From Humisphaera borealis (GTDB lineage Bacteria > Planctomycetota > Phycisphaerae > Tepidisphaerales > Tepidisphaeraceae): a DNA stretch of 64,000 nucleotides. The first letter of the stretch is position 1, and each line of letters opens with the position of its first letter. Below, piece by piece: positions 1-64,000 of this stretch. The position numbers were made by a program, and so were the translations under genes. The notes under the pieces were generated by a model. That model made no database searches. It was given only the letters and a program-made list of their open reading frames with translations, and was not told where the DNA came from. The DNA lies in the NCBI RefSeq assembly GCF_015169395.1, contig NZ_CP063458.1, forward strand, positions 5,952,001-6,016,000. Direction: 5' to 3'.

Positions 1-1320
1 GCTTCGCCTTCGACCGTTCAGCGCGAGGCGACCCGGCTCAGCGAACTCTCGCCACAGCAGTGGAAGAGCGGCATCGCCGCCTGGCTGGGCTGGCTGTTCG
101 ACGGCCTGGACATGCACCTGTACACGCTGGTGGCGGCACCCTTCGTTGCGGTGCTGCTGCACTCGGCCAGTCCTTCGTCGGCCGACGTAAAGGAGAAGAG
201 CGCGTTCATCCAGGCCGCGTTCCTGGTCGGCTGGGCATTGGGCGGCGGGTTCTTCGGACGGCTGGGTGACCTGCTCGGACGCAGCCGGGCATTGTCGCTG
301 ACGATCCTGACCTACGCCCTGTTCACCGGTTTATCCTTCTTCGCGACCGAGTGGTGGCACCTGCTGATCTGCCGGTTCCTGGCGGCGCTGGGCATCGGCG
401 GGGAATGGGCCGTCGGGTCGGCGCTGCTGTCGGAGACCTGGCCCGCCCGCTGGCGCGCCTGGATCGCCGCGGTGTTGCAGACGGGCGTGAACCTGGGCGT
501 GCTGCTGGCGTGCGGGTGCGTGTTCGTCCTGGCCAACCCGGCGACGTACGAGTTTCTCGCCGGCTTCTTCAAGGACCTGCCGCCGAACTTCTACCTTCGG
601 TCGGTCTTCCTCGTCGGCATCGTCCCCGCGCTGCTGGTCTTCTGGATTCGCCGGCATGTCCCCGAACCGGCCGAGTGGACGGCCGCCCAAGCCCGCGTCT
701 CCGACGAACGCAAGCCGACGATGATGGATCTGTTCCGCGGCGACGTGCGGCGGACCACGCTGCTGACCATCGGCGTTTGCGCCACCGCCCTCACCGGCTG
801 GTGGGCGTTCATGTTCTGGTCGCTCCAGCACCTCGGCGGCCTGGCCAAGCAAGCCGGCATGCCCGACGGGGCGCGCGACCAGTTCACCGCCGTCGCGTTC
901 CTGTGGGTGATCGGGATCTCGATTCTCGGCAATTTTTTCGCATCGGGCATCGCCCGGAAGATCGGCTATCGCAACGCGGTCGCGGTAATGTGCTTCCTCT
1001 TCATCGTGACGCTGGTCGCGACCTACTACAAGCCGCGCGGCCATGAGGAGCTGCGGATGTGGATGCCGATCGTCGGCTTCTGCTCCGGCGTGATGGGACT
1101 GTTTACGATGTATCTGCCGCCGCTGTTCCCGACGCTCCTGCGTACGACCGGCGCGGGCTTCAGCTACAACATCGGCCGCATCGTCGCGGCGGCGGGGACG
1201 GTCATCTTCGCGTTCGTGGTGAAGGACCTGGATCTGCGATTGGCGCTGCTCGGCGTATCGGCGTTGTTCGTGCCGGCGATGCTGATCGCGCTTAAAATGC
1301 CCGATTTGCGCGACAAGTAG
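1..1320 (+). CDS. MFS transporter, 5'-truncated by window start
   Basis: The reading frame is open from base 1, so the true start lies upstream; about 439 residues are visible. It is a major facilitator superfamily permease of the inner membrane with about 12 hydrophobic segments. The first visible helix contains GWLFDGLDMHLYTL, as in sialate/aromatic-acid:H+ symporter-type MFS proteins. The loop 2-3 signature (MFS motif A) is visible as GGGFFGRLGDLLGRSRAL near visible residue 80, and a conserved RFLAALGIGGEW segment follows. The substrate cannot be read from sequence. The TAG stop at 1318-1320 lies inside the left arm of an inverted repeat shared with the convergent gene. Confidence 0.88.
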   Translation, partial: ASPSTVQREATRLSELSPQQWKSGIAAWLGWLFDGLDMHLYTLVAAPFVAVLLHSASPSSADVKEKSAFIQAAFLVGWALGGGFFGRLGDLLGRSRALSLTILTYALFTGLSFFATEWWHLLICRFLAALGIGGEWAVGSALLSETWPARWRAWIAAVLQTGVNLGVLLACGCVFVLANPATYEFLAGFFKDLPPNFYLRSVFLVGIVPALLVFWIRRHVPEPAEWTAAQARVSDERKPTMMDLFRGDVRRTTLLTIGVCATALTGWWAFMFWSLQHLGGLAKQAGMPDGARDQFTAVAFLWVIGISILGNFFASGIARKIGYRNAVAVMCFLFIVTLVATYYKPRGHEELRMWMPIVGFCSGVMGLFTMYLPPLFPTLLRTTGAGFSYNIGRIVAAAGTVIFAFVVKDLDLRLALLGVSALFVPAMLIALKMPDLRDK

Positions 1321-1417
1321 GGTCCGCCTTGGCGGACGCGTTTCGCGCCGGCATGGCGGGGGTCATGAAAGATGTTGAAGCGTCCCGCCGATCGCGTCCG
1401 CCAAGGCGGACCCTACA
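1317..1417. repeat. Inverted repeat doublet, GGGTCCGCC family
   Basis: The left arm 1317-1340 and right arm 1394-1417 are perfect reverse complements over 24 bases, and each arm is itself a hairpin (GTCCGCC-TT-GGCGGAC). The spacer is about 53 bases. The left arm supplies the TAG stop of the MFS gene. The right arm, on the minus strand, supplies the TAG stop of the convergent hydrolase at 1413-1415. The right arm with its flank (1392-1417) recurs base for base inside rtcB at 40680-40705. Confidence 0.9.
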
Positions 1418-2345
1418 CGGCGTCGGCCGGTGGCGGGCCGGCGTCTTCCATGTCACCGCCGTCGGCGGCGCCTTCGAAATCCATCAGGAAGTGGATGCGG
1501 TCCATCTCGGCAGAGCCGACGAACTTGCGCAGGATACGCTGCGCCCGCCGCACGCCGGTTCGGCGGCTCACGTGCGTCACCACGATGTGCTTGTTCTTCA
1601 GCCCCGGCAGAATCCTCGCGAACTGATCGACGTGCAGGTGCCGGCCGTGCTTGGCCTTGGACTTGTGGTCGGGCTCGAAGAACGTGCACTCGGTGACCAG
1701 CACCTCGGCGTTGACCACATCGGGGTGCTCGAACACGGTGCCGTCGGTGGTATCGCCGAGGAACGCGACCATCGGCACCTCGATGCGGTACTGGATGTCG
1801 ACGCCGGACTTCTTGAGCTCGACCAGTTCCGGCCCGGTCTTGCCGACGAGTTCGGGCTTGAGCTTCTCGCGAATACTGATCAACACATACCCCAGGCTCG
1901 GGCCGCCGTGATGAGTCTGCACGGCACGGATGCCGAAGTCGCGGCGGACTTCGTACATCTGGTTGGCCGCCATGGGGACCAGCGTATACGGCGTCGTCTG
2001 CCGCTCGACCTGACGCCAGGACATCAGCAGCATGTCGACCGAGCGTTCCAGTTCCCGCGGCAGCAGCACGGTCGCCGGCTTCATGCCCTGGAAGAACCGC
2101 TGCGACAGGAAGTAACCCACGCCGGCGACATGGTCCATGTGGCCGTGGGAGAGGCAGACGATGTCGCTGGTGAGGGCAAAGTGCGGGGCCCGGCCGAAAT
2201 CGAAGCAGACGTTCCACTCCGGAACCTGCACGACCGTCTCTTCACCGGCGACGCTGTAGCCGATGAGATGGAACGAACCGAAGTTCAGCTTGGCGAACCG
2301 CTGGACGAGGAACGACTTTTCGACTTTGAACGGGGGAGACTCCAT
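1413..2345 (-). CDS. MBL-fold metallo-hydrolase (RNase Z/ElaC-like)
   Basis: The product is 310 aa with the metallo-beta-lactamase zinc motif SHGHMDH at residues 66-72. Later metal-site segments include HHGG, FLGDTTDG and TECTFFE. The layout resembles the RNase Z/ElaC branch, whose best-known members trim tRNA 3' ends. It lacks an obvious full ElaC exosite arm, so it could be another MBL phosphodiesterase. A TTG two codons upstream (2351) is possible, but ATG at 2345 is the natural start. It is transcribed in the same direction as pyrE, with a GAATGA-word repeat between them, and its stop lies in the 1317-1417 repeat. Confidence 0.82.
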   Translation of the reverse strand: MESPPFKVEKSFLVQRFAKLNFGSFHLIGYSVAGEETVVQVPEWNVCFDFGRAPHFALTSDIVCLSHGHMDHVAGVGYFLSQRFFQGMKPATVLLPRELERSVDMLLMSWRQVERQTTPYTLVPMAANQMYEVRRDFGIRAVQTHHGGPSLGYVLISIREKLKPELVGKTGPELVELKKSGVDIQYRIEVPMVAFLGDTTDGTVFEHPDVVNAEVLVTECTFFEPDHKSKAKHGRHLHVDQFARILPGLKNKHIVVTHVSRRTGVRRAQRILRKFVGSAEMDRIHFLMDFEGAADGGDMEDAGPPPADAV

Positions 2346-2392
2346 GAGCAACGTGAGTGTAGCGGCGTGATGAGGCGGGGGCCAAGCAGGAG

Positions 2393-2500
2393 GAATGAAG
2401 AATGGAGAACGAAGAATGAAGAACGGGGAATGACCGACCCCTCCATTGCCTGTTCTTCATTCTTCGTTCTTCATTCGCTTCGATTCATTCCGGCTTGATC
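2393..2500. repeat. Iterated GAATGAAGAA / TTCTTCATTC inverted repeat
   Basis: The left part (about 2393-2432) is built from GAATGAAGAA/GAACGAAGAA words; the right part (about 2454-2500) is its reverse complement with small differences. It lies between pyrE and the downstream hydrolase. The TGA stop of pyrE (2485-2487 on the minus strand) is formed by a GAATGA word at the arm edge. The same word family recurs at 59613-59743. Confidence 0.8.
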
Positions 2501-3033
2501 CCCAAATCCGCCGTCGTGAACAGCGACGCGTAGCTGTAACCCGCCGCCTCGATGTTCTCGCGGGCGCCTTCGAGCCGGTCAATCGTGCCGATCATCTTGA
2601 TGACCGTAGCTCCAGCGGCTTCCAGCGTTTTGGCGGCTTCGACGATCTGGCCACCTGTCGTCAGGATGTCTTCGATGATGACGACCTTGTCGCCGGCCTT
2701 GAGCGTGCCTTCGACCAGCTTGCTGCTGCCGTAGCCTTTCTTGCTGTTGCGGACGAGGACAAACGGCAGCTTCGCGTGCATCGCCGTCGCGGCGGCCAGG
2801 GCGACGGCGCCCAGCTCGGGACCGGCCAGACGGTCCGTCTCCGGCGGCAGCATGGCAGCGAACGCCTTACCGAGCGCCATCAGGATGTCGGGCTGGGTTT
2901 CGAAGAGGTACTTGTCGAGGTAGTAGCTGCTCTTGCGGCCGGAACGAAGGGTGAACTCGCCGCGAAGCAAAGCGACTTCGGCGATTCGGCGGGCCAGGGC
3001 TTCTCGGGACAGTTCGGGGGACGTTGCGCTCAT
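2485..3033 (-). CDS. pyrE: Orotate phosphoribosyltransferase
   Basis: A 182-aa cytosolic enzyme that joins orotate to PRPP to give OMP in de novo pyrimidine synthesis. The PRPP-binding motif VVIIEDILTTGG lies near residues 116-127, and the RSGRKSSYYLDKY segment is typical of PyrE active-site strands. ATG at 3033 is chosen; an in-frame GTG at 3042 would add three residues. No strong Shine-Dalgarno sequence is visible for either. The length is short but within the family range. A CTGAGTG-type repeat lies immediately upstream. Confidence 0.93.
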   Translation of the reverse strand: MSATSPELSREALARRIAEVALLRGEFTLRSGRKSSYYLDKYLFETQPDILMALGKAFAAMLPPETDRLAGPELGAVALAAATAMHAKLPFVLVRNSKKGYGSSKLVEGTLKAGDKVVIIEDILTTGGQIVEAAKTLEAAGATVIKMIGTIDRLEGARENIEAAGYSYASLFTTADLGIKPE

Positions 3034-3059
3034 TGGCCGCACTATATGAAAAGAGTGCG

Positions 3060-3150
3060 GAGTTAAAAGTGCTGGGTTGAAAGTGCTGAGTCATGAGTGA
3101 GCGAACCCGTCGTGTCTCTTACTCAGCACTCAGCACTTTTGACTCAGCTC
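3060..3150. repeat. CTGAGTG-type inverted repeat
   Basis: The left arm (3060-3101) carries AAAGTGCTGAG words, and the right arm (3118-3150) carries the complementary CTCAGCACTCAGCACTTTT. It separates the stop codon of the 3155-4222 gene (4 bases away) from the start of pyrE. The same word family occurs at 11391-11474 and 31746-31886. Confidence 0.8.
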
Positions 3151-3154
3151 TATC

Positions 3155-4222
3155 CTAGGTTCCCGGCCGAAGCGTTGGTGCAGCCGCCCGCTGCGGCATG
3201 CCGACCGGGGCGGCGAAGCGCGTGTTGGGGTTCTTGTACTTATAGATCGACTGGTTGTATGCCGGGAGCGGCGTCGGGCCGGTGGGCTGGCGACTAGTGA
3301 CGCTTCCGAGCGATCCCGCGGACCGGGGGACCGTTGGCGGCGGGGGAATGATGCTCACACCCATATAGCCGAGGTATTCGGTTCGTCCGGTGCCGAGTTG
3401 CGGAAAGACGTATCCGTCGGGCAGCGGATAGTAGTACCCACTCTCGGAGTAGCCGCCTCCGCCGTAGTAGGGCTGACGCGTTCCGCCATACAGGGGCGGC
3501 GGGGGGGCGATCGGTGCCGGTGCCGCGTAGACCACCGGCGGGGCGGAGGTCGTCCCGGCTGTTGCGAAACCTGCCCAATGCGAGCCGCTCACCGGCGGGA
3601 TGGTCGACACGGCCGACTGCGACGGCGCCAATCCGGTCGTCGAGGGCGTCGCCGGCGAAGACGGCGGTACCGAACCGCCGGTCGTCGGGATGGCGGCGCG
3701 GGCCTGACGAACGAACTCGTCCTGAACACCGAAGAACTCAGCCGCCGGGCCGGTCGCCTGCAGCGGCGCGATGACCTTGCCCGACTTCACATCGTACACC
3801 TGACCGACGATACGAACCGACCCAGCGACGGCTTGAATGTCGCCGGCGACGGCGTAAATCGCACCGGCGTCGCGGGCAGTCTTGATGCGCGTCTCGGCAT
3901 CGTTCGACGACTGCGATACGGCAGCCTTGGCACCGGTCAGTGCCAGTTCGTTCGTCAGCGACTGCTGCACGGCCGACGCCATCTTCTGGCTCTCGGCGTC
4001 GTCACTGGAGGTGCCCACGCTGAGAACGGCGACCTTTGTTGCGGGGGTGTTCGTTCCAGGTGCGTTCGTGCCGGGGGTGGTCGTGGTCGGAGCCTTGACC
4101 GGCGCACCGGCGTCTCCGTCGGCCGCATGCACCGGTGACCCGACCGCAAGCATCGCCGCCACGGCAAAGCCAGCCGAACAACGCAGCAAACTCAATGGGC
4201 GAGTAAGATGTCGGTAGCTCAT
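3155..4222 (-). CDS. Secreted CsgG/FlgO-like protein with Pro/Tyr-rich tail
   Basis: A 355-aa protein with an N-terminal signal peptide (about 1-33, ending PVHAA). A threonine/proline linker follows, then a domain at about 62-180 beginning TKVAVLSVG and ending in a stretch around VYDVKSGKVIAP. That domain resembles the alpha/beta fold of FlgO, LpoB and the TolB/CsgG N-terminal region. The remaining half is low-complexity, rich in Pro, Gly, Tyr and Ser. It is probably periplasmic or surface-associated. The exact role is unknown and family placement is by pattern only. Confidence 0.7.
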   Translation of the reverse strand: MSYRHLTRPLSLLRCSAGFAVAAMLAVGSPVHAADGDAGAPVKAPTTTTPGTNAPGTNTPATKVAVLSVGTSSDDAESQKMASAVQQSLTNELALTGAKAAVSQSSNDAETRIKTARDAGAIYAVAGDIQAVAGSVRIVGQVYDVKSGKVIAPLQATGPAAEFFGVQDEFVRQARAAIPTTGGSVPPSSPATPSTTGLAPSQSAVSTIPPVSGSHWAGFATAGTTSAPPVVYAAPAPIAPPPPLYGGTRQPYYGGGGYSESGYYYPLPDGYVFPQLGTGRTEYLGYMGVSIIPPPPTVPRSAGSLGSVTSRQPTGPTPLPAYNQSIYKYKNPNTRFAAPVGMPQRAAAPTLRPGT

Positions 4223-4329
4223 GGTGCCAAAGTATACCGAGCCGACAGCGGCAGAGGTCCGAGAAAATCGTGTGAGAGATCAGCGTTGAGATCTCCAATT
4301 TCGTATCCGCGCTTACAACCCACCTCCCC

Positions 4330-4638
4330 ATGCTTCTAGCCGAAATTTCCATGTGGCCGATGGACAAAGGCCAAAGCGTCAGTCCTTACGTCGCTCGAGT
4401 GCTCGACATCATCGACCGCAGCGGACTGCCCTATCGCCTGGGGCCGCTCGGAACGAGCATCGAAGGGGAATGGGATGAGGTGATGGCCGTGGTGAAGCAA
4501 TGCTTCGACGCGTTGGCCGCCGACAGCGAACGAGTGGCGATCACGATGAAATGCGATTGGCGGAAGGGACGCAGCGGATCGCTGGAGGGCAAGATCGCGT
4601 CGGTCGAGCAGCAACTCGGCCGGAAACTGCGAACCTGA
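4330..4638 (+). CDS. MTH1187/YqgV-family thiamine-binding protein
   Basis: A 102-aa protein with the typical MTH1187 (DUF77) layout: an N-terminal strand ending in EISMWPMDKG, then SVSPYVARVLDII and YRLGPLGTSIEGEWDEVM. Family members form ferredoxin-like oligomers that bind thiamine-type ligands in the cytosol. The length matches the family. The gene stands alone between divergent and unrelated neighbours, so context adds nothing. The 268-base gap to htpX shows no ORF or clear hairpin. Confidence 0.85.
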   Translation: MLLAEISMWPMDKGQSVSPYVARVLDIIDRSGLPYRLGPLGTSIEGEWDEVMAVVKQCFDALAADSERVAITMKCDWRKGRSGSLEGKIASVEQQLGRKLRT

Positions 4639-4906
4639 ATCGCAATGGGGGAAATGGGGCCACCCCCTGACGATGAGGCAGCCTGGACCGTCGTCGCTGC
4701 CGATTCGGCGGCACGGCAGTACGACCCACCGCTGACGGTTGCGCTTTGGCAACGGAATGCTCGCGCAAGCCACCGACAATAAACAGCTTAACGATTCCAA
4801 ACTTCCGCCTGATTTCTACCCGTCTTTGGTACGAATCTTCCTATCGTGTGGGGCAATCCCGCCGGCCGCTGTACGGCCGAGGGCGCTGAAATTGAGGAAG
4901 AAGAAC

Positions 4907-5773
4907 ATGACGTCCAAACTTTACAACAACTTCAAGACGGTTCTGTTTCTGGGACTGCTGACCGGGCTCATCCTGCTTGCGGGTCAGATCATCGGCGGCA
5001 CCACCGGGCTTGTGATCGCGTTGGTCTTCGCTGCGGCGACCAACTTCGTCAGCTATTTCTTCAGCGCGAAGATCGCGCTGGCATCGATGGGTGCGCAGGA
5101 AGTCGGCCCGGACCACTGGCTGCACCAGATGGTGCGACGGCTGGCGACACGTGCAAACCTACCGATGCCCAAGGTTTACGTCTCGCCGCAAATGGCACCC
5201 AACGCGTTCGCGACCGGACGCAATCCGCAGAACTCAGCCGTCTGCGCCACCGAAGGGCTTCTACAGATGCTCAGCCGGGCCGAAGTCGCCGCCGTCATGG
5301 GCCATGAACTGGCCCACGTAAAGCACCGCGACATCCTGATCCAGACCGTCGCGGCGACGATCGGCGGGGCGATTTCCGCCCTGGGTTACGTGTTCATGTT
5401 CGGCGGATCGTCCGAAGAAGACGGCGAGAGCAGCAATCCGATCGCTGGCTTGCTGGTACTGATTCTCGGCCCGATCGCGGCCGGTTTGATTCAGGCCGCC
5501 ATCAGCCGCAGCCGCGAGTTCAACGCCGACACCGAAGGCGCGGCGATCGCCGGCGAACCGATGGATCTTGCCACGGCGCTCGAGAAGATCCACGCCATGT
5601 CGCACCAGCTCCCGATGGACGTCAACCCGGCGTACAACAGTCTGTTCATCGCCGAGCCGACCAATGTCTGGCGTCAGATGGCAAACCTGTTCAGCACGCA
5701 TCCGCCAGTGGAGCAGCGGATTGCAAACCTGATCGGCAGGCCTTGGAGCGGTCGTGTTCGAACGGCCGCGTAA
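4907..5773 (+). CDS. htpX: Membrane zinc protease HtpX
   Basis: A 288-aa M48 family membrane metalloprotease that degrades damaged membrane proteins. Two N-terminal transmembrane helices (about 11-55) precede the zinc motif HELAH at 133-137. A second hydrophobic hairpin follows, and the third ligand lies in SRSREFNADTEGA (about 207). It ends with the conserved STHPPVEQRIANL. ATG at 4907 is chosen because GAGGAAG sits 6 bases upstream and the protein then aligns with the family start; the open frame extends 56 codons further upstream without support. Confidence 0.93.
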   Translation: MTSKLYNNFKTVLFLGLLTGLILLAGQIIGGTTGLVIALVFAAATNFVSYFFSAKIALASMGAQEVGPDHWLHQMVRRLATRANLPMPKVYVSPQMAPNAFATGRNPQNSAVCATEGLLQMLSRAEVAAVMGHELAHVKHRDILIQTVAATIGGAISALGYVFMFGGSSEEDGESSNPIAGLLVLILGPIAAGLIQAAISRSREFNADTEGAAIAGEPMDLATALEKIHAMSHQLPMDVNPAYNSLFIAEPTNVWRQMANLFSTHPPVEQRIANLIGRPWSGRVRTAA

Positions 5774-5807
5774 CGGCGACCGTAGCCGCGTCTTTGTTTT
5801 CTACCTG

Positions 5808-5841
5808 CCGCCCGGCGTTGGATGCTTCCAACGCCGGGCGG
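5808..5841 (+). terminator. Strong hairpin after htpX
   Basis: A 15-base-pair perfect stem (CCGCCCGGCGTTGGA with its complement) and a 4-base loop lie 35 bases after the htpX stop. Only a weak TTGT tract follows, so it is a possible terminator or a palindromic repeat. Confidence 0.5.
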
Positions 5842-5906
5842 TTGTCGATACCTTCCCGGCTGTTTCCGGTGTCGTCAGTTCCCTTCAACGCTTGCGGATT
5901 TCAAGG

Positions 5907-7367
5907 ATGAAACACCGCCTTCTGGCCCTTTCGGTCTTAACGCTCCTCGGCCTGTCGTTCCCCGCCCGGGCGGACATCGACGCCCAGGTCAATGCCGTCC
6001 TGCAGGATCGCCTGCTGGCCAATGCCACGGTGATCGTCGAGGTAATGAGCCTCGGCTCCGGGCCGGCAGACCTTCGAGAGCTCTACGCCCGCAATGCGCA
6101 CCTGCCGCTGGTGCCGGCGAGCAACCTGAAGCTCGTCACCACGGCCGCGGCACTCGAGCATCTCGGCCCCGACTTCAAGTTCAGCACCAGGCTGCTGCTC
6201 GTCGGGCAGGACCTGGTTCTCATCGGGGACGGCGACCCCACGTTCGGCGACCCGGCCTTCACGAAGGAAAAAGGCTTTAAACCGACGTCGGATTTCGAAG
6301 CCTGGGCCGCCAGGCTGCAACAGGCGGGCATTACCACCATCCGCGATGTCCTGGTTGACGACTCTGTCATGGACGAACAGTTCGCCCACCCCGACTGGCC
6401 GAGCGACCAGCTCGACGAATACTACGAAGCCCAGGTCGGCGGACTGAACTTTGCCGGGAACACCCTCGACCTGACGATCGGAGCCGATGGCAACTCGGTC
6501 GGCGTCTGGCCGATGACGCGTTACGCCACGTTCAAGTCGTCGATCTCGCCCGGATCCAAGCGTGTTTTCACCGTTTCGCGGGACCTGGGAACCAACATCA
6601 TCAACCTGCACGGCGACCCGCCGGCGAGGGGGGGGAAGGTCGTCCGAACGATTCATGACCCGCCCATGTTCGGCGGCACCGTGCTGGCCGAGACGCTGAC
6701 CAATGCCGGCATCAAGGTAGCGGGCAGCGTCAAACGTGACCGCACTTTCCGGGCACGCCTGAATGCGCCGCTCGATCCGGCCCTGGCGGCGATGAAGCCG
6801 GTCGTGGTGGGTGAGTACGAAACACCGATCGGCCCTGTCCTTTCGAGAACGAACAAGGCTTCGGCGAATCTCTACGCCGAGTCGCTCTGCAAACGAATGG
6901 GATACGACGCGGCGACGAAAGCAACGGGCTCCTGGCAGACCGGACTGGAAGCGGTCCGTGGGTATCTGAAGAAGACTGGCATCCCCGAGGAGGATTTCCG
7001 CCTCGCCGACGGATGCGGCCTTTCGAAGAAGAACGCCATCAGTGCCCGCGCGCTGGTCCGGGTGCTGTGCTACGAATACTACGGCAAGAATCGGGACCTC
7101 TACATCCGGTCTCTATCCATCGCCGGCGTCGACGGAACGCTGGACGACCGGTTCGCCCGCAGCGATCTGCAACGGCGGGTCTTCGGCAAGAGCGGATTTG
7201 TTGAAGGCGTCAGCACCCTCAGCGGTTACCTTCAGGCCAAGGACGGCCAGTGGCATGCATTCTCCATCATGATCAACGGCATCCCTCGGCAGAGTAACTC
7301 GCAGATCAAGCTGTTGCAGGAGAAGATCGTCAAGGCAGTGGATGCCGAGGTTTCACCGAAGAAGTAG
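5907..7367 (+). CDS. dacB: D-Ala-D-Ala carboxypeptidase/endopeptidase (PBP4, S13)
   Basis: A 486-aa periplasmic penicillin-binding protein of peptidase family S13, which trims peptidoglycan stem peptides and cross-links. A signal peptide (1-22, ending ARA) is followed by the active-site SxxK motif SNLK at 72-75. The SxN motif is SAN within KASANLYAESLCK, and the KTG-box equivalent is KSG in FGKSGFVEG. The large insertion between SxxK and SxN is typical of PBP4. ATG 5907, preceded by AAGG, gives a proper signal peptide; the longer frame from 5754 does not. Confidence 0.93.
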   Translation: MKHRLLALSVLTLLGLSFPARADIDAQVNAVLQDRLLANATVIVEVMSLGSGPADLRELYARNAHLPLVPASNLKLVTTAAALEHLGPDFKFSTRLLLVGQDLVLIGDGDPTFGDPAFTKEKGFKPTSDFEAWAARLQQAGITTIRDVLVDDSVMDEQFAHPDWPSDQLDEYYEAQVGGLNFAGNTLDLTIGADGNSVGVWPMTRYATFKSSISPGSKRVFTVSRDLGTNIINLHGDPPARGGKVVRTIHDPPMFGGTVLAETLTNAGIKVAGSVKRDRTFRARLNAPLDPALAAMKPVVVGEYETPIGPVLSRTNKASANLYAESLCKRMGYDAATKATGSWQTGLEAVRGYLKKTGIPEEDFRLADGCGLSKKNAISARALVRVLCYEYYGKNRDLYIRSLSIAGVDGTLDDRFARSDLQRRVFGKSGFVEGVSTLSGYLQAKDGQWHAFSIMINGIPRQSNSQIKLLQEKIVKAVDAEVSPKK

Positions 7368-7376
7368 CACGACTGG

Positions 7377-8513
7377 ATGACATCAACAGTGCAAATGCGT
7401 GAGAACAGAGCAGAAGGGGGCCACACAGGCACAGAGTCACCCAGGGGGATCTGTTGCACACTGACGTGGGGCCAACTCGGTTCTCAGATAGGGCAGTATC
7501 GCCGCGCGGCGCAAAGGTTCGAGTCGCTCTCTGCGCCTCTGTGCCTCTGTGTCGCTTTTCTTCTTGCCCTGCTCGCCGGGTGTGCCGAATCCGCCTACAA
7601 AACACCCGCAGAGGGTCCCAGCAACAAGGCCGTCGTTCTGGTCACGCCGGAGACTTTCGGCGGTGTGCCCAGCCGCAAAATCACCACGCCGAACTACCTC
7701 ATCAAGACGACGATCGATGACGACGACCTGATCACCAAGCTGCCGCAGATCATGGAAGGGGCTCTTGCCCAATACCGGAAGCTTGCGCCCGGTGTGCCGT
7801 CGAGCGAAAAGCCGATGCTCTGCTTCGTCTTTGCAGACCGCAACCAGTGGGCCCAGTTCACAGAATCAGAGACCGGCGACGACGCCAAGGTGTATCTGCG
7901 CATTAACCGAGGCGGTTATGCCGTTCGGGACTGGTTTGTGTCCTACTACATCGGCGACCGGGAGACGCTGTCAGTGGCGGCGCACGAAGGATTCCACCAG
8001 TACATCGGTCGCCACTTCAAACGGCGACCGCCGCCGTTCGTCGAAGAGGGGCTCGCGACGCTCTTCGAATACATCGAATGGGAGAACAACCTTCCCCGTT
8101 GGCGATGGGAACTGAACCCCAACCGGATGAACGGGCTCGAGCGGTCGGTCAACCAGGGATTGACCATGCCGATCACCGAGCTCTACGCCATGCACGCCGG
8201 GCAGGTCGTCAGCAAGCAACTCTGGAAGGTAGAGACCTTCTATGCCCAGGCATGGGCGTTCGCCCGATTTCTGGCTGACGGCCAGAACGGTAAGTACCGT
8301 CCGGCACTGGAAAAGATGCTCGCCGACCTCGCCGCCAACAAGGTGCCGTTGCCGGGGTTTGACCGGGTCGATCCGCCGGGCATGTGGAACCCCAAGTCGG
8401 CGCAGCCGCTGCTAGAACATTACCTGGGCAAGCCGCTGGCCGAGATCGATCGGGAGTACCAGGAGTTCATGAAGCACCTCGTGAAAACCCGGTATCGTTC
8501 GTCCGATGATTGA
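7377..8513 (+). CDS. DUF1570 family lipoprotein, putative metallopeptidase
   Basis: 378 aa as an open frame, with an uncertain start (ATG 7377 or 7395). A lipobox-like LLALLAGC lies at about 59-66, followed by a domain with AAHEGFHQYIGRHF and FVEEGLATLFE. This has the HExxH-like arrangement (AHEGFH) and downstream Glu of DUF1570 proteins, which are common in planctomycetes and presumed zinc peptidases. The N-terminal 60 codons run through an inverted repeat (7406-7560) of CACAGAG/CTCTGTG words, so part of the signal peptide is repeat-encoded or the true start is a non-ATG codon nearer the lipobox. Confidence 0.72.
   Translation: MTSTVQMRENRAEGGHTGTESPRGICCTLTWGQLGSQIGQYRRAAQRFESLSAPLCLCVAFLLALLAGCAESAYKTPAEGPSNKAVVLVTPETFGGVPSRKITTPNYLIKTTIDDDDLITKLPQIMEGALAQYRKLAPGVPSSEKPMLCFVFADRNQWAQFTESETGDDAKVYLRINRGGYAVRDWFVSYYIGDRETLSVAAHEGFHQYIGRHFKRRPPPFVEEGLATLFEYIEWENNLPRWRWELNPNRMNGLERSVNQGLTMPITELYAMHAGQVVSKQLWKVETFYAQAWAFARFLADGQNGKYRPALEKMLADLAANKVPLPGFDRVDPPGMWNPKSAQPLLEHYLGKPLAEIDREYQEFMKHLVKTRYRSSDD
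7406..7560. repeat. CACAGAG / CTCTGTG inverted repeat overlapping a CDS start
   Basis: The left arm near 7406-7450 contains CCACACAGGCACAGAGTCACC; the right arm near 7526-7560 contains CTGCGCCTCTGTGCCTCTGT. The arms are imperfect reverse complements separated by about 75 bases. They lie across the 5' part of the DUF1570 lipoprotein frame. A similar single arm (GAGGCACCGAGACACGGAG) is seen near 48186. Confidence 0.65.
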
Positions 8514-8571
8514 AACGGCACGATTTTACGGTTGAGGGATTCGCGCTGTTTTTGATAGGTTGCGCGTCGCG

Positions 8572-8895
8572 ATGCAGACCACGACCCTCTCCACGTCTGA
8601 CACAACCTCGCCTGTCGTTGCCCCCATGGGCCGACGGACCATCCATTTTGCCGGCCGAGTGCAGGGCGTCGGCTTCCGTTACACCGCACGAAATATCGCA
8701 CTGCAATACGACGTCCGCGGCTACGTTCGCAACCTTCCCGACGGGCGGGTCGAACTGGTGCTGGAAGGTTCCGAGCCGCAGATCGACCGCGTGGTCGAAG
8801 AGCTCCGCCGCAAGATGAGCTGCTTTGTTCGCGGCGTCACCATGCAGAACGCACCGGCGACCGGGGAGTTCGATCAGTTTTCCATCCGACATTAA
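8572..8895 (+). CDS. acyP: Acylphosphatase
   Basis: A 107-aa small cytosolic enzyme that hydrolyses acyl phosphates. The signature GRVQGVGFRYTAR (28-40) carries the phosphate-binding loop with catalytic Arg36. YVRNLPDGRVE carries the catalytic Asn54. An extra 20-residue Ser/Thr-rich N-terminal segment precedes the domain. ATG 8572 is preferred over an in-frame TTG at 8560. It stands just downstream of the DUF1570 gene in the same direction. Confidence 0.92.
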   Translation: MQTTTLSTSDTTSPVVAPMGRRTIHFAGRVQGVGFRYTARNIALQYDVRGYVRNLPDGRVELVLEGSEPQIDRVVEELRRKMSCFVRGVTMQNAPATGEFDQFSIRH

Positions 8896-8992
8896 GGCCG
8901 TGCTAAGACAGAAGTGCTGAATCGCACTTCCTTTACGCGCGGCTCACCACGGGCACTTTCATCTCGACACACTCGCCGTATCATTCCGCCCC

Positions 8993-9445
8993 GTGTGGCC
9001 CATCGTCAGTTTCTGCGTCTTCCTGTTTCTGACCTCCTGGCTCTTTGCGCTCGTGGAGATTCACATCGAAGGTCCGCACGGCTGGGCGACGTCATTGCCG
9101 ACGTGGCGCGTTCAGAACCGCATCACGCGCATCTTCTACGGCGGTAAGCCGCTCACCGGCTATCACCTCTACGTCCAGCTGTTCGTCCTTCTGATGAGCC
9201 ATGCGCCGCTCCTGATCGGCGTTCACCCGCCGACCTGGGCCGGCGAAGCGCGCGTGCTCTCGTTCTTTATTCTGTTCTGGATCCTGGAAGACTGGCTCTG
9301 GTTCGTGCTGAATCCCGCCTACGGCATTCGCAAGTTCCGCAAGGAGCACGTCTGGTGGCACGCCAAGGACTGGTGGTGGATTATGCCCAGGGACTACTGG
9401 ATCTTCCTGCCGGTCGGCATCTGGCTCCTGGTCATCAGCCTGTAG
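8993..9445 (+). CDS. Small conserved membrane protein
   Basis: A 150-aa protein with about four hydrophobic segments: residues 3-22, 60-80, 92-110 and 130-150. Between helices 3 and 4 it has an aromatic stretch, HVWWHAKDWWWIMPRDYW. The start is GTG at 8993, with no better ATG. I do not recognise a family with a known function. It follows acylphosphatase in the same direction with a 97-base gap. Confidence 0.65.
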   Translation: MWPIVSFCVFLFLTSWLFALVEIHIEGPHGWATSLPTWRVQNRITRIFYGGKPLTGYHLYVQLFVLLMSHAPLLIGVHPPTWAGEARVLSFFILFWILEDWLWFVLNPAYGIRKFRKEHVWWHAKDWWWIMPRDYWIFLPVGIWLLVISL

Positions 9446-9655
9446 CTCACAAGGTCACTCCCGCCCGCAGAAAGTGGACGAAGAACATTAGGACATTCCT
9501 AATGGACTGAACGGCTGACACCACGCGCCCCGTCTTTGCTTTTGTAACGTGGCGGAACAACTCGCCGGAAACACTCCAACAACATGACGCAGCCCACGCC
9601 ACTCCGGAATACCGGCAGCGGCCAAGGTTGTGCCACACCTCTCGGGAGACACGCG

Positions 9656-10543
9656 ATGAAGCGGAGACTACTCAAGCTTACGGCTCTGGCCGGACTATTC
9701 CTGTCTGCGGCGGCGACCAATGCCCAGGCACAGTTCGTGCTCTTTCCGTCATCGGAAAAAGCACCCGAAGTGAAACCGGAGAACACGTTCGTCCATCCGG
9801 TCACCAGCCCCTATTTCCATGAAGACGCGTTCGTCACCACTGACGCCCGCGCCTGGTTCCTGTACCACGACTTCCCCAGTGGCGGCGTCATCGACGGCGG
9901 CAACGCCAAGGTCTACGCGCTGCAGGTACGCGTCGCGCTGACGAACCAGCTCCAGCTCGTCGCGTACAAGGACGGTTACACCGACTTCGACGCCGGCCTG
10001 CTGCAGGACGACGGCTGGAACGACCTGGCTGCGGGCCTGAAGTGGACGCCGATTCAGAACCACGAGAAACAGTTCTATCTGTCGGTCGGAGCTGGCTACG
10101 AGTTCCCCGTCGGCGACCCCGGCGTGCTGCAGAACGACGGCGAAGTCCGCGTCTGGGCGGCGGTCAACAAGGGCTTCGGTCCGCTGCACCTGGGCGGCAC
10201 GGTGAACTTCTTCTACCCCACCAGTCGCGGCGACGAACCCCTGGGCTATTCCGAAACCATGAGCTGGCACTTCCATGCCGACTACTACGTCTGCCAATGG
10301 TTCAGCCCCGTCGTTGAAGTCAACGGCTATCACGTGCTGAACAAGCACAACGAAGCGGTGCCGTTCTCCGGCATCGACGTGACGAACCTTGGCGGCGGCG
10401 ACGACGTGATCTCGCTCGGCCTCGGTGCGGAGCTCCGCCCGATGGAAAAACTCGGCCTGCGAGCCGCCTGGGAAACGCCCCTCACCAGCGGCGACGACCT
10501 GTTCGGCTGGCGGGTGACGGTTTCAGCAGTGATCTCGTTCTGA
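9656..10543 (+). CDS. Outer-membrane beta-barrel-like protein
   Basis: A 295-aa protein with a signal peptide (about 1-25, ending NAQAQ). Alternating hydrophobic/polar strands (for example KQFYLSVGAGYEF and FGPLHLGGTVNFFY) continue to a C-terminal phenylalanine (VTVSAVISF), as in outer-membrane barrels. ATG 9656 gives the signal peptide; the frame is open for 24 codons upstream without cause. Function is unknown; a channel or porin-like role is only an inference. A strong terminator follows at 10570. Confidence 0.7.
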   Translation: MKRRLLKLTALAGLFLSAAATNAQAQFVLFPSSEKAPEVKPENTFVHPVTSPYFHEDAFVTTDARAWFLYHDFPSGGVIDGGNAKVYALQVRVALTNQLQLVAYKDGYTDFDAGLLQDDGWNDLAAGLKWTPIQNHEKQFYLSVGAGYEFPVGDPGVLQNDGEVRVWAAVNKGFGPLHLGGTVNFFYPTSRGDEPLGYSETMSWHFHADYYVCQWFSPVVEVNGYHVLNKHNEAVPFSGIDVTNLGGGDDVISLGLGAELRPMEKLGLRAAWETPLTSGDDLFGWRVTVSAVISF

Positions 10544-10569
10544 GAAGAGTACGAATGAACTGCGGGATA

Positions 10570-10602
10570 CTGCCCGGCCGATGCATCGGCCGGGCAGTTT
10601 TC
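10570..10602. terminator. Bidirectional intrinsic terminator
   Basis: A near-perfect palindrome with a 13-base-pair stem (CTGCCCGGCCGAT, loop GC, complement) is followed by TTTTCGTTT on the plus strand. It lies between the convergent genes ending at 10543 and 10616 and could serve both. Confidence 0.85.
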
Positions 10603-10615
10603 GTTTCGATGGACG

Positions 10616-11383
10616 TCATACGAACAGAAGCTTCAATCCCCACGCCACCCCGAGCACCACCAGAACTGTAAGCAGCACGTAGCCCGCCGTCAGCAAGCGA
10701 ACCTTTCGTCGAATGCCCTCCGCGGCGGCGGCGTCGATCCGGTTTGCAAGATGGTCGCGAACCTTGAGCAGGTCCACGCCACCGCCATCCGATCCTTCTC
10801 TTCGGAACTCGGCGAGCGTGATGCGGCGAATCGTTGCGATCACGCTGCCGTGTGCTTTGCGGAACACGCCCGCCAGGACGCCGGACGCCTGAAGCTCGGG
10901 CGACACCGACGCGAAAGCGTCGCTCAGGCGAACCTCGGCCTGCGAGAGCGGAATGCGGCCGGCGGTTCGGGAGACGAGTCCCTGATCGGTTTCGCCAGTC
11001 CCGCCGATCAGCTTGTCGAACACCGACCGGAAGAGCTTCGAGGCGATCCCCGACGCCACGATGCCATCGGCGAGCGTGAGCAATCCAGCCCGCTGCCAGG
11101 CAAGGGCGAAGCCGACGACGGCCGTAAACCCCAACGAGAATACCACTGCCAAAAAGCCTGCGATCCCCGACGTGCGACCGGCGATGTACCCGGCCGCGAG
11201 CGCCAAGCCGAAGCCGAGCCAACCCATCCAGCGGACCGTGCTGGTCATCGCGCCAAACCCGGTCCGCACCACGCCGGCCAGCTTCTGACCGGTATCGCTG
11301 ACCTGCGCCGACCCTCCAACGGTGTTCACGAACACCCGCTCGACAGGAGCCTTGGCGGGGAGGTTGGGGTCGGTATCAGACAT
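10616..11383 (-). CDS. Integral membrane protein of unknown function
   Basis: A 255-aa protein with a polar N-terminus, two long hydrophobic segments around residues 50-95, a cytosolic-looking middle domain (100-225) and a C-terminal helix ending in GVAWGLKLLFV. No catalytic motif is recognisable. ATG 11383 is chosen; the frame continues upstream only through the adjacent repeat. It lies downstream of glnS in the same direction. Confidence 0.62.
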   Translation of the reverse strand: MSDTDPNLPAKAPVERVFVNTVGGSAQVSDTGQKLAGVVRTGFGAMTSTVRWMGWLGFGLALAAGYIAGRTSGIAGFLAVVFSLGFTAVVGFALAWQRAGLLTLADGIVASGIASKLFRSVFDKLIGGTGETDQGLVSRTAGRIPLSQAEVRLSDAFASVSPELQASGVLAGVFRKAHGSVIATIRRITLAEFRREGSDGGGVDLLKVRDHLANRIDAAAAEGIRRKVRLLTAGYVLLTVLVVLGVAWGLKLLFV

Positions 11384-11390
11384 AGGACAC

Positions 11391-11474
11391 AATGCCGAAT
11401 GCTGAATCCGGAATGAGAAACATTCAGCATTCAGCACTCAGCACTCAGCACTCAGCACTCAGCATTCAGCATTT
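11391..11474. repeat. Heptamer array CATTCAG/CACTCAG with partial opposite arm
   Basis: Seven tandem 7-base copies (CATTCAG or CACTCAG) occupy 11421-11469. To the left are complementary CTGAATG-like words (11398-11420). The array sits 5-10 bases after the glnS stop (minus strand). It has no unique spacers and is not a CRISPR array. Confidence 0.85.
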
Positions 11475-11479
11475 CCTCT

Positions 11480-13282
11480 TCACTTCTTCTGCTCTTTGGC
11501 CCAGGTGTCTTTCAGCGATACCGTCCGATTGAACACCAGCTTGTGGGCGGTCGTATCCGGATCAACCGTAAAGTAGCCGAGCCGCTCGAACTGTACGGTC
11601 TTCCCGGCGGCCGAACCTCGAAGGCTCGGCTCGAGCTTCGCGCTCGGGACAACTTCGAGAGAACTCGGCCGCAGGTTCACCTTCCAATCGGCGCCTTCCG
11701 GAAAATCGTCCGGGTCTTCCTTGGCGAACAAGTGGTCATACAGCCGGACCTCGGCGTCGATCGCATGCTCGGCCGACACCCAGTGGATGGTGGCTTTCAC
11801 CTTGCGCTTGTCCGGCGCATCACCGCCGCGGGTCGCGGGGTCGTACGTCGCGTGAACCTCGGTAATGTTGCCGTTGGCATCCTTCACGACGCCGGTGCAC
11901 TTGATGAAGTACGCCCAGCGCAGCCGGACTTCGTTCCCCGGGAACAGCCGAAAGTACTTGTGTGCCGGCACTTCCATGAAGTCTTCCTGCTCCACATAGA
12001 TCACCCGCCCGAATGGCACCTTGCGGCTGCCGGCGGCAGGGTCTTCGGGGTTGTTCACGGCGTCCAGTTCTTCGCTCTGCCCTTCAGGGTAGTTGGTAAT
12101 GACCACCTTCACCGGCCGAAGCACCGCCATCACGCGTGGGGCACGCTTGTTCAGGTCTTCGCGGAGGAAGTTCTCCAGCACGTTGAACTCCACCGTGCTG
12201 TTGAACTTGTTCATGCCGATATGCTTGCAGAACGCGCGGATCGACTCCGGCGTGTAGCCACGCCTGCGATAGCCACTGAGCGTGGGCATACGCGGGTCAT
12301 CCCACCCTTTGACGATGCCGTCCTCCACCAGCGCCCGCAGCTTGCGCTTCGACATCATCACGTAGGTGATGTTCAACCGGGCAAACTCGATCTGCTGTGG
12401 GTGCCAGATCTGCTTTTCCTTCGGGCGGTCCTTGTTCACCGCGTCGATGAACCAGTCGTACAGCGGGCGGTGGTTCTCGAATTCCAGGCTGCACAGCGAA
12501 TGGGTGATGCGCTCGATCGAATCTTCAAAGCCGTGCGCCCAGTCGTACATCGGGTAAATGCACCACTTGTCGCCGGTGTTGTGGTGCGTCTCGTGGAGGA
12601 TGCGGTACATGACCGGGTCGCGCAGGTTGAGGTTCGGCGACGCCATGTCGATCTTGGCGCGCAGCACGCGCGATCCATCGGGGAACTCTCCCTTCTTCAT
12701 CCGTTCGAGCAGGTCCAGGTTCTCGGCGATCGGCCGATCGCGGAACGGGCTGTTGACGCCAGGTGCGGTCAGCGAGCCGCGGCTCTTGCGAATCTGCTCG
12801 GCGGTCTGATCGTCAACGTAGGCGAGCCCCTTGTTGATCAGCTCGACAGCGTAGTCGTACATCGTCTCGAAGTAGTCCGATGCCCAGACGATGGTGGACG
12901 GCTTGAAGCCCAGCCAGCGGACGTCAGCCTCGATGCCCTTGACGTACTCCTGCTCTTCCTTGGCCGGATTGGTGTCGTCGTAGCGGAGATTGCAAGAGCC
13001 TTTGTACTCCTCGGCGACACCGAAGTTCAGACAGATCGCCTTGGCGTGGCCGATGTGCAAATAGCCGTTGGGTTCGGGCGGGAAGCGCGTGGCGATCCGT
13101 CCGCCCCATTTACCGGAGCGTGTGTCTTCCTCAATGATTCGGCGGATGAAGTCCTGCCCCTGTGGCTCGGCCTCTGCACCCTCGGCAGGTTGCGAAGCAG
13201 CGGGGGCCCTGGAAGGCTTGGCGGGCTTGGTTGCAGCAGGATTGGTCGTCTTCACGCCATCGGCGTCGGCCGGATTGCTCAT
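11480..13282 (-). CDS. glnS: Glutaminyl-tRNA synthetase
   Basis: A 600-aa class I synthetase that charges tRNA-Gln. The HIGH motif is at 76-79 within [15 protein letters not shown], and the KMSKS equivalent is MMSKRKL. A beta-barrel anticodon-binding region follows and ends in the typical SLKDTW. An Ala/Pro-rich N-terminal extension of about 40 residues precedes the conserved [15 protein letters not shown] start of the domain. ATG 13282 is chosen because AGAGG lies 7 bases upstream; an ATG at 13288 abuts that site. The repeat array follows its stop. Confidence 0.97.
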
Positions 13283-13412
13283 CGTCATCCTCTGACATTA
13301 CGCGGTCGGTAGTGCTTGGACAGCCCGTTTCTGCTGCCCGCATCTGATCTTACGCATCGCCTGCAGTTTGTCTTGGGGCTTCGGCAGTTCCGGCAAGCTA
13401 CACTCTCACCCG

Positions 13413-13781
13413 ATGGGACAGATTCCTTTGGACTCTGCAGGGAAGCGCCAGCAGATTTCAAGGACGCCGCGCGCGGCCATCATTTCTGTCTTTTGCAGTG
13501 CTTTTGCGATCGCGGCAGTCATTGCGGGGTTTGTCACGTTGCGCGGCAGTGACTCGGCGAAATCTGCGAGTATCGGATTCGGCATCGCGGCCGCAATACA
13601 CGTCGGAGTAACCCTGTGCATCGCCCTGCCTTTTTCGATTGGCGCGATAGTGGGTGCGGTTTCCGCCCGCGGCGAATGTCGACGGCACCCCTTCTTGGTC
13701 CTTCCTGCCTTAGTTCTAGCGGGTGTCCAAGTATTGTTTTGGGCTTACATTCTAGTCGGCATCGTTGTCTCCGCGAGATGA
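13413..13781 (+). CDS. Small membrane protein, DUF4190-like
   Basis: A 122-aa protein with a polar N-terminus of about 20 residues and then three hydrophobic segments (about 22-44, 54-80 and 95-120). The arrangement resembles small DUF4190-type membrane proteins, but no diagnostic motif is present. ATG 13413 is favoured; the open frame starts 15 codons earlier. A CCGGCC-GCAA-GGCCGG hairpin lies at 13793-13808, just after its stop. Confidence 0.55.
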   Translation: MGQIPLDSAGKRQQISRTPRAAIISVFCSAFAIAAVIAGFVTLRGSDSAKSASIGFGIAAAIHVGVTLCIALPFSIGAIVGAVSARGECRRHPFLVLPALVLAGVQVLFWAYILVGIVVSAR

Positions 13782-13792
13782 CTGCTTGCCGA

Positions 13793-13808
13793 CCGGCCGC
13801 AAGGCCGG
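13793..13808. repeat. CCGGCC-GCAA-GGCCGG hairpin
   Basis: A 6-base-pair GC stem closed by a GCAA tetraloop, 11 bases after the stop of the small membrane protein. It has no T tract. A similar GTCCGCAAGGCCGG segment occurs near the 3' end of the RNase P RNA. Confidence 0.5.
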
Positions 13809-13911
13809 CTACCGCGTGGACTTGCCACATCATAATCCCAGCGGCCACACGGCCTGCGTTCCGCTTGAAAGGTTGACAAGCTTTGCCAACGATTGCGATA
13901 ATCCCCTGAAC

Positions 13912-14193
13912 ATGCCGACCCAGAACGTCAATCTCACCAGCCAGCAGTCCAGTTTCGTCAAACGCGGTGTAAAGACGGGCCGGTATCAGAATGTCAGCGA
14001 AGTGGTGCGCGCCGGTCTCCGCCTGCTGGAACAACGTGAACGCGAGGACCAGGCCAAGCTGCGAAATCTTCGGCGTCTGGTCAACGAAGGTCTGAGCGAC
14101 ATCGATAGCAATCGATTCGAACTCATCACCCCCGAGAACTTGGATCAATTCGTCCAATCGGTCAGCGCCAAGAGTCGGCGGGCACAGAAATGA
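13912..14193 (+). CDS. parD: ParD-type antitoxin
   Basis: A 93-aa protein with the CopG/ParD ribbon-helix-helix start: NVNLTSQQSSFVKRGVKTGRY, then NVSEVVRAGLRLLE. The C-terminal half is a charged toxin-binding region. In the family it binds DNA as a dimer, represses its own operon and neutralises ParE. ATG 13912 is chosen to match the family; the open frame runs further upstream. Its last four bases overlap the parE start (ATGA), as is usual for such pairs. Confidence 0.88.
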   Translation: MPTQNVNLTSQQSSFVKRGVKTGRYQNVSEVVRAGLRLLEQREREDQAKLRNLRRLVNEGLSDIDSNRFELITPENLDQFVQSVSAKSRRAQK

Positions 14194-14522
14194 CAACCCG
14201 CAAGGTCCGACTCGCCGCGACCGCGAAACGGGACATCGAACACGCGCTCGATTGGAGCCTGGAAAACTTCGGCGAGGTCCAGCACGACATCTACCTCGGC
14301 CTGATTAAGGACGCGCTTTCGGCTATCGAGCGAGATCCGACAGCGCCGCCCGCGAGATTGCGACCAGAGCTTCGCAAGGGCATCTGGACACGCCACATCG
14401 GTCGCCGCGGACACAACGCCCGGCATCTGTTTGTCTATCGAATCAAGCGTAACGGAGATGTCGATATTGCGCGGTTTCTGCATGACGCCATGGACATCAC
14501 TCGGCATATCCCAAAGAGCTGA
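14190..14522 (+). CDS. parE: ParE-type toxin (RelE/ParE superfamily)
   Basis: A 110-aa protein with the ParE layout: an N-terminal strand VRLAATAKRDIEHALDW, then a two-helix hairpin and C-terminal strands ending FVYRIKRNGDVDIARFLHDAMDI. Typical ParE proteins inhibit DNA gyrase; whether this one does is not visible from sequence. It overlaps parD by 4 bases, supporting co-translation as a type II toxin-antitoxin module. Confidence 0.88.
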   Translation: MTTRKVRLAATAKRDIEHALDWSLENFGEVQHDIYLGLIKDALSAIERDPTAPPARLRPELRKGIWTRHIGRRGHNARHLFVYRIKRNGDVDIARFLHDAMDITRHIPKS

Positions 14523-14606
14523 CGATCCCAACTGCGGACTCATGCGTGTTAAAATGCTCTTGAAGGCGTCGCTGGACTGCGGCCGACGAACCACGGGAAC
14601 CTCTCC

Positions 14607-15611
14607 ATGACCCTCGGCTACTACTCCCCAACCGGACAGGACGCCTCTGGTTACGTCATGCAACCCATTCCCTGCCGTGGCTGTGGGCAGGCTTTGCAGG
14701 GGCTTCACGAAGCTCATCGCTGTCCTCAGTGCGGCATACCTGCTGGTCGCTCGGTTCAGCCGGGCATCCTGCGGTTTGCGCCGCCGACGTGGCTCGGCGT
14801 CGTGCGGTCGGGATTGCTCCTGGAGTTCTGGACGATCATCACCATTATTGTTCTGTCGGTCATCGGAATCGCCGGGGGCATTGTCTGGGTGATGGGAGCG
14901 TTTAAGAGTTCCAAAGGCCCGCCGGACTTCCAGGCGATGATGGGCAGGTCGCCTCTGATCACTGTCGCCATCCCGATCATTGGTGTCATCGTCAGCGGCC
15001 TGCTCACCTACGGCATCTGGCTGATCACCACGCCCGAACCGCAACCGGGCGCGGCGTACGAAGGCCCCAAAACCCGTCAGACCGCCCGCGGACTCGCTCT
15101 TTTCTCGTTCGCGATTAGCGCGACGTCGGTCGTGATTCAAATGGCGGGGCTGCTTGGCGACCCGATCGTTGTCGGAGTCGTCCAGAGTGTTGCAACGCTG
15201 GTGAGCGCGTCCAGCTTCGTCGCTCTACTACTGGTGCTCGCAGAACTCAGCGCATACGTGCCGGACATCAAACTCGCTGCGCGAGCGCGAACCACCGGCT
15301 GGTGTGGAGGCATCGGCATGGCGGTGATGGGAGCGATGCAAGTCCTGACCGCGGTCATGGTCGGCGACGGACGACAGTTCGCGTCGCGAGGCACGCCGCC
15401 GGGCGGGGCCTTCATGGTGGCCGGGTGTTTCAACGCGCTGGTCGGGCTCTTCGTTGTGGTGTGCTACATCATTTACCTGGTCACCCTGTACCAGGTCGCC
15501 GGCCGGGTCCGGCAGGCGAAGGACTACAGCCAGAGCATTCTGCAGCAGCCGAAGGGGCAGGCGCCTGTTCCCGCGCAGCCCGTCAGCCCAATGCCGCCGC
15601 AGGAACTTTAG
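14607..15611 (+). CDS. Zinc-ribbon multi-pass membrane protein
   Basis: A 334-aa protein starting with a CxxC...CxxC ribbon (Cys23, 26, 39, 42). Five to six hydrophobic segments follow (about 75-100, 112-135, 160-185, 190-215, 230-255 and 270-295), with a Pro/Gln-rich tail. The ribbon resembles the one at the N-terminus of the 59738-62074 protein, a recurrent planctomycete architecture. Function is unknown. No operon partner is evident. Confidence 0.7.
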   Translation: MTLGYYSPTGQDASGYVMQPIPCRGCGQALQGLHEAHRCPQCGIPAGRSVQPGILRFAPPTWLGVVRSGLLLEFWTIITIIVLSVIGIAGGIVWVMGAFKSSKGPPDFQAMMGRSPLITVAIPIIGVIVSGLLTYGIWLITTPEPQPGAAYEGPKTRQTARGLALFSFAISATSVVIQMAGLLGDPIVVGVVQSVATLVSASSFVALLLVLAELSAYVPDIKLAARARTTGWCGGIGMAVMGAMQVLTAVMVGDGRQFASRGTPPGGAFMVAGCFNALVGLFVVVCYIIYLVTLYQVAGRVRQAKDYSQSILQQPKGQAPVPAQPVSPMPPQEL

Positions 15612-15725
15612 CCTGCCCCGAGATCGACGATGGGTACGGCAGGACTCATCGAATCGTGTCCTTCCCACTCGCGCGACCGCCAGTTTCCCGGCCGGCTTGG
15701 TGTTGCTAATGTGCCTCCCAGTACC

Positions 15726-16910
15726 ATGCAGAAAGCCCCCGCACCACTCGCACCCGACCTGCGTTCACTCTGGCAACTGAAGTCGGACGTAACGTTCCTG
15801 AATCACGGCTCGTTCGGTGCCGTGGCCGGGGAAGTCGCGGCCGTCGCCGACGACTGGCGGCGACGCATCGAGGCCGAGCCGATCGAGCTGCTCGGCCGCA
15901 AGTGGCGATCCCTTCTCGACGGCGCCGTCGCTCCCGTTGCAGCGTTCTTGAACGCCGCAACGGCGTCGGTGGGGTTCGTGACGAACGCCACCGAAGGGGT
16001 CAACTGCGTGCTGCGATCGTTGCGCCTTTTGCCGGGCGACGAACTGCTGACGACGAACCACGTGTATCACGCGGTCCGGCAGGCGATGAAATACACGGCC
16101 GCGCAGTCCGGCGCGGTCTACCGAGAGGTCGCGGTCCCGCTGCCGCTGACCTCGGCCGAAGACATCACCAGCGCGATCGTCGGCGGTCTGAGCGACCGCA
16201 CAAAGCTGCTTGTGCTCGATCACATCACCTCGCCCACGGCGATTGTGTTCCCGATCGAGGCAATCGCAAAAGTCTGCAAGCGTCGCGGCGTTGCGCTGCT
16301 CGTCGACGGCGCACACGCCCCCGGCATGGTGCCGCTCGACCTGACATCTCTCGGCGAATCCGGCGTTACCTACTACACCGGCAACCTGCACAAGTGGTGC
16401 TGCGCTCCCAAGGGCACGGCGTTTGTCTGGGCGCGGGCTGACATCCGTGACGACATTCATCCCGCCGTCGTCAGCCATTGGTACGGCGACGGCTTCGCCG
16501 CCGAGTTTCATTGGCAGGGGACGCGCGACCACAGCGGCTGGCTGTCGGCCGGCGCTGCGATTGATTTCCTCGGCCGCTTCGGCTGGGACAACGTCCGACG
16601 TCATAACCACCAGATGGCGACATGGGCACACGACATGCTGTGCCAACGCCTGAATGTCACGCCAGTCTCACCACTCGACGGGTCACTGCTTGGCAGCATG
16701 GCGACAGTACCCCTGCCTGCCTTCTTCCAACGGCTGGACGACGCACAGTTCACCATCCTTCAGCAGTCGCTCTACACCGACTTCAGGATCGAAGTGCCGC
16801 TGGTCACCTGGAACAAGCAGCGGTTCGTACGGGCGGCGTGCCAGATCTACAACGTGCCTCATGATTACGAACGGCTGGCGGACGTACTGAACGCCTCCAG
16901 CAAGTCCTAG
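15726..16910 (+). CDS. PLP-dependent class V aminotransferase (isopenicillin N epimerase-like)
   Basis: A 394-aa cytosolic PLP enzyme. It starts with FLNHGSFGA, typical of isopenicillin-N-epimerase/cysteine-desulfurase-like class V proteins. VDGAHAPG (193-200) carries the cofactor-binding Asp, and NLHKW places the Schiff-base Lys at 223. The substrate is unknown; related proteins act as epimerases, desulfurases or kynureninases. ATG 15726 fits the family start, while the open frame begins at 15630. It stands alone in its direction. Confidence 0.85.
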   Translation: MQKAPAPLAPDLRSLWQLKSDVTFLNHGSFGAVAGEVAAVADDWRRRIEAEPIELLGRKWRSLLDGAVAPVAAFLNAATASVGFVTNATEGVNCVLRSLRLLPGDELLTTNHVYHAVRQAMKYTAAQSGAVYREVAVPLPLTSAEDITSAIVGGLSDRTKLLVLDHITSPTAIVFPIEAIAKVCKRRGVALLVDGAHAPGMVPLDLTSLGESGVTYYTGNLHKWCCAPKGTAFVWARADIRDDIHPAVVSHWYGDGFAAEFHWQGTRDHSGWLSAGAAIDFLGRFGWDNVRRHNHQMATWAHDMLCQRLNVTPVSPLDGSLLGSMATVPLPAFFQRLDDAQFTILQQSLYTDFRIEVPLVTWNKQRFVRAACQIYNVPHDYERLADVLNASSKS

Positions 16911-17025
16911 GTCGCTCTCCTATGACCGATTCCGTCTCGGCCTGCTGGCTTTGTGCCGGGACGCCAGCCATCATCATTGCGGCGGACCTCCGGAAGAGGC
17001 CCATTGCGCGGAATAGGAGCACATC

Positions 17026-17796
17026 ATGACCGGCTCAAGATCTGGCGTCTCTCTCAGCGGCAGTTTGGGATCACTGGCACTTATGGGCGCGGTAAAGTCC
17101 GCAGCCCTGACCGAAGGCCGTGAACATCACGGCATCACGCCGCACGTAATCCCCTTCGTCACGATCAGCCGGCAGGCGGGTGCCGGCGGGCACACACTGG
17201 CGACGAAGCTTGCGGCACTGATGACCGACGTCGATCGGCCCGGGCCGTCTGAGGCACACTGGGCGGTCTGGGATCAGGAGTTGGTCGAAAAGGTAGCCCG
17301 CGACCACGGCCTGGACGAAGCAGCCGTGGCAACCCTGGAAGAAGGACACCACCCCTGGTTCGCAGATCTTCTTGCGGGCCTTGTCGGGCAGGACCCCGCC
17401 AAGCCGGACGAGTTCAAGGTGTACAAGCGAGTCGCAGCAGCCATTCGCGGCCTTGCCCGACTCGGCCGGGCGGTTATCGTCGGCCGCGGCGGGGCGTTCA
17501 TCACGCGTGACCTGCCCGGAGGCATTCACATCCGGCTCATCGCACCGCGGACCGTGCGCGTGAGCCACATGGCCTCGTTGCTGCACATCAGCGAAGCCGA
17601 CGCGGCCCGAAAGGTTGACCAGCTCGACCACGATCGCGAAGCGTTCTACCGTCGCTATTGGCCGTCGGCCTCACTGTCACCTGATCGGTTCACGCTGACC
17701 ATCAACACCGCCGGCCTGAACGAGGAGACGCTCGCCGAGGTCGTTAAGCCTCTGATTGTGGCGGGGCTGCCGGCGGGTACCATGGTTCCGTACTGA
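17026..17796 (+). CDS. Cytidylate kinase-like family protein
   Basis: A 256-aa protein of the cytidylate-kinase-like P-loop family. The nucleotide-binding start VTISRQAGAGGHTLATKLA is at 45-63, with a later IVGRGGAFI and a LID-like basic stretch DHDREAFYRRYW. Family members are annotated by homology to Cmk, but substrates are mostly unproven. AGGAG lies 8 bases before ATG 17026. The histidine kinase gene begins 14 bases after its stop, so the two are probably co-transcribed. Confidence 0.82.
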   Translation: MTGSRSGVSLSGSLGSLALMGAVKSAALTEGREHHGITPHVIPFVTISRQAGAGGHTLATKLAALMTDVDRPGPSEAHWAVWDQELVEKVARDHGLDEAAVATLEEGHHPWFADLLAGLVGQDPAKPDEFKVYKRVAAAIRGLARLGRAVIVGRGGAFITRDLPGGIHIRLIAPRTVRVSHMASLLHISEADAARKVDQLDHDREAFYRRYWPSASLSPDRFTLTINTAGLNEETLAEVVKPLIVAGLPAGTMVPY

Positions 17797-17810
17797 TATC
17801 CCAGGATCCA

Positions 17811-19286
17811 ATGAGCAACCGCCGCAACCCGACCACGCCGTCAAAACCCAAGCGGCCGCGTGATAAGGGCGGACGCAGTTCGCGAACCACGCGCGCTGGG
17901 CGGAAGGCGGTGCCTGCGACCGACACCGAGGGACACCTCGCCGGCGGTGACCCGCACGCCATCCGCCAGCGGATTGCCGCCGAACTGTCTGGCCGACGAC
18001 TACCGGAATCGACTCGAGCCCTCCTGCGTCAGCTCGATGCCTGGGCCGCAATGTTCGCCGGGGCCGGCGCGAGCCTGCTTCTGTCGGCGTCGTCCGCCGG
18101 GCAGTCCGGCGCAACGGAAGAAGCCCCAACCGATCCCGCGAGTCCCAACGGCGACACGCGATCCGACCTGGAGACGCGAGTCGCCGAGCGCACCGCAGAA
18201 CTGACGGACGTCAATCGTCTGCTCAGCGAAGTCATTGCCCGGCGGGAACGCGTCGAGCAATCTCTTCGCGAAAGCGAAGCGCTGACCCGCGCCATTTTCG
18301 ATACCGCGGTCGATGCGATCATCACCATCGACGACCGCGGCTCGATCTCCAACCTCAACCATTCCGCCGAACGCCTGTTCGGGTACTTGAGCGAAGAACT
18401 CGTCGGGAAGAACGTAAACGTGCTCATGCCCGATCCCTACGCCGGCGAGCATGACAGCTACCTGAATCGATACCTGCGGACGGGTGAAGCCAGAGTCATC
18501 GGCATCGGCCGCGAGGTCATGGGCAAGCGGAAGGACGGCTCAGTCTTTCCACTGGATCTTGCCGTCAGCGAAGTTCGATTCGGCGCGAAGAGGACCTTCA
18601 CGGGCGTCGTTCGCGACCTGACCGAACGTAAGCAGCTCGAACGCGAGATCATGGAAGCGACCGAACGTGAACAGCGACGAATCGGTCAGGATCTGCACGA
18701 CGGCCTCGGCCAGCAGCTGACGGGGATCGGCTTCATGACCGAAACACTAAGCCATCAACTCACCCAGTGCCGACATCCGCTTGCCGAAGAGGCCGGAAAG
18801 ATCACCGCGCTGGTCGGCGAAGCAATTCGCCAGTCCCGGGGGCTGGCCCACGGTCTGTATCCAGTTGAACCACAGCCCGGCGGGTTGGCCCATGCCCTGC
18901 GGTTGCTGAGTGATTCGGTGACGGACGCGTACAAGGTCAAGTGCACGGTTCACGACGGCCAGGTGCCGGCGTTCGCCGATCGAACCGCACCTTCGCACTT
19001 ATATCGGATTGCCCAGGAAGCCGTGAACAATGCCGTCCGGCACGGCCGGGCGCGGTCGATCAAAATCTCGCTGATGTCCGAACGCCGCGGGGTAACGCTG
19101 CGGATCAGAGACGACGGTAAAGGCTTCCAGGGGGAGATGAACGATTCGGGCGCAATTCCGGCGGGAATCGGCCTGCGGACGATGCGGCACCGCTCCCACC
19201 TGATCGGGGGTACCCTCACGGTCCGGCAGTGCAAGCCCGGCGTGGAAGTCGTGTGCCACCTACCCAAATCGCCCGCGAGCCGGTAA
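17811..19286 (+). CDS. PAS-domain sensor histidine kinase (NarL-type, HisKA_3)
   Basis: A 491-aa soluble kinase. A basic, Ala-rich N-terminus and a coiled segment (120-155) are followed by a PAS domain (about 157-275) with FDTAVDAIITIDDRG and GKRKDGSVFPLDL. The HisKA_3 dimerisation box REQRRIGQDLHDGLGQQL has phospho-acceptor His296. The HATPase domain shows an N box, AQEAVNNAVRHG (401-412), and DDGKGF (434-439). No membrane segment is present, so it senses an internal signal. Its likely partner is the LuxR-type regulator at 19437. Confidence 0.93.
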   Translation: MSNRRNPTTPSKPKRPRDKGGRSSRTTRAGRKAVPATDTEGHLAGGDPHAIRQRIAAELSGRRLPESTRALLRQLDAWAAMFAGAGASLLLSASSAGQSGATEEAPTDPASPNGDTRSDLETRVAERTAELTDVNRLLSEVIARRERVEQSLRESEALTRAIFDTAVDAIITIDDRGSISNLNHSAERLFGYLSEELVGKNVNVLMPDPYAGEHDSYLNRYLRTGEARVIGIGREVMGKRKDGSVFPLDLAVSEVRFGAKRTFTGVVRDLTERKQLEREIMEATEREQRRIGQDLHDGLGQQLTGIGFMTETLSHQLTQCRHPLAEEAGKITALVGEAIRQSRGLAHGLYPVEPQPGGLAHALRLLSDSVTDAYKVKCTVHDGQVPAFADRTAPSHLYRIAQEAVNNAVRHGRARSIKISLMSERRGVTLRIRDDGKGFQGEMNDSGAIPAGIGLRTMRHRSHLIGGTLTVRQCKPGVEVVCHLPKSPASR

Positions 19287-19436
19287 ACATCAGTACCGGT
19301 CGACCAGTTTTCTCCGCGCCTGCCGTGCGGTTCTGGGTTGGAATCGAGCAAAGGCGGCTGGAAAAGTTTGCCGATCAATACCGTGCGACGATCGCGCCGG
19401 ATACACTCACTTCGCCCACTCTCTGAACCTTGACAC

Positions 19437-20201
19437 ATGCCAGCCAAAAAGCCATCCGCCGCTTCCGCCCGAACTGCCCGGTCCAAAGCCACGGCAGCAG
19501 CCCCGACGGTCGCCACGGCGGAGACCAACGGAAAGGCCGAAAAGAGCTCCAGTTCAAAGCGGCGGATATTTATCGTCGACGATCACCCCATTGTGCGTCA
19601 GGGCCTCGTTCAGCTGATCAACAAAGAGCCGGACATGGAAGTGGTCGGCGAAGGGGAGGACGTTTACGAGTCGATTCGTGCCATCCGCACTGCGTCGCCT
19701 GACCTGTGCCTGGTCGATGTCTCACTCAAGTCCGGCGACGGCCTGGAATTGATGAAAGAGATCAAGTCGTCGAACCCCGAGCAGGCGGTTCTCATCCTGT
19801 CGATGCACGACGAGAAGCTGTATGCCGAGCGTGCGCTCCGCGCCGGCGCACGCGGCTACATCATGAAGCAGGAGCCGCCGCAGGTGCTGGTCAACGCCAT
19901 CCGCAACGTGCTGGCCGGAGAGATCTACGTCAGTCCGAACATGGGTGCGACACTCCTCCACCGGATGGTCGGCAGCAAGACCGCGAGCAACCTGACGCCG
20001 ATGGATCGGCTGACCGATCGCGAGTTGGAAGTGTTCCGGATGATCGGTGCCGGCATGCGTGTTCGGGACATCGCAGAAAAGCTGTTCCTGAGCGCCAAGA
20101 CGATTGAGGCACACCGCGAGCACATCAAGGAGAAACTGGGCCTCAAGACAAGCGCCGAGTTGCTCCGTTTCGCGATCCGAAACACACCCGATTCGAACTG
20201 A
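19437..20201 (+). CDS. LuxR/NarL-type response regulator
   Basis: A 254-aa protein. An Ala/Lys-rich leader of 42 residues is followed by a receiver domain (43-165) with acidic Asp48/Asp49, phospho-acceptor Asp94 in CLVDVSLKSGDG, and Lys144. A LuxR helix-turn-helix domain follows (about 188-250; LTDRELEVFRMIGAGMRVRDIAEKL, then KTIEAHREHIKEKLGLK). It is most likely phosphorylated by the upstream kinase and acts as a DNA-binding regulator; its targets are not visible. Confidence 0.94.
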   Translation: MPAKKPSAASARTARSKATAAAPTVATAETNGKAEKSSSSKRRIFIVDDHPIVRQGLVQLINKEPDMEVVGEGEDVYESIRAIRTASPDLCLVDVSLKSGDGLELMKEIKSSNPEQAVLILSMHDEKLYAERALRAGARGYIMKQEPPQVLVNAIRNVLAGEIYVSPNMGATLLHRMVGSKTASNLTPMDRLTDRELEVFRMIGAGMRVRDIAEKLFLSAKTIEAHREHIKEKLGLKTSAELLRFAIRNTPDSN

Positions 20202-20434
20202 GCATCTTCGCCCCGAAACACCGCCGATCACGCCGCACGTAGGAATTCGACCTACGCCCCTTAGGCAATGTGATTAGCAGCGAAACCCACTCCTTCCCGA
20301 TCCCGGCTGCGCTATCGCGCGGCAACAATGTATCCGATAGCGCATGGTGGAGCAGCGAGGAACGATGACAGTGTGTCATTGTGCGACCGAGGGGAGCGCC
20401 CCGCCCCGCATGTCATCGAACTCAAGGTGCGATC

Positions 20435-21163
20435 ATGGCTGCGCGTACATTGCTTGCCGGGACGTCGAAAAGGCCTGGGCATGGCCGTACCGATCCCCAA
20501 TTGCCGATCCGGGTCGACCTTTCGCCGGGCCGGGTACGCGCCCGACTGACCCAGGCCGGGGTGCCGATGGTTCGCATTGTCGGTCCGCCGGGCGCGGGAA
20601 AGACGGCGCTGGTTGAAGCCTCTCTGAGAAGATTCAAGGGCAAGCGGCGGGTTTCTGTGATCGTCGTCAATCCCGCGGCCGACCGCGACGCCAACCTGCT
20701 TCGTCCCCTTGGCGCCGGTGCGATCCCGATCATTGCCGCCGTACCAGATACCGCTGCGGTGGCCCGGGCGGTCGAGTCGATCGACCCAGAGACGGTTGAC
20801 CTGATCCTGCTGGAGGCCTGCGGCGGTATCACCCCGTTCCCCGACACCGGCGAGACCGCCGTCGTCGCCGTTCTTGGCGTCAGCGGCGGGGACGACAAGG
20901 CCGCCGAGTACGCGAGCCTGGTAAGCCGGGCGGAACTTGTGCTGCTGACCAAGACCGACCTGCTCGCGTTCATCAGGTTCAGCAGCGCTCAGTTCAACAG
21001 CGACGTGCGACGGTTGAATCCTTCAGCCCCCGTTCTTGAGGTGTCCACGATCAACACCCACGGCTTGGACGAGTGGACGAATTGGCTGGACAACAAGATT
21101 TCTGCCGCCCGCAGTCGCCATCGTGACTCGTCGGCGTGCGGACCCGAGTTGTTTGTCGGATAG
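20435..21163 (+). CDS. HypB-like SIMIBI GTPase without the nickel-site residues
   Basis: A 242-aa protein aligning by eye with HypB: Walker A GPPGAGKTALVE (50-61), a GETAVVAVLGVSGGDDKAAEY segment matching the HypB GDDK stretch, LVLLTKTDLL as the guanine-specificity motif, and a PVLEVSTINTHGLDEWTNWL ending. The Cys-His pair and downstream Cys that form the HypB metal site are not in place, and no His-rich N-terminus is present. The role is therefore unlikely to be plain nickel delivery. No hydrogenase or urease genes are in the window. It precedes a Cys-rich small protein by 39 bases. Confidence 0.72.
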   Translation: MAARTLLAGTSKRPGHGRTDPQLPIRVDLSPGRVRARLTQAGVPMVRIVGPPGAGKTALVEASLRRFKGKRRVSVIVVNPAADRDANLLRPLGAGAIPIIAAVPDTAAVARAVESIDPETVDLILLEACGGITPFPDTGETAVVAVLGVSGGDDKAAEYASLVSRAELVLLTKTDLLAFIRFSSAQFNSDVRRLNPSAPVLEVSTINTHGLDEWTNWLDNKISAARSRHRDSSACGPELFVG

Positions 21164-21202
21164 CGTGCGATCCGTTTCAGCGTACTTAGGCCCGAGCAAC
21201 CC

Positions 21203-21553
21203 ATGAGCCCAGTTTCGACAGCACTTTCCCTGACACAGGTCGGCGTACGACAGCAGATCTGCGCCGAATGCGATCGACGCACTTCCTCGGCCGAAACCGC
21301 CGAGTGCGCCCGCGAGACCGCCTGCTCGGTCTTTCTGTTGCTTCCGCGCATCTGCGATCTGATCGCCCGCTACCACACCGAACCGCCGTGCGGATTCGGC
21401 ATGGCAGTGCGGACTCTGCTCCGCCACGCCGAGGACAGTCAGGCTATCAGCGACGCCGGCGCGGCGTCGCCGCTCGACCGCCATGCCGAGGCGACCGTGT
21501 CGGTCGCACAGCAGGTGATGTCGCTCTTGCGGTCCGACCGGCAGGCGTCGTAG
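21203..21553 (+). CDS. Cys-rich small protein, putative GTPase partner
   Basis: A 116-aa protein with an N-terminal cluster of cysteines: CAEC (21-24), CARETAC, then RIC and PPC before position 65. The rest is a mostly helical segment ending in VSVAQQVMSLLRSD. No family is recognised. The Cys spacing would suit metal or Fe-S binding, and its position directly after the HypB-like GTPase suggests a shared role, but both are inferences. Confidence 0.5.
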   Translation: MSPVSTALSLTQVGVRQQICAECDRRTSSAETAECARETACSVFLLLPRICDLIARYHTEPPCGFGMAVRTLLRHAEDSQAISDAGAASPLDRHAEATVSVAQQVMSLLRSDRQAS

Positions 21554-21745
21554 GCGATTGTCATCGGGCAGGGTCTGCCGTGGCACCCGCCCACACCCGC
21601 CCAAAGTTCCTCGCTGGGCTCCCGCGCCCGCGCGGGCCGTGTGGTATAACTCCCGCCCCAAACCGGCGCCGGAGTTCCACTGCACAACGACCAGCAACCA
21701 ACAATCGTTTCGTACGAAGCACCGCCAACGGCACCCGGCCTGCCG

Positions 21746-22675
21746 GTGTCACCGTCACCCGCGGGCGTCGGAATCCTCCTGATCGTCACGCTCATCTGGG
21801 GAACCACATTCGTCGCCACCAAGGCATTGGTCGGCGGTGCCGCCGCGCCGCTGGGACCCGGCGCGGCCACGTTCTGGCGGTTTGCAATTGCGACGGTGTG
21901 CTTTATGCCCCTGGTCGTCGGCCGGCCTGTGCCACGGGGTATCTGGCTCGCGGGTTTGAACCTCAGCTTCTGGCTCTGGGCCGGGTACGCCACGCAGGCC
22001 ATCGGCCTGAAGTACACCACCGTCAACCGCAGTGCGTTCGTCACATCGCTCAACGTGGTCTTTGTTCCGATCCTGACCGTCATGGCCGGCCGCAAGGTCG
22101 GAAGGCTTGTCTGGGTCATGGTCGGCGTCGCACTCGCAGGTGCAGCGCTCCTGACTTACGACGGCAGCCAACCCAACATCGGCGACCTCTGGACGCTCGG
22201 GTGCGCCGTCACCTATGCCACCTACATCATGCGGCTGGAGCGATACGCCAATCACTTCAGTACTCGGGCGCTCACGATGGCGCAACTGGTGGGAGTCGCC
22301 GCGTTCTCCCTGCCGTGGATGATCGGCGAAGCCACGTTCACGGGCGCGGGCTGGGGCAACTGGTCGCCCGGCGTGCTGGTCGCGATCCTCTACATGGGCG
22401 TCGTCGCGACCCTGCTGACCACCTGGCTACAGGCGATCGGCCAGAAGTCTGTCCCGGGCGTGCATGCCTCGCTTCTCTACACGACCGAACCGGTCTTCGC
22501 ATCGGCATTCGCGATGGCGTTCTTCGGCGAATCCATGGGCTTCAACGGCTGGCTCGGCGCTTCCCTGATCCTGACAGCGGCGGTCGCCAGCCAGGCCTTT
22601 CCCATGCTCGCTCGGCGAACCAACGGCTCAGGTGCAAGCCCCAGCCTGGACCGAACCGCCACGGAATCTCCCTGA
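21746..22675 (+). CDS. EamA/DMT-family transporter
   Basis: A 309-aa inner-membrane protein with about ten hydrophobic segments in two EamA halves. The first begins LLIVTLIWGTTFVATKAL and includes the conserved RFAIATV. The second half ends with AFFGESMGFNGWLGASLIL. Drug/metabolite transporters of this type export or exchange small metabolites; the substrate is unknown. The GTG at 21746 is the best visible start, though the frame is open further upstream. It lies in the same direction as the next secreted protein, 30 bases away. Confidence 0.85.
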   Translation: MSPSPAGVGILLIVTLIWGTTFVATKALVGGAAAPLGPGAATFWRFAIATVCFMPLVVGRPVPRGIWLAGLNLSFWLWAGYATQAIGLKYTTVNRSAFVTSLNVVFVPILTVMAGRKVGRLVWVMVGVALAGAALLTYDGSQPNIGDLWTLGCAVTYATYIMRLERYANHFSTRALTMAQLVGVAAFSLPWMIGEATFTGAGWGNWSPGVLVAILYMGVVATLLTTWLQAIGQKSVPGVHASLLYTTEPVFASAFAMAFFGESMGFNGWLGASLILTAAVASQAFPMLARRTNGSGASPSLDRTATESP

Positions 22676-22705
22676 TACTTCGCGCACCGGCGTTACAATT
22701 CGGCG

Positions 22706-24088
22706 ATGCCGCTTCGCCTTCCGTTCCTAGTTGCTCTCGGGCTGACACTTTCCACCGTTCTGCCGGGAGCCGCCACACCAGCCGCTGCCACCCCAGGCTC
22801 GCAGCCCGCCACAAGACCCGCCGGTTCAGCATTGGAGCCTTACACGGCACTGGCGCTGAACTTTCCCGGCCCGCTTCCGAACGTGAAGGGGATGTACCCT
22901 GTCACGCTTGCCGGGCCGCAAAGCACGAATCCGGGAATCGCCGCCAAGGAGATCACCCGGCTGGCACCCGGGCTTCGCGTGGTGCTGGCGGGTGACGTCG
23001 CACAGGGGATTCTCGATCACCCCGACGACGTCTGCATGACTGCAAATGGCCAACCGACCACCCTGCAGGGCGTCTGGCCCAACGCCGGCCCACTCGCGGC
23101 CGCCCAACGGTTCGACACATGGCTTAAGCAGTTCGCAGCGGCGGGGGGTTCTATCGATCTACTGGTCGTCAGCGCCGAGGAAGATCTGGCGATCTGGAAC
23201 ATGGCCGAGGATCGGCTCACGGCGATTACCGAAGACCCGAGATTTCCGAAGGTCGCCAAGGCGCTCGGTTTCGCCGACGCCCGCCAGGCCATGCTGCAGC
23301 GGAGCCCCAAGGCCGGCGAACCGGCCCGATGGAACGCTTTGATGTCCGGTGTCGTCTCGGCGGCGCGTCGAAAGGCCGTCCTGGAACCGCTTCACCGCTA
23401 TTTCCCGGCGGCCGCGATGTGCAACTTCAACGACCTGCGAATCGACGAAGCCCACGTCGCGATGGGCGTGCTGGGACAGCCCTGGTACACAGTCGGCGGA
23501 CCGGCCGGCACCCATCAGTCGCCGGCGCTCTTTGGCGGCGCGGCACCGCCGCAAATCGAAGCCGACTGGTCCCGGCCTTATGTCCAGATGATTTTTGCAG
23601 TTAATTTTGTTCGATGCGTCTCACGCTCCAGCAACGTGCCTCAGATCCCCTGGGTGCCGTTCAAGGGGCTGACGGTCGGCGGCGGGTTCGGCGGGGGCGA
23701 CATGTATGAAGAGGCCGTGACACACATCATGCTGAGCGGCGGCACGACCAACGTGTTCTTTTTTAACCCTCTCCAGCCGAAAGAGATTCCCCCAGGCGCC
23801 AAGGTTCCGCGGTTCTCCACGCCCGCCGACGCCGAGGCGCTGAACTCGCTCATGCGCGAAGTCCGCCGCGAGGCCGGCGGCAAGCGCATCGTCGCACCGG
23901 TTTCGGTCGATCCCGTCCGCTACGATGCCCGGTTCGTCGTCTCCGCGGCGAGGCTCGAAGACGGCTCAACCCTTTGCCGCATCACCTTCGCCGAAACCGA
24001 AGGGACCGCGCAGATCCGCGTCGGCGGTGAAGTCGTCAAGGTGGATCGCCCGCTCGGTCGCACCGGGGTGTGGATGCGGATTCCCTGA
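22706..24088 (+). CDS. Secreted protein of unknown function, TIM-barrel-like pattern
   Basis: A 460-aa protein with a signal peptide (about 1-27) and an Ala/Thr/Pro-rich linker. A large alpha/beta domain has acidic strand ends such as SIDLLVVSAEEDLAIWNMAEDRL and CNFNDLRID. A short beta domain (about 410-460) ends in VGGEVVKVDRPLGRTGVWMRIP. The pattern recalls planctomycete glycoside-hydrolase-like proteins, but no catalytic signature is certain. It is convergent with the phosphonatase-like gene, 10 bases apart. Confidence 0.6.
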   Translation: MPLRLPFLVALGLTLSTVLPGAATPAAATPGSQPATRPAGSALEPYTALALNFPGPLPNVKGMYPVTLAGPQSTNPGIAAKEITRLAPGLRVVLAGDVAQGILDHPDDVCMTANGQPTTLQGVWPNAGPLAAAQRFDTWLKQFAAAGGSIDLLVVSAEEDLAIWNMAEDRLTAITEDPRFPKVAKALGFADARQAMLQRSPKAGEPARWNALMSGVVSAARRKAVLEPLHRYFPAAAMCNFNDLRIDEAHVAMGVLGQPWYTVGGPAGTHQSPALFGGAAPPQIEADWSRPYVQMIFAVNFVRCVSRSSNVPQIPWVPFKGLTVGGGFGGGDMYEEAVTHIMLSGGTTNVFFFNPLQPKEIPPGAKVPRFSTPADAEALNSLMREVRREAGGKRIVAPVSVDPVRYDARFVVSAARLEDGSTLCRITFAETEGTAQIRVGGEVVKVDRPLGRTGVWMRIP

Positions 24089-24098
24089 ACAATCGTCA

Positions 24099-24836
24099 TC
24101 AGCGCTGGTGCAATCCAAGCCCCGCAAGTAGCTCGGGGAACTCGCCGACGGTGTGAATCAGGTGCGTGTGCGGATGTGGCGACATCTGTTCCGGCGTGTG
24201 TGTCCCGCCGGTCACACCGACCACCAGCCCGCAGCCGGTGTTGGTTCCTTCGTGCAGATCGGCGGGGGTGTCGCCGACCTTCGCCACCCGGCGAACATCG
24301 CTGAAGCCGAACCGATCCATCAGCGCACGAATCATGTCCGGCGCCGGCCTGCCTGCCGCGACTTCGTCCGAGCAGATGCTGGCATCGATCGACTCGCCGT
24401 CGCGCCAGCCGAGTCGGTCGAGAATCAGTGCGGTAATGTCACGGCTGAACCCCGTATCGAGTGCCACCTTGATGCCCTCGCGTCGCAGGACGGCAAAGCA
24501 GTCCTCTGCACCGACGACGGGATAAACCGCCGGGTCGCTGGTGTAAAACCGCTTCATCCTGATGACGAAGTCGTCGTGGATGGCGTCAACCCTTCCGAGC
24601 AATTCTTCACGACCGGCACCGATGAGCAACCGGCGGATCGCCTCGGGCTTTTGAATTCCCATCACGAGATTGACCGCGTCGCGCGTCACCAAAACACCGG
24701 CGGCCTCGATCGACTGCCTGAGGCAAAGGTTGACCGCGTCGCCGGCGGGTGTGCGGTCATTGACCGTGGTGCCCGCGATGTCGAAGACGACCAGTTCGAT
24801 GCGATCGGGGCAGATGAATGAGATTTTTGAGCTCAT
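24099..24836 (-). CDS. Phosphonatase-like HAD hydrolase (TIGR03351-type)
   Basis: A 245-aa HAD enzyme with nucleophile Asp19 in VVFDIAGTTV, the DxAGT form typical of phosphonoacetaldehyde hydrolase. A lysine at 63 in MGIQKPEAI sits where the Schiff-base lysine of phosphonatase lies. The later motif SDEVAAGRPAPDMI and KVGDTPADLHEG complete the active site. It would cleave the C-P bond of a phosphonoaldehyde. ATG 24836 overlaps the stop of the FAD oxidoreductase by 4 bases. TIGR03351 proteins are known to be neighbours of TIGR03364 oxidoreductases. Confidence 0.82.
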   Translation of the reverse strand: MSSKISFICPDRIELVVFDIAGTTVNDRTPAGDAVNLCLRQSIEAAGVLVTRDAVNLVMGIQKPEAIRRLLIGAGREELLGRVDAIHDDFVIRMKRFYTSDPAVYPVVGAEDCFAVLRREGIKVALDTGFSRDITALILDRLGWRDGESIDASICSDEVAAGRPAPDMIRALMDRFGFSDVRRVAKVGDTPADLHEGTNTGCGLVVGVTGGTHTPEQMSPHPHTHLIHTVGEFPELLAGLGLHQR

Positions 24837-25969
24837 GATTGTAAAACCTCTGCGGCTACTTTCTCCGCGAGTCCGAAGGAAAGGGTCATCCCCGCACCAC
24901 CAACGCCGGTGACTATTGTCACGCCGTCCGCCGGACGCGCATGCAGCCAGGGCTTTGACGGATGCTTGGCGTAGATGCCGAACCATCGTTCGTTGATGGC
25001 CATTCGGGGCGCGGCAAAGAAGCGATCGAGATAGGAAAGGACCATCTCGTCCAACCGCTCTTTGTTGAAGATGGAAATGTCGTCGCCGTACTCGTGCGTG
25101 TCGCCGATTGTGATTTCACCGGTACCAGGTTGCGAAACCAGGACGTGAATGCCATAGCGGATGTAATCCGACATCGTCGTTTCCATCCGTCGACGGACTG
25201 CCGGCAGTGTTGGGCAGGCGGCAAACGACTTGTAGTGAAGCTGAGTCAGCCCTGCCGCCAGCATCGGACCCATCCGCTGGCCGGCGGGTTGGGCGACCGC
25301 CCGCATCATCTGCAACTTACACTTGATCAGTCCGGACCCGGCGAACAGTTCCGGGTAGAGCACTTGGAACTCGTCTCCGCCGCAGACCACCAGTTGATCG
25401 GCTCGAAAAGCGCCGCGGGATGTCCGTACCGTCGGCCGGTCATATCCGAGCACGGAGGTATCGAACTCGAATCGCACGCCAAGGGTGTCTCGAAGAAAAG
25501 CAGGCAGGTCTGCGACAACCTGCCGTGGGTCCACGCAGGTCTCTACAGGGCTGAAAAGACCCAGACGAAGCCCAGGTGTCTTGACCCATGGGGCGATCTG
25601 CGCCACCTGGTCGGCACCGAGTAGCTCGTAGCTGCGGTCGCGGTGCCCGCCGTCGGTCACAAACTCACGCAGCACCTCCGCTTCGTCGTCTTCGTAAGCC
25701 AGATGCAAAGATCCGCTGCGATCGTGCCAAAGTCCGGCGGCGGAAAGCACATCGAGCCAAATCTCGCGGCTGCGCAATGCCAAGGCATAGTGCTCGCCCG
25801 CCGGCTGGCCGATCGGCCAGACCATGCCGAAGTTTCGAACCGAGGCGCCCTGTGCCCTGGCATGGCGTTCGAAGACAACGACGCGCTTTCCCGCTCTGGC
25901 CAAGTGCCAGGCATGGGCGAGCCCCAGGATACCCGCGCCGACGACGGCAATGTCATAGTGGTTGGTCAT
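24833..25969 (-). CDS. FAD-dependent oxidoreductase (TIGR03364/PbfD-like)
   Basis: A 378-aa DadA-type amine oxidoreductase with the FAD fingerprint IAVVGAGILGLAHAWHLA (7-24, GxGxxG at 11-16) and a C-terminal VTGVGGAGMTLSFGLAEKVA that closes the FAD site. Members of this clade associate with phosphonate genes and are thought to oxidise aminophosphonates; a related enzyme (PbfD) acts on N-methyl-2-aminoethylphosphonate. Here it is followed by a phosphonatase-like gene and preceded by an OPA-type transporter, which supports that role. ATG 25969 gives the usual short N-terminus. Confidence 0.82.
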   Translation of the reverse strand: MTNHYDIAVVGAGILGLAHAWHLARAGKRVVVFERHARAQGASVRNFGMVWPIGQPAGEHYALALRSREIWLDVLSAAGLWHDRSGSLHLAYEDDEAEVLREFVTDGGHRDRSYELLGADQVAQIAPWVKTPGLRLGLFSPVETCVDPRQVVADLPAFLRDTLGVRFEFDTSVLGYDRPTVRTSRGAFRADQLVVCGGDEFQVLYPELFAGSGLIKCKLQMMRAVAQPAGQRMGPMLAAGLTQLHYKSFAACPTLPAVRRRMETTMSDYIRYGIHVLVSQPGTGEITIGDTHEYGDDISIFNKERLDEMVLSYLDRFFAAPRMAINERWFGIYAKHPSKPWLHARPADGVTIVTGVGGAGMTLSFGLAEKVAAEVLQS

Positions 25970-26044
25970 GGTGGTTGACGCGGGCACGAAGGCAAAAGGC
26001 ACGGCGGCACGGTGTCTCTTGCCCAGGTGCCTCCTTACTCGTAT

Positions 26045-27349
26045 CTACGTTCCCTTCCGAGTTCTTATCTGCAACACCATCGATATCGCCGACACAGCCG
26101 CCGTCATCCAGGCCACGCCGGCGAGCACGTGGAAGACGGCATCCCACCCGTCGCTCGTGGCCAGTCTTGCGACGGCGCTACCGGCGAGGACGCCTGCGAG
26201 ATAGCCCACGCCGTCGATGATTCCCGCCGCCGTCGCGGCCCCGCGGCGACCGCCGAAATCGAGCGCCATCGCACCGGCGAGGAACGAATAGGGGCCGATG
26301 AGCATGAAGCCGGCGACTGCAACAAGCACCACGCCGAACACGGGGTTGGTCACGCCCGCCATGAGCCAGAGCGTCGCGCCCGTCATCGCCAGTCCCGCCG
26401 CCATGCACGCCGATCGACCCGCCTTGCCAAGGCGATCGCTGAGCAAGCCGAAGACGACCACAGCAATGCCACCCAGCAGCGGAAACCACGCACTGTTCGA
26501 GGCGGCCGCACCCTTGCCCAGTTTCAAGACCTCGGTGAAGTAGGTCGGCGTCCAATTATTGAAAGTCTCCCGGAGGAGCGTCATCGCCAGGGACAGTAGG
26601 CAGACGGTCCAGAACGCAGGGCTCCTCAGCAACGGCACCAGCAGCGACGTAAGGGACACATGATCGACGGCCAGTGATTCGGCTGTTGTGGCGGGCGTGG
26701 CCGCGTAAACGTTCGACGGGTTCGGCGGGAAGTCAGGTTCGCCGACCGCTCGCGGCGACTCCCGCAGCGCGAACCACGTCACCACGAAAAGTCCGCCGAC
26801 GATCCCCGCGTTGGTGAAAAAGATCGCCCGCCAGCCCAGCCCAGCATCGATCAACACGCCCATGAACAATCGTGAGGCGGCATCGCCGAAAAGATAGCTG
26901 AGACTCAGCAGCCCCAGCACAAAGCCGTGGACGGAGTAATGGCTCCATCGTCCGCCGAGTCGGACGAGCGCGGGCCAGCCGAACGACTGGACGAAGCGAT
27001 TGCCCATCCAGGCGAGGGTCATAAGCGGAAGCGAACCGCTGAGCGCGAACAGTGCGGTAAAGAGAATCGCACCGCCCATGCCGCCGAGGAAGTTGCGCCG
27101 GCCTCCGAGCAGGTCGCCGCTGACGCCGGCAAAGAACTTGCCGATCGCGTAGAGCAGGGTTCCCAACGCCGTGATATCGCCGAGCGAGACTTTGGGGTCA
27201 GGAATACCCTTGGCCCGAAGCTCGTCGATGATCATCGGCGTTGTCGCCGAAAGGTTGGCGCGGCAGAGGTAATAGCCGGCGTAACCGATCACCAGCAGCG
27301 TCAGGGTTATCGTCTGCCAACGGCGAAGATGTCGTGACGTTGTTGGCAT
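26045..27349 (-). CDS. OPA-family MFS transporter (GlpT/UhpT-like)
   Basis: A 434-aa inner-membrane carrier with about 12 hydrophobic segments. The N-terminal GYAGYYLCRANLSATTP matches the organophosphate:phosphate antiporter signature with its conserved Arg, and helix 2-3 carries GKFFAGVSGDLLGGRR. GlpT-type proteins exchange phosphate esters for phosphate. Placed upstream of the oxidoreductase and phosphonatase-like genes, it is a good candidate for phosphonate uptake. The 75-base gap to the next gene contains degraded CACGAAGGC words. Confidence 0.86.
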   Translation of the reverse strand: MPTTSRHLRRWQTITLTLLVIGYAGYYLCRANLSATTPMIIDELRAKGIPDPKVSLGDITALGTLLYAIGKFFAGVSGDLLGGRRNFLGGMGGAILFTALFALSGSLPLMTLAWMGNRFVQSFGWPALVRLGGRWSHYSVHGFVLGLLSLSYLFGDAASRLFMGVLIDAGLGWRAIFFTNAGIVGGLFVVTWFALRESPRAVGEPDFPPNPSNVYAATPATTAESLAVDHVSLTSLLVPLLRSPAFWTVCLLSLAMTLLRETFNNWTPTYFTEVLKLGKGAAASNSAWFPLLGGIAVVVFGLLSDRLGKAGRSACMAAGLAMTGATLWLMAGVTNPVFGVVLVAVAGFMLIGPYSFLAGAMALDFGGRRGAATAAGIIDGVGYLAGVLAGSAVARLATSDGWDAVFHVLAGVAWMTAAVSAISMVLQIRTRKGT

Positions 27350-27490
27350 CTGGCGATCCGCTCCGCTCGTCGGGTCCTTGCCTTCTATTCCCCCGCAAGG
27401 GTCCGGGCAGGCGGCAAGGGCGAGAGACTAACGCAGGTTCATTCAATCGCCGTGAGCGATGCTTCGACATTCTCGGCGGAAACCGGGTTC

Positions 27491-27550
27491 CGAAACGACG
27501 GAACACGCGTGTAACGACGTTTCGCGCAATTCATGTAGCGTTCTGCTACA
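27491..27550. promoter_or_regulatory. Two palindromes in the divergent OPA/regulator intergenic region
   Basis: CGAAACG (27491-27497) and CGTTTCG (27518-27524) flank a central ACGCGT. A second perfect palindrome, TGTAGC-GTTCT-GCTACA, lies at 27534-27550, 9 bases before the regulator start. They lie in the 210-base gap between the divergent transporter and regulator genes. They may be operator sites of the regulator itself. Confidence 0.45.
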
Positions 27551-27559
27551 CTTTGTCCC

Positions 27560-28732
27560 ATGAAGCCGAGGCGTGTTGCCTTACTCGTTGAGACTTCCAG
27601 TTCCTGGGGCGTGCAGATCATCGCCGGCGTACGAGACTATGTTCGCGAACACGAACGTTGGGTGTTGTATGTCGATCATCGCGGATCGTACGAGAGGCAG
27701 AACGTGCCTACCTGGTGCGAAGGCGACGGCATCATCGCACGTGTCATGGCGCCCGCGCTGGTGCAGCACGTTCGACTGAACAAGATTCCGTGCGTGAACG
27801 TGTCTCAGGTTCGGGTTCCCGATGCCGTGTTGCAGCACGTGACCGGCGACGAACCGGCCATTGGGGCGCTGGCCGCCGAGACATTGCTGCGAACGGGGGC
27901 CGAGTACTACGTCTATTACGGGCCGCCGAAGCGCGACTACTACACCGATCGACTCGGGGCGGCATACGTTCGGCGGGTCGAGCAGGAAGGTTTCGACGTC
28001 ACGGTCATCCAGCCCGACCGCCTGCTGCGGACCGACACCAACCCACACTACAACCAGCTGGAGTTGGCCGATTGGCTCACGGCGCTCCCGCGACCGGTGG
28101 GGATCCTGACGTGGAATGCGATCGGCGCATTTCGCCTGCTGGAGACGGCGGCCTGGGCCGGCGTGCGCGTTCCGGAGGACGGCGTGTCTCTGCTGTCGGG
28201 CGATCTGGACGAACTGCTGACGCGCATCTCGCAGCCGAGGATGGCCGCCATCGATCACAACCCCTGGCAGGTGGGGTACGAGGCAGCACGGCACCTGGAC
28301 CGCCTGATGCGTGGCGGGGCGATCGGCCCGGAAGTGCTGGTGCCCATGACCGGTCTGGTCGCTGGCGAAACACTGCCGAACGCAACCCATGCCGACCCGC
28401 TGATTCGCAAAGCGCTTCAACATATGGCGTCGCGGTTGGCTGTGCCGCTGTCGGTTCCCGCTCTGGCAACCGCTACGGGTGTCTCGCGAAGAACCCTGGA
28501 GCTCCGTTTCCGCCAGGTGATGGGTAGTTCCCCGGCTCTGGAAGTCCGCCGGCTTCGCGTCGAGCAGGCATGCCGTATGCTCAAGGCGGGCGATCAACCC
28601 ATATCTGAAATCGCCGCGGCGTGCGGCTTCACGGCCGTCGAGCTTCTGCAACGGGCGATGCAAAAGCAGGTCGGCATGACGCCAACTGAGTTTCGTGCGT
28701 CACAAGGTCGAAAGGGAAGCAAATCTTTGTGA
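27560..28732 (+). CDS. XylR-type AraC-family regulator
   Basis: A 390-aa protein combining a LacI-like periplasmic-binding-protein sensor (about 1-275; starts RRVALLVETSSSWGVQIIAGVRDY) with a C-terminal AraC double helix-turn-helix (about 283-385; PALATATGVSRRTLELRFRQ and ISEIAAACGFTAVELLQRAM). This XylR-type architecture is expanded in planctomycetes, where it usually senses sugars. Its divergent position suggests control of the OPA/FAD/HAD genes, but that is an inference. A strong terminator follows. Confidence 0.88.
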   Translation: MKPRRVALLVETSSSWGVQIIAGVRDYVREHERWVLYVDHRGSYERQNVPTWCEGDGIIARVMAPALVQHVRLNKIPCVNVSQVRVPDAVLQHVTGDEPAIGALAAETLLRTGAEYYVYYGPPKRDYYTDRLGAAYVRRVEQEGFDVTVIQPDRLLRTDTNPHYNQLELADWLTALPRPVGILTWNAIGAFRLLETAAWAGVRVPEDGVSLLSGDLDELLTRISQPRMAAIDHNPWQVGYEAARHLDRLMRGGAIGPEVLVPMTGLVAGETLPNATHADPLIRKALQHMASRLAVPLSVPALATATGVSRRTLELRFRQVMGSSPALEVRRLRVEQACRMLKAGDQPISEIAAACGFTAVELLQRAMQKQVGMTPTEFRASQGRKGSKSL

Positions 28733-28877
28733 TCCGAGAAATATCCAAAGCGAATAACGGATGACAGTCAAACGCTCATCGATCGTCAACAAAGTGTGAC
28801 TATCCTCTTTCGCGTCCAAGTCGGGGCGTCACCCGGCCGGGCGCTACTTTGAAAATAGATTCCGGTCCTCCTCCGCC

Positions 28878-28922
28878 AACCGCGGCGCCAACTACCCTCC
28901 AGGCGCCGCGGTTTCTTTTTTT
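28878..28922 (+). terminator. Intrinsic terminator after the AraC-type regulator
   Basis: A perfect 12-base-pair stem (AACCGCGGCGCC, 28878-28889, with its complement at 28902-28913) and a 12-base loop are followed by TTTCTTTTTTT. Confidence 0.88.
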
Positions 28923-29009
28923 GCACGCTGCGCCGGGAGCCGACATGCGAGATTCCCTTCCTTGAAATCCGTGTGCGTCGACCGCAAAGGATTGGTAAGA
29001 TCTAACGTT

Positions 29010-30866
29010 ATGGCCCGTCAGAAATCCCGCCTTCGATTCAACCGGCTGTATTCCCCGACCATGGTCGTGACGCTCGCCACCGGGATCGCCGGGCTGACAC
29101 TTGGCGTCGCGGTCATCGCCCAGACAACACCACCTCCCCGGACGGCTTCGACCACGCCCCCGGGAAAGCCGGGCCAGTTGCCGACGATTCCTGATAAACC
29201 TCGATACGAGAACCCCAAGAACCGGGAAGAGAAGCTCGTCAATCTGCTCGACTACCTGGAACGGGACTACATCAAGAAGACGGCCGCACCATTCTGGGTC
29301 TCTCGTGCGATGGGCGTGATCAGCCTGGCCCGCAGCCCACGTGAGACGGCGCTTCCCCGGCTTCTCGAGCTCTGCGAGAAGGACAAGCACGATGTCGTCC
29401 GCCTGCTCGCCTGGCAGGGCGTCCTGGCGCGGGTGGGCGAACTCGATGCCAAGACATATCAGCGTTGGATCACTGCGACACTCGCGCTGGCGGAGAAGGA
29501 TGCGTTTCGCGGCGGGCTGCGGGTCCCGCTGCTCGACGTGCTCGCGGCGTCGGTACCCACGCTTCGCCACCGTAAGATCTGGATGAAGATCTTCGAAGAA
29601 ACCAACGCCTGGGAGCCGTCGGACATCGCAACCCTCGACGCCCTCGGCCGCTCTCTGTCAGCATGGCGCAGTGCATTCCTCGTGCAGGGCATCACCAAGA
29701 TCCTGACCGACGTCAATGCCGGAGTTCGAGCCGAGTACGTGCTGAAAGCGGCGGGCTCTCCGGTGCCGACAGCCCGCGAACGCCTCAAGCCCGAGGTATT
29801 CAACCCCCAGTCGCCGAGCCGCGACCACCCCAGTTCCGAGAGCCTCTATAAAACCGTCCAGACCGAGACTGCCGCATGGGTAACCAAGGAGAAGTGGAAG
29901 GAAGTCACCAAGCTCGAGGGTGAACCTTGGAAGAAGCTTCAGCCGGCGTTCGTTCCCGCGCCGATGACGTTGGACTCGATCGACCCGGACGACCCCTCGT
30001 GGCTGGCCGACCTTGAATTGGGCCGTGCCGATCTTGACGAGTTCGAGGCGGTCTTCGTCGTCGATGCGACCGGATCGATGGGTGACGTCCTTTCCTGGCT
30101 GCGGCGCGACGTGGCCCGGGTGATGGGTGCGCTGGGCGCGCTGTGTAAGGAAGCACCAAGGCTGGGTGTCGTCTTCTACCGCGATGCCGGCCAGGGCGAC
30201 CCGTTCGTCACCAAGGTGCTGCCCCTGACGATGAAGCTTCAGGACTTGGAGCCGGGACTGGTCTCGATGACCGCCGAAGGCGGCGGGGACATTCCCGAAG
30301 CGGTCCGCGAGGCGATGAGCGACGCGATCGAGAAGACCAAGTGGAGCACCAGCAAGCGCGTCGGCAAACTGGTCATCCTGATCGGCGATGCGCCGCCCAA
30401 GCCCGGCACCGAGGAAGACTGCAAGTCGCTCGCCCGCAAGGCCAAGAGCGCGGGCCTGAAGTTCTATGCGGTCAAGGTCACTAACGCACTGGCGCAGAAC
30501 AACCTGACGAGTTTCGCGGAGATCGCGAGCGAGGCAGGCGGATCGAGCATTGATGCCAACTTCGCGCCGATCACGCGGACGCGCTTCGTCGATGCCGCCG
30601 GCCGCGAAATCCCGATCAAAACCATCCCGCGCCCCGAGGCCCAGTTGATCATCGCAGCCAGTTCGGCTGACGCTCCGCCGGGCGAGAAGATCATGACGCA
30701 CGTGATCACCGACGCGATCAATCGTCAGTACGCCGACCGCGTGGCACCGCTGGCGCAGACGCTTCTGGCAAACGTACAGCACAAGAGCGAGGCCGAAGTT
30801 CGCCTGCCGTACCCGGCCAACACGCCACCGCTGGGCGCGGGGATGCTGAAGCCGCAGGGGAAGTAG
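29010..30866 (+). CDS. vWFA-domain protein, membrane-anchored or exported
   Basis: A 618-aa protein. An N-terminal hydrophobic segment (about 18-38) serves as signal or anchor. A helical repeat-like region (about 65-200) with alternating LLELCEKDKHDVVRLLAW-type helices suggests HEAT-like folds. A von Willebrand A domain starts at about 343, with the MIDAS motif DATGS at 352-356 and GGGDIPEAV further on. Such domains mediate metal-dependent protein contacts; the partner is unknown. ATG 29010 is preferred over a TTG at 28962. Confidence 0.83.
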   Translation: MARQKSRLRFNRLYSPTMVVTLATGIAGLTLGVAVIAQTTPPPRTASTTPPGKPGQLPTIPDKPRYENPKNREEKLVNLLDYLERDYIKKTAAPFWVSRAMGVISLARSPRETALPRLLELCEKDKHDVVRLLAWQGVLARVGELDAKTYQRWITATLALAEKDAFRGGLRVPLLDVLAASVPTLRHRKIWMKIFEETNAWEPSDIATLDALGRSLSAWRSAFLVQGITKILTDVNAGVRAEYVLKAAGSPVPTARERLKPEVFNPQSPSRDHPSSESLYKTVQTETAAWVTKEKWKEVTKLEGEPWKKLQPAFVPAPMTLDSIDPDDPSWLADLELGRADLDEFEAVFVVDATGSMGDVLSWLRRDVARVMGALGALCKEAPRLGVVFYRDAGQGDPFVTKVLPLTMKLQDLEPGLVSMTAEGGGDIPEAVREAMSDAIEKTKWSTSKRVGKLVILIGDAPPKPGTEEDCKSLARKAKSAGLKFYAVKVTNALAQNNLTSFAEIASEAGGSSIDANFAPITRTRFVDAAGREIPIKTIPRPEAQLIIAASSADAPPGEKIMTHVITDAINRQYADRVAPLAQTLLANVQHKSEAEVRLPYPANTPPLGAGMLKPQGK

Positions 30867-30951
30867 GGGTCCTGCCGGGAGATCGTCAATCATGTCGGAC
30901 CCCGGGCGACCAAAACGATCTGACGCGGGTACAGTATTACTGTCGTAATCC

Positions 30952-30978
30952 GCCGCTCGCGGAGCGGCTTTTCTGTTT
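30952..30978 (+). terminator. Hairpin with T-rich tail before the DUF1080 gene
   Basis: The stem GCCGCTC (30952-30958) pairs with GAGCGGC (30962-30968) and is followed by TTTTCTGTTT. It lies 86 bases after the vWA gene stop and 20 bases before the next gene's Shine-Dalgarno region. Confidence 0.7.
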
Positions 30979-30998
30979 GTCACACGGAGAGGAATGCC

Positions 30999-31742
30999 AT
31001 GTTGAAAAAACTGTCTCTGATCGCCTTGGGCGCTGCCGTCGGTCTTTCGTCGGTCGGTCTTTCACTTCACGCCGCCGACGAGGCCAAGGCCAAGACCGAA
31101 GCAAAATCCGAAGCAGGCTGGGTTAGCTTGTTCAATGGCAAGGATCTGACCGGCTGGGAAGGCAACACCGAGCTCTGGTCCGTCCAGGATGGGACGATCA
31201 CGGGCAAAACCAGCAAGGAAAAGCCGATCAAGAGCAACACCTTCCTGATCCTCAAAGATCAGGAAGTCGCCGACTTCGAGCTGACGTTTCAGTACAAGAT
31301 TGTCGGCGGCAACTCGGGCGTGCAGTACCGCTCGAAAGTGATGGACCCCAAGACCTGGCGCGTTGGTGGATATCAGGCCGACTTCGAAGCCGGCAAGACC
31401 TACAGCGGTATCAACTACAACGAGGGCAACATCGCCGGCAAGCGCGGCATCCTCGCCCAGCGCGGCACGAAGGTGCACTACAAGGCCGACGGCACCAAGG
31501 AAGAAACAAAGCTCGAGAAGACGTCGGAACAGCTCCAGGCCGCGATCAAGAACGAGGACTGGAACGAGTACAAGATCATCGCCAAGGGCCCGCACATGAT
31601 CCACATGATCAACGGGAACGTCACCAGCGAAGTGATCGACGAAGACAAAGCCGCGATCGCCAAGGGCATCCTTGCCCTGCAGGTCCATGCGGGCCCGCCG
31701 ATGACGGTGCAGTTCAAGGACATCAAGATCAAGAAGCTGTAA
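30999..31742 (+). CDS. Secreted DUF1080 (3-keto-disaccharide hydrolase-type) protein
   Basis: A 247-aa protein with a signal peptide (about 1-26) and a concanavalin-like DUF1080 domain. The domain opens WVSLFNGKDLTGWEG and includes NTFLILKDQEVADFELTFQYKI, then NSGVQYRS, and it ends at FKDIKIKKL. The family is very common in planctomycetes; characterised members hydrolyse 3-keto-glycosides or bind sugars. GAGAGGA lies before ATG 30999. The TAA stop is followed directly by a nested repeat. Confidence 0.88.
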   Translation: MLKKLSLIALGAAVGLSSVGLSLHAADEAKAKTEAKSEAGWVSLFNGKDLTGWEGNTELWSVQDGTITGKTSKEKPIKSNTFLILKDQEVADFELTFQYKIVGGNSGVQYRSKVMDPKTWRVGGYQADFEAGKTYSGINYNEGNIAGKRGILAQRGTKVHYKADGTKEETKLEKTSEQLQAAIKNEDWNEYKIIAKGPHMIHMINGNVTSEVIDEDKAAIAKGILALQVHAGPPMTVQFKDIKIKKL

Positions 31743-31743
31743 C

Positions 31744-31888
31744 TTGAGAGTGCTGAGATAAAGGTGCTGAGGGGAAGGCACAAAAGCATTCAAACGCGAA
31801 GGCACGCAGGAATGGATCCTGCGTGCCTTCGTGCCTTTTGCCTTCGTGCCTTCTTCTCAGCACTAAGCACTTTCAACTCAGCACTCGA
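31744..31888. repeat. Nested inverted repeat combining CTGAGTG and CACGAAGGC families
   Basis: The outer arms (about 31746-31771 and 31856-31886) are CTGAGTG/CAGCACT words. Inside them sit CGAAGGCACGCAGGA (about 31797-31811) and TCCTGCGTGCCTTCG (31817-31831), with further GCCTTCGTGCC copies. The whole unit fills the gap between the convergent DUF1080 and CPA2 genes and could terminate both. Confidence 0.85.
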
Positions 31889-31889
31889 A

Positions 31890-33614
31890 TCAGGCCGCGG
31901 ATCGCATGCCTTCCGTCGCCGGGCCCGCGTGCTCCGGCGACGAGTCATCGTTCGCGATCTCGGCCGCTTCCAGGGCGACCGGAAGCATCCGCTCGGCCAT
32001 CAGGTCGTACGGCTTGATCGCCAGTGCGGCGCCCGCTTCAAGTAGTGCCTGTTCGTGCTTGTCGTCGTCTGCGGTCGCGACGATTTTCGAATGCGGCGCA
32101 ATGAGCCGCAGCCCTTTGACCAGGGTGAGGTTGTTCGTTCCCTTGAGGAGCATGTCGGGAATCGTGCAGAAGATCACCTTCGTCTGATGAAGATGTGCGT
32201 GATGAAGCGTGTCGAGGCTGCTGAGGTCGCCGAAAAGTCCGTCGATACCACGAGCCTTGAGCAGCTTGAGGTTCTCGGGATTGAAGTCGACCACCTTCAG
32301 CTTGCCGGCCATCTCGGGGAACTTTCCGAGCAACTGCTCCACCATCGACCGCCCGCCACGGTGGTAGCCCAGAATTGCCACCGGCCGCTCGGCGTGGCCG
32401 GTGGTATCGACGACATCGCCGTCGCCCACCCGGCCGAATCCGAGTTTCCCCTGCAACCTGTCGAACGCGAGGAACAGCGGGTGACTGAACCGGATGCTGT
32501 AGCTCGACATAACGCACGTGATCGCCATCGCGTAGATCACCATTGCGACCGTGCTCTCGGAGATATGTCCGAACTTGGTCGCCCCCAGGCTGGCGATGAC
32601 GAGCGAGAACTCGCTGATTTGCGCCAGGTTCAGGCTGGTGATAAACGCGGTCCGTCGGCCTGCGCCCGACAGCTTCAACAGCGGGTAGATTGAGACGAAT
32701 CGCGAGACAACCACAAACAGGACGATTACCGCGACCATCGCGATCATGCTCGGCTGCAGCGGGGTGATCTTCATTCCCAGTGAGACGAAGAAGAGCGTCA
32801 GGAAGAAGTCCCGCAACGGCAATGTCTTGGCCGTCACATGCACGCTGTAGGGGAACGCGGCGATACTCACACCGGCCACCAGGGCGCCCATCTCCTTCGA
32901 TAGCCCCATCGCTCCGGCCAGCCCCGCGACCGCCGCGCACCAGCCAATGCTGACGGCGACGACCATTTCCGGAGCCTTGGCGATCGACGCAAAAACGAAC
33001 CGCAGCACGTATTTCGAGAACAGGAACCCCGCGGCCAGAAGCAGGGCGGTCGCGCCCAATGCCTTCAGAATTGGGGCCACGGTCGGGTTGGCGAAGTTGG
33101 GTTGGAACGCCAGCACGAAGATCGCGTAGATGTCCTGAATGACCAGGATGCCCAGCGTCAGGCGGCCGGGAAGGGTGTCGAGTTCCTGCTTGTCATAAAG
33201 CAGCTTGACGACCACCGCAGTGCTCGACAGGCCGCACATCAGTGCCAGGTAGAGGCCGTCACTGTTGGACCCCGTGAGCCCGTACCCCAATGCGGCAAAG
33301 AGGCCAACACCGATCGCCGCGCAGACAATGAACTGCCCGAACCCGGCCACCAGCAACTGCTTGCCGGCGGCGAGGATCGACTTGATGTTCATCTCGAGCC
33401 CGATAATGAACAGCAGCAGCACCAAGCCGATCTCGCTGATCACTTCGACGCTGCCGGCGGAATGAATCCACCTCAGCCCCAGCGGCCCAATGACCGCGCC
33501 GGCGACCAGATATCCGAGAATGATCGGCTGACGCAGGAAATGGGCGATCAAGCCCACCACGGTGGCGGTGAGGATCGCGATTCCGATGTCGGGCAAGAGG
33601 TCGTGTGGGTCCAT
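31890..33614 (-). CDS. CPA2-family cation:proton antiporter with TrkA-N domain
   Basis: A 574-aa inner-membrane exchanger. About 12 hydrophobic segments (1-390) carry the CPA2 features GLVLLLFIIGLEM and GLSSTAVVVKLL. A cytosolic TrkA-N (RCK-type) domain follows (about 405-530), starting VAILGYHRGGRSMVEQL. KefB/YbaL-type proteins exchange K+ or Na+ for H+. The dinucleotide loop reads GYHRGG rather than the usual GxGxxG, so ligand control may differ. The stop lies 2 bases from the nested repeat. Confidence 0.87.
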   Translation of the reverse strand: MDPHDLLPDIGIAILTATVVGLIAHFLRQPIILGYLVAGAVIGPLGLRWIHSAGSVEVISEIGLVLLLFIIGLEMNIKSILAAGKQLLVAGFGQFIVCAAIGVGLFAALGYGLTGSNSDGLYLALMCGLSSTAVVVKLLYDKQELDTLPGRLTLGILVIQDIYAIFVLAFQPNFANPTVAPILKALGATALLLAAGFLFSKYVLRFVFASIAKAPEMVVAVSIGWCAAVAGLAGAMGLSKEMGALVAGVSIAAFPYSVHVTAKTLPLRDFFLTLFFVSLGMKITPLQPSMIAMVAVIVLFVVVSRFVSIYPLLKLSGAGRRTAFITSLNLAQISEFSLVIASLGATKFGHISESTVAMVIYAMAITCVMSSYSIRFSHPLFLAFDRLQGKLGFGRVGDGDVVDTTGHAERPVAILGYHRGGRSMVEQLLGKFPEMAGKLKVVDFNPENLKLLKARGIDGLFGDLSSLDTLHHAHLHQTKVIFCTIPDMLLKGTNNLTLVKGLRLIAPHSKIVATADDDKHEQALLEAGAALAIKPYDLMAERMLPVALEAAEIANDDSSPEHAGPATEGMRSAA

Positions 33615-33770
33615 AATGCTTTACTTCTGAGGCACGCAATGGAACTAGACGTAGGGCAGCGTGCCTTGCTCCTCCGTCAACCACCGATATCGGCCCGAAG
33701 TCCGCGCCCCTTGGGCACCGTCGGAAATCAATCGCGCCTTTAGCGGCAATTGCCGTATAATCCTGAACTT

Positions 33771-34315
<545 letters not shown>

Positions 34316-34470
34316 ACTAAATCAATCGCGAGAACAGACGTTTAGCCGCGACGCGAAGCGGATCGCGAGGCCGCGGAACCGCGGACCGCACGCCCGGTAT
34401 CCGTAATGTTCCGAACCGATGGGCTAAACCACCGGGTTGCGACTACAATGTCTTCCCCCTTGACCGGCGT

Positions 34471-34971
34471 GTGCGCATCGGCGGGGGATGCCCGAGGAGG
34501 TGCCCCATCGCAAAAACCACTGCAACTTCGTCCGCTGCCGCCACGTCGCCTGCCAAAGAGCGGCCGGCCCGTCCACCCCTGAAGCAACCGCCGGTACGCA
34601 AGGACAACGCCGAGGCGCGTGCGACTGCGATCGCGATGGCCCGGATGCTGGCCGACACGCGGTGCCATCAGGTGGTGGTACTCGACGTGGCCGGGGTGTC
34701 CCCGGTGACGGATTTCTTCGTCGTCGCGACCGGCACCAGCGCCCGCCAGATGCGGACCGCCGTTGACGCCTGCGAAGAACTTGCCGAGCAGAAGGGCTAC
34801 AGCAAGCTCAGCCGAAATGGCGACGAGTCGGCCAACTGGATCGTCATGGACTGCTTCGACATCATCGTCCATTGCTTCACGCAGGACGCGCGCAGCTACT
34901 ACGACGTCGACAGCATGTGGGGCGACGCGCGGAAGGTGGACTGGGAACTGCCGGAGAAGAGCGCCGAATAA
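34471..34971 (+). CDS. rsfS: Ribosome silencing factor RsfS
   Basis: 166 aa from a GTG at 34471; a later start is possible because the first 45 residues are low-complexity Ala/Pro/Lys. The RsfS domain (about 48-160) shows VVVLDVAGVSPVTDFFVVATGTS and NWIVMDCFDIIVHCFTQDARSYYDVDSMWGDA, which are diagnostic. It binds ribosomal protein uL14 on the 50S subunit and blocks subunit joining in starvation. Its TAA stop is followed by a repeat that forms an intrinsic terminator. Confidence 0.92.
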   Translation: MRIGGGCPRRCPIAKTTATSSAAATSPAKERPARPPLKQPPVRKDNAEARATAIAMARMLADTRCHQVVVLDVAGVSPVTDFFVVATGTSARQMRTAVDACEELAEQKGYSKLSRNGDESANWIVMDCFDIIVHCFTQDARSYYDVDSMWGDARKVDWELPEKSAE

Positions 34972-34978
34972 GACCAGG

Positions 34979-35064
34979 CACGAAGGCAAGAGGCACGAAG
35001 GCACGCAGGAATTGAACCCTGCGTGCCTTCGTGCCTTTTTTGCCTTCGTGCCTTCGAGCCTTCG
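34979..35064. repeat. CACGAAGGC iterated inverted repeat between rsfS and secA
   Basis: The left words (GGCACGAAGGC, from about 34979) and right words (GCCTTCGTGCC, to about 35064) fill the 93-base gap between the convergent rsfS and secA genes. The right end abuts the secA TAG stop. The same words form the inner part of the 31744-31888 element. Confidence 0.88.
34991..35041 (+). terminator. Repeat-derived intrinsic terminator for rsfS
   Basis: A perfect 19-base-pair stem (34991-35009 with 35018-35036) and an 8-base loop are followed by a run of six T. This part of the CACGAAGGC repeat is a textbook terminator on the plus strand. Confidence 0.85.
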
Positions 35065-39081
<4,017 letters not shown>

Positions 39082-39145
39082 GGGTAAATCTCAGACAGGG
39101 GGAGGACGACCGGAAGGGAACCTCGACCGGATGTCGAGGAGTTCC

Positions 39146-39175
39146 TTTTAGCGCCTGCCCGAAGGGCTGGGTTGG
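39146..39175. repeat. Half copy of the TTTTAGCGCC palindrome family
   Basis: TTTTAGCGCC followed by TGCCCGAAGGGCTGGG resembles the arm at 55555-55583 (TTTTAGCGCC, then ATCCCCGAAGGGGTGGG). It lies about 70 bases upstream of the secA start. Compensating changes preserve the inner CCCGAAGGG hairpin. Confidence 0.6.
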
Positions 39176-39305
39176 GACCACCGACGGTGTGACAGCAGGT
39201 CAACCCGCGAAGGTTTAGATTCAAACTCAATATCAGATGAAACGGGAGTGCGTCATCGCATCGAACCAGCTGGTGTGCGTTGGGCACACCAAGCGGTCCG
39301 CGGAT

Positions 39306-39632
39306 TCAGACAACGAAAGGGGGAGGCAACCGAAACTGGAAGGGGCTCACCGGCTGATGTGCGATCGGCACCGAACCATCGACCGATCGCACCGGGGCAA
39401 CGGCCACACCGCTGAGCCCGAAGAAGGCCTGCCGGTGCAGGACGATCGACACCCGGCCGCCGAGTGTTCGTGACAACCGCTGAAAGAACGACCCGCGGAG
39501 CGAACCGTTCGAAGCTTCGGCCTGGGTCTTGGCCTGAGGCTGGGCAGTGATCGACAGCGCAGCGGCTCCGCGATCGGCACAAAGTGCCGTCGTCACGAGC
39601 ATGACTGCCAATACCTGTCGCGTCCGCCTCAT
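39306..39632 (-). CDS. Small secreted hypothetical protein
   Basis: A 108-aa protein with a signal-like N-terminus (RRTRQVLAVMLVTTALCADRGAAA), then a polar Gln/Ala stretch and a C-terminal part ending in Phe/Pro residues. GGAGG lies about 11 bases before ATG 39632. No family is recognised. It is transcribed toward secA, 224 bases away; that gap holds only the half palindrome at 39146. The gene call rests on the start context and signal peptide only. Confidence 0.42.
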   Translation of the reverse strand: MRRTRQVLAVMLVTTALCADRGAAALSITAQPQAKTQAEASNGSLRGSFFQRLSRTLGGRVSIVLHRQAFFGLSGVAVAPVRSVDGSVPIAHQPVSPFQFRLPPPFVV

Positions 39633-39832
39633 GGTTGCAGAACCTCCGCCGAGTAGGGAGAACGATTGTCGCATCGGTCCGGCTAAGGTCAAGTTTAGGC
39701 GCGATTTCGCGGACGTGCGCTTCGACATCAGGGCAGTCGTGCGAGCGTTCGCGACACGAGACGTCGCGGCCGTCACGGAGGCCAATTCCGTTCAGAAAAT
39801 CGCCAATTTGGGCTGAAAATCCGGGAATTCTC

Positions 39833-39960
39833 TTGCCGCCACGGCATTACGCGTTATCATGGCCGGGTCGTTTATCAGTCGAGGTTTCCATGCAGTCCGC
39901 CCACATCCATCCCTCACTTGCAACTCGCTGAGTCGATCAGCGTCTGGTTCTTCTTTTTAT
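39833..39960 (+). promoter_or_regulatory. Possible promoter, 13-codon leader ORF and attenuator-like hairpin
   Basis: TTGCCG (39833) and TATCAT (39855) are spaced 16 bases apart. GAGGT precedes a 13-residue ORF, MQSAHIHPSLATR (39890-39931). Its stop lies in the stem CGCTGA-GTCGA-TCAGCG (39926-39942), which is followed by a T-rich run (39943-39958). The arrangement would suit an attenuated leader or a small terminated RNA upstream of the rbfA-like/rtcB pair. The rest of the 469-base gap 39633-40101 shows no gene. Confidence 0.35.
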
Positions 39961-40015
39961 CCAATTACTGATTTGTGTCCGCTTCCACGGTTCGGTTCGG
40001 CACGCGGTTGACGTC

Positions 40016-40096
40016 CAAGTTGTACCAAAGCCCACGGACAGCAGTCCCTGGGGCGAAGGCCCACCGACTGCTGTTGGCGGGCGTCTTGGCAACTTG
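40016..40096. repeat. Degraded CCCACGGAC-family inverted repeat
   Basis: The arm 40016-40046 (with CCCACGGACAGCAGTC) and the arm 40066-40096 (GACTGCTGTTGGCGGG...) are imperfect reverse complements. The unit ends 5 bases before the rbfA-like start. The same family lies within ispA and after dxs. Confidence 0.7.
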
Positions 40097-40101
40097 TGAA
40101 C

Positions 40102-40647
40102 ATGGCGCGTGAACTCCGAGTCCCCGGCGCGGACCAGGGAACATTCTTTGTGAGACATTCCAACCGTAGGAACAAGGGCCGCGCCCGCAGGGCGCCGGCC
40201 GGGTCTGCTTTGGACCGAGATCTGTTCGAACAGGCCCTTCGGGGCCACAGCGGCGCATCGGGCGAGTCGTTTGACGCCGCCCACGACCGCAAGACGCTCC
40301 AACTCTGCCGACAGGTGGAGCGGGCACTCTCGCTGGCGCTGGCCGGCGATCGTCACGAGGTGCTGCGTGACCTTACCGTTGACGCCGTCGAGCCGATGGG
40401 CTCGGCGGCGCAGCTTCTGGTGCGCGTGCTGGTGCCGGCGTCGGTGGAGGTCTCGGTGATCGAAGTCATCGGGATTCTCGACGGGGCTTCGCCCCGGCTG
40501 CGCGCCGTCGTGGCGCAGTCGATCTGCCGAAAGCGCACGCCGTCGCTTAGCTTTCTGCCCGTGCCGTTGCGGGCAGGGAATCCGAGTGACGTAACCGACG
40601 CGGGAAACCACACCGCGAACCTGGAGGGGGGCGATCATGTCGAGTGA
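40102..40647 (+). CDS. RbfA-like ribosome-binding factor
   Basis: A 181-aa protein. The N-terminal 70 residues are basic and not conserved in appearance. The region TLQLCRQVERALSLALAG through VVAQSICRKRTPSLSFLPVP (about 65-155) follows the RbfA KH-like pattern, including its closing RKRTPSLSF strand. RbfA binds the 30S subunit near helix 1 of 16S rRNA during maturation. The C-terminal end overlaps rtcB by 11 bases, so translation is probably coupled. Whether this is the housekeeping RbfA or a specialised paralogue cannot be decided here. Confidence 0.7.
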   Translation: MARELRVPGADQGTFFVRHSNRRNKGRARRAPAGSALDRDLFEQALRGHSGASGESFDAAHDRKTLQLCRQVERALSLALAGDRHEVLRDLTVDAVEPMGSAAQLLVRVLVPASVEVSVIEVIGILDGASPRLRAVVAQSICRKRTPSLSFLPVPLRAGNPSDVTDAGNHTANLEGGDHVE

Positions 40648-41827
40648 CAACGAAGACTTGCCCGCGTCCGTCACGTCCGTCGCGTCCGCCAAGGCGGACC
40701 CTACAGCGCCGACACTCGCCACTTGGCTCGCGTGGCCGCTGGACACACCGGTGAAGAACGCGATCGACCGCGCCCTGCATGCCGACGACGTCGTTCATGT
40801 TGCCGTCATGCCGGACGTTCACCTGGCGACGGATGTCTGCGTCGGCACCGCGATGGCGACCCGCCGGCTGGTCTACCCGTCGGCGGTGGGGGGCGACATC
40901 GGCTGCGGCATGCTCGCGATCGCATTCGACGCGACAGCCGACCTGCTGCAAGACGCCGATCGCGCGGGGCAACTGCTCCGCGCGATCGGCCGGCGGGTGC
41001 CGTCGCACCGGCGGCATCGCACGGCCAGGTTGCCGATGCCGGTCGATTGCGTCGCAAGCGATCTCTCGCATCCCGCACTCGTCGCCGCCGCCGGCGACGA
41101 TGGCGGCCTGCAGTTCGGGACGCTCGGCGGAGGCAATCACTTCGTCGAACTTCAGGCCGATGAAGACGACCGCCTGTGGCTGATGATCCACAGCGGCTCC
41201 CGCGCGATGGGCCAGGTCGTGCGCTCGCACCACGTAGCCCGCGCGACGCGGGGCGCAACCATGCCCTTGCTGGATACGGAAACGGACCTGGGCCAAGCCT
41301 ACCTCAACGATCAGGACTGGGCTCGCCGCTATGCCCGCGGGAACCGTATCGCGATGGCGGAGCAGGTGTGCGAAGCGATACACGAACTGACCGGCGTGAC
41401 GCGAATCGAATCGTCACTCATCGAATGCGATCACAACCACGTGCGGCGGGAAGCGCATTTCGGCGAGTCGCTGCTGGTGCACCGCAAAGGGGCGACGCCC
41501 GCCGACGACGGCCTGGCCGGCGTGGTGCCGGGGTCGATGGGGACAACCAGCGTTCACATCGTCGGACGGGGTGAGCCGCAGTCGCTCCGCAGCAGCGCCC
41601 ACGGCGCGGGAAGGCAAATGTCGCGAACGGTCGCCCGCGAGCGCTTCGGACGTCATGAGGTGCGCAGGCAGATGGCTGACGTCTGGTACGACCCGCGAAT
41701 TCTTGACGCGATGCGAGAGGAATCGCCCAAGGCGTACAAGGACCTGCGCGCGGTGCTCAAGGCGCAGGAACCGCTGATGAAGGTGACAAGGCGACTGCGG
41801 CCGCTGCTCGTTTACAAGGGGAGTTGA
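40637..41827 (+). CDS. rtcB: RNA ligase RtcB
   Basis: A 396-aa GTP-dependent RNA ligase joining 3'-phosphate or cyclic phosphate to 5'-OH ends. The metal-site motif GGDIGCGM (85-92, Asp87 and Cys90) and GGGNHFVEL are visible. SSAHGAGRQMSR carries the His that forms the GMP adduct. An unconserved linker (1-28) precedes the domain; its codons 16-23 are one arm of the GGGTCCGCC repeat seen at 1317-1417. It is translationally coupled to the RbfA-like gene, which suggests RNA repair on the small subunit. Confidence 0.93.
   Translation: MSSDNEDLPASVTSVASAKADPTAPTLATWLAWPLDTPVKNAIDRALHADDVVHVAVMPDVHLATDVCVGTAMATRRLVYPSAVGGDIGCGMLAIAFDATADLLQDADRAGQLLRAIGRRVPSHRRHRTARLPMPVDCVASDLSHPALVAAAGDDGGLQFGTLGGGNHFVELQADEDDRLWLMIHSGSRAMGQVVRSHHVARATRGATMPLLDTETDLGQAYLNDQDWARRYARGNRIAMAEQVCEAIHELTGVTRIESSLIECDHNHVRREAHFGESLLVHRKGATPADDGLAGVVPGSMGTTSVHIVGRGEPQSLRSSAHGAGRQMSRTVARERFGRHEVRRQMADVWYDPRILDAMREESPKAYKDLRAVLKAQEPLMKVTRRLRPLLVYKGS
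40680..40705. repeat. GGGTCCGCC-family repeat arm inside rtcB
   Basis: Twenty-six bases are identical to 1392-1417. Here the arm is translated as ASAKADPT in the N-terminal linker of RtcB, next to near-tandem GCGTCCGTC words. Confidence 0.85.
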
Positions 41828-41833
41828 ATGTCG

Positions 41834-42946
41834 CTATGCCGCACGCCAGGCGCCCTTTGGGCTTGCGAGCATCTCAGGCTGAAGGATGCTGCCGGCGGGA
41901 ATGGCCTGGCTGGTGCGCTGGCCGATGACCTCGGCCCAGTGCGCCGCCGAAACACCGGTGCCGGGGCGCTGCACGGTCAGGTCGTCGTGGCGGATTTCCT
42001 CGCCGGCCAGGAGTGTCCGGCGGACGACCAGACTCTGGCGGCTGACCTTGCGGACGTCCTTCTCGCACTCCAGCAGATGTTTCGCAGAGCTGCCGCGGAG
42101 CAGGTCGGCCTCTCGAATACTCTTCACGTAGCGCTCGAAATGGTGGGGGTCGGCACTGGCCGAATGGTCCGGGCCACGGGCGCTGCGATCATAAGTAATG
42201 TGCTTCTCCACGATCGTCGCGCCGGCCATGACCGCCAGCGCGCCGGCTGTTGCGTGAGTGGTGTGGTCGGAGAAACCCACCGGCACGTCGAATGCCCGAT
42301 CAAGCTCGGTCACCCATCCGAGGTGCGCATCGGCCAGTTCGCACGGGTAGCTGCTGATGCAGTGCAACAGCGAGATCCGCGCGAACGACTCCTTCATCCA
42401 GCCGACGGTCGCGGCAACCTCTTCCATCGTCGCGGCACCGGTCGACAGGATCATCGGCTTGCCCAGCTGCATCGCTTCGTACAGCAGCGGGCGGTTGACC
42501 AGGTCCGGCGAGGCGATCTTGATCGCCGGCAGACGCAATGCCGCGATGGTATCGACGTCGTTGGGCGAAAAAGGCGTGGCAAGGGGGATGAGCTTGGCTT
42601 CGAGAATCGCCTTGACGATGACACGAAGGTCTTCCCGGTTCAGTTCATAGCGGCGAAGCATGTCGACCGCGTCGGTCTCCCAAACGCGGTCCTTCTGATA
42701 GTTCGCCAGACTGCATGAGGGGTGCATGAGCGCGGTGGCGCGGAAGATCTGCAGCTTAACCGCATCAGCGCCGCATGCGGCCGCGATGCGGACCAGCTCG
42801 ATCGCCTTCTGCACGTCGCCGTCGTGATTCACGCCGATCTCGGCGATGACGAAGGTCGGCTTCCCCGGGCCGATGCTTCTGCCGGCGATATCGATGTGTT
42901 TGGCGGGCGAATGGGCGGTATCGCCGGGGACGATGGTTGGGTTCAT
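41834..42946 (-). CDS. neuB: N-acetylneuraminate/nonulosonate synthase
   Basis: A 370-aa enzyme that condenses phosphoenolpyruvate with an N-acetylated hexose to make a nonulosonic acid. The barrel domain starts FVIAEIGVNHDGD and includes DAVKLQIF, IKIASPDL, LSTGAATMEEV, GFSDHT and EKHITYDRSARGPDHSAS. A C-terminal SAF antifreeze-like domain (about 300-365) follows. Whether the product is sialic, legionaminic or pseudaminic acid cannot be settled by eye. It overlaps neuA by 4 bases. Confidence 0.93.
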   Translation of the reverse strand: MNPTIVPGDTAHSPAKHIDIAGRSIGPGKPTFVIAEIGVNHDGDVQKAIELVRIAAACGADAVKLQIFRATALMHPSCSLANYQKDRVWETDAVDMLRRYELNREDLRVIVKAILEAKLIPLATPFSPNDVDTIAALRLPAIKIASPDLVNRPLLYEAMQLGKPMILSTGAATMEEVAATVGWMKESFARISLLHCISSYPCELADAHLGWVTELDRAFDVPVGFSDHTTHATAGALAVMAGATIVEKHITYDRSARGPDHSASADPHHFERYVKSIREADLLRGSSAKHLLECEKDVRKVSRQSLVVRRTLLAGEEIRHDDLTVQRPGTGVSAAHWAEVIGQRTSQAIPAGSILQPEMLASPKGAWRAA

Positions 42947-43695
42947 GATGCTCTCCTGAGCCTGGCGTCTTCGCGGTCCTGCTCGGCCCGATCGGCTGCT
43001 TCCCGCATGATGCCGTCGGCGATATACAAATCGCGACGGCTGTCGATCTCGACCGTGTCTCCGGGTTCAACCGCGAATCCCCGGCGGTCGACGCCGAAGA
43101 ACGCGTGTGGATCAGATCGATTCGCCCGGCCCCGCTCCAGGCTCGCCCGCGTGACGGCGACCACGCCGCCGTCGTGCAGGAATAACGGTTCCAGGTCCTG
43201 CCGCCGGTGAATGCTGCCGGGCACCACGGCCTCAACGACGTCACCCTTCAGCCTCGACATCCAGCCCGGATGCCACTTGCCGACCGGGATAAAGCTGCGA
43301 ACCGAGTCGCAGCCGGTGCTTTCGAGCATCTCAATGGCCCGGTCGATACACGCGGCAGGGCGGATCGGCACATTGCCATAGAGCACCACGACGGCTTCGG
43401 CGTCGAATTTGTGCTGCACTTTCATCTGATCGACCGCATGCAACATGACATCCTGGACGCTGGCGGTATCGGTCGCGAGATCGGCCGGCCGCTCGACGGC
43501 GTCAAACCCGTTGGCGATCCCGAACCGGCGGACGAGCGGGCAGTCGCTCGAAACGACGACCCGCGTCAGCCGCCCGGCCGCGCGGGCGTGCTCCAGCGTG
43601 TACGAGATGACAGGGCGTCCCTGAAGCGTCAGGAGATGTTTGTTGGGCAAGCCCTTAGAGCCCGCGCGAGCCAGTACGACACCGAGAACGTTCAT
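42943..43695 (-). CDS. neuA: Acylneuraminate cytidylyltransferase
   Basis: A 250-aa enzyme that activates a nonulosonic acid with CTP. The nucleotide-binding start is VLGVVLARAGSKGLPNKHLLTLQGRPVI, followed by VVSSDCPLVRRF and VVLYGNVPIRPA. It is the partner of neuB (ATGA overlap). ATG 43695 gives the canonical N-terminus. A 40-base palindrome (43718-43757) separates it from the upstream spiroSPASM gene. Confidence 0.92.
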   Translation of the reverse strand: MNVLGVVLARAGSKGLPNKHLLTLQGRPVISYTLEHARAAGRLTRVVVSSDCPLVRRFGIANGFDAVERPADLATDTASVQDVMLHAVDQMKVQHKFDAEAVVVLYGNVPIRPAACIDRAIEMLESTGCDSVRSFIPVGKWHPGWMSRLKGDVVEAVVPGSIHRRQDLEPLFLHDGGVVAVTRASLERGRANRSDPHAFFGVDRRGFAVEPGDTVEIDSRRDLYIADGIMREAADRAEQDREDARLRRAS

Positions 43696-43717
43696 TATGC
43701 ACTCCATTGCATTGCAC

Positions 43718-43757
43718 AGCGTTCTTGTAGGGCGGGCACTGCTCGCCGAACAACGCT
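43718..43757. repeat. Near-perfect palindrome between the spiroSPASM gene and neuA
   Basis: AGCGTTCTTGTAGGGCGGGC pairs with the following GCTCGCCGAACAACGCT with a few mismatches. It lies in the 69-base gap inside the glycosylation operon. Confidence 0.55.
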
Positions 43758-43764
43758 TTGCGAC

Positions 43765-45414
43765 TTACGCCCTGTGCCACTCCTTGCACTTTGCGCAAAC
43801 TGCCAACTCTTCTAATCGGCCATCCGCGTGCAAATTCCGCAGTGCGGCAAATTTTGACTGCCAGATGTGAGATAGCGCATCGTCGCCGGTGCGTCCCTGT
43901 ACCTGACGACCGGCGACGTCCTGCTCGCAGGTGGTGAAGCACCCGTCCGACAGCACGGCCAGGCGTTCCCGCAGTCGCCGGCAGGGCACACGCAACGGCG
44001 GCGACATGTCGGCGACCGCCACATCGGGAATCAGCCCGGCGAATGTGCTCGGCCCCAGGATGACCGCCGAACCGACCGCGCGGAGCCACTGGTCATACCA
44101 GGGTTCCATCTCCTGCAGGTTCTGTCGGCATTTGGTGAACAACGGGATCACCAGCGGAGTTCCCCGATTCAGCGCCGCCCGCCGGGAGACCAGCCCCTGC
44201 ACGTTGCCCAGCGCCAAAGCGTAGGCATCGACGCCCATGACTTGTGCGTAGGTCTGCGCCGCGAGCGCCGGAAGGTGAATCGACACCAGGTCCGCCGGGG
44301 ACTCGGCGAGCGCGGCGATCCGTTCGCCGTCGCCCGACAGCAAGTCCGTCTCGACATTGACCGCAATGCCATGGCCGGCGGCATGGCGGATGACCTCAAT
44401 GCAGTCGGCGTGTAGCAGTGGGTCGCCCACGCCGGCCAGCGTAAGCCGGGTATCGTCCAGCGCCGCCATCTCGTCGATCAGCCGGCGGGCAACATCCAAC
44501 GGCAGGTCGGGGCGATCCGTGGCGGCCGAACCGGCGGGGGAGAAGATGGGTCGGGAGTCGCGGCGGGTGGTCAGTTCCAGGACGACTTCGCGGGGGAGAT
44601 CGCCCCCGGGCACACCGCTTTGTGCCCCTGCGGCCATCCGCGCCACGATCGACTCGGCGTCGGTGCCGACGAGTTGGCCGTTCAGGTCGGCCGTCGCCGA
44701 CTCGACGCGGGCGATCTGCCGTTGCGACGTCAGCGTGTATCGATGAACGGATCGGGCGACGGTCGTCGGTGTTGCGGCGCAGCCGTCCTGGGCGATCGGC
44801 TCTCGGCTGACCTGGTCGGGGAAGTAGTGCAGCAACCGGCCCGGATGGCTGTTGGCGGCAGCCAACCGGTCGACCAAGGCACGTGGCAGCAACATCGCAC
44901 CCAGTCCCGTCGCCGCAGGCGTGAACACGAACTCGGCCGCGGGCTTCGCGTCGAACTGGGTGATGACAGCCGACAGCAGCGCCGGATCGACCAACGCCGC
45001 GGCCGGATCGACCAGCAGCACGGCCTGTGCATTCCACTGCTCGGCGACGGCCTTGACCGCGGCCGGGTGAAACCCGGCGTCGAAAGACGACGTTCCCAGC
45101 GGCCCGCCGCGCCACCCGTCCGCCCATCGCCGGGCGGCGGAGACAGCGTCCATCGCAGGGCATGCTTGGCGAGCACCCTGGCTGATCACCTCCGCACCCG
45201 CGGCCTCGGCAATCGGCCGGACTGCGGGCGCCTGGTCGTCCCAGCAGAGCAGGGCGATCGCGCCAACGGCGTCGCACCGCCGCACCCGCCGTAAGGTCCA
45301 GGCGAGCACCGGTTCGCCGCGGAACTGCCGCGTAGCGCTGTTCTCGGTCGCACGCTCATGGAGCAGGGACACGAGCGTGAGGATGGAGGTCGAGGTTGTC
45401 ATACCAGGTGGCAT
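43765..45414 (-). CDS. spiroSPASM-like protein: NTP-transferase-like plus cysteine-less radical-SAM-like plus SPASM
   Basis: A 549-aa protein. The N-terminal part (about 25-240) resembles a cytidylyltransferase-like fold (RQFRGEPVLAWTLRRVRRCDAVG). The middle (about 275-460) has a radical-SAM-like start, VVLELTTRRDSRPIFSP, but no CxxxCxxC, so it should not bind the SAM cluster. The C-terminus keeps SPASM-type cysteines at 478, 492, 496, 540 and 543 (CAKCKEWH). This matches the spiroSPASM description known from spirochaetes near flagellar genes. Its ATG shares one base with the maf stop (TAATG). Confidence 0.72.
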   Translation of the reverse strand: MPPGMTTSTSILTLVSLLHERATENSATRQFRGEPVLAWTLRRVRRCDAVGAIALLCWDDQAPAVRPIAEAAGAEVISQGARQACPAMDAVSAARRWADGWRGGPLGTSSFDAGFHPAAVKAVAEQWNAQAVLLVDPAAALVDPALLSAVITQFDAKPAAEFVFTPAATGLGAMLLPRALVDRLAAANSHPGRLLHYFPDQVSREPIAQDGCAATPTTVARSVHRYTLTSQRQIARVESATADLNGQLVGTDAESIVARMAAGAQSGVPGGDLPREVVLELTTRRDSRPIFSPAGSAATDRPDLPLDVARRLIDEMAALDDTRLTLAGVGDPLLHADCIEVIRHAAGHGIAVNVETDLLSGDGERIAALAESPADLVSIHLPALAAQTYAQVMGVDAYALALGNVQGLVSRRAALNRGTPLVIPLFTKCRQNLQEMEPWYDQWLRAVGSAVILGPSTFAGLIPDVAVADMSPPLRVPCRRLRERLAVLSDGCFTTCEQDVAGRQVQGRTGDDALSHIWQSKFAALRNLHADGRLEELAVCAKCKEWHRA

Positions 45415-47450
45415 TACGCCCGCCCCGCTGGTGTGGAGCCCAAGGCAGCGCCGCGGGCGTTTGCGGAAGCGACTTCGCGTCTCTGGTCGCTCTGTAAGCT
45501 AGCGGCCACCTCATCCATCAGCTCTGCAAATCGCGCCGCCGCTTCCATCACGCTTCTCACGTTCGCGATGTCCCGGTCCACCTGCCGTCGCTGACGCTCG
45601 GTCGGGTCGAGCTTGGCCATCTTGATCCGCCGATCCGCTTCGAACCGGCTGAGCTGTGATTTCTGCGTCAGTTCCGTGACCAGGTCGTACGTCGCGCCGA
45701 ACCGGTTCATCTCCGCGCGCAGCGCATCGATTTTCGTGATCGCCTGATTCACCTTGTTCTGGTCGTTGATATGGTCACGAATGGTTTCGAGCAGGGGCAA
45801 GGTCTGACGACTGATGTCTTCAATGCCTGCCGCTTCATCCCGCCGCTTACGCAGGCTGGCGGCACAGTCGGCCGTGCGGTCCCAGCGCGATCCGCCATGG
45901 TCGGACAGATCGACCGGAAACGACTCCTGGCAGTGCGCGTCGATCGCGTCGGCAAGCGGCATGGACTTCGCGCCGCGCTTGGCGGCACCGCCTTCGGTGG
46001 CATCGATGATCGTCCGCTTGCTCTGCAGGAAGTCGCGTTCGAATTGCTGCAGGTAGGTGAACAGCCGCTCTTCGGTGTACATGGGCCTGCCCTGGAAATC
46101 GGGGATTCGGCGAAGAATGAACCGCTCGCGGACGATCTGGTCCCACTGCTTCATCTCGGGCGTGCAGAACCGTCCGAACTCCGGCCGCCAGACGTCTTCG
46201 TAGCTGGTGCCGGGGGCGTAGCAGAGCCCGTCGGAGAACCCCAGATCCTGACCGAGGAAAATGATCGGGTCGCAACCGAGCCACTCGGCGAGGTAATACG
46301 CCAGGTGCGCGACCGTCGCCCCCGGCGGCAGCTTGGCCTTGTTCGGTTTCATCTCGCGCAGCAGCGATTCGGCGAAGTTGCTCCCCAGTAGCGATACGTT
46401 GCCGTCAAGCATCGCGAAGATCCTGCTCGTCGCTTTCGGCTCGGCCACCAGTTCCGTGCGCAGCCGGCGACGTCCGTCGCCATAGGTTTTCGGCAGGTTC
46501 TCAAAAAACCGCGTACAGATCTCGTGGTAGTCCAGCGACGTGACAAAGTGCGGCTCAATGCCCATTTCGAGCAGCGGCTTGAGCGTCGTCTGCACTGCAA
46601 TGATGACCGCCTTGTCCTGGATTGCCGGCAGCAGGTGCTTGTTCTTCCGGAGCGAAGGCCCGGCCGACACGATGATCGCGGGCCTGCCCGCGAAGCGGTC
46701 TTTCAGCCGGCTCATGCAGGGGCTGGCGACGTACCAGCCGATGTTGCGGGCAATGTTCTCGGCGGTCTTGGCGCTGTTGAGCAGAAACGTGTTCAGGCTC
46801 GTACGCGCGAAGCTCGCGAACTCGGCAAGCCACTGCTTGTACTGGGCGTGGAATTCAGGCGCGACCTGCAAACTGGGCCCGTGTTCAATCGTCGTCGTCC
46901 CGAGCGAGAACATCGCCAGGTGCGGCTGCAGCCGGTCGAGCAATGCGGCTTTGTCGAGCGTGGTGAAGAAGCCCAGGCGATTGGCGGACAGCAGCTTGCT
47001 GAAGTCGCGCAGCTCGAACGCCGTCCGTAACAGCCGCAGGTCTGGCTCGAAGACAAAGATCGGGGCCTCGTCGCCGGATCGGGCGGCGAGCGCCTCCACG
47101 TGATACCCCAGCCCGAAGCCATGCACGTAGTAGATGGCCGGCTTGTCGGCACTCGCGGAAGAAACCAGGCGATCCGCCTCGGCGATCGGATCGTACTTAC
47201 TGTGGAGTTGCACCACGCGGCCGCCGGCCGAAGCCGGCAGCGCGATCGTGGCGACGCCGGTTTTGGCGGTTGCCGCCGGGTAGGGTTCGTCGATCGCCTC
47301 GATCCGCCGGGCCAGATCGGCGTCCAGCGTCCAGAGCACCTCGAGATTCTTGAGGTACGGTGCATCCTCCGGCAGAACGTACCGCCGGTCCGCGCTGGCC
47401 GGATCGGCGTTGATCGTGGCGTCGGGAATGGCGGACGTTGTTGCGGCCAT
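45414..47450 (-). CDS. maf: Motility accessory factor (Maf/DUF115) flagellin nonulosonate transferase
   Basis: A 678-aa cytosolic protein with the DUF115 domain: RPAIIVSAGPSLRKNKHLLP (about 260-280), VTSLDYHEICTRFF, VAHLAYYLAEWLGCDPIIFLGQDLGFS and a GTSYEDVWRPEF stretch. Maf proteins transfer pseudaminic or legionaminic acid to flagellin Ser/Thr. The C-terminal 150 residues are helical. It is the first gene of the leftward maf-spiroSPASM-neuA-neuB operon, which fits nonulosonate modification of flagella. An alternative family name is MptE-like. Confidence 0.9.
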   Translation of the reverse strand: MAATTSAIPDATINADPASADRRYVLPEDAPYLKNLEVLWTLDADLARRIEAIDEPYPAATAKTGVATIALPASAGGRVVQLHSKYDPIAEADRLVSSASADKPAIYYVHGFGLGYHVEALAARSGDEAPIFVFEPDLRLLRTAFELRDFSKLLSANRLGFFTTLDKAALLDRLQPHLAMFSLGTTTIEHGPSLQVAPEFHAQYKQWLAEFASFARTSLNTFLLNSAKTAENIARNIGWYVASPCMSRLKDRFAGRPAIIVSAGPSLRKNKHLLPAIQDKAVIIAVQTTLKPLLEMGIEPHFVTSLDYHEICTRFFENLPKTYGDGRRRLRTELVAEPKATSRIFAMLDGNVSLLGSNFAESLLREMKPNKAKLPPGATVAHLAYYLAEWLGCDPIIFLGQDLGFSDGLCYAPGTSYEDVWRPEFGRFCTPEMKQWDQIVRERFILRRIPDFQGRPMYTEERLFTYLQQFERDFLQSKRTIIDATEGGAAKRGAKSMPLADAIDAHCQESFPVDLSDHGGSRWDRTADCAASLRKRRDEAAGIEDISRQTLPLLETIRDHINDQNKVNQAITKIDALRAEMNRFGATYDLVTELTQKSQLSRFEADRRIKMAKLDPTERQRRQVDRDIANVRSVMEAAARFAELMDEVAASLQSDQRREVASANARGAALGSTPAGRA

Positions 47451-47575
47451 GCTTGGCGATCGGGTAGCGTAATTCCGGCGGAACGGCGCAGGTTCAGCCC
47501 GCTGGCACAGCCGTAAATGTTTTATCGGACGTTGTTGGCCGCGGACTTGAACCCGCCTTCACGGGGAAAGTGCTT

Positions 47576-48169
47576 ATGGATCTGATTTTCGACGCCCCCT
47601 GGTGGCTTTACATCGTCCCGGCCATTGTCGGCATCGTGATGGCGTATCTCGGGTTGCGTAAGGGCGACAAAACCCTCCGCAGCGTCGGCGTCGGCCTGTT
47701 GCTCGTCGGCGTGGTGATCTTTATCGCCAGCAGGGCGGTCGAGACGGACACCGAGAAGGTCTCGCGTCAGTCGCGTGAACTGGTCGCGGCAGTCGAGAAA
47801 AGGGAGTGGGACAAGCTCAACGCGCTGATGGAACCAGATGCCGCCGTCACCCTGGCGGGCGTTGGTGAGATTTACAGCACCCGCGAGCAGATTGTCAGTG
47901 CGTGCCGCTCCCGGGCCGATGGCTCCGGCGTTACCGCACTCGCGATCACCGGCCTGGAACCGAAGCGCGAGGGCGCGGCGCAGATCAGCGCCGAAGTGCA
48001 GATCTACGTCACTGCCAACGACGGCGGGGGCCGGCCCTTCCCCACCGGGTGGCGCTTTGTCTGGGCACGCGCCGCCGACGGGCGGTGGCTCATCCACGAC
48101 ATCGAGGCGATCCAGATCGGCACCTATCGCCCCGCAGACGCCAGGCCTTGGTTTCCGAACGCCAAATGA
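47576..48169 (+). CDS. Membrane-anchored NTF2/SnoaL-like protein
   Basis: A 197-aa protein. Two N-terminal hydrophobic segments (about 7-25 and 36-52) precede a soluble domain (about 60-180). The domain has the NTF2-like helix-then-sheet order: VAAVEKREWDKLNALMEPDAAVTL, then GWRFVWARAADGRWLIHDIEAIQIG. Function is unknown. ATG 47576 is chosen over GTG 47570. It is divergent from maf. Confidence 0.65.
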   Translation: MDLIFDAPWWLYIVPAIVGIVMAYLGLRKGDKTLRSVGVGLLLVGVVIFIASRAVETDTEKVSRQSRELVAAVEKREWDKLNALMEPDAAVTLAGVGEIYSTREQIVSACRSRADGSGVTALAITGLEPKREGAAQISAEVQIYVTANDGGGRPFPTGWRFVWARAADGRWLIHDIEAIQIGTYRPADARPWFPNAK

Positions 48170-48241
48170 GGACGAGGAAGCCATAGAGGCACCGAGACAC
48201 GGAGGGCGGTCGTCTGTTCAAGGTCAATTCTCCAGGGCCGC

Positions 48242-49009
48242 CTACGCCTTCCACTCACGCCCCTGCCATTCGTGCAGCTGCGGGTAGTGCGTCAGGTCGA
48301 ACTGCAATGGCGTGATCGTGATGTAGCCGTCGCGCAAAGCTGCGACATCCGTGTCGTCTTCGGTTTCGCCGAGTCGGAAGACGCTCGTATTCCAGTAGTA
48401 GCTCTTGCCGCGCGGGTCTTTTCGTTCTTCGTACGTGTCGTTCCAGGCGCGGTAGCACTGGCGGACGACCTTCATGCCGGTCGGCTGTTCGTCGGCGTTC
48501 AGTGGCGGCAGGTTCACGCTGCACACCTGCCCGCCTTTCAACCCCGCGGCCAGGATCTGTTCGATCGACTTGCGGGCGAAGTGCGCCGTGCGGGCGTAGT
48601 CGATGGGCTTATCGTTGCGGAGGTAGAGCGAGGTCGCGATCGCCGGCAGCCCGAGAAACGCCGCCTCGATCGCCGCGGCAACCGTGCCGCTGTAGATCAC
48701 GTTGATGCCCACGTTAGCACCGCTGTTGATCCCGCTGATGACCAGGTCGGGCTGGCGCGGCAGAAGCTGGTTGACCGCCAGCTTCACGCAATCGGCCGGC
48801 CGGCCGTCCACCGCAGTCCCAGTGAAGACGCCTTCCACGTTCACCTGCTGGGTGAGAAGCGGGGTTGCAATCGTAATGCCGTGACCGGTGGCGGATTGCA
48901 CCGTTTCCGGGGCGACCACCGTCACATCGCCGAGCTTCACGAGCTCGCGATACATCGCAACAAGGCCTGGGGCGCGAATACCGTCATCGTTAGTTAGAAG
49001 GATCAACAT
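48242..49009 (-). CDS. surE: 5'/3'-nucleotidase SurE
   Basis: A 255-aa metal-dependent phosphatase acting on nucleoside monophosphates. The N-terminal MLILLTNDDGIRAPGL carries the metal-binding Asp8-Asp9. SGINSGANVGINVIYSGTVAAAIEAAFLG is the family signature. The length matches SurE. It faces nnrE divergently across an inverted repeat. Confidence 0.95.
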   Translation of the reverse strand: MLILLTNDDGIRAPGLVAMYRELVKLGDVTVVAPETVQSATGHGITIATPLLTQQVNVEGVFTGTAVDGRPADCVKLAVNQLLPRQPDLVISGINSGANVGINVIYSGTVAAAIEAAFLGLPAIATSLYLRNDKPIDYARTAHFARKSIEQILAAGLKGGQVCSVNLPPLNADEQPTGMKVVRQCYRAWNDTYEERKDPRGKSYYWNTSVFRLGETEDDTDVAALRDGYITITPLQFDLTHYPQLHEWQGREWKA

Positions 49010-49041
49010 CGTTGCCGGACTATACTCAGGAGTGACCTTAT

Positions 49042-49253
49042 AGTCCCCTCTTCCGGTATTCCGGGGGAGTGTTAGGGTGGGGGTTGCTTCGAGTTGCGGT
49101 CGGTCGCGTTTCCGTTTGTAAGCATGTCAATGCAAGCAAGAGTGCACCTGCGGTGCGACCGCTAACCGAACTACAAAACTCTCTTATGAACACCGCTGGA
49201 AGCAACCCCCTCCCTAACCCTCCCCCGGAGTACCGGCGGAGAGGATTGGTACT
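49042..49253. repeat. Inverted repeat pair translated as PLPNPPPEYRRRG in nnrE
   Basis: The left arm 49042-49090 and right arm 49199-49253 are about 85% complementary over about 50 bases. The right arm encodes NPLPNPPPEYRRRGL at the start of the nnrE frame. The arms flank the region where the divergent surE/nnrE promoters must lie. Confidence 0.85.
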
Positions 49254-49959
49254 CACCCGCGAGCAGGTCCGCCGCATCGATCAGATCGCGATCGAAGACT
49301 TCGGCGTCCCCGGCATCGTGCTGATGGAGAACGCCGCCCGCGGCGCGGTGCAGGCGATCTACGACGAAAAGCTGTCGCACCAGAACGTCCTCATCCTGTG
49401 CGGCGGCGGCAACAACGGCGGCGACGGCCTGACGATCGGCCGCCACCTGCACAACGGCGGATCGCGGGTCACCATTGGTCTCTGCACCGACCCGGCGAAG
49501 TACCAGGGCGACGCCCTGATCAACTGGAACATCGTTCAGGCGATGAAGCTCGATCTGGCGGAGGCGACACCCGAATGGCTCGACGGCCGGTTGTTGTCTC
49601 GCGCTTTACCTGACAGGCCGACGCTATTGATCGATGCCATCTTCGGCACGGGTCTCACGGCGTCGCCACGCGACCCGTTCCCTGCGATTGCGGCCATCGT
49701 CCACCAATCGCAGATCCCCGTCGTCGCGATCGATCTGCCCAGCGGTTTGGACTGCGACACGGGACAGCCACTGGGCCGTGCTGCGATTCGCGCCGGACTC
49801 ACCGTTACTTTCGTCGGCATCAAGCAGGGCTTCACCCGGCCGGGGGCCGACGCTTACACCGGGAGGATCAAGGTCGTCGACATCGGCTGCCCCGTCGCGG
49901 CCGTCCATCGGGCGATGCACGGCGGTCAAGATTCAACACCGTTTCCAGAGCAAAAGTGA
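49186..49959 (+). CDS. nnrE: NAD(P)H-hydrate epimerase
   Basis: 257 aa from ATG 49186. The YjeF_N domain, which epimerises damaged NAD(P)H hydrate, starts LTREQVRRIDQIAIEDFGVPGIVLMENA. It contains LILCGGGNNGGDGLTIGRHL, LIDAIFGTGL and VVAIDLPSGLDCDTG. No fused kinase domain follows. Residues 6-21 are encoded by an arm of the flanking inverted repeat; a TTG at 49246 just after it could be an alternative start that omits the repeat. Confidence 0.92.
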   Translation: MNTAGSNPLPNPPPEYRRRGLVLTREQVRRIDQIAIEDFGVPGIVLMENAARGAVQAIYDEKLSHQNVLILCGGGNNGGDGLTIGRHLHNGGSRVTIGLCTDPAKYQGDALINWNIVQAMKLDLAEATPEWLDGRLLSRALPDRPTLLIDAIFGTGLTASPRDPFPAIAAIVHQSQIPVVAIDLPSGLDCDTGQPLGRAAIRAGLTVTFVGIKQGFTRPGADAYTGRIKVVDIGCPVAAVHRAMHGGQDSTPFPEQK

Positions 49960-50012
49960 AATCGGGCTCATCTAAGCCGAATTCATGCATCTCGTCCTAG
50001 GATGCCATCCCT

Positions 50013-51059
50013 ATGGAACGAAGCCTCTGCAAATGCGGTAATGTGCTCTTCTTCGAAAGCTCGGTCTGCGTCCGTTGCCAGCGTGATGTCGGCTGGTGCA
50101 CGACGTGCGGGAAGATCACATCACTCGAGCCACACCCGCAGGGCGGGTTCACCTGCAACACCAAGGGTTGCGGGGCCCACGTCGCCAAGTGCGAGAACTA
50201 CGCCACCTACGACGTTTGCAACCGGACGATCCCCGCCGACAAGGCCGAGGTCGGGGCGTTGTGCGACTATTGCCGCTTTAACCGCACGATCCCAAACCTG
50301 GACGCCCCCGACAACAAGGTGATGTGGGCCCGCATCGAAGCGGCCAAACGCCGGGTGCTTTACGGCTTTGACCGCCTCGGACTGGTCTACGGCACCGCCG
50401 AGGACGGCGTCGTCCCGCCGCTGATGTTCGACTTCAAAACCGACGGCGGCGACGGCAAGCAATACCGCGACGTCGCCGGCGGCGAACAGGTCTTCACCGG
50501 TCATGACAACGGCGTCATCACGCTGAACCTGAAGGAAGCTGACCCGGTGCTGCGGGAAAAATCGCGCGTCGAGTTCGGTGAAGCGCACCGAACGCTCGTC
50601 GGCCACTTCCGGCATGAGATGGGCCACTACATCTGGGACGTGATGGTCAAAGGGCAGCGCGAGCCCGAGTGCGTCGCGCTGTTCGGCGACCACAACGCCG
50701 TCGCCTATGCCGACGCGCTGAACGCCTACTACCAGAACGGCCCGAAAGCCGACTGGCCGACGGCTTACGTGAGCGGTTACGCCACCATGCACCCCTGGGA
50801 GGACTTCGCCGAAACGTTCGCCAATTACCTCGACCTGATGGCAACGATCGAAAGCGCCCGCGACGGCAAAATGACGTCGATCAAGGACGAGGCCAAGTTC
50901 GACGACCTGACCGCCGAGTATGTTCGCCTCGGCATTGTGCTGAACGAGCTGAACCGCGGCATCGGCCTGATCGATTTCCTGCCCGAAGTGATCGTAGAAC
51001 CGGTCAAGAAGAAGATGGCGTTCGTGCACAGCCTGACGAAGCTGGGGAAGAAGCGGTAA
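50013..51059 (+). CDS. Zinc-ribbon putative metallopeptidase (DUF2248 type)
   Basis: A 348-aa cytosolic protein. The N-terminal ribbon-like region is rich in CxxC pairs (Cys6/8, 19/22, 29/32, 48/53, then CDYC at 84-87). A peptidase-like domain has HEMGH at 201-205 (HExxH), and HPWEDFAETFANYLD follows as the likely third-ligand helix. This order matches the putative zinc-binding metallopeptidase family DUF2248; substrates are unknown. Confidence 0.84.
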   Translation: MERSLCKCGNVLFFESSVCVRCQRDVGWCTTCGKITSLEPHPQGGFTCNTKGCGAHVAKCENYATYDVCNRTIPADKAEVGALCDYCRFNRTIPNLDAPDNKVMWARIEAAKRRVLYGFDRLGLVYGTAEDGVVPPLMFDFKTDGGDGKQYRDVAGGEQVFTGHDNGVITLNLKEADPVLREKSRVEFGEAHRTLVGHFRHEMGHYIWDVMVKGQREPECVALFGDHNAVAYADALNAYYQNGPKADWPTAYVSGYATMHPWEDFAETFANYLDLMATIESARDGKMTSIKDEAKFDDLTAEYVRLGIVLNELNRGIGLIDFLPEVIVEPVKKKMAFVHSLTKLGKKR

Positions 51060-51118
51060 CGCCTCACGGCGAAATCACTACCCAACCCACGGGCTCGCAG
51101 CGTAAACTGTTTGACATC

Positions 51119-51772
51119 GTGGCTTCGAACCTGCTTACGTCCTCTCCCAGCATCCCCACCATTGCCGATCTCCTCGATCGGCTCGGCGGCGTTCCGGCGT
51201 CGCGCGTCAGGTACTTTCCATTGCCGGGGTCTGCCACGGAACAAGACGTGATCGACATCGAAGCTCGCGAAAATCGCCTGTTCGAACTGGTCGATGGGAC
51301 GCTGGTGGAAAAAGGTATGGGGTATCGAGAGTCAATGCTCGCGGTTGCGATCGCGTCGGCCCTGTTTGGTTTCGTCCGTCCAAGAAAGCTAGGACTGGTC
51401 GCGACGGCCGATGGCATGATGCGGATTCTTCCGGACCAGGTCCGTATCCCGGACGTCTCGTTCACCTCGCGGGAACGCCTGCCTGATGGCCGCGTGCCAA
51501 CCGCGTCGATCCCTTCGATCTCTCCCGATCTCGCGGTCGAAGTGCTGAGCGAGAACAACACGGTTCGCGAAATGGAACGCAAGCGATCCGAGTACTTTCA
51601 AAGCGGAACACGGCTTGTCTGGATCGTCGATCCAATGCAGAGAACCGTTTCCGTCTATACCTCCCCCGACCAATACACTGCGTACGCTGCCGACCAATCC
51701 ATCGACGGCGGCGACGTTCTGCCCGGCTTCACGCTGGATCTCGGATCCCTCTTCGCACTTTTGGATGAGTAA
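51119..51772 (+). CDS. Uma2/DUF820 family protein
   Basis: 217 aa from a GTG at 51119; the exact start is uncertain. The Uma2 (DUF820) restriction-endonuclease-like core is clear: ELVDGTLVEKGMGY, IRIPDVSFTSRERL, PDLAVEVLSENNTVREMERKRSEYFQSGTRLVWIVDP. The PD-(D/E)xK-type residues lie in that stretch. Family members are often in many copies in planctomycetes and cyanobacteria; their function is unproven. Confidence 0.83.
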   Translation: MASNLLTSSPSIPTIADLLDRLGGVPASRVRYFPLPGSATEQDVIDIEARENRLFELVDGTLVEKGMGYRESMLAVAIASALFGFVRPRKLGLVATADGMMRILPDQVRIPDVSFTSRERLPDGRVPTASIPSISPDLAVEVLSENNTVREMERKRSEYFQSGTRLVWIVDPMQRTVSVYTSPDQYTAYAADQSIDGGDVLPGFTLDLGSLFALLDE

Positions 51773-51831
51773 CGCAGGCGTTAAGCATTCGCGATTAGCG
51801 GCATCTCTCAAACCTCGCCAGGAACCAGACC

Positions 51832-52632
51832 ATGAATCCACTGCGTCACGGACGACGTCTGGCGATTGCCCTCTTTTGCGCCGCGACAATGGCCGGCTGT
51901 TCGCCGAGCCCAGGTACGATCGCACGGCCGACGCCGCCCATGTCGCAACCGGCGACGACCGTCACAGTGCCGCCCCGGGTTGTCACCCTTGGCCACAGCA
52001 TCGAAGCCCGTCCGATCGTCCTGCACCTGTTTGGCGATACCGCCGTCGGCCCGGCGAACACGGTGCTGATCTTCGGCGGCATCCACGGCAATGAACCCAC
52101 CAGCGCCGGCGTCTGCCGTGAGCTGGTCGCTTACCTCACCGCAAATCCCGACGCTTGGCAGGGCAGATGTGTTGCCATCCTTCCTGAAGCCAACCCCGAC
52201 GGCCTGAATCGGCGGATTCGCACCAACAAGAACCTCATCGATCTCAATCGCAACTTCCCCGCGGCGAACTGGAAGAAAACCCGCCGCAGCAGCTTCTTCG
52301 GCGGCGACGCCCCGGCGACCGAGCCGGAGACGAAGGTGCTGATCAGCCTGATCGAGCAAAACAAACCCGCCCGCATCGTATCGGTGCATTCGATGGCCGA
52401 CCCCTGCAACAACTACGACGGCCCCGGCGAAGCGCTCGCCGAGCGCATGGCGAAACACAACGGCTACCCGGTCAAGGCGAGCATCGGCTACCCGACGCCG
52501 GGCAGTTTCGGGTCGTGGGCGGGGGGCGACAAGCAGATCCCGGTGATCACGCTGGAACTGCCGAGCAGGGCGACGACGGAAGCGAGTTGGAAGGGGAATC
52601 GGGAGGCGCTACTCGCGGCAGTGCGTGGGTAA
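51832..52632 (+). CDS. M14-family (murein peptide amidase-like) lipoprotein
   Basis: A 266-aa protein with a lipobox, TMAGC (Cys23), so it is probably an envelope lipoprotein. The zinc motif HGNE is at 85-88, then PEANPDGLNRRIRTNKNLIDLNRNFPAANW. A further metal His lies in VSVHSM, and the catalytic Glu is in ITLELPS. This matches MpaA-like carboxypeptidases that act on murein peptides. A long cruciform repeat begins 19 bases after the stop. Confidence 0.87.
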   Translation: MNPLRHGRRLAIALFCAATMAGCSPSPGTIARPTPPMSQPATTVTVPPRVVTLGHSIEARPIVLHLFGDTAVGPANTVLIFGGIHGNEPTSAGVCRELVAYLTANPDAWQGRCVAILPEANPDGLNRRIRTNKNLIDLNRNFPAANWKKTRRSSFFGGDAPATEPETKVLISLIEQNKPARIVSVHSMADPCNNYDGPGEALAERMAKHNGYPVKASIGYPTPGSFGSWAGGDKQIPVITLELPSRATTEASWKGNREALLAAVRG

Positions 52633-52650
52633 TCAAAGCGCGCGAAACGG

Positions 52651-52784
52651 TCATCCTGAGGTACTCCGAAGGACCTGGCTGCACGCCGCAGAAGGCACCA
52701 GACGTCGGACGGCCTTCGCGGGCTGTCCGACGTCTGATGCTTTTCGGCCTTCGATACAAGGTCCTTCGGAGTACCTCAGGATGA
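52651..52784. repeat. Nested cruciform repeat (TCATCCTGAGG family)
   Basis: The outer arms 52651-52676 and 52759-52784 are perfect 26-base reverse complements. Inside them is a second hairpin, CAGACGTCGGAC (52699-52710) with GTCCGACGTCTG (52725-52736). It lies between the convergent peptidase and ThuA genes. Confidence 0.9.
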
Positions 52785-52816
52785 CAATTGGCAAACGATG
52801 ATCGCAGGCGAGGAAG

Positions 52817-53713
52817 CTACTTCGCCGGCGTCCACACGCTCGTCTTCGCCTCCGTCGGGAAGTTCTCCGGCACCTTCTGCGTCACCTTCCCCGTCGCCGC
52901 CCATTCCGTGCCGCGGCAGAGTGTGACGACAAAACCCACGCACTTCATGCTGACATCATCGTGCCCCAGCGTGGTGTGGAAGACGCGGCCCTTGCCGTAG
53001 GCGATCGTCATCAGCATCGGTTCGTTCTCGCTGGTGCCGCCGGTCTCCTTGGCGCTGTACGCGGTCGCCAGGACGGTCACGTTCTCCGCCGGGCCGCCGA
53101 GGGTGGCGTAAAGCTCGTCGGCGGTGTGCAGCCACTTGGCGGGCAGGCCGGCGACGATGGGGTGGGCAGGTTCGCGGGTTTCGACCGCGAATTCGTGCCG
53201 CTTGCCATGCCCGCCGCGACCGCCGGGCTTGTTATCGACGACGACCTTGCCGTCGCGGAAGCGGAGCATCGGGCCGGACTTCTCATTCCGCCCACCCCAG
53301 CCGCCGACGCCGATCATCTTGTTGTATTCGACCCACTTCGGGAACGAATTGTTCGCCGCGTGCACCGGCACAAACCCGCCGCCGCCGGCGACATAGGCTT
53401 CGAACGCCTTCTTCGTCGGTTCCGACCAGTCTTCGCCGTTGTAGTTGGAGACGACAACCTGGTACTTGGCAAAGTCGGGTTTGAAGTCGTCCATCTTCTG
53501 CCCCTTGCCCGGCGCGGTGGCGACATCAATCGCGAAAAGGCCCGACTCTTCCAGCGCCGCCTTGATCAGCGGCGTGGTCTTCGCCCAGGCGTGGTTGTTC
53601 TGTCCGTCGATGAGCAGAACTTTGATCTTGGAAGTCGTCGCGGCCGAGTCGGCGGCGAATGCCGGAAGGGCGGTCAGGAACAGGGCAAGGCAGGCGGTCA
53701 GAGCGCGAAGCAT
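52817..53713 (-). CDS. Secreted ThuA-domain protein
   Basis: A 298-aa protein with a signal peptide (1-20, ending PAFA). The ThuA fold, a glutamine-amidotransferase-like domain, includes [51 protein letters not shown] and [12 protein letters not shown]. ThuA-type proteins are linked to sugar catabolism and are abundant in planctomycetes, often near DUF1080 proteins. ATG 53713 gives the signal peptide; the frame extends 15 codons upstream. Confidence 0.88.
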
Positions 53714-53903
53714 GGGTTTCCTCCAAAGGGGTTGTCGCGAAGTTGTACCACTTCGCATTCATATTGTGGATCGGATTCCGGGTGGCATGAACTGGCGCAC
53801 TCGCCTGGTGCGCGACCGACGTCATCGCAGTCAGGCGAACCACGGGCATTGCAGCTCCCGGTTCGCAACCTTTCCGCGCCCCGTCTATACTCCCCGCCCT
53901 CGG

Positions 53904-54188
53904 ATGGCCAAGAAAACGATTCAACCAGCGCCCAAGACGTTCGAAGAAGCTCTCGCCGAGCTGGAATCGATCCTGAAACAGATCGAAGCCGGCTCCCTCG
54001 GGCTGGAAGACAGCCTGACGAAATACGAGCGGGGCAACTTCCTCATCCAGCATTGCCGAGGCGTCCTGAGCACCGCGGAAAAGCAGATTGAGCTGATCAG
54101 CGGGTCAGCCGAGGCCGGCGTGCGGACCACGACGATGGCACGCGAGATGGACGAAGACGACGAGAACGACGAAGACGACAAACCGTAA
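53904..54188 (+). CDS. xseB: Exodeoxyribonuclease VII small subunit
   Basis: A 94-aa protein with the XseB core TFEEALAELESILKQIEAGSLGLEDSLTKYERG at 12-44 and an acidic Asp/Glu tail. It joins XseA to degrade single-stranded DNA. It is followed by ispA and dxs, the same order as in the E. coli xseB-ispA-dxs group, although a 323-base repeat-bearing gap lies between xseB and ispA here. Confidence 0.92.
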   Translation: MAKKTIQPAPKTFEEALAELESILKQIEAGSLGLEDSLTKYERGNFLIQHCRGVLSTAEKQIELISGSAEAGVRTTTMAREMDEDDENDEDDKP

Positions 54189-54210
54189 CGCAGGGCTACA
54201 GCAGGTGTTC

Positions 54211-54422
54211 TTCAGGCCCAAAGGGTCGAGATCCCATAGCCCAGCCCGCAGGGCTGGGTTTCGGCGGGTTTCACTTGAGAGCCCCAACGGGGCGAGGTAA
54301 ATCGTCACGGCTCACGCAACAGACACCGTTCTACCGCGGCCTTTCAGGCCTTTGCCGATAGGTTGCACTTTACCCCAGCCCGTTGGGCTGGGCTATGGGA
54401 TCTCGGCCCTTTGGGCCTGAAG
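54211..54422. repeat. Long inverted repeat between xseB and ispA
   Basis: The arms 54211-54259 and 54375-54422 are imperfect reverse complements of about 48 bases (CTTCAGGCCCAAAGGG... with ...CCCTTTGGGCCTGAAG). Each contains an inner CCAGCCC-GGGCTGG hairpin. Smaller palindromes (GCCCCAACGGGGC, GGCCTTTCAGGCC) lie in the spacer. This is most of the 323-base gene-free gap; no ORF is supported in it. Confidence 0.85.
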
Positions 54423-54511
54423 GTGGTCCCACTAAGCCCGATACGAACGCAACTCATGCAATTTCCCAGTGCATCTGCGATGCGACCGCTAATCCAGACC
54501 CTCCGACTGTT

Positions 54512-55543
54512 ATGACGCCCACCGCCCAACCCGACGCGATCACGATCCTCAGCGAGCACGGCCGCACCGTCGATGCCGACCTGCGCCGGCTGCGCGACCG
54601 TTACGTCGAACAGGCACCCGTCCGCCTGCTCGATGCGATCGACTACAGCCTGCTCGCAGGCGGCAAACGCCTTCGGCCGACGCTCATCCTGGAAACCTGC
54701 CGTGCCTGTGGCGGAGACCCGGAGACCAATCCTTCCGCCCGCGCCGCCGCGACGGCGATGGAGCTCATCCACACCTTCAGCCTGGTCCACGACGATCTGC
54801 CGGCGATGGACGACGACGACCTCCGCCGGGGCCGGCCGACGAACCACAAGGTCTTCGGCGAAGCGATGGCCGTCCTCGCCGGCGACGCCATGACGACCAT
54901 CGCGTTCGAGCTGATCGCGATTGAGGCCGAACCGGCGGTCGCGGCGAAGCTGATCGCCGAGCTCGCCGGCGCGTCCGGCCCGGCTGGCATGATCGGCGGG
55001 CAGGTGCTCGACATCGACGGCGAAGGCAAAAGCCTCTCGCTCGACCAGCTCCAGCAGATTCATCGACTTAAGACCGGCGCACTGCTGACGGCGTCATGCC
55101 GCATGGGAGCAATCGCGGGAGGGATCGGATCGGGCGGGGATCTTCCAGGGCACACTGTTTCAGAATACGCCCACGGACAGCAGTCCGTGGGTCTGGGATC
55201 ACAAGGGCAAACAGGTGGAGCGACCAAAGACCCACGGACGGCTGTCCGTGGGCGTATGGATTCAGTTCTCGCGGTCACCAACTACGGTCGTCACCTCGGG
55301 CTCGCGTTTCAGATCGTCGACGACATTCTCGACGTTACCAGCACGCCGGAACAGATGGGCAAGGCCACCGGCAAAGACGCCGGAAAGGGCAAGAATACGT
55401 ATCCAGGGTTGCTCGGACTCGACGAAAGCAGACGGATGGCAACGGCCGAACTCGCCGCGGCGCTCGAAGCGATCGAACCCCTTGGTTCTGCTGCGGACGG
55501 ATTGCGGGCGCTGGCGCGGTTCGTGGTGGAACGAAACGTGTGA
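54512..55543 (+). CDS. ispA: Farnesyl/geranylgeranyl diphosphate synthase with repeat-encoded insertion
   Basis: A 343-aa prenyl diphosphate synthase. The first Asp-rich motif is DDLPAMD (94-100); KTGALL is at 187-192; the second Asp-rich motif is VDDILD at 269-274. Between GAIAGG and LAVTNYGRHLGLAFQ, where the family has about 10 residues, this protein has about 45. The extra loop (about 208-250) is encoded by an inverted pair of CCCACGGAC palindromes (55165-55257) and remains in frame. It supplies precursors together with dxs downstream. Confidence 0.9.
   Translation: MTPTAQPDAITILSEHGRTVDADLRRLRDRYVEQAPVRLLDAIDYSLLAGGKRLRPTLILETCRACGGDPETNPSARAAATAMELIHTFSLVHDDLPAMDDDDLRRGRPTNHKVFGEAMAVLAGDAMTTIAFELIAIEAEPAVAAKLIAELAGASGPAGMIGGQVLDIDGEGKSLSLDQLQQIHRLKTGALLTASCRMGAIAGGIGSGGDLPGHTVSEYAHGQQSVGLGSQGQTGGATKDPRTAVRGRMDSVLAVTNYGRHLGLAFQIVDDILDVTSTPEQMGKATGKDAGKGKNTYPGLLGLDESRRMATAELAAALEAIEPLGSAADGLRALARFVVERNV
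55165..55257. repeat. CCCACGGAC-family inverted doublet inside ispA
   Basis: The arms 55165-55193 and 55229-55257 are 29-base reverse complements with one mismatch, and each is itself a CCCACGGAC/GTCCGTGGG hairpin. The spacer is 35 bases. The whole unit is translated as part of IspA. Related copies are at 40016-40096 and 57910-57931. Confidence 0.92.
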
Positions 55544-55554
55544 TGTTTCGCATC

Positions 55555-55705
55555 TTTTAGCGCCATCCCCGAAGGGGTGGGCTCGACGCAGGACGCGAGG
55601 ATCACCACCCGGATGGTGAGACGTTCGGAACTCGAAACCGTGACTCTCGAGCAAACCGTCCTTCGAGATCGCGCCAAGCCCACCCCTTCGGGGATGGCGC
55701 TAAAA
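55555..55705. repeat. Perfect 29-base inverted repeat between ispA and dxs
   Basis: The arms 55555-55583 and 55677-55705 are exact reverse complements (TTTTAGCGCC ... GGCGCTAAAA), each holding a CCCCGAAGGGG hairpin, with a 93-base spacer. They occupy half of the 337-base gap 55544-55880. The remainder, 55706-55880, shows no ORF and is the likely dxs promoter region. Confidence 0.92.
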
Positions 55706-55880
55706 GGGGTACTTCGTGAATCGGTTGAAACCGTACGCTTTGCGTTGTAAAGTATACACGAGTTGCCCCGTTGCGTATAACCCTCTGCCGAGATCGATCC
55801 CCATCTGCCGATGTTGACGCAGACCCGATCGGCGACTGTACTTACAGCGCGAGGAACGAGGCCTCACGAGGACCTGCTTG

Positions 55881-57887
55881 ATGACACCGGCTCCGCTATT
55901 GGACTCCATCCGCAAGCCCGCTGACATTCGCGGCCTCGCGCCCGCCGAACTCGAATCCCTCGCCGGCCAGATGCGCCAGCGCATCTTCGAGGCCGTCAGC
56001 ACCAACGGCGGACACCTTGCCTCCAACTTGGGTGTGGTCGAACTCACGATTGCTCTGCACTACTGCTACGACTTCGGCCCCTACCCCGGCGGGCCCGACT
56101 GGCTGATGTTTGACGTCGGCCACCAGTGCTACCCCCACAAGATGCTCACCGGCCGGGCCGGGCAGTTCGGCACGCTCCGCAAGCGGGGCTCGATCGCCGG
56201 CTTCCCCGTGCCGGAAGAATCGCCTTACGATCTTTTCGCTGTCGGCCACGCCGGGACCGCCATCAGCACCGCCGTCGGCATGGCGCGGGGATCGCAGCAG
56301 CAGGGGAAGAACAACCACGTGGTCGCGGTCGTCGGCGATGCGTCGATCGTCAACGGGCTGGCGTTCGAAGGGCTCAACAACGCCGGCACGCTCAAGCGGC
56401 AGATGCTGATCATCCTGAACGACAACGGCATGAGCATCAGCCAGCCGCAGGGCGCGTTCAGCGAGTACCTGGAGCGCGTCCGCGTCAGCACGACCTATGA
56501 AGAGTTCAAGCGGTTCAGCGAAAAGATTGTCCACCGCCTGCCGACGACCGTCGGCCATGCGATCGAACACGCCTGGGACGCCCTCTGCTCGAGCGTGAAG
56601 AGCGCCATGTGGGCCGGGCAGATGTTCGAGGCGATGGGCATCAAGTACATGGGCCCGATCGACGGCCACGACCTGCCGGGGCTCATCAACTTCCTGGCCG
56701 AGATCAAGCACGTCGACAAGCCCGTCGTTTTGCACGTCAAAACGCAGAAGGGCAACGGCTACGAGATCACCAAGAACGAGCCGACCAAGTTCCATTCGCC
56801 GGCGGCGTTCCGGGTGGAAGGCTCGCCGCTGGTGCAGAACGGGTGCCGGGTCGAGATCAACAAGGGCACCGGCAAGAACTGGACGACGGCGTTCGCCGAC
56901 GCCGCGATCGCCGTCGCCAAGCGCGACAGCCGGGTCGTCACGCTGACGGCAGCGATGCCCGATGGCACCGGATTGTCGAAGTTCGAGAAGGAAATCCCCG
57001 AGCGGTTCATCGACACGGGCATCTGCGAAAGCCACCTGGTCGCGATGGCCGCCGGCATGGCCAAGACCGGGCTCCGCCCGATCGCCGCCGTCTACAGCAC
57101 GTTCATCCAGCGGGCGTTCGACCAGGTCTGGCAGGAAGTGGCGCTCAACAAGCTGCCGGTGATCTTCGCCCTCGATCGCGCCGGCTACGTCGGCGACGAC
57201 GGGGCGGTCCACCACGGGTTCTGCGACCTGGCGTTCCTACGCCCGCTGCCGGGCATGACGCTCATCGCCCCGACCGACGAAGCCGAACTCAACCGCGCCC
57301 TTCGGCTGTCGCTGAAGCTCGATACCGCCGTCGCCATCCGCTACCCGCGCGACAACGTGCCGACCTGCAACTTCGAAGAAGAAGTCCTTCCCGAGCTGCG
57401 CGAGCAGGCGTCGGGCGAATGGGAACTCGGCAAGAGCCGAATGCTGATCCGGCACGATGGGGAAGCCGATGCGACGCTGGTCGTCTACGGTGCCCTTGCC
57501 GGCAGCGTGCTGACGGCGGCCGAGCTGCTGTCGGCCGACGGCGTGAAGGTGGACGTCGTCGACGCCCGCTTCTGCAAGCCGATCGACGGCGCGATGCTCG
57601 CCCGCGTCCTGCGGCCCGGCCACCCGGTGCTGACGGTCGAAGACCACAGCCTGGAAAACGGCTTCGGATCGGCGGTTCTCGAATACGCCAACAGCCACCG
57701 CCTGCCGACCGACCAGATCACCCGCCTGGGCATGCCCGACCGAATGATCGTCCACATGACCCGCAAGGAACAGCTGACTGAGGTCGGCCTCGACCCGGCC
57801 GGAATCGTTTCGAGCGTGAAGCAGGCGATCGAACGCGCCGGCGAGCGATCGGACGTCGCACCGATGCCCGCCGAACGCTACGTGTGA
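55881..57887 (+). CDS. dxs: 1-deoxy-D-xylulose-5-phosphate synthase
   Basis: A 668-aa thiamine-diphosphate enzyme that makes DXP from pyruvate and glyceraldehyde-3-phosphate, the first step of the MEP isoprenoid pathway. Visible motifs are HLASNLGVVELTIALH, the thiamine-diphosphate-binding GDASIVNGLAFEGLNNAG, and DRAGYVGDDGAVHHG. The C-terminal transketolase domain ends with RLGMPDRMIVHMTRKEQL. ATG 55881 is preferred to the TTG before it. The length is slightly above the usual 620-640. Confidence 0.96.
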   Translation: MTPAPLLDSIRKPADIRGLAPAELESLAGQMRQRIFEAVSTNGGHLASNLGVVELTIALHYCYDFGPYPGGPDWLMFDVGHQCYPHKMLTGRAGQFGTLRKRGSIAGFPVPEESPYDLFAVGHAGTAISTAVGMARGSQQQGKNNHVVAVVGDASIVNGLAFEGLNNAGTLKRQMLIILNDNGMSISQPQGAFSEYLERVRVSTTYEEFKRFSEKIVHRLPTTVGHAIEHAWDALCSSVKSAMWAGQMFEAMGIKYMGPIDGHDLPGLINFLAEIKHVDKPVVLHVKTQKGNGYEITKNEPTKFHSPAAFRVEGSPLVQNGCRVEINKGTGKNWTTAFADAAIAVAKRDSRVVTLTAAMPDGTGLSKFEKEIPERFIDTGICESHLVAMAAGMAKTGLRPIAAVYSTFIQRAFDQVWQEVALNKLPVIFALDRAGYVGDDGAVHHGFCDLAFLRPLPGMTLIAPTDEAELNRALRLSLKLDTAVAIRYPRDNVPTCNFEEEVLPELREQASGEWELGKSRMLIRHDGEADATLVVYGALAGSVLTAAELLSADGVKVDVVDARFCKPIDGAMLARVLRPGHPVLTVEDHSLENGFGSAVLEYANSHRLPTDQITRLGMPDRMIVHMTRKEQLTEVGLDPAGIVSSVKQAIERAGERSDVAPMPAERYV

Positions 57888-57909
57888 AATCAACGTGCGA
57901 ACGCAAATG

Positions 57910-57931
57910 CCCACGGACAGCAATCCGTGGG
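57910..57931. repeat. Single CCCACGGAC-family palindrome after dxs
   Basis: CCCACGGAC and its complement TCCGTGGG around AGCAA form one hairpin 22 bases after the dxs stop. It is the same family as the doublet in ispA. Confidence 0.8.
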
Positions 57932-57953
57932 ACAGACAGACCTGAGCTGCAAA

Positions 57954-57999
57954 CAGTCGCGGCCCGCTCGAAATGACGAGCGGGCCGCGACTGTTTTTA
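57954..57999 (+). terminator. Intrinsic terminator after dxs
   Basis: A perfect 17-base-pair stem (57954-57970 with 57977-57993) and a 6-base loop are followed by TTTTT. It lies 66 bases after the dxs stop, in the gap to a convergent gene. Confidence 0.93.
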
Positions 58000-58028
58000 T
58001 GACTCTGGATGGTTGGAGCGATCGATGC

Positions 58029-58625
58029 TTACGCCTGCGGGGGCGGCGGGGCACCTGTTCCCGGTGGCGGCATGTAGGGCGGCTGACCCTGCATCACCGG
58101 CGCGAATCCCGCCGGCACCAGGCGTCCCGGCCCGAAGACTGCCGTCTTGCCGAGAATGTCATGCAGTGCCTGCTTCGCGCCACCCAGCGCGACGAACGAC
58201 CCGGCGAAGAACACGAGCCAGACCACCTGACCGACATGCACCAGCCACTGCATGCTCAGTAATCCGCCGATCAGGTAGAAGACCCACATTCCGTACTTCA
58301 GTGCGCAGCGACGAATCATCTGCTGTTGGGTCGCCGGCGTACCGGCTTCGCCTTGCACCCTCAGCTTCAACAGCATCTTGCCGGGCGTCTGCCCCTTGAG
58401 AAACTCGATCGCGCCGATCGCCAGACCGAACAGGCCCAGGATCATGTTCGATCGGCCGCCATGCTTTTCGGCCCAGGCGTAGATTTCCGCCGTGGTCATC
58501 GACAGGATGTTGTCCGGCATTGCCGGCTTGACGACGGCCCAGACGATCTGCCAGAGGACGGCAATGATGACACCATCGATCAGATGGGCACCGAGTCGAA
58601 TTCCGAAACCTTTTCGTTCGAGCAT
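58029..58625 (-). CDS. RDD family membrane protein
   Basis: A 198-aa protein starting MLERKGFGIRLGAHLIDGVIIAVLW, with an R...D pattern typical of the RDD domain. Three to four hydrophobic segments follow, with the conserved FLKGQTPGKMLLKLRV turn and a Pro/Ala-rich tail. Function is unknown; some RDD proteins have been linked to ion transport. It is a paralogue of the adjacent 58893-59408 gene. Confidence 0.87.
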   Translation of the reverse strand: MLERKGFGIRLGAHLIDGVIIAVLWQIVWAVVKPAMPDNILSMTTAEIYAWAEKHGGRSNMILGLFGLAIGAIEFLKGQTPGKMLLKLRVQGEAGTPATQQQMIRRCALKYGMWVFYLIGGLLSMQWLVHVGQVVWLVFFAGSFVALGGAKQALHDILGKTAVFGPGRLVPAGFAPVMQGQPPYMPPPGTGAPPPPQA

Positions 58626-58829
58626 TCCGCAACTCCTTCCGCAAAAGTCCGGCACTGCCGCACGGGCAGGCGGACCGAGAGATGTGTGTGTCCGCCGCGA
58701 CCACCCGGTCGCAACGTTCATTAAAATCATACCGGGATAGCGCCCAAACCCAAGCACAGTCTTTTCTTACATCAAGCGAATGCCAGGGGGCGACTTCGCG
58801 AGCAAAAGTCTGGGTTTGATAGTGACAAA

Positions 58830-58856
58830 GGTTCGCTCGAACGTATCGAGCGAACC
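58830..58856. terminator. Hairpin between the two RDD genes
   Basis: GGTTCGCTCGA (58830-58840) pairs with TCGAGCGAACC (58846-58856) over an ACGTA loop. On the minus strand it lies 37 bases after the second RDD gene and is followed by a short TTTG tract, so it is a moderate terminator candidate. Confidence 0.55.
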
Positions 58857-58892
58857 CAGTCGCTTCCGACGGTGTCGGACTTTGATCGTGCA

Positions 58893-59408
58893 TTACGCAT
58901 GGGGTGGCGGGGTGGGCGAGGCAGGCTGCGTCGCCAGTGCCGGAATCGCCGAGCCGACCGGGCCCATGACGGCCGTCCTGGCTCGCACATCCCAGATCGC
59001 TTGGTTGGTCGCCTTCATCGGCTTGAGGCTCAGGACGACCAGTACGATGTAGCCGACGGCGACAACGAGATTGGCCAGTGCCGCCAGGATTCCGAGAACG
59101 GGGATGATCGACAGCAGCATGAACACGCCACTGGCCACGAACGGGCCCCAGCGAAGCAGGCCACGCTGGATCAGGTGGTCGCGGTTGGCGGGGCTGCCGT
59201 CTTCCATCGTCACCTTGAACTTCATGATCATCTTGCCCGGCGACTGCGCTTTGAGCAGTTCGATCGCCGGGTAGGCAATGTAAATCAGCCCGGCGAGAAT
59301 CACACCGACGACACCCAGTCGCATCGCCACGCTGGCGGCAATGCCGACGATAAGTCCGTCGATGATGGCTGCGATCAAACGGGGGACGAGACCTTTGCGT
59401 TCCAACAT
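58893..59408 (-). CDS. RDD family membrane protein (paralogue)
   Basis: A 171-aa protein starting MLERKGLVPRLIAAIIDGLIVGIAAS, with three hydrophobic segments and LLKAQSPGKMIMKFKV, the same RDD turn as the neighbour. A short Pro-rich tail ends it. ATG 59408 is chosen because the identical MLERKG start is shared by both paralogues. The tandem pair probably arose by duplication. Confidence 0.86.
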   Translation of the reverse strand: MLERKGLVPRLIAAIIDGLIVGIAASVAMRLGVVGVILAGLIYIAYPAIELLKAQSPGKMIMKFKVTMEDGSPANRDHLIQRGLLRWGPFVASGVFMLLSIIPVLGILAALANLVVAVGYIVLVVLSLKPMKATNQAIWDVRARTAVMGPVGSAIPALATQPASPTPPPHA

Positions 59409-59612
59409 GTCCTTCTCCTGCATCCCGGGGCGCTGAACAGCGCCAACCGAATGGTTTCTCCGTGAGGCCGATACGTCCTGCGCCGCCGGACGATCCCGCG
59501 ACGCCGACATCGGTTACTTCACGACGTTAGATATGACACCGAACCCGGGAACAGACGGCAGACCGAAACAGGGCAGGGAGCGAACGTGACGTGGGGCGGC
59601 GGGGTGAACTGA

Positions 59613-59743
59613 ATGTAGAACATGGAATGAAGAATGAAGAATAAGGAACGGAATAGACCTGAGATCCTGCCCAATTTGCCGCCGCACCCAACGGGCCGTT
59701 CTGCATTCTTCATTCTTCATTCTTCGTTCTTCATTCTTCATTC
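59613..59743. repeat. GAATGAAGAA-family inverted repeat
   Basis: The left words (AACATGGAATGAAGAATGAAG, 59616-59640) and right words (TTCTTCATTC iterations, 59698-59743) are complementary. The TGA stop of the 59738-62074 gene is formed by a GAATGA word at the arm edge, as in pyrE at 2485. Confidence 0.8.
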
Positions 59744-62074
59744 AGTCGGAGGCCCCGACGGCCGCGTTGCACCAGGGGCACCGCCCAGTTCCGTCCAGAC
59801 CACCCCCACGCGAGCCATCTCCGTGGGTTTGGGCTGGATGCTGATCGGGCAAAGGCTGTCGTAGTCGACCGCCGACATCAGCAGGATGAACCGCTTGCCG
59901 TCGGTTTCAAAGAAAGGTTTCCGCCAGGCGAACAGCATGCCGTCGGCCTCGGCGGGGGAGAGGCCAGCGTCGATGACCCACTCGCGCAGCTCGGCCTCGC
60001 CCTGCACGGCCTTCCCCGTGCCGATGGTGTGCGTGGATGGATCAGCCTGCTTCCCCGACGCCGGCACGGGCACGATCTCGCCGGTCACTTTCCCACCGGC
60101 CACCGTGACATACATCCCGCGCCGCTGCGTCCGCCGGCTTCGGCGGGCGGTTTGGTCGAGGGCGTCGATCGCTGCGACCGAGGCATAATCCGGTTGCTCT
60201 TCGACACCGGCCGGCTGATCAACATCTGTGGTGCGAACCAACAGCAAGGTCCCGTTTCTCGTGGTCACGGAAGGGCCAGGCAATAGCCGTGTCGCCGAGC
60301 GATAGCGAAGGAAACGTCCCGACTCATTGTGGGAACTGAGCCAGGCCGATCCTTCAGGAGCCCTTGCCGACAGGTACGACAAGATTAGGTCGTCCGAGTT
60401 GGTGGACTGCGCCATCCACGGCGCTTTGACCGGCAGCACGATCAAGGACCTCCATTGAAACCCCACGGACATGGTTAAGTCGGTCGCGTCAGGTGGTATA
60501 TATCGATCCAGCCAGGGTAGGGCGGCATACGGCTCACGTCTGGCGACAAAGGGATCCATCGCCTTGTTCCACTTCGTGGGAAAAACACCTCCCTCGTATC
60601 GGCGCTTGACACTCTGTCGGGAGGCATCTGGAAGTGGCGACGCGTGCGTGATACGACCACGTGAAACTTCCAGCGCCAGTCGAGCGACTAGTGGAAGGTT
60701 CGAATTCGCGTACAGAACGTGAAAACCCGATTGCCTCGGGTCGACCGCGGTCCTGCTGCTCTCGTCAAACAGCGCGTTCATCGACACTGCATCGACCGAC
60801 GCCTGGACTTGTCCAAAGTGCCACACGCCCCATTCGGCAAACCGCAACTTAAGATTCGACGGGTTCGTGTTAGCGACGGCAAGTGCCATCGCTGCCGCGT
60901 TCCGTTCCGCAGAGGTAGGACCACGAATCACGCCATCGATCAGTTTCTCTCGAACTTCTGGCGTCCACAGAATCGGCCGCAGAGGGTCGGCTATGCCGTC
61001 TCCATCGACGTCGGCACCAACACCGGTTACCAGATTCGGAGGAATACTCATGGCGATTCCTCCCTGGGTCATCGTCGGCTCGTTACCGGACAAGTTGTAT
61101 CCCAGCCACTCGGTAATTTGAGGATCCCGGCCAAACGCCAGACCGTCAGCCGCGGCTTCGCGCACTTCGGGATGCGTCGACTTCAGCGCGGCGGTCAGCA
61201 GTCGCAAATCTGCCGGACAGCGGAGAAATCCGAGCAGCCGCAAGGCACAACCTTGAATTGTCACGTCGCCGTCGGTCGTTGCGGAATCGCGGATCTGTCG
61301 CAACGGCTCGTCTCGTGTGGCACTGTCTTCAACAAGTACGGTAATCGCACCTAGTCGCACCCTCTTCTCGCCGTGCTTTCTGGCCGACCAAAGTGCGCGG
61401 TGGATGTCGACTTCCGGAAGCCAAGCGGGGACAGAGAACGTACCATCGAGCCGACTCCCCCAATTGCGAACCATTACCTGCGTCAGCGACATGCCCTCGC
61501 GCTCGGTCGCCCAGTGATTTCCCAGTCGAAACGCCCATCCGAAGCCGACACATCCGCCGGCGACCAACGCCATGGCAACTCCAGCCACCAAGACGCGACG
61601 CTGCAAGATCGGCCTTCCGCGCGGTGCCGAGTAGACCCGACGAGCCACGAAGCCGATCAAGACTCGGCCGACACCGCCGGCAAGTGCAGCCCCCCAAAGA
61701 AGCAGGCCGCCGACATACAGATAATCCGTCCACACCACCAACGGCCGATCCAGCGCTCGCAGATTCGGGTCCGCAAAATACCGCAGGTCGTGCAGCGCAA
61801 ACCGCCACTCCCAGATGTTCCCCTCCTGCGGCCGGGTCGTGGCGGCGATGGCGGCGGTGGCGACGAACATCAGCAGCACCGTCGGCCAGCCGATGGGCGA
61901 CATCAGCCTTCTGGCCAGCCAGCCGGGCCGGCGGCCCATGTTCATCGTGCGGGGGACCGCCGGGTCATACGCCAGCCCGCATTCCGGACAATTCCGGCTG
62001 TCGATGCCCCGCAGCGGATAGCCGCACCCGCGGCAGGATCCGACAACGGTGGGTGACGGGTCGGCGGTCGGCAT
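59738..62074 (-). CDS. Zinc-ribbon membrane protein with HEAT-like repeats
   Basis: A 778-aa protein. An N-terminal CxxC...CxxC ribbon (Cys14, 17, 29, 32) is followed by three hydrophobic segments (about 60-80, 115-140, 160-180). A large soluble part includes a HEAT-like stretch (about 245-315; LRLLGFLRCPADLRLLTAALKSTHPEVREAAADGLAFG). The rest has no recognised domain. A calcium-loop-like DVDGDGIADPLRP occurs near 360. The ribbon resembles that of the 14607-15611 protein. The stop codon lies in a GAATGA repeat. Confidence 0.72.
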   Translation of the reverse strand: MPTADPSPTVVGSCRGCGYPLRGIDSRNCPECGLAYDPAVPRTMNMGRRPGWLARRLMSPIGWPTVLLMFVATAAIAATTRPQEGNIWEWRFALHDLRYFADPNLRALDRPLVVWTDYLYVGGLLLWGAALAGGVGRVLIGFVARRVYSAPRGRPILQRRVLVAGVAMALVAGGCVGFGWAFRLGNHWATEREGMSLTQVMVRNWGSRLDGTFSVPAWLPEVDIHRALWSARKHGEKRVRLGAITVLVEDSATRDEPLRQIRDSATTDGDVTIQGCALRLLGFLRCPADLRLLTAALKSTHPEVREAAADGLAFGRDPQITEWLGYNLSGNEPTMTQGGIAMSIPPNLVTGVGADVDGDGIADPLRPILWTPEVREKLIDGVIRGPTSAERNAAAMALAVANTNPSNLKLRFAEWGVWHFGQVQASVDAVSMNALFDESSRTAVDPRQSGFHVLYANSNLPLVARLALEVSRGRITHASPLPDASRQSVKRRYEGGVFPTKWNKAMDPFVARREPYAALPWLDRYIPPDATDLTMSVGFQWRSLIVLPVKAPWMAQSTNSDDLILSYLSARAPEGSAWLSSHNESGRFLRYRSATRLLPGPSVTTRNGTLLLVRTTDVDQPAGVEEQPDYASVAAIDALDQTARRSRRTQRRGMYVTVAGGKVTGEIVPVPASGKQADPSTHTIGTGKAVQGEAELREWVIDAGLSPAEADGMLFAWRKPFFETDGKRFILLMSAVDYDSLCPISIQPKPTEMARVGVVWTELGGAPGATRPSGPPTE

Positions 62075-62150
62075 GGCGTATTATTGTCGGTATCCCATGA
62101 ACGAAGCGAAAGACCTTTGTGCATTCCCTGCGTGAAATGCACATCGCTTG

Positions 62151-62310
62151 CCTGAGAGCATGTGACATTTGAAGGAGCCGCGCACGGAGTGTACTCACGC
62201 AGTAAGCGGGAGGGGGCCCCGGACCGTCGCAGATCCCGGACCGTCACAGTTCCCGCTTACTTCGTGAGTACACTCCGTGCGCGGCTCCTTCAATGTCACA
62301 CGCTCTCAGG
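62151..62310. repeat. 61-base inverted repeat in a divergent intergenic region
   Basis: The arms 62151-62211 and 62251-62310 match as reverse complements with two mismatches and one indel. The 39-base spacer holds two direct CCGGACCGTC copies. It lies in the 375-base gap 62075-62449 between divergent genes. The gap has no supported ORF, so the element sits where promoters are expected. Confidence 0.92.
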
Positions 62311-62449
62311 ATGGCCGGAGGGTGTGGGTCGCAAATACTTCCAACGTTGACCGACCCATTTCGCGTGTCATACTTCCGTGGAAGATCCCGCGACAAAGTC
62401 GCTGGGCTCTCTTTGCAACGTCTTGCCGAAATGCATTGGAGGGTTTCCC

Positions 62450-64000
62450 GTGACCGTTTTGCCGAATCGCAACATCGTTCGTGCCTCCCGCTCCTCCGCA
62501 GTTCGCACTGAGGCGCAAGTCGCCACCCGCTCGGCCGTCGAACGGCTGGAAGACCGCCGGCTGTTCACCGTCTCGCTGCTGTCGGCCATCGCGACGCCGA
62601 TCTCTTCGACCCCCACCGGCGACCCGGCCGCCCCGGTCATCGCCGACTTTGACGGCGACACCAAGCTCGACGTGCTCGTCGCCTTCCCGGCACCGTCCGC
62701 GATCGCGTCGGGGTTCATCCAGTTCGGCAAGGGTGACGGGGCAGGCGGGTTCGCGTTTTCGACCGCGGTCGATGTTGGCATCTTCACCGGCCGGCCGGTG
62801 GTGGGGGACTTCAACAATGACGACCTCCTCGACATCGCCGTCACCAACGCCTTCGGCGGCGAGGTGAAGGTCATCCGCGGCAACGGCAACGGCACCTTCG
62901 GGTCGATCAGCGCTTTCGCCGCCGGGGTCAGCCCCGAGGCGCTGGCGGCGGCCGACTTCAACGCCGACGGGTTCAGCGACCTGGTCGCCGGCAACCGCAG
63001 CGGTAATTCGGTCTCGGTCTACCTCGGCAACGGCACGACCACGCTCGGCGCGGCGACCACCATCAACACCGCGACCGACCCGGCCACCCTCGCGATCGCC
63101 GATTTCACCCAGGACGGCAAGCTCGACATCCTCGTCGGCGCCAGCGGCGGGCAGGGGTCGGCCAACGGCGTGCTGCAGGTATTTACCGGCCGGGCCGACG
63201 GCACGTTCGATACCACCCCGGTCGCCACCCTCGGCCCCCGCGGCGTCACCGCCGTCGCCGACATCGACAGCGACAACGGGCCCGATGTCATCATCGGCGT
63301 GTCGGACAAGGATAAGGCGGTCGCCTCGCTGAACGGCGGCATCGGAACCTTCTCGGCCGTCCCCGGATCTCCCACCAGCGGCGCGACCAAGGCGGCCGTC
63401 GCCGCCGACATGGACGGCGACAGCACCACCGACCTGGTCACTGCCGTCAACGGACGGATCGACATTCTGACCGGCAACGGCAACGGCACCTTCGCCAAGG
63501 CGGTTTTGTTTGATGCCGCCGGCGGTTCCGGTCCCGCCGTCGCCGACCTCAACGGCGATGGACGCGGCGACGTCCTGACGATCGCCGCCGTCTCCGGTCA
63601 AACCGCCAACCGCACGCTCAACGTATCGCTCGGCCGGCGGATCGGGCCGGACCTGTCCGTCGCGATCGTGTCGGCGATTCCGACGGCGGCACTGACCTCG
63701 CAGAACAGTGACCTGGTCGTCCGCGTGACCAACACCGGCAACGCGAAAGTGAGCGAGACCGTCACCCTGCAGTTGTATACGAGCGAAGACACAACGATCG
63801 ACGACAACGACGCGCTGCTGACACAGGCCTTCCCGAAACTGAATCTCGCACCCGGCAAGAGCAAGACCTTCAAGCTGAAGTTCGCATTCGGGCTGACCCC
63901 GGGGGTCTTCAACCTGATCAGCCGCGTCGATCCCAGCGGCGCGACCGGCGACCTGAACCTAGCCGACAACACGGCGATCTCGAGCAGCACCGTAACGGTG
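62450..64000 (+). CDS. Exported FG-GAP/VCBS and CARDB repeat protein, 3'-truncated by window end
   Basis: 517 codons are visible, with no stop before the window end. GTG 62450 has TTGGAGGG 6 bases upstream. The N-terminus contains SAVERLEDRRLFTV, similar to the LExRxL motif at the start of many planctomycete exported proteins. FG-GAP/VCBS repeats follow (about 62-400), with calcium-type loops such as DFDGDTKLDVLV, DFNNDDLLDIAV and DIDSDNGPDVII. A CARDB-type beta domain follows (about 403-517; PDLSVAIVSAIP...). It is likely a large surface or secreted adhesin-like protein. Confidence 0.87.
   Translation, partial: MTVLPNRNIVRASRSSAVRTEAQVATRSAVERLEDRRLFTVSLLSAIATPISSTPTGDPAAPVIADFDGDTKLDVLVAFPAPSAIASGFIQFGKGDGAGGFAFSTAVDVGIFTGRPVVGDFNNDDLLDIAVTNAFGGEVKVIRGNGNGTFGSISAFAAGVSPEALAAADFNADGFSDLVAGNRSGNSVSVYLGNGTTTLGAATTINTATDPATLAIADFTQDGKLDILVGASGGQGSANGVLQVFTGRADGTFDTTPVATLGPRGVTAVADIDSDNGPDVIIGVSDKDKAVASLNGGIGTFSAVPGSPTSGATKAAVAADMDGDSTTDLVTAVNGRIDILTGNGNGTFAKAVLFDAAGGSGPAVADLNGDGRGDVLTIAAVSGQTANRTLNVSLGRRIGPDLSVAIVSAIPTAALTSQNSDLVVRVTNTGNAKVSETVTLQLYTSEDTTIDDNDALLTQAFPKLNLAPGKSKTFKLKFAFGLTPGVFNLISRVDPSGATGDLNLADNTAISSSTVTV

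Follow-up and report, generated by a model that had tools for sequence, protein, structure and literature searches.

A conserved gene pair coding for an RbfA paralog and an RtcB-family RNA ligase, with a possible role in repair of cleaved 30S subunits

RESULTS

Overlapping RbfA-like and rtcB genes in Humisphaera borealis

The window, a 64,000-nucleotide stretch of Humisphaera borealis DNA (contig NZ_CP063458.1, positions 5,952,001 to 6,016,000), contains two overlapping forward-strand genes, one (40102..40647) coding for an RbfA-like protein of 181 aa as annotated, and the other (40637..41827) for a 396-aa RtcB-family RNA ligase belonging to what is referred to here as the RbfA-linked clade. 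The first-pass annotation described an 11-base overlap between them, and both open reading frames are indeed present, with the overlap (40637..40647, forward strand) extending from the rtcB ATG to the TGA of the RbfA-like gene. A Shine-Dalgarno sequence for rtcB, GGAGG, is located on the same strand within the RbfA-like gene (40623..40627), 9 nt 5' of the RtcB ATG. The start of the RbfA-like gene is uncertain, with GTG codons at 40096 and 40150 as alternatives, and its relatives are mostly 130 to 150 aa long. Both reading frames have a coding-type pattern of G+C content across codon positions.

The pair is flanked at its 5' side by secA on the opposite strand and at its 3' side by a convergent neuB-like gene ending at 41834, so that it looks like a two-gene transcription unit. 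By inspection only, the reverse strand from 41834 to 47450 codes for the neuB-like synthase and for CMP-sugar synthetase-like, radical-SAM-like, and 678-aa DUF115-like proteins, a set resembling a sialic or pseudaminic acid glycosylation cluster.

The RbfA-like protein is a paralog distinct from canonical RbfA

The window RbfA-like protein matches the Pfam family RBFA (PF02033) at 13 bits (E value of 0.13), under the gathering score of 34.7, and some of its relatives score above this cut-off; when the 71 aligned family members are searched singly, 68 match PF02033 (E values up to 0.1; best, 1.2e-10). A profile of the 71 members has RbfA as its sole significant family among solved structures (2dyj, 1.5e-7), and this family profile was needed, as the window sequence alone gives only chance matches to solved structures. 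The AlphaFold2 model consists of an N-terminal tail (40102..40281, forward strand) of low confidence, and an RbfA/KH-type core (40282..40566, forward strand; approximately residues 61 to 155) with a helix-strand-strand-helix-strand order and pLDDT values mostly above 90. Foldseek matches the model to RbfA at 1.7e-5, and VIA-align superimposes it on Thermus RbfA 2dyj with a Z score of 12.8 and 1.7 Å over 88 residues. The same fold is predicted for a very divergent family member that lacks a Pfam match and comes from an Alteromonadaceae isolate. The RbfA assignment proposed from the sequence is therefore confirmed at the level of high-confidence structure prediction and its matches, and the predicted fold of the family is that of RbfA.

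The RbfA-like family shares with canonical RbfA (PF02033) its fold, core sequence pattern, and an invariant proline but differs from it in several respects. Column statistics show a conserved QLCRQV helix in the core and an R-K-R triad ahead of the invariant proline, and by the same statistics the family lacks the D...RI..LL signature found at the C terminus of canonical RbfA. The triad distinguishes the family from canonical RbfA, as does a helix 1 cysteine that is conserved in 88% of the linked members; many relatives also have a C....DDG.DPR motif in the N-terminal tail, which canonical RbfA lacks. The tail motif precedes the KH core in L078, L079, L083, L087, L095, L132, and other loci and is a candidate binding peptide.

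The H. borealis genome also contains one canonical rbfA, adjoining infB, so that the window gene is not the only rbfA in this genome, as the first-pass annotation had raised as a point to check. Canonical RbfA was found in 20 of 21 carrier genomes, and the RbfA-like family and canonical RbfAs form separate clades in a phylogenetic tree (SH-aLRT support of 99). The RbfA-like protein is thus a separate paralog and not the assembly factor, and the two also differ in their gene neighbors, rtcB for the RbfA-like gene and infB for canonical rbfA.

The linked RtcB is probably an active RNA ligase

The window RtcB matches PF01139 at 263 bits (5.9e-78; cut-off of 27), with intact active-site positions comprising the metal ligands D87, C90, H168, H185, and H266 and the guanylation site H322. 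These were matched by alignment to D95, C98, H203, H234, H329, and H404 of Pyrococcus horikoshii RtcB, which we take to be its metal ligands and guanylated histidine. The same positions are invariant in seven aligned members of the RbfA-linked clade, and with these residues both retained and invariant, the window RtcB is probably an active RNA ligase, as judged from sequence. The H. borealis genome codes for two RtcB proteins, of which this is one. All RbfA-linked RtcBs are in one clade (SH-aLRT support of 100), apart from the PrfH-linked, RtcA-linked, and viral RtcBs, with the order of branching among these clades uncertain owing to long branches. The match of the window RtcB to TIGR03073 (release_rtcB) is 146 bits, below the cut-off of 271.8.

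The ligase clade is always found with an RbfA-like gene

A scan of GTDB species genomes (as contigs) with an alignment of the ligase gave 80 loci that were kept. An RbfA-like gene is directly upstream in 76 of the 80 by profile, with L148 added by a better profile and L123 having a C-terminal RbfA-like remnant upstream at a contig edge, as judged by eye; L077 and L145 were left out of the count because their contigs begin within rtcB. The RbfA-like gene is accordingly directly 5' of the clade ligase in all 78 judgeable loci. Of 392 Planctomycetota genomes sampled evenly, 14 contain the ligase clade, each with an adjoining RbfA-like gene (14/14), and among 61 genomes comprising H. borealis and its relatives, nine have an RbfA-like match, all nine with the ligase adjoining. 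No RbfA-like gene was found beside other RtcBs in 102 control loci (0 of 80 viral and 0 of 22 other bacterial). For the linked clade the association is thus invariant and not random, the question that a survey of RtcB neighborhoods had been suggested to answer. As in H. borealis, the RbfA-like stop and the rtcB start overlap in the majority of pairs. An in-frame rtcB ATG or GTG lies no more than 14 bp from the stop codon of the RbfA-like gene in 69 of 77 pairs, compared with 21.5% of background windows, and 41 of these 69 have a 4-bp overlap. That the ligase clade is never found without the RbfA-like gene suggests that it depends on it.

The pair is present in Planctomycetota, Acidobacteriota, Myxococcota, Gammaproteobacteria, and other groups. 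Record titles of the Myxococcales carriers include isolates of Sorangium, Nannocystis, Polyangium, and Paraliomyxa, and other titles include Candidatus Parabeggiatoa, Kangiellaceae, Alteromonadaceae, Nitrospira, Riflebacteria, and Lentisphaerales. A third conserved gene was sought among 33 close same-strand neighbors, which have no relevant family in common, and the flanks vary by locus, indicating that the pair travels as a unit. Searches of plasmids, phages, and viral contigs did not reveal the linked clade, and the matches listed there are to other RtcB subfamilies at no more than about 40% identity.

RbfA-like genes without a nearby rtcB are common in some Planctomycetota (L047, L048, L051, L054 to L056, L058, L059, and L061 to L073, from several families of the phylum). 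The genomes checked that have such a stand-alone gene lack the linked RtcB clade, and nearly all have another RtcB. The protein is therefore not used only with the linked ligase, and it may also function by itself or in trans with other ligases. As a separate observation, L048, L051, L056, L061, and their relatives (family f41) have in-frame stops in the extended match, perhaps only past the ends of a short gene.

Comparison with known RtcB systems

The closest parallel is RtcB2-PrfH (TIGR03073 and TIGR03072), which rejoins 16S rRNA after cleavage by colicin E3 and protects Escherichia coli (PMC9223846). Both systems are two-gene operons with overlapping genes and a patchy distribution, and both combine a putatively ribosome-directed factor with its own RtcB paralog. 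However, the partner is a release factor in one and an RbfA-type KH protein in the other, the RtcB clades differ, and the two partner genes lie on opposite sides of rtcB, the RbfA-like gene upstream and prfH, in the loci seen, downstream. PrfH scoring over its cut-off is absent from the H. borealis genome and from the other linked carriers tested, with the exception of Alteromonadaceae M269. In this genome, rtcB2, prfH, an RNA ligase gene (PF09414), an HD-AAA_33 (HD-kinase) gene, the RbfA-like gene, and its rtcB are all organized in one direction, with RlaP upstream in the opposite orientation; rtcA, a third rtcB, and rtcR also lie within about 15 kb. The analogy to PrfH-RtcB that was drawn from the H. 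borealis sequence gains support from this placement of the pair beside rtcB2-prfH and other RNA-repair genes, in a cluster that represents a single genome. The M269 loci (L132, L261, and L262) place the whole RNA-repair cluster within about 25 kb, with three RtcB paralogs together.

The RtcA-RtcB-RtcR operon shares the RtcB ligase active site with the pair but has an RtcB of a different clade, and neither rtcA nor rtcR adjoins the pair in the loci examined; in M269, both systems are present, about 10 kb apart. RtcB-archease resembles the pair in that RtcB has a small protein partner, but archease belongs to a family unrelated to the RbfA-like proteins, and none is coded for among the close same-strand neighbors listed. 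No description of an RbfA-like/RtcB pair was found in the literature searched, although it may be mentioned in the survey of Burroughs and Aravind 2016 (10.1093/nar/gkw722). The two genes form a real and conserved module that is apparently undescribed.

DISCUSSION

The analysis establishes the genes themselves, the fold, the active-site residues, the linkage, and the separate clades; that the RbfA-like protein binds the 30S subunit, that the two proteins form a complex, and that 16S rRNA is the substrate is our inference. Canonical RbfA binds the neck of the 30S subunit, in the cleft that separates the head from the body, and its binding moves the tips of helices 44 and 45 (PMC8201178), close to where nucleases of the colicin E3 kind cut. 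On the most straightforward reading, the RbfA-like protein would carry the ligase to 30S subunits that have been cleaved. In the mechanism proposed, a diverged RbfA paralog and its dedicated RtcB ligase, which would join 3'-phosphate and 5'-OH RNA ends, would be translated together, and the RbfA-type KH domain of the paralog would most likely dock on the neck and decoding region of a 30S subunit that has suffered ribonuclease cleavage of its 16S rRNA, for instance within helix 44 or close to the 3' end. The docked protein would prevent the damaged subunit from entering translation and would bring the ligase to the break, which the ligase would then seal. We assign a probability of roughly 0.55 to the pair being a dedicated RNA-repair module of this kind, and repair of 30S subunits is its likely function. 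The one-sided dependence fits such delivery, with a ligase clade that never occurs without the RbfA-like gene and RbfA-like genes that are common without rtcB. The family lacks the D...RI..LL signature, and its ribosome contacts may therefore differ from those of canonical RbfA.

The same divergence can be read in another way, with the RbfA-like protein as an RNA-binding adaptor or cofactor of the ligase for a nonribosomal substrate (for example, tRNA cleaved by anticodon nucleases), and the KH fold reused to hold the ends of broken RNA or, as archease does, to increase ligase turnover. A KH-type fold that has lost the canonical C-terminal signature and gained an R-K-R patch is consistent with this role, as are the regulation of E. 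coli RtcAB-RtcR by damaged tRNAs (PMC7790460) and the precedent of archease, a small partner that RtcB can need (PMC10630183). However, the nearest fold and sequence relatives of the RbfA-like protein are all 30S assembly factors, the position of the M269 pair beside rtcB2-prfH points to the ribosome, and the comparable RtcB2-PrfH gives no protection against tRNA-cutting colicins (PMC9223846), and a nonribosomal substrate is thus unlikely.

A regulatory role or an assembly checkpoint, in which the RbfA-like protein aids the maturation of 30S subunits or keeps them inactive under stress while the ligase acts on general breaks, would make coexpression of the two a matter of a shared stress response and not of a repair complex. 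The known role of RbfA in assembly (PMC8201178) and the RbfA-like genes that stand alone are in keeping with this, but the ligase clade was in no case found without the RbfA-like gene, which suggests dependence, and the carriers keep a canonical rbfA for assembly; we regard this explanation as quite improbable. That a duplicated rbfA came to lie next to an rtcB by chance or for some trivial reason is refuted by the linkage in both surveys (78/78 and 14/14), the many phyla represented, the changing flanks, and the overlapping codons, and the probability of this is negligible.

Delivery of a dedicated RtcB to 30S subunits with cleaved 16S rRNA, which an RbfA paralog would recognize, is the preferred reading, and we hold at even odds the broader proposal that it represents a widespread and undescribed form of ribosome repair, a second and independently evolved counterpart to PrfH-RtcB2. 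Repair of 16S rRNA has already been demonstrated for PrfH-RtcB2, and the pair described here would be a second module in which the partner is a relative of an assembly factor and not a release factor. If this is correct, bacteria have evolved several routes for directing RtcB to damaged subunits, and the pair would be a compact two-protein system for studying how damaged 30S subunits are recognized. It would also provide a likely function for a large RbfA-like family whose members can be confused with the assembly factor in annotation.
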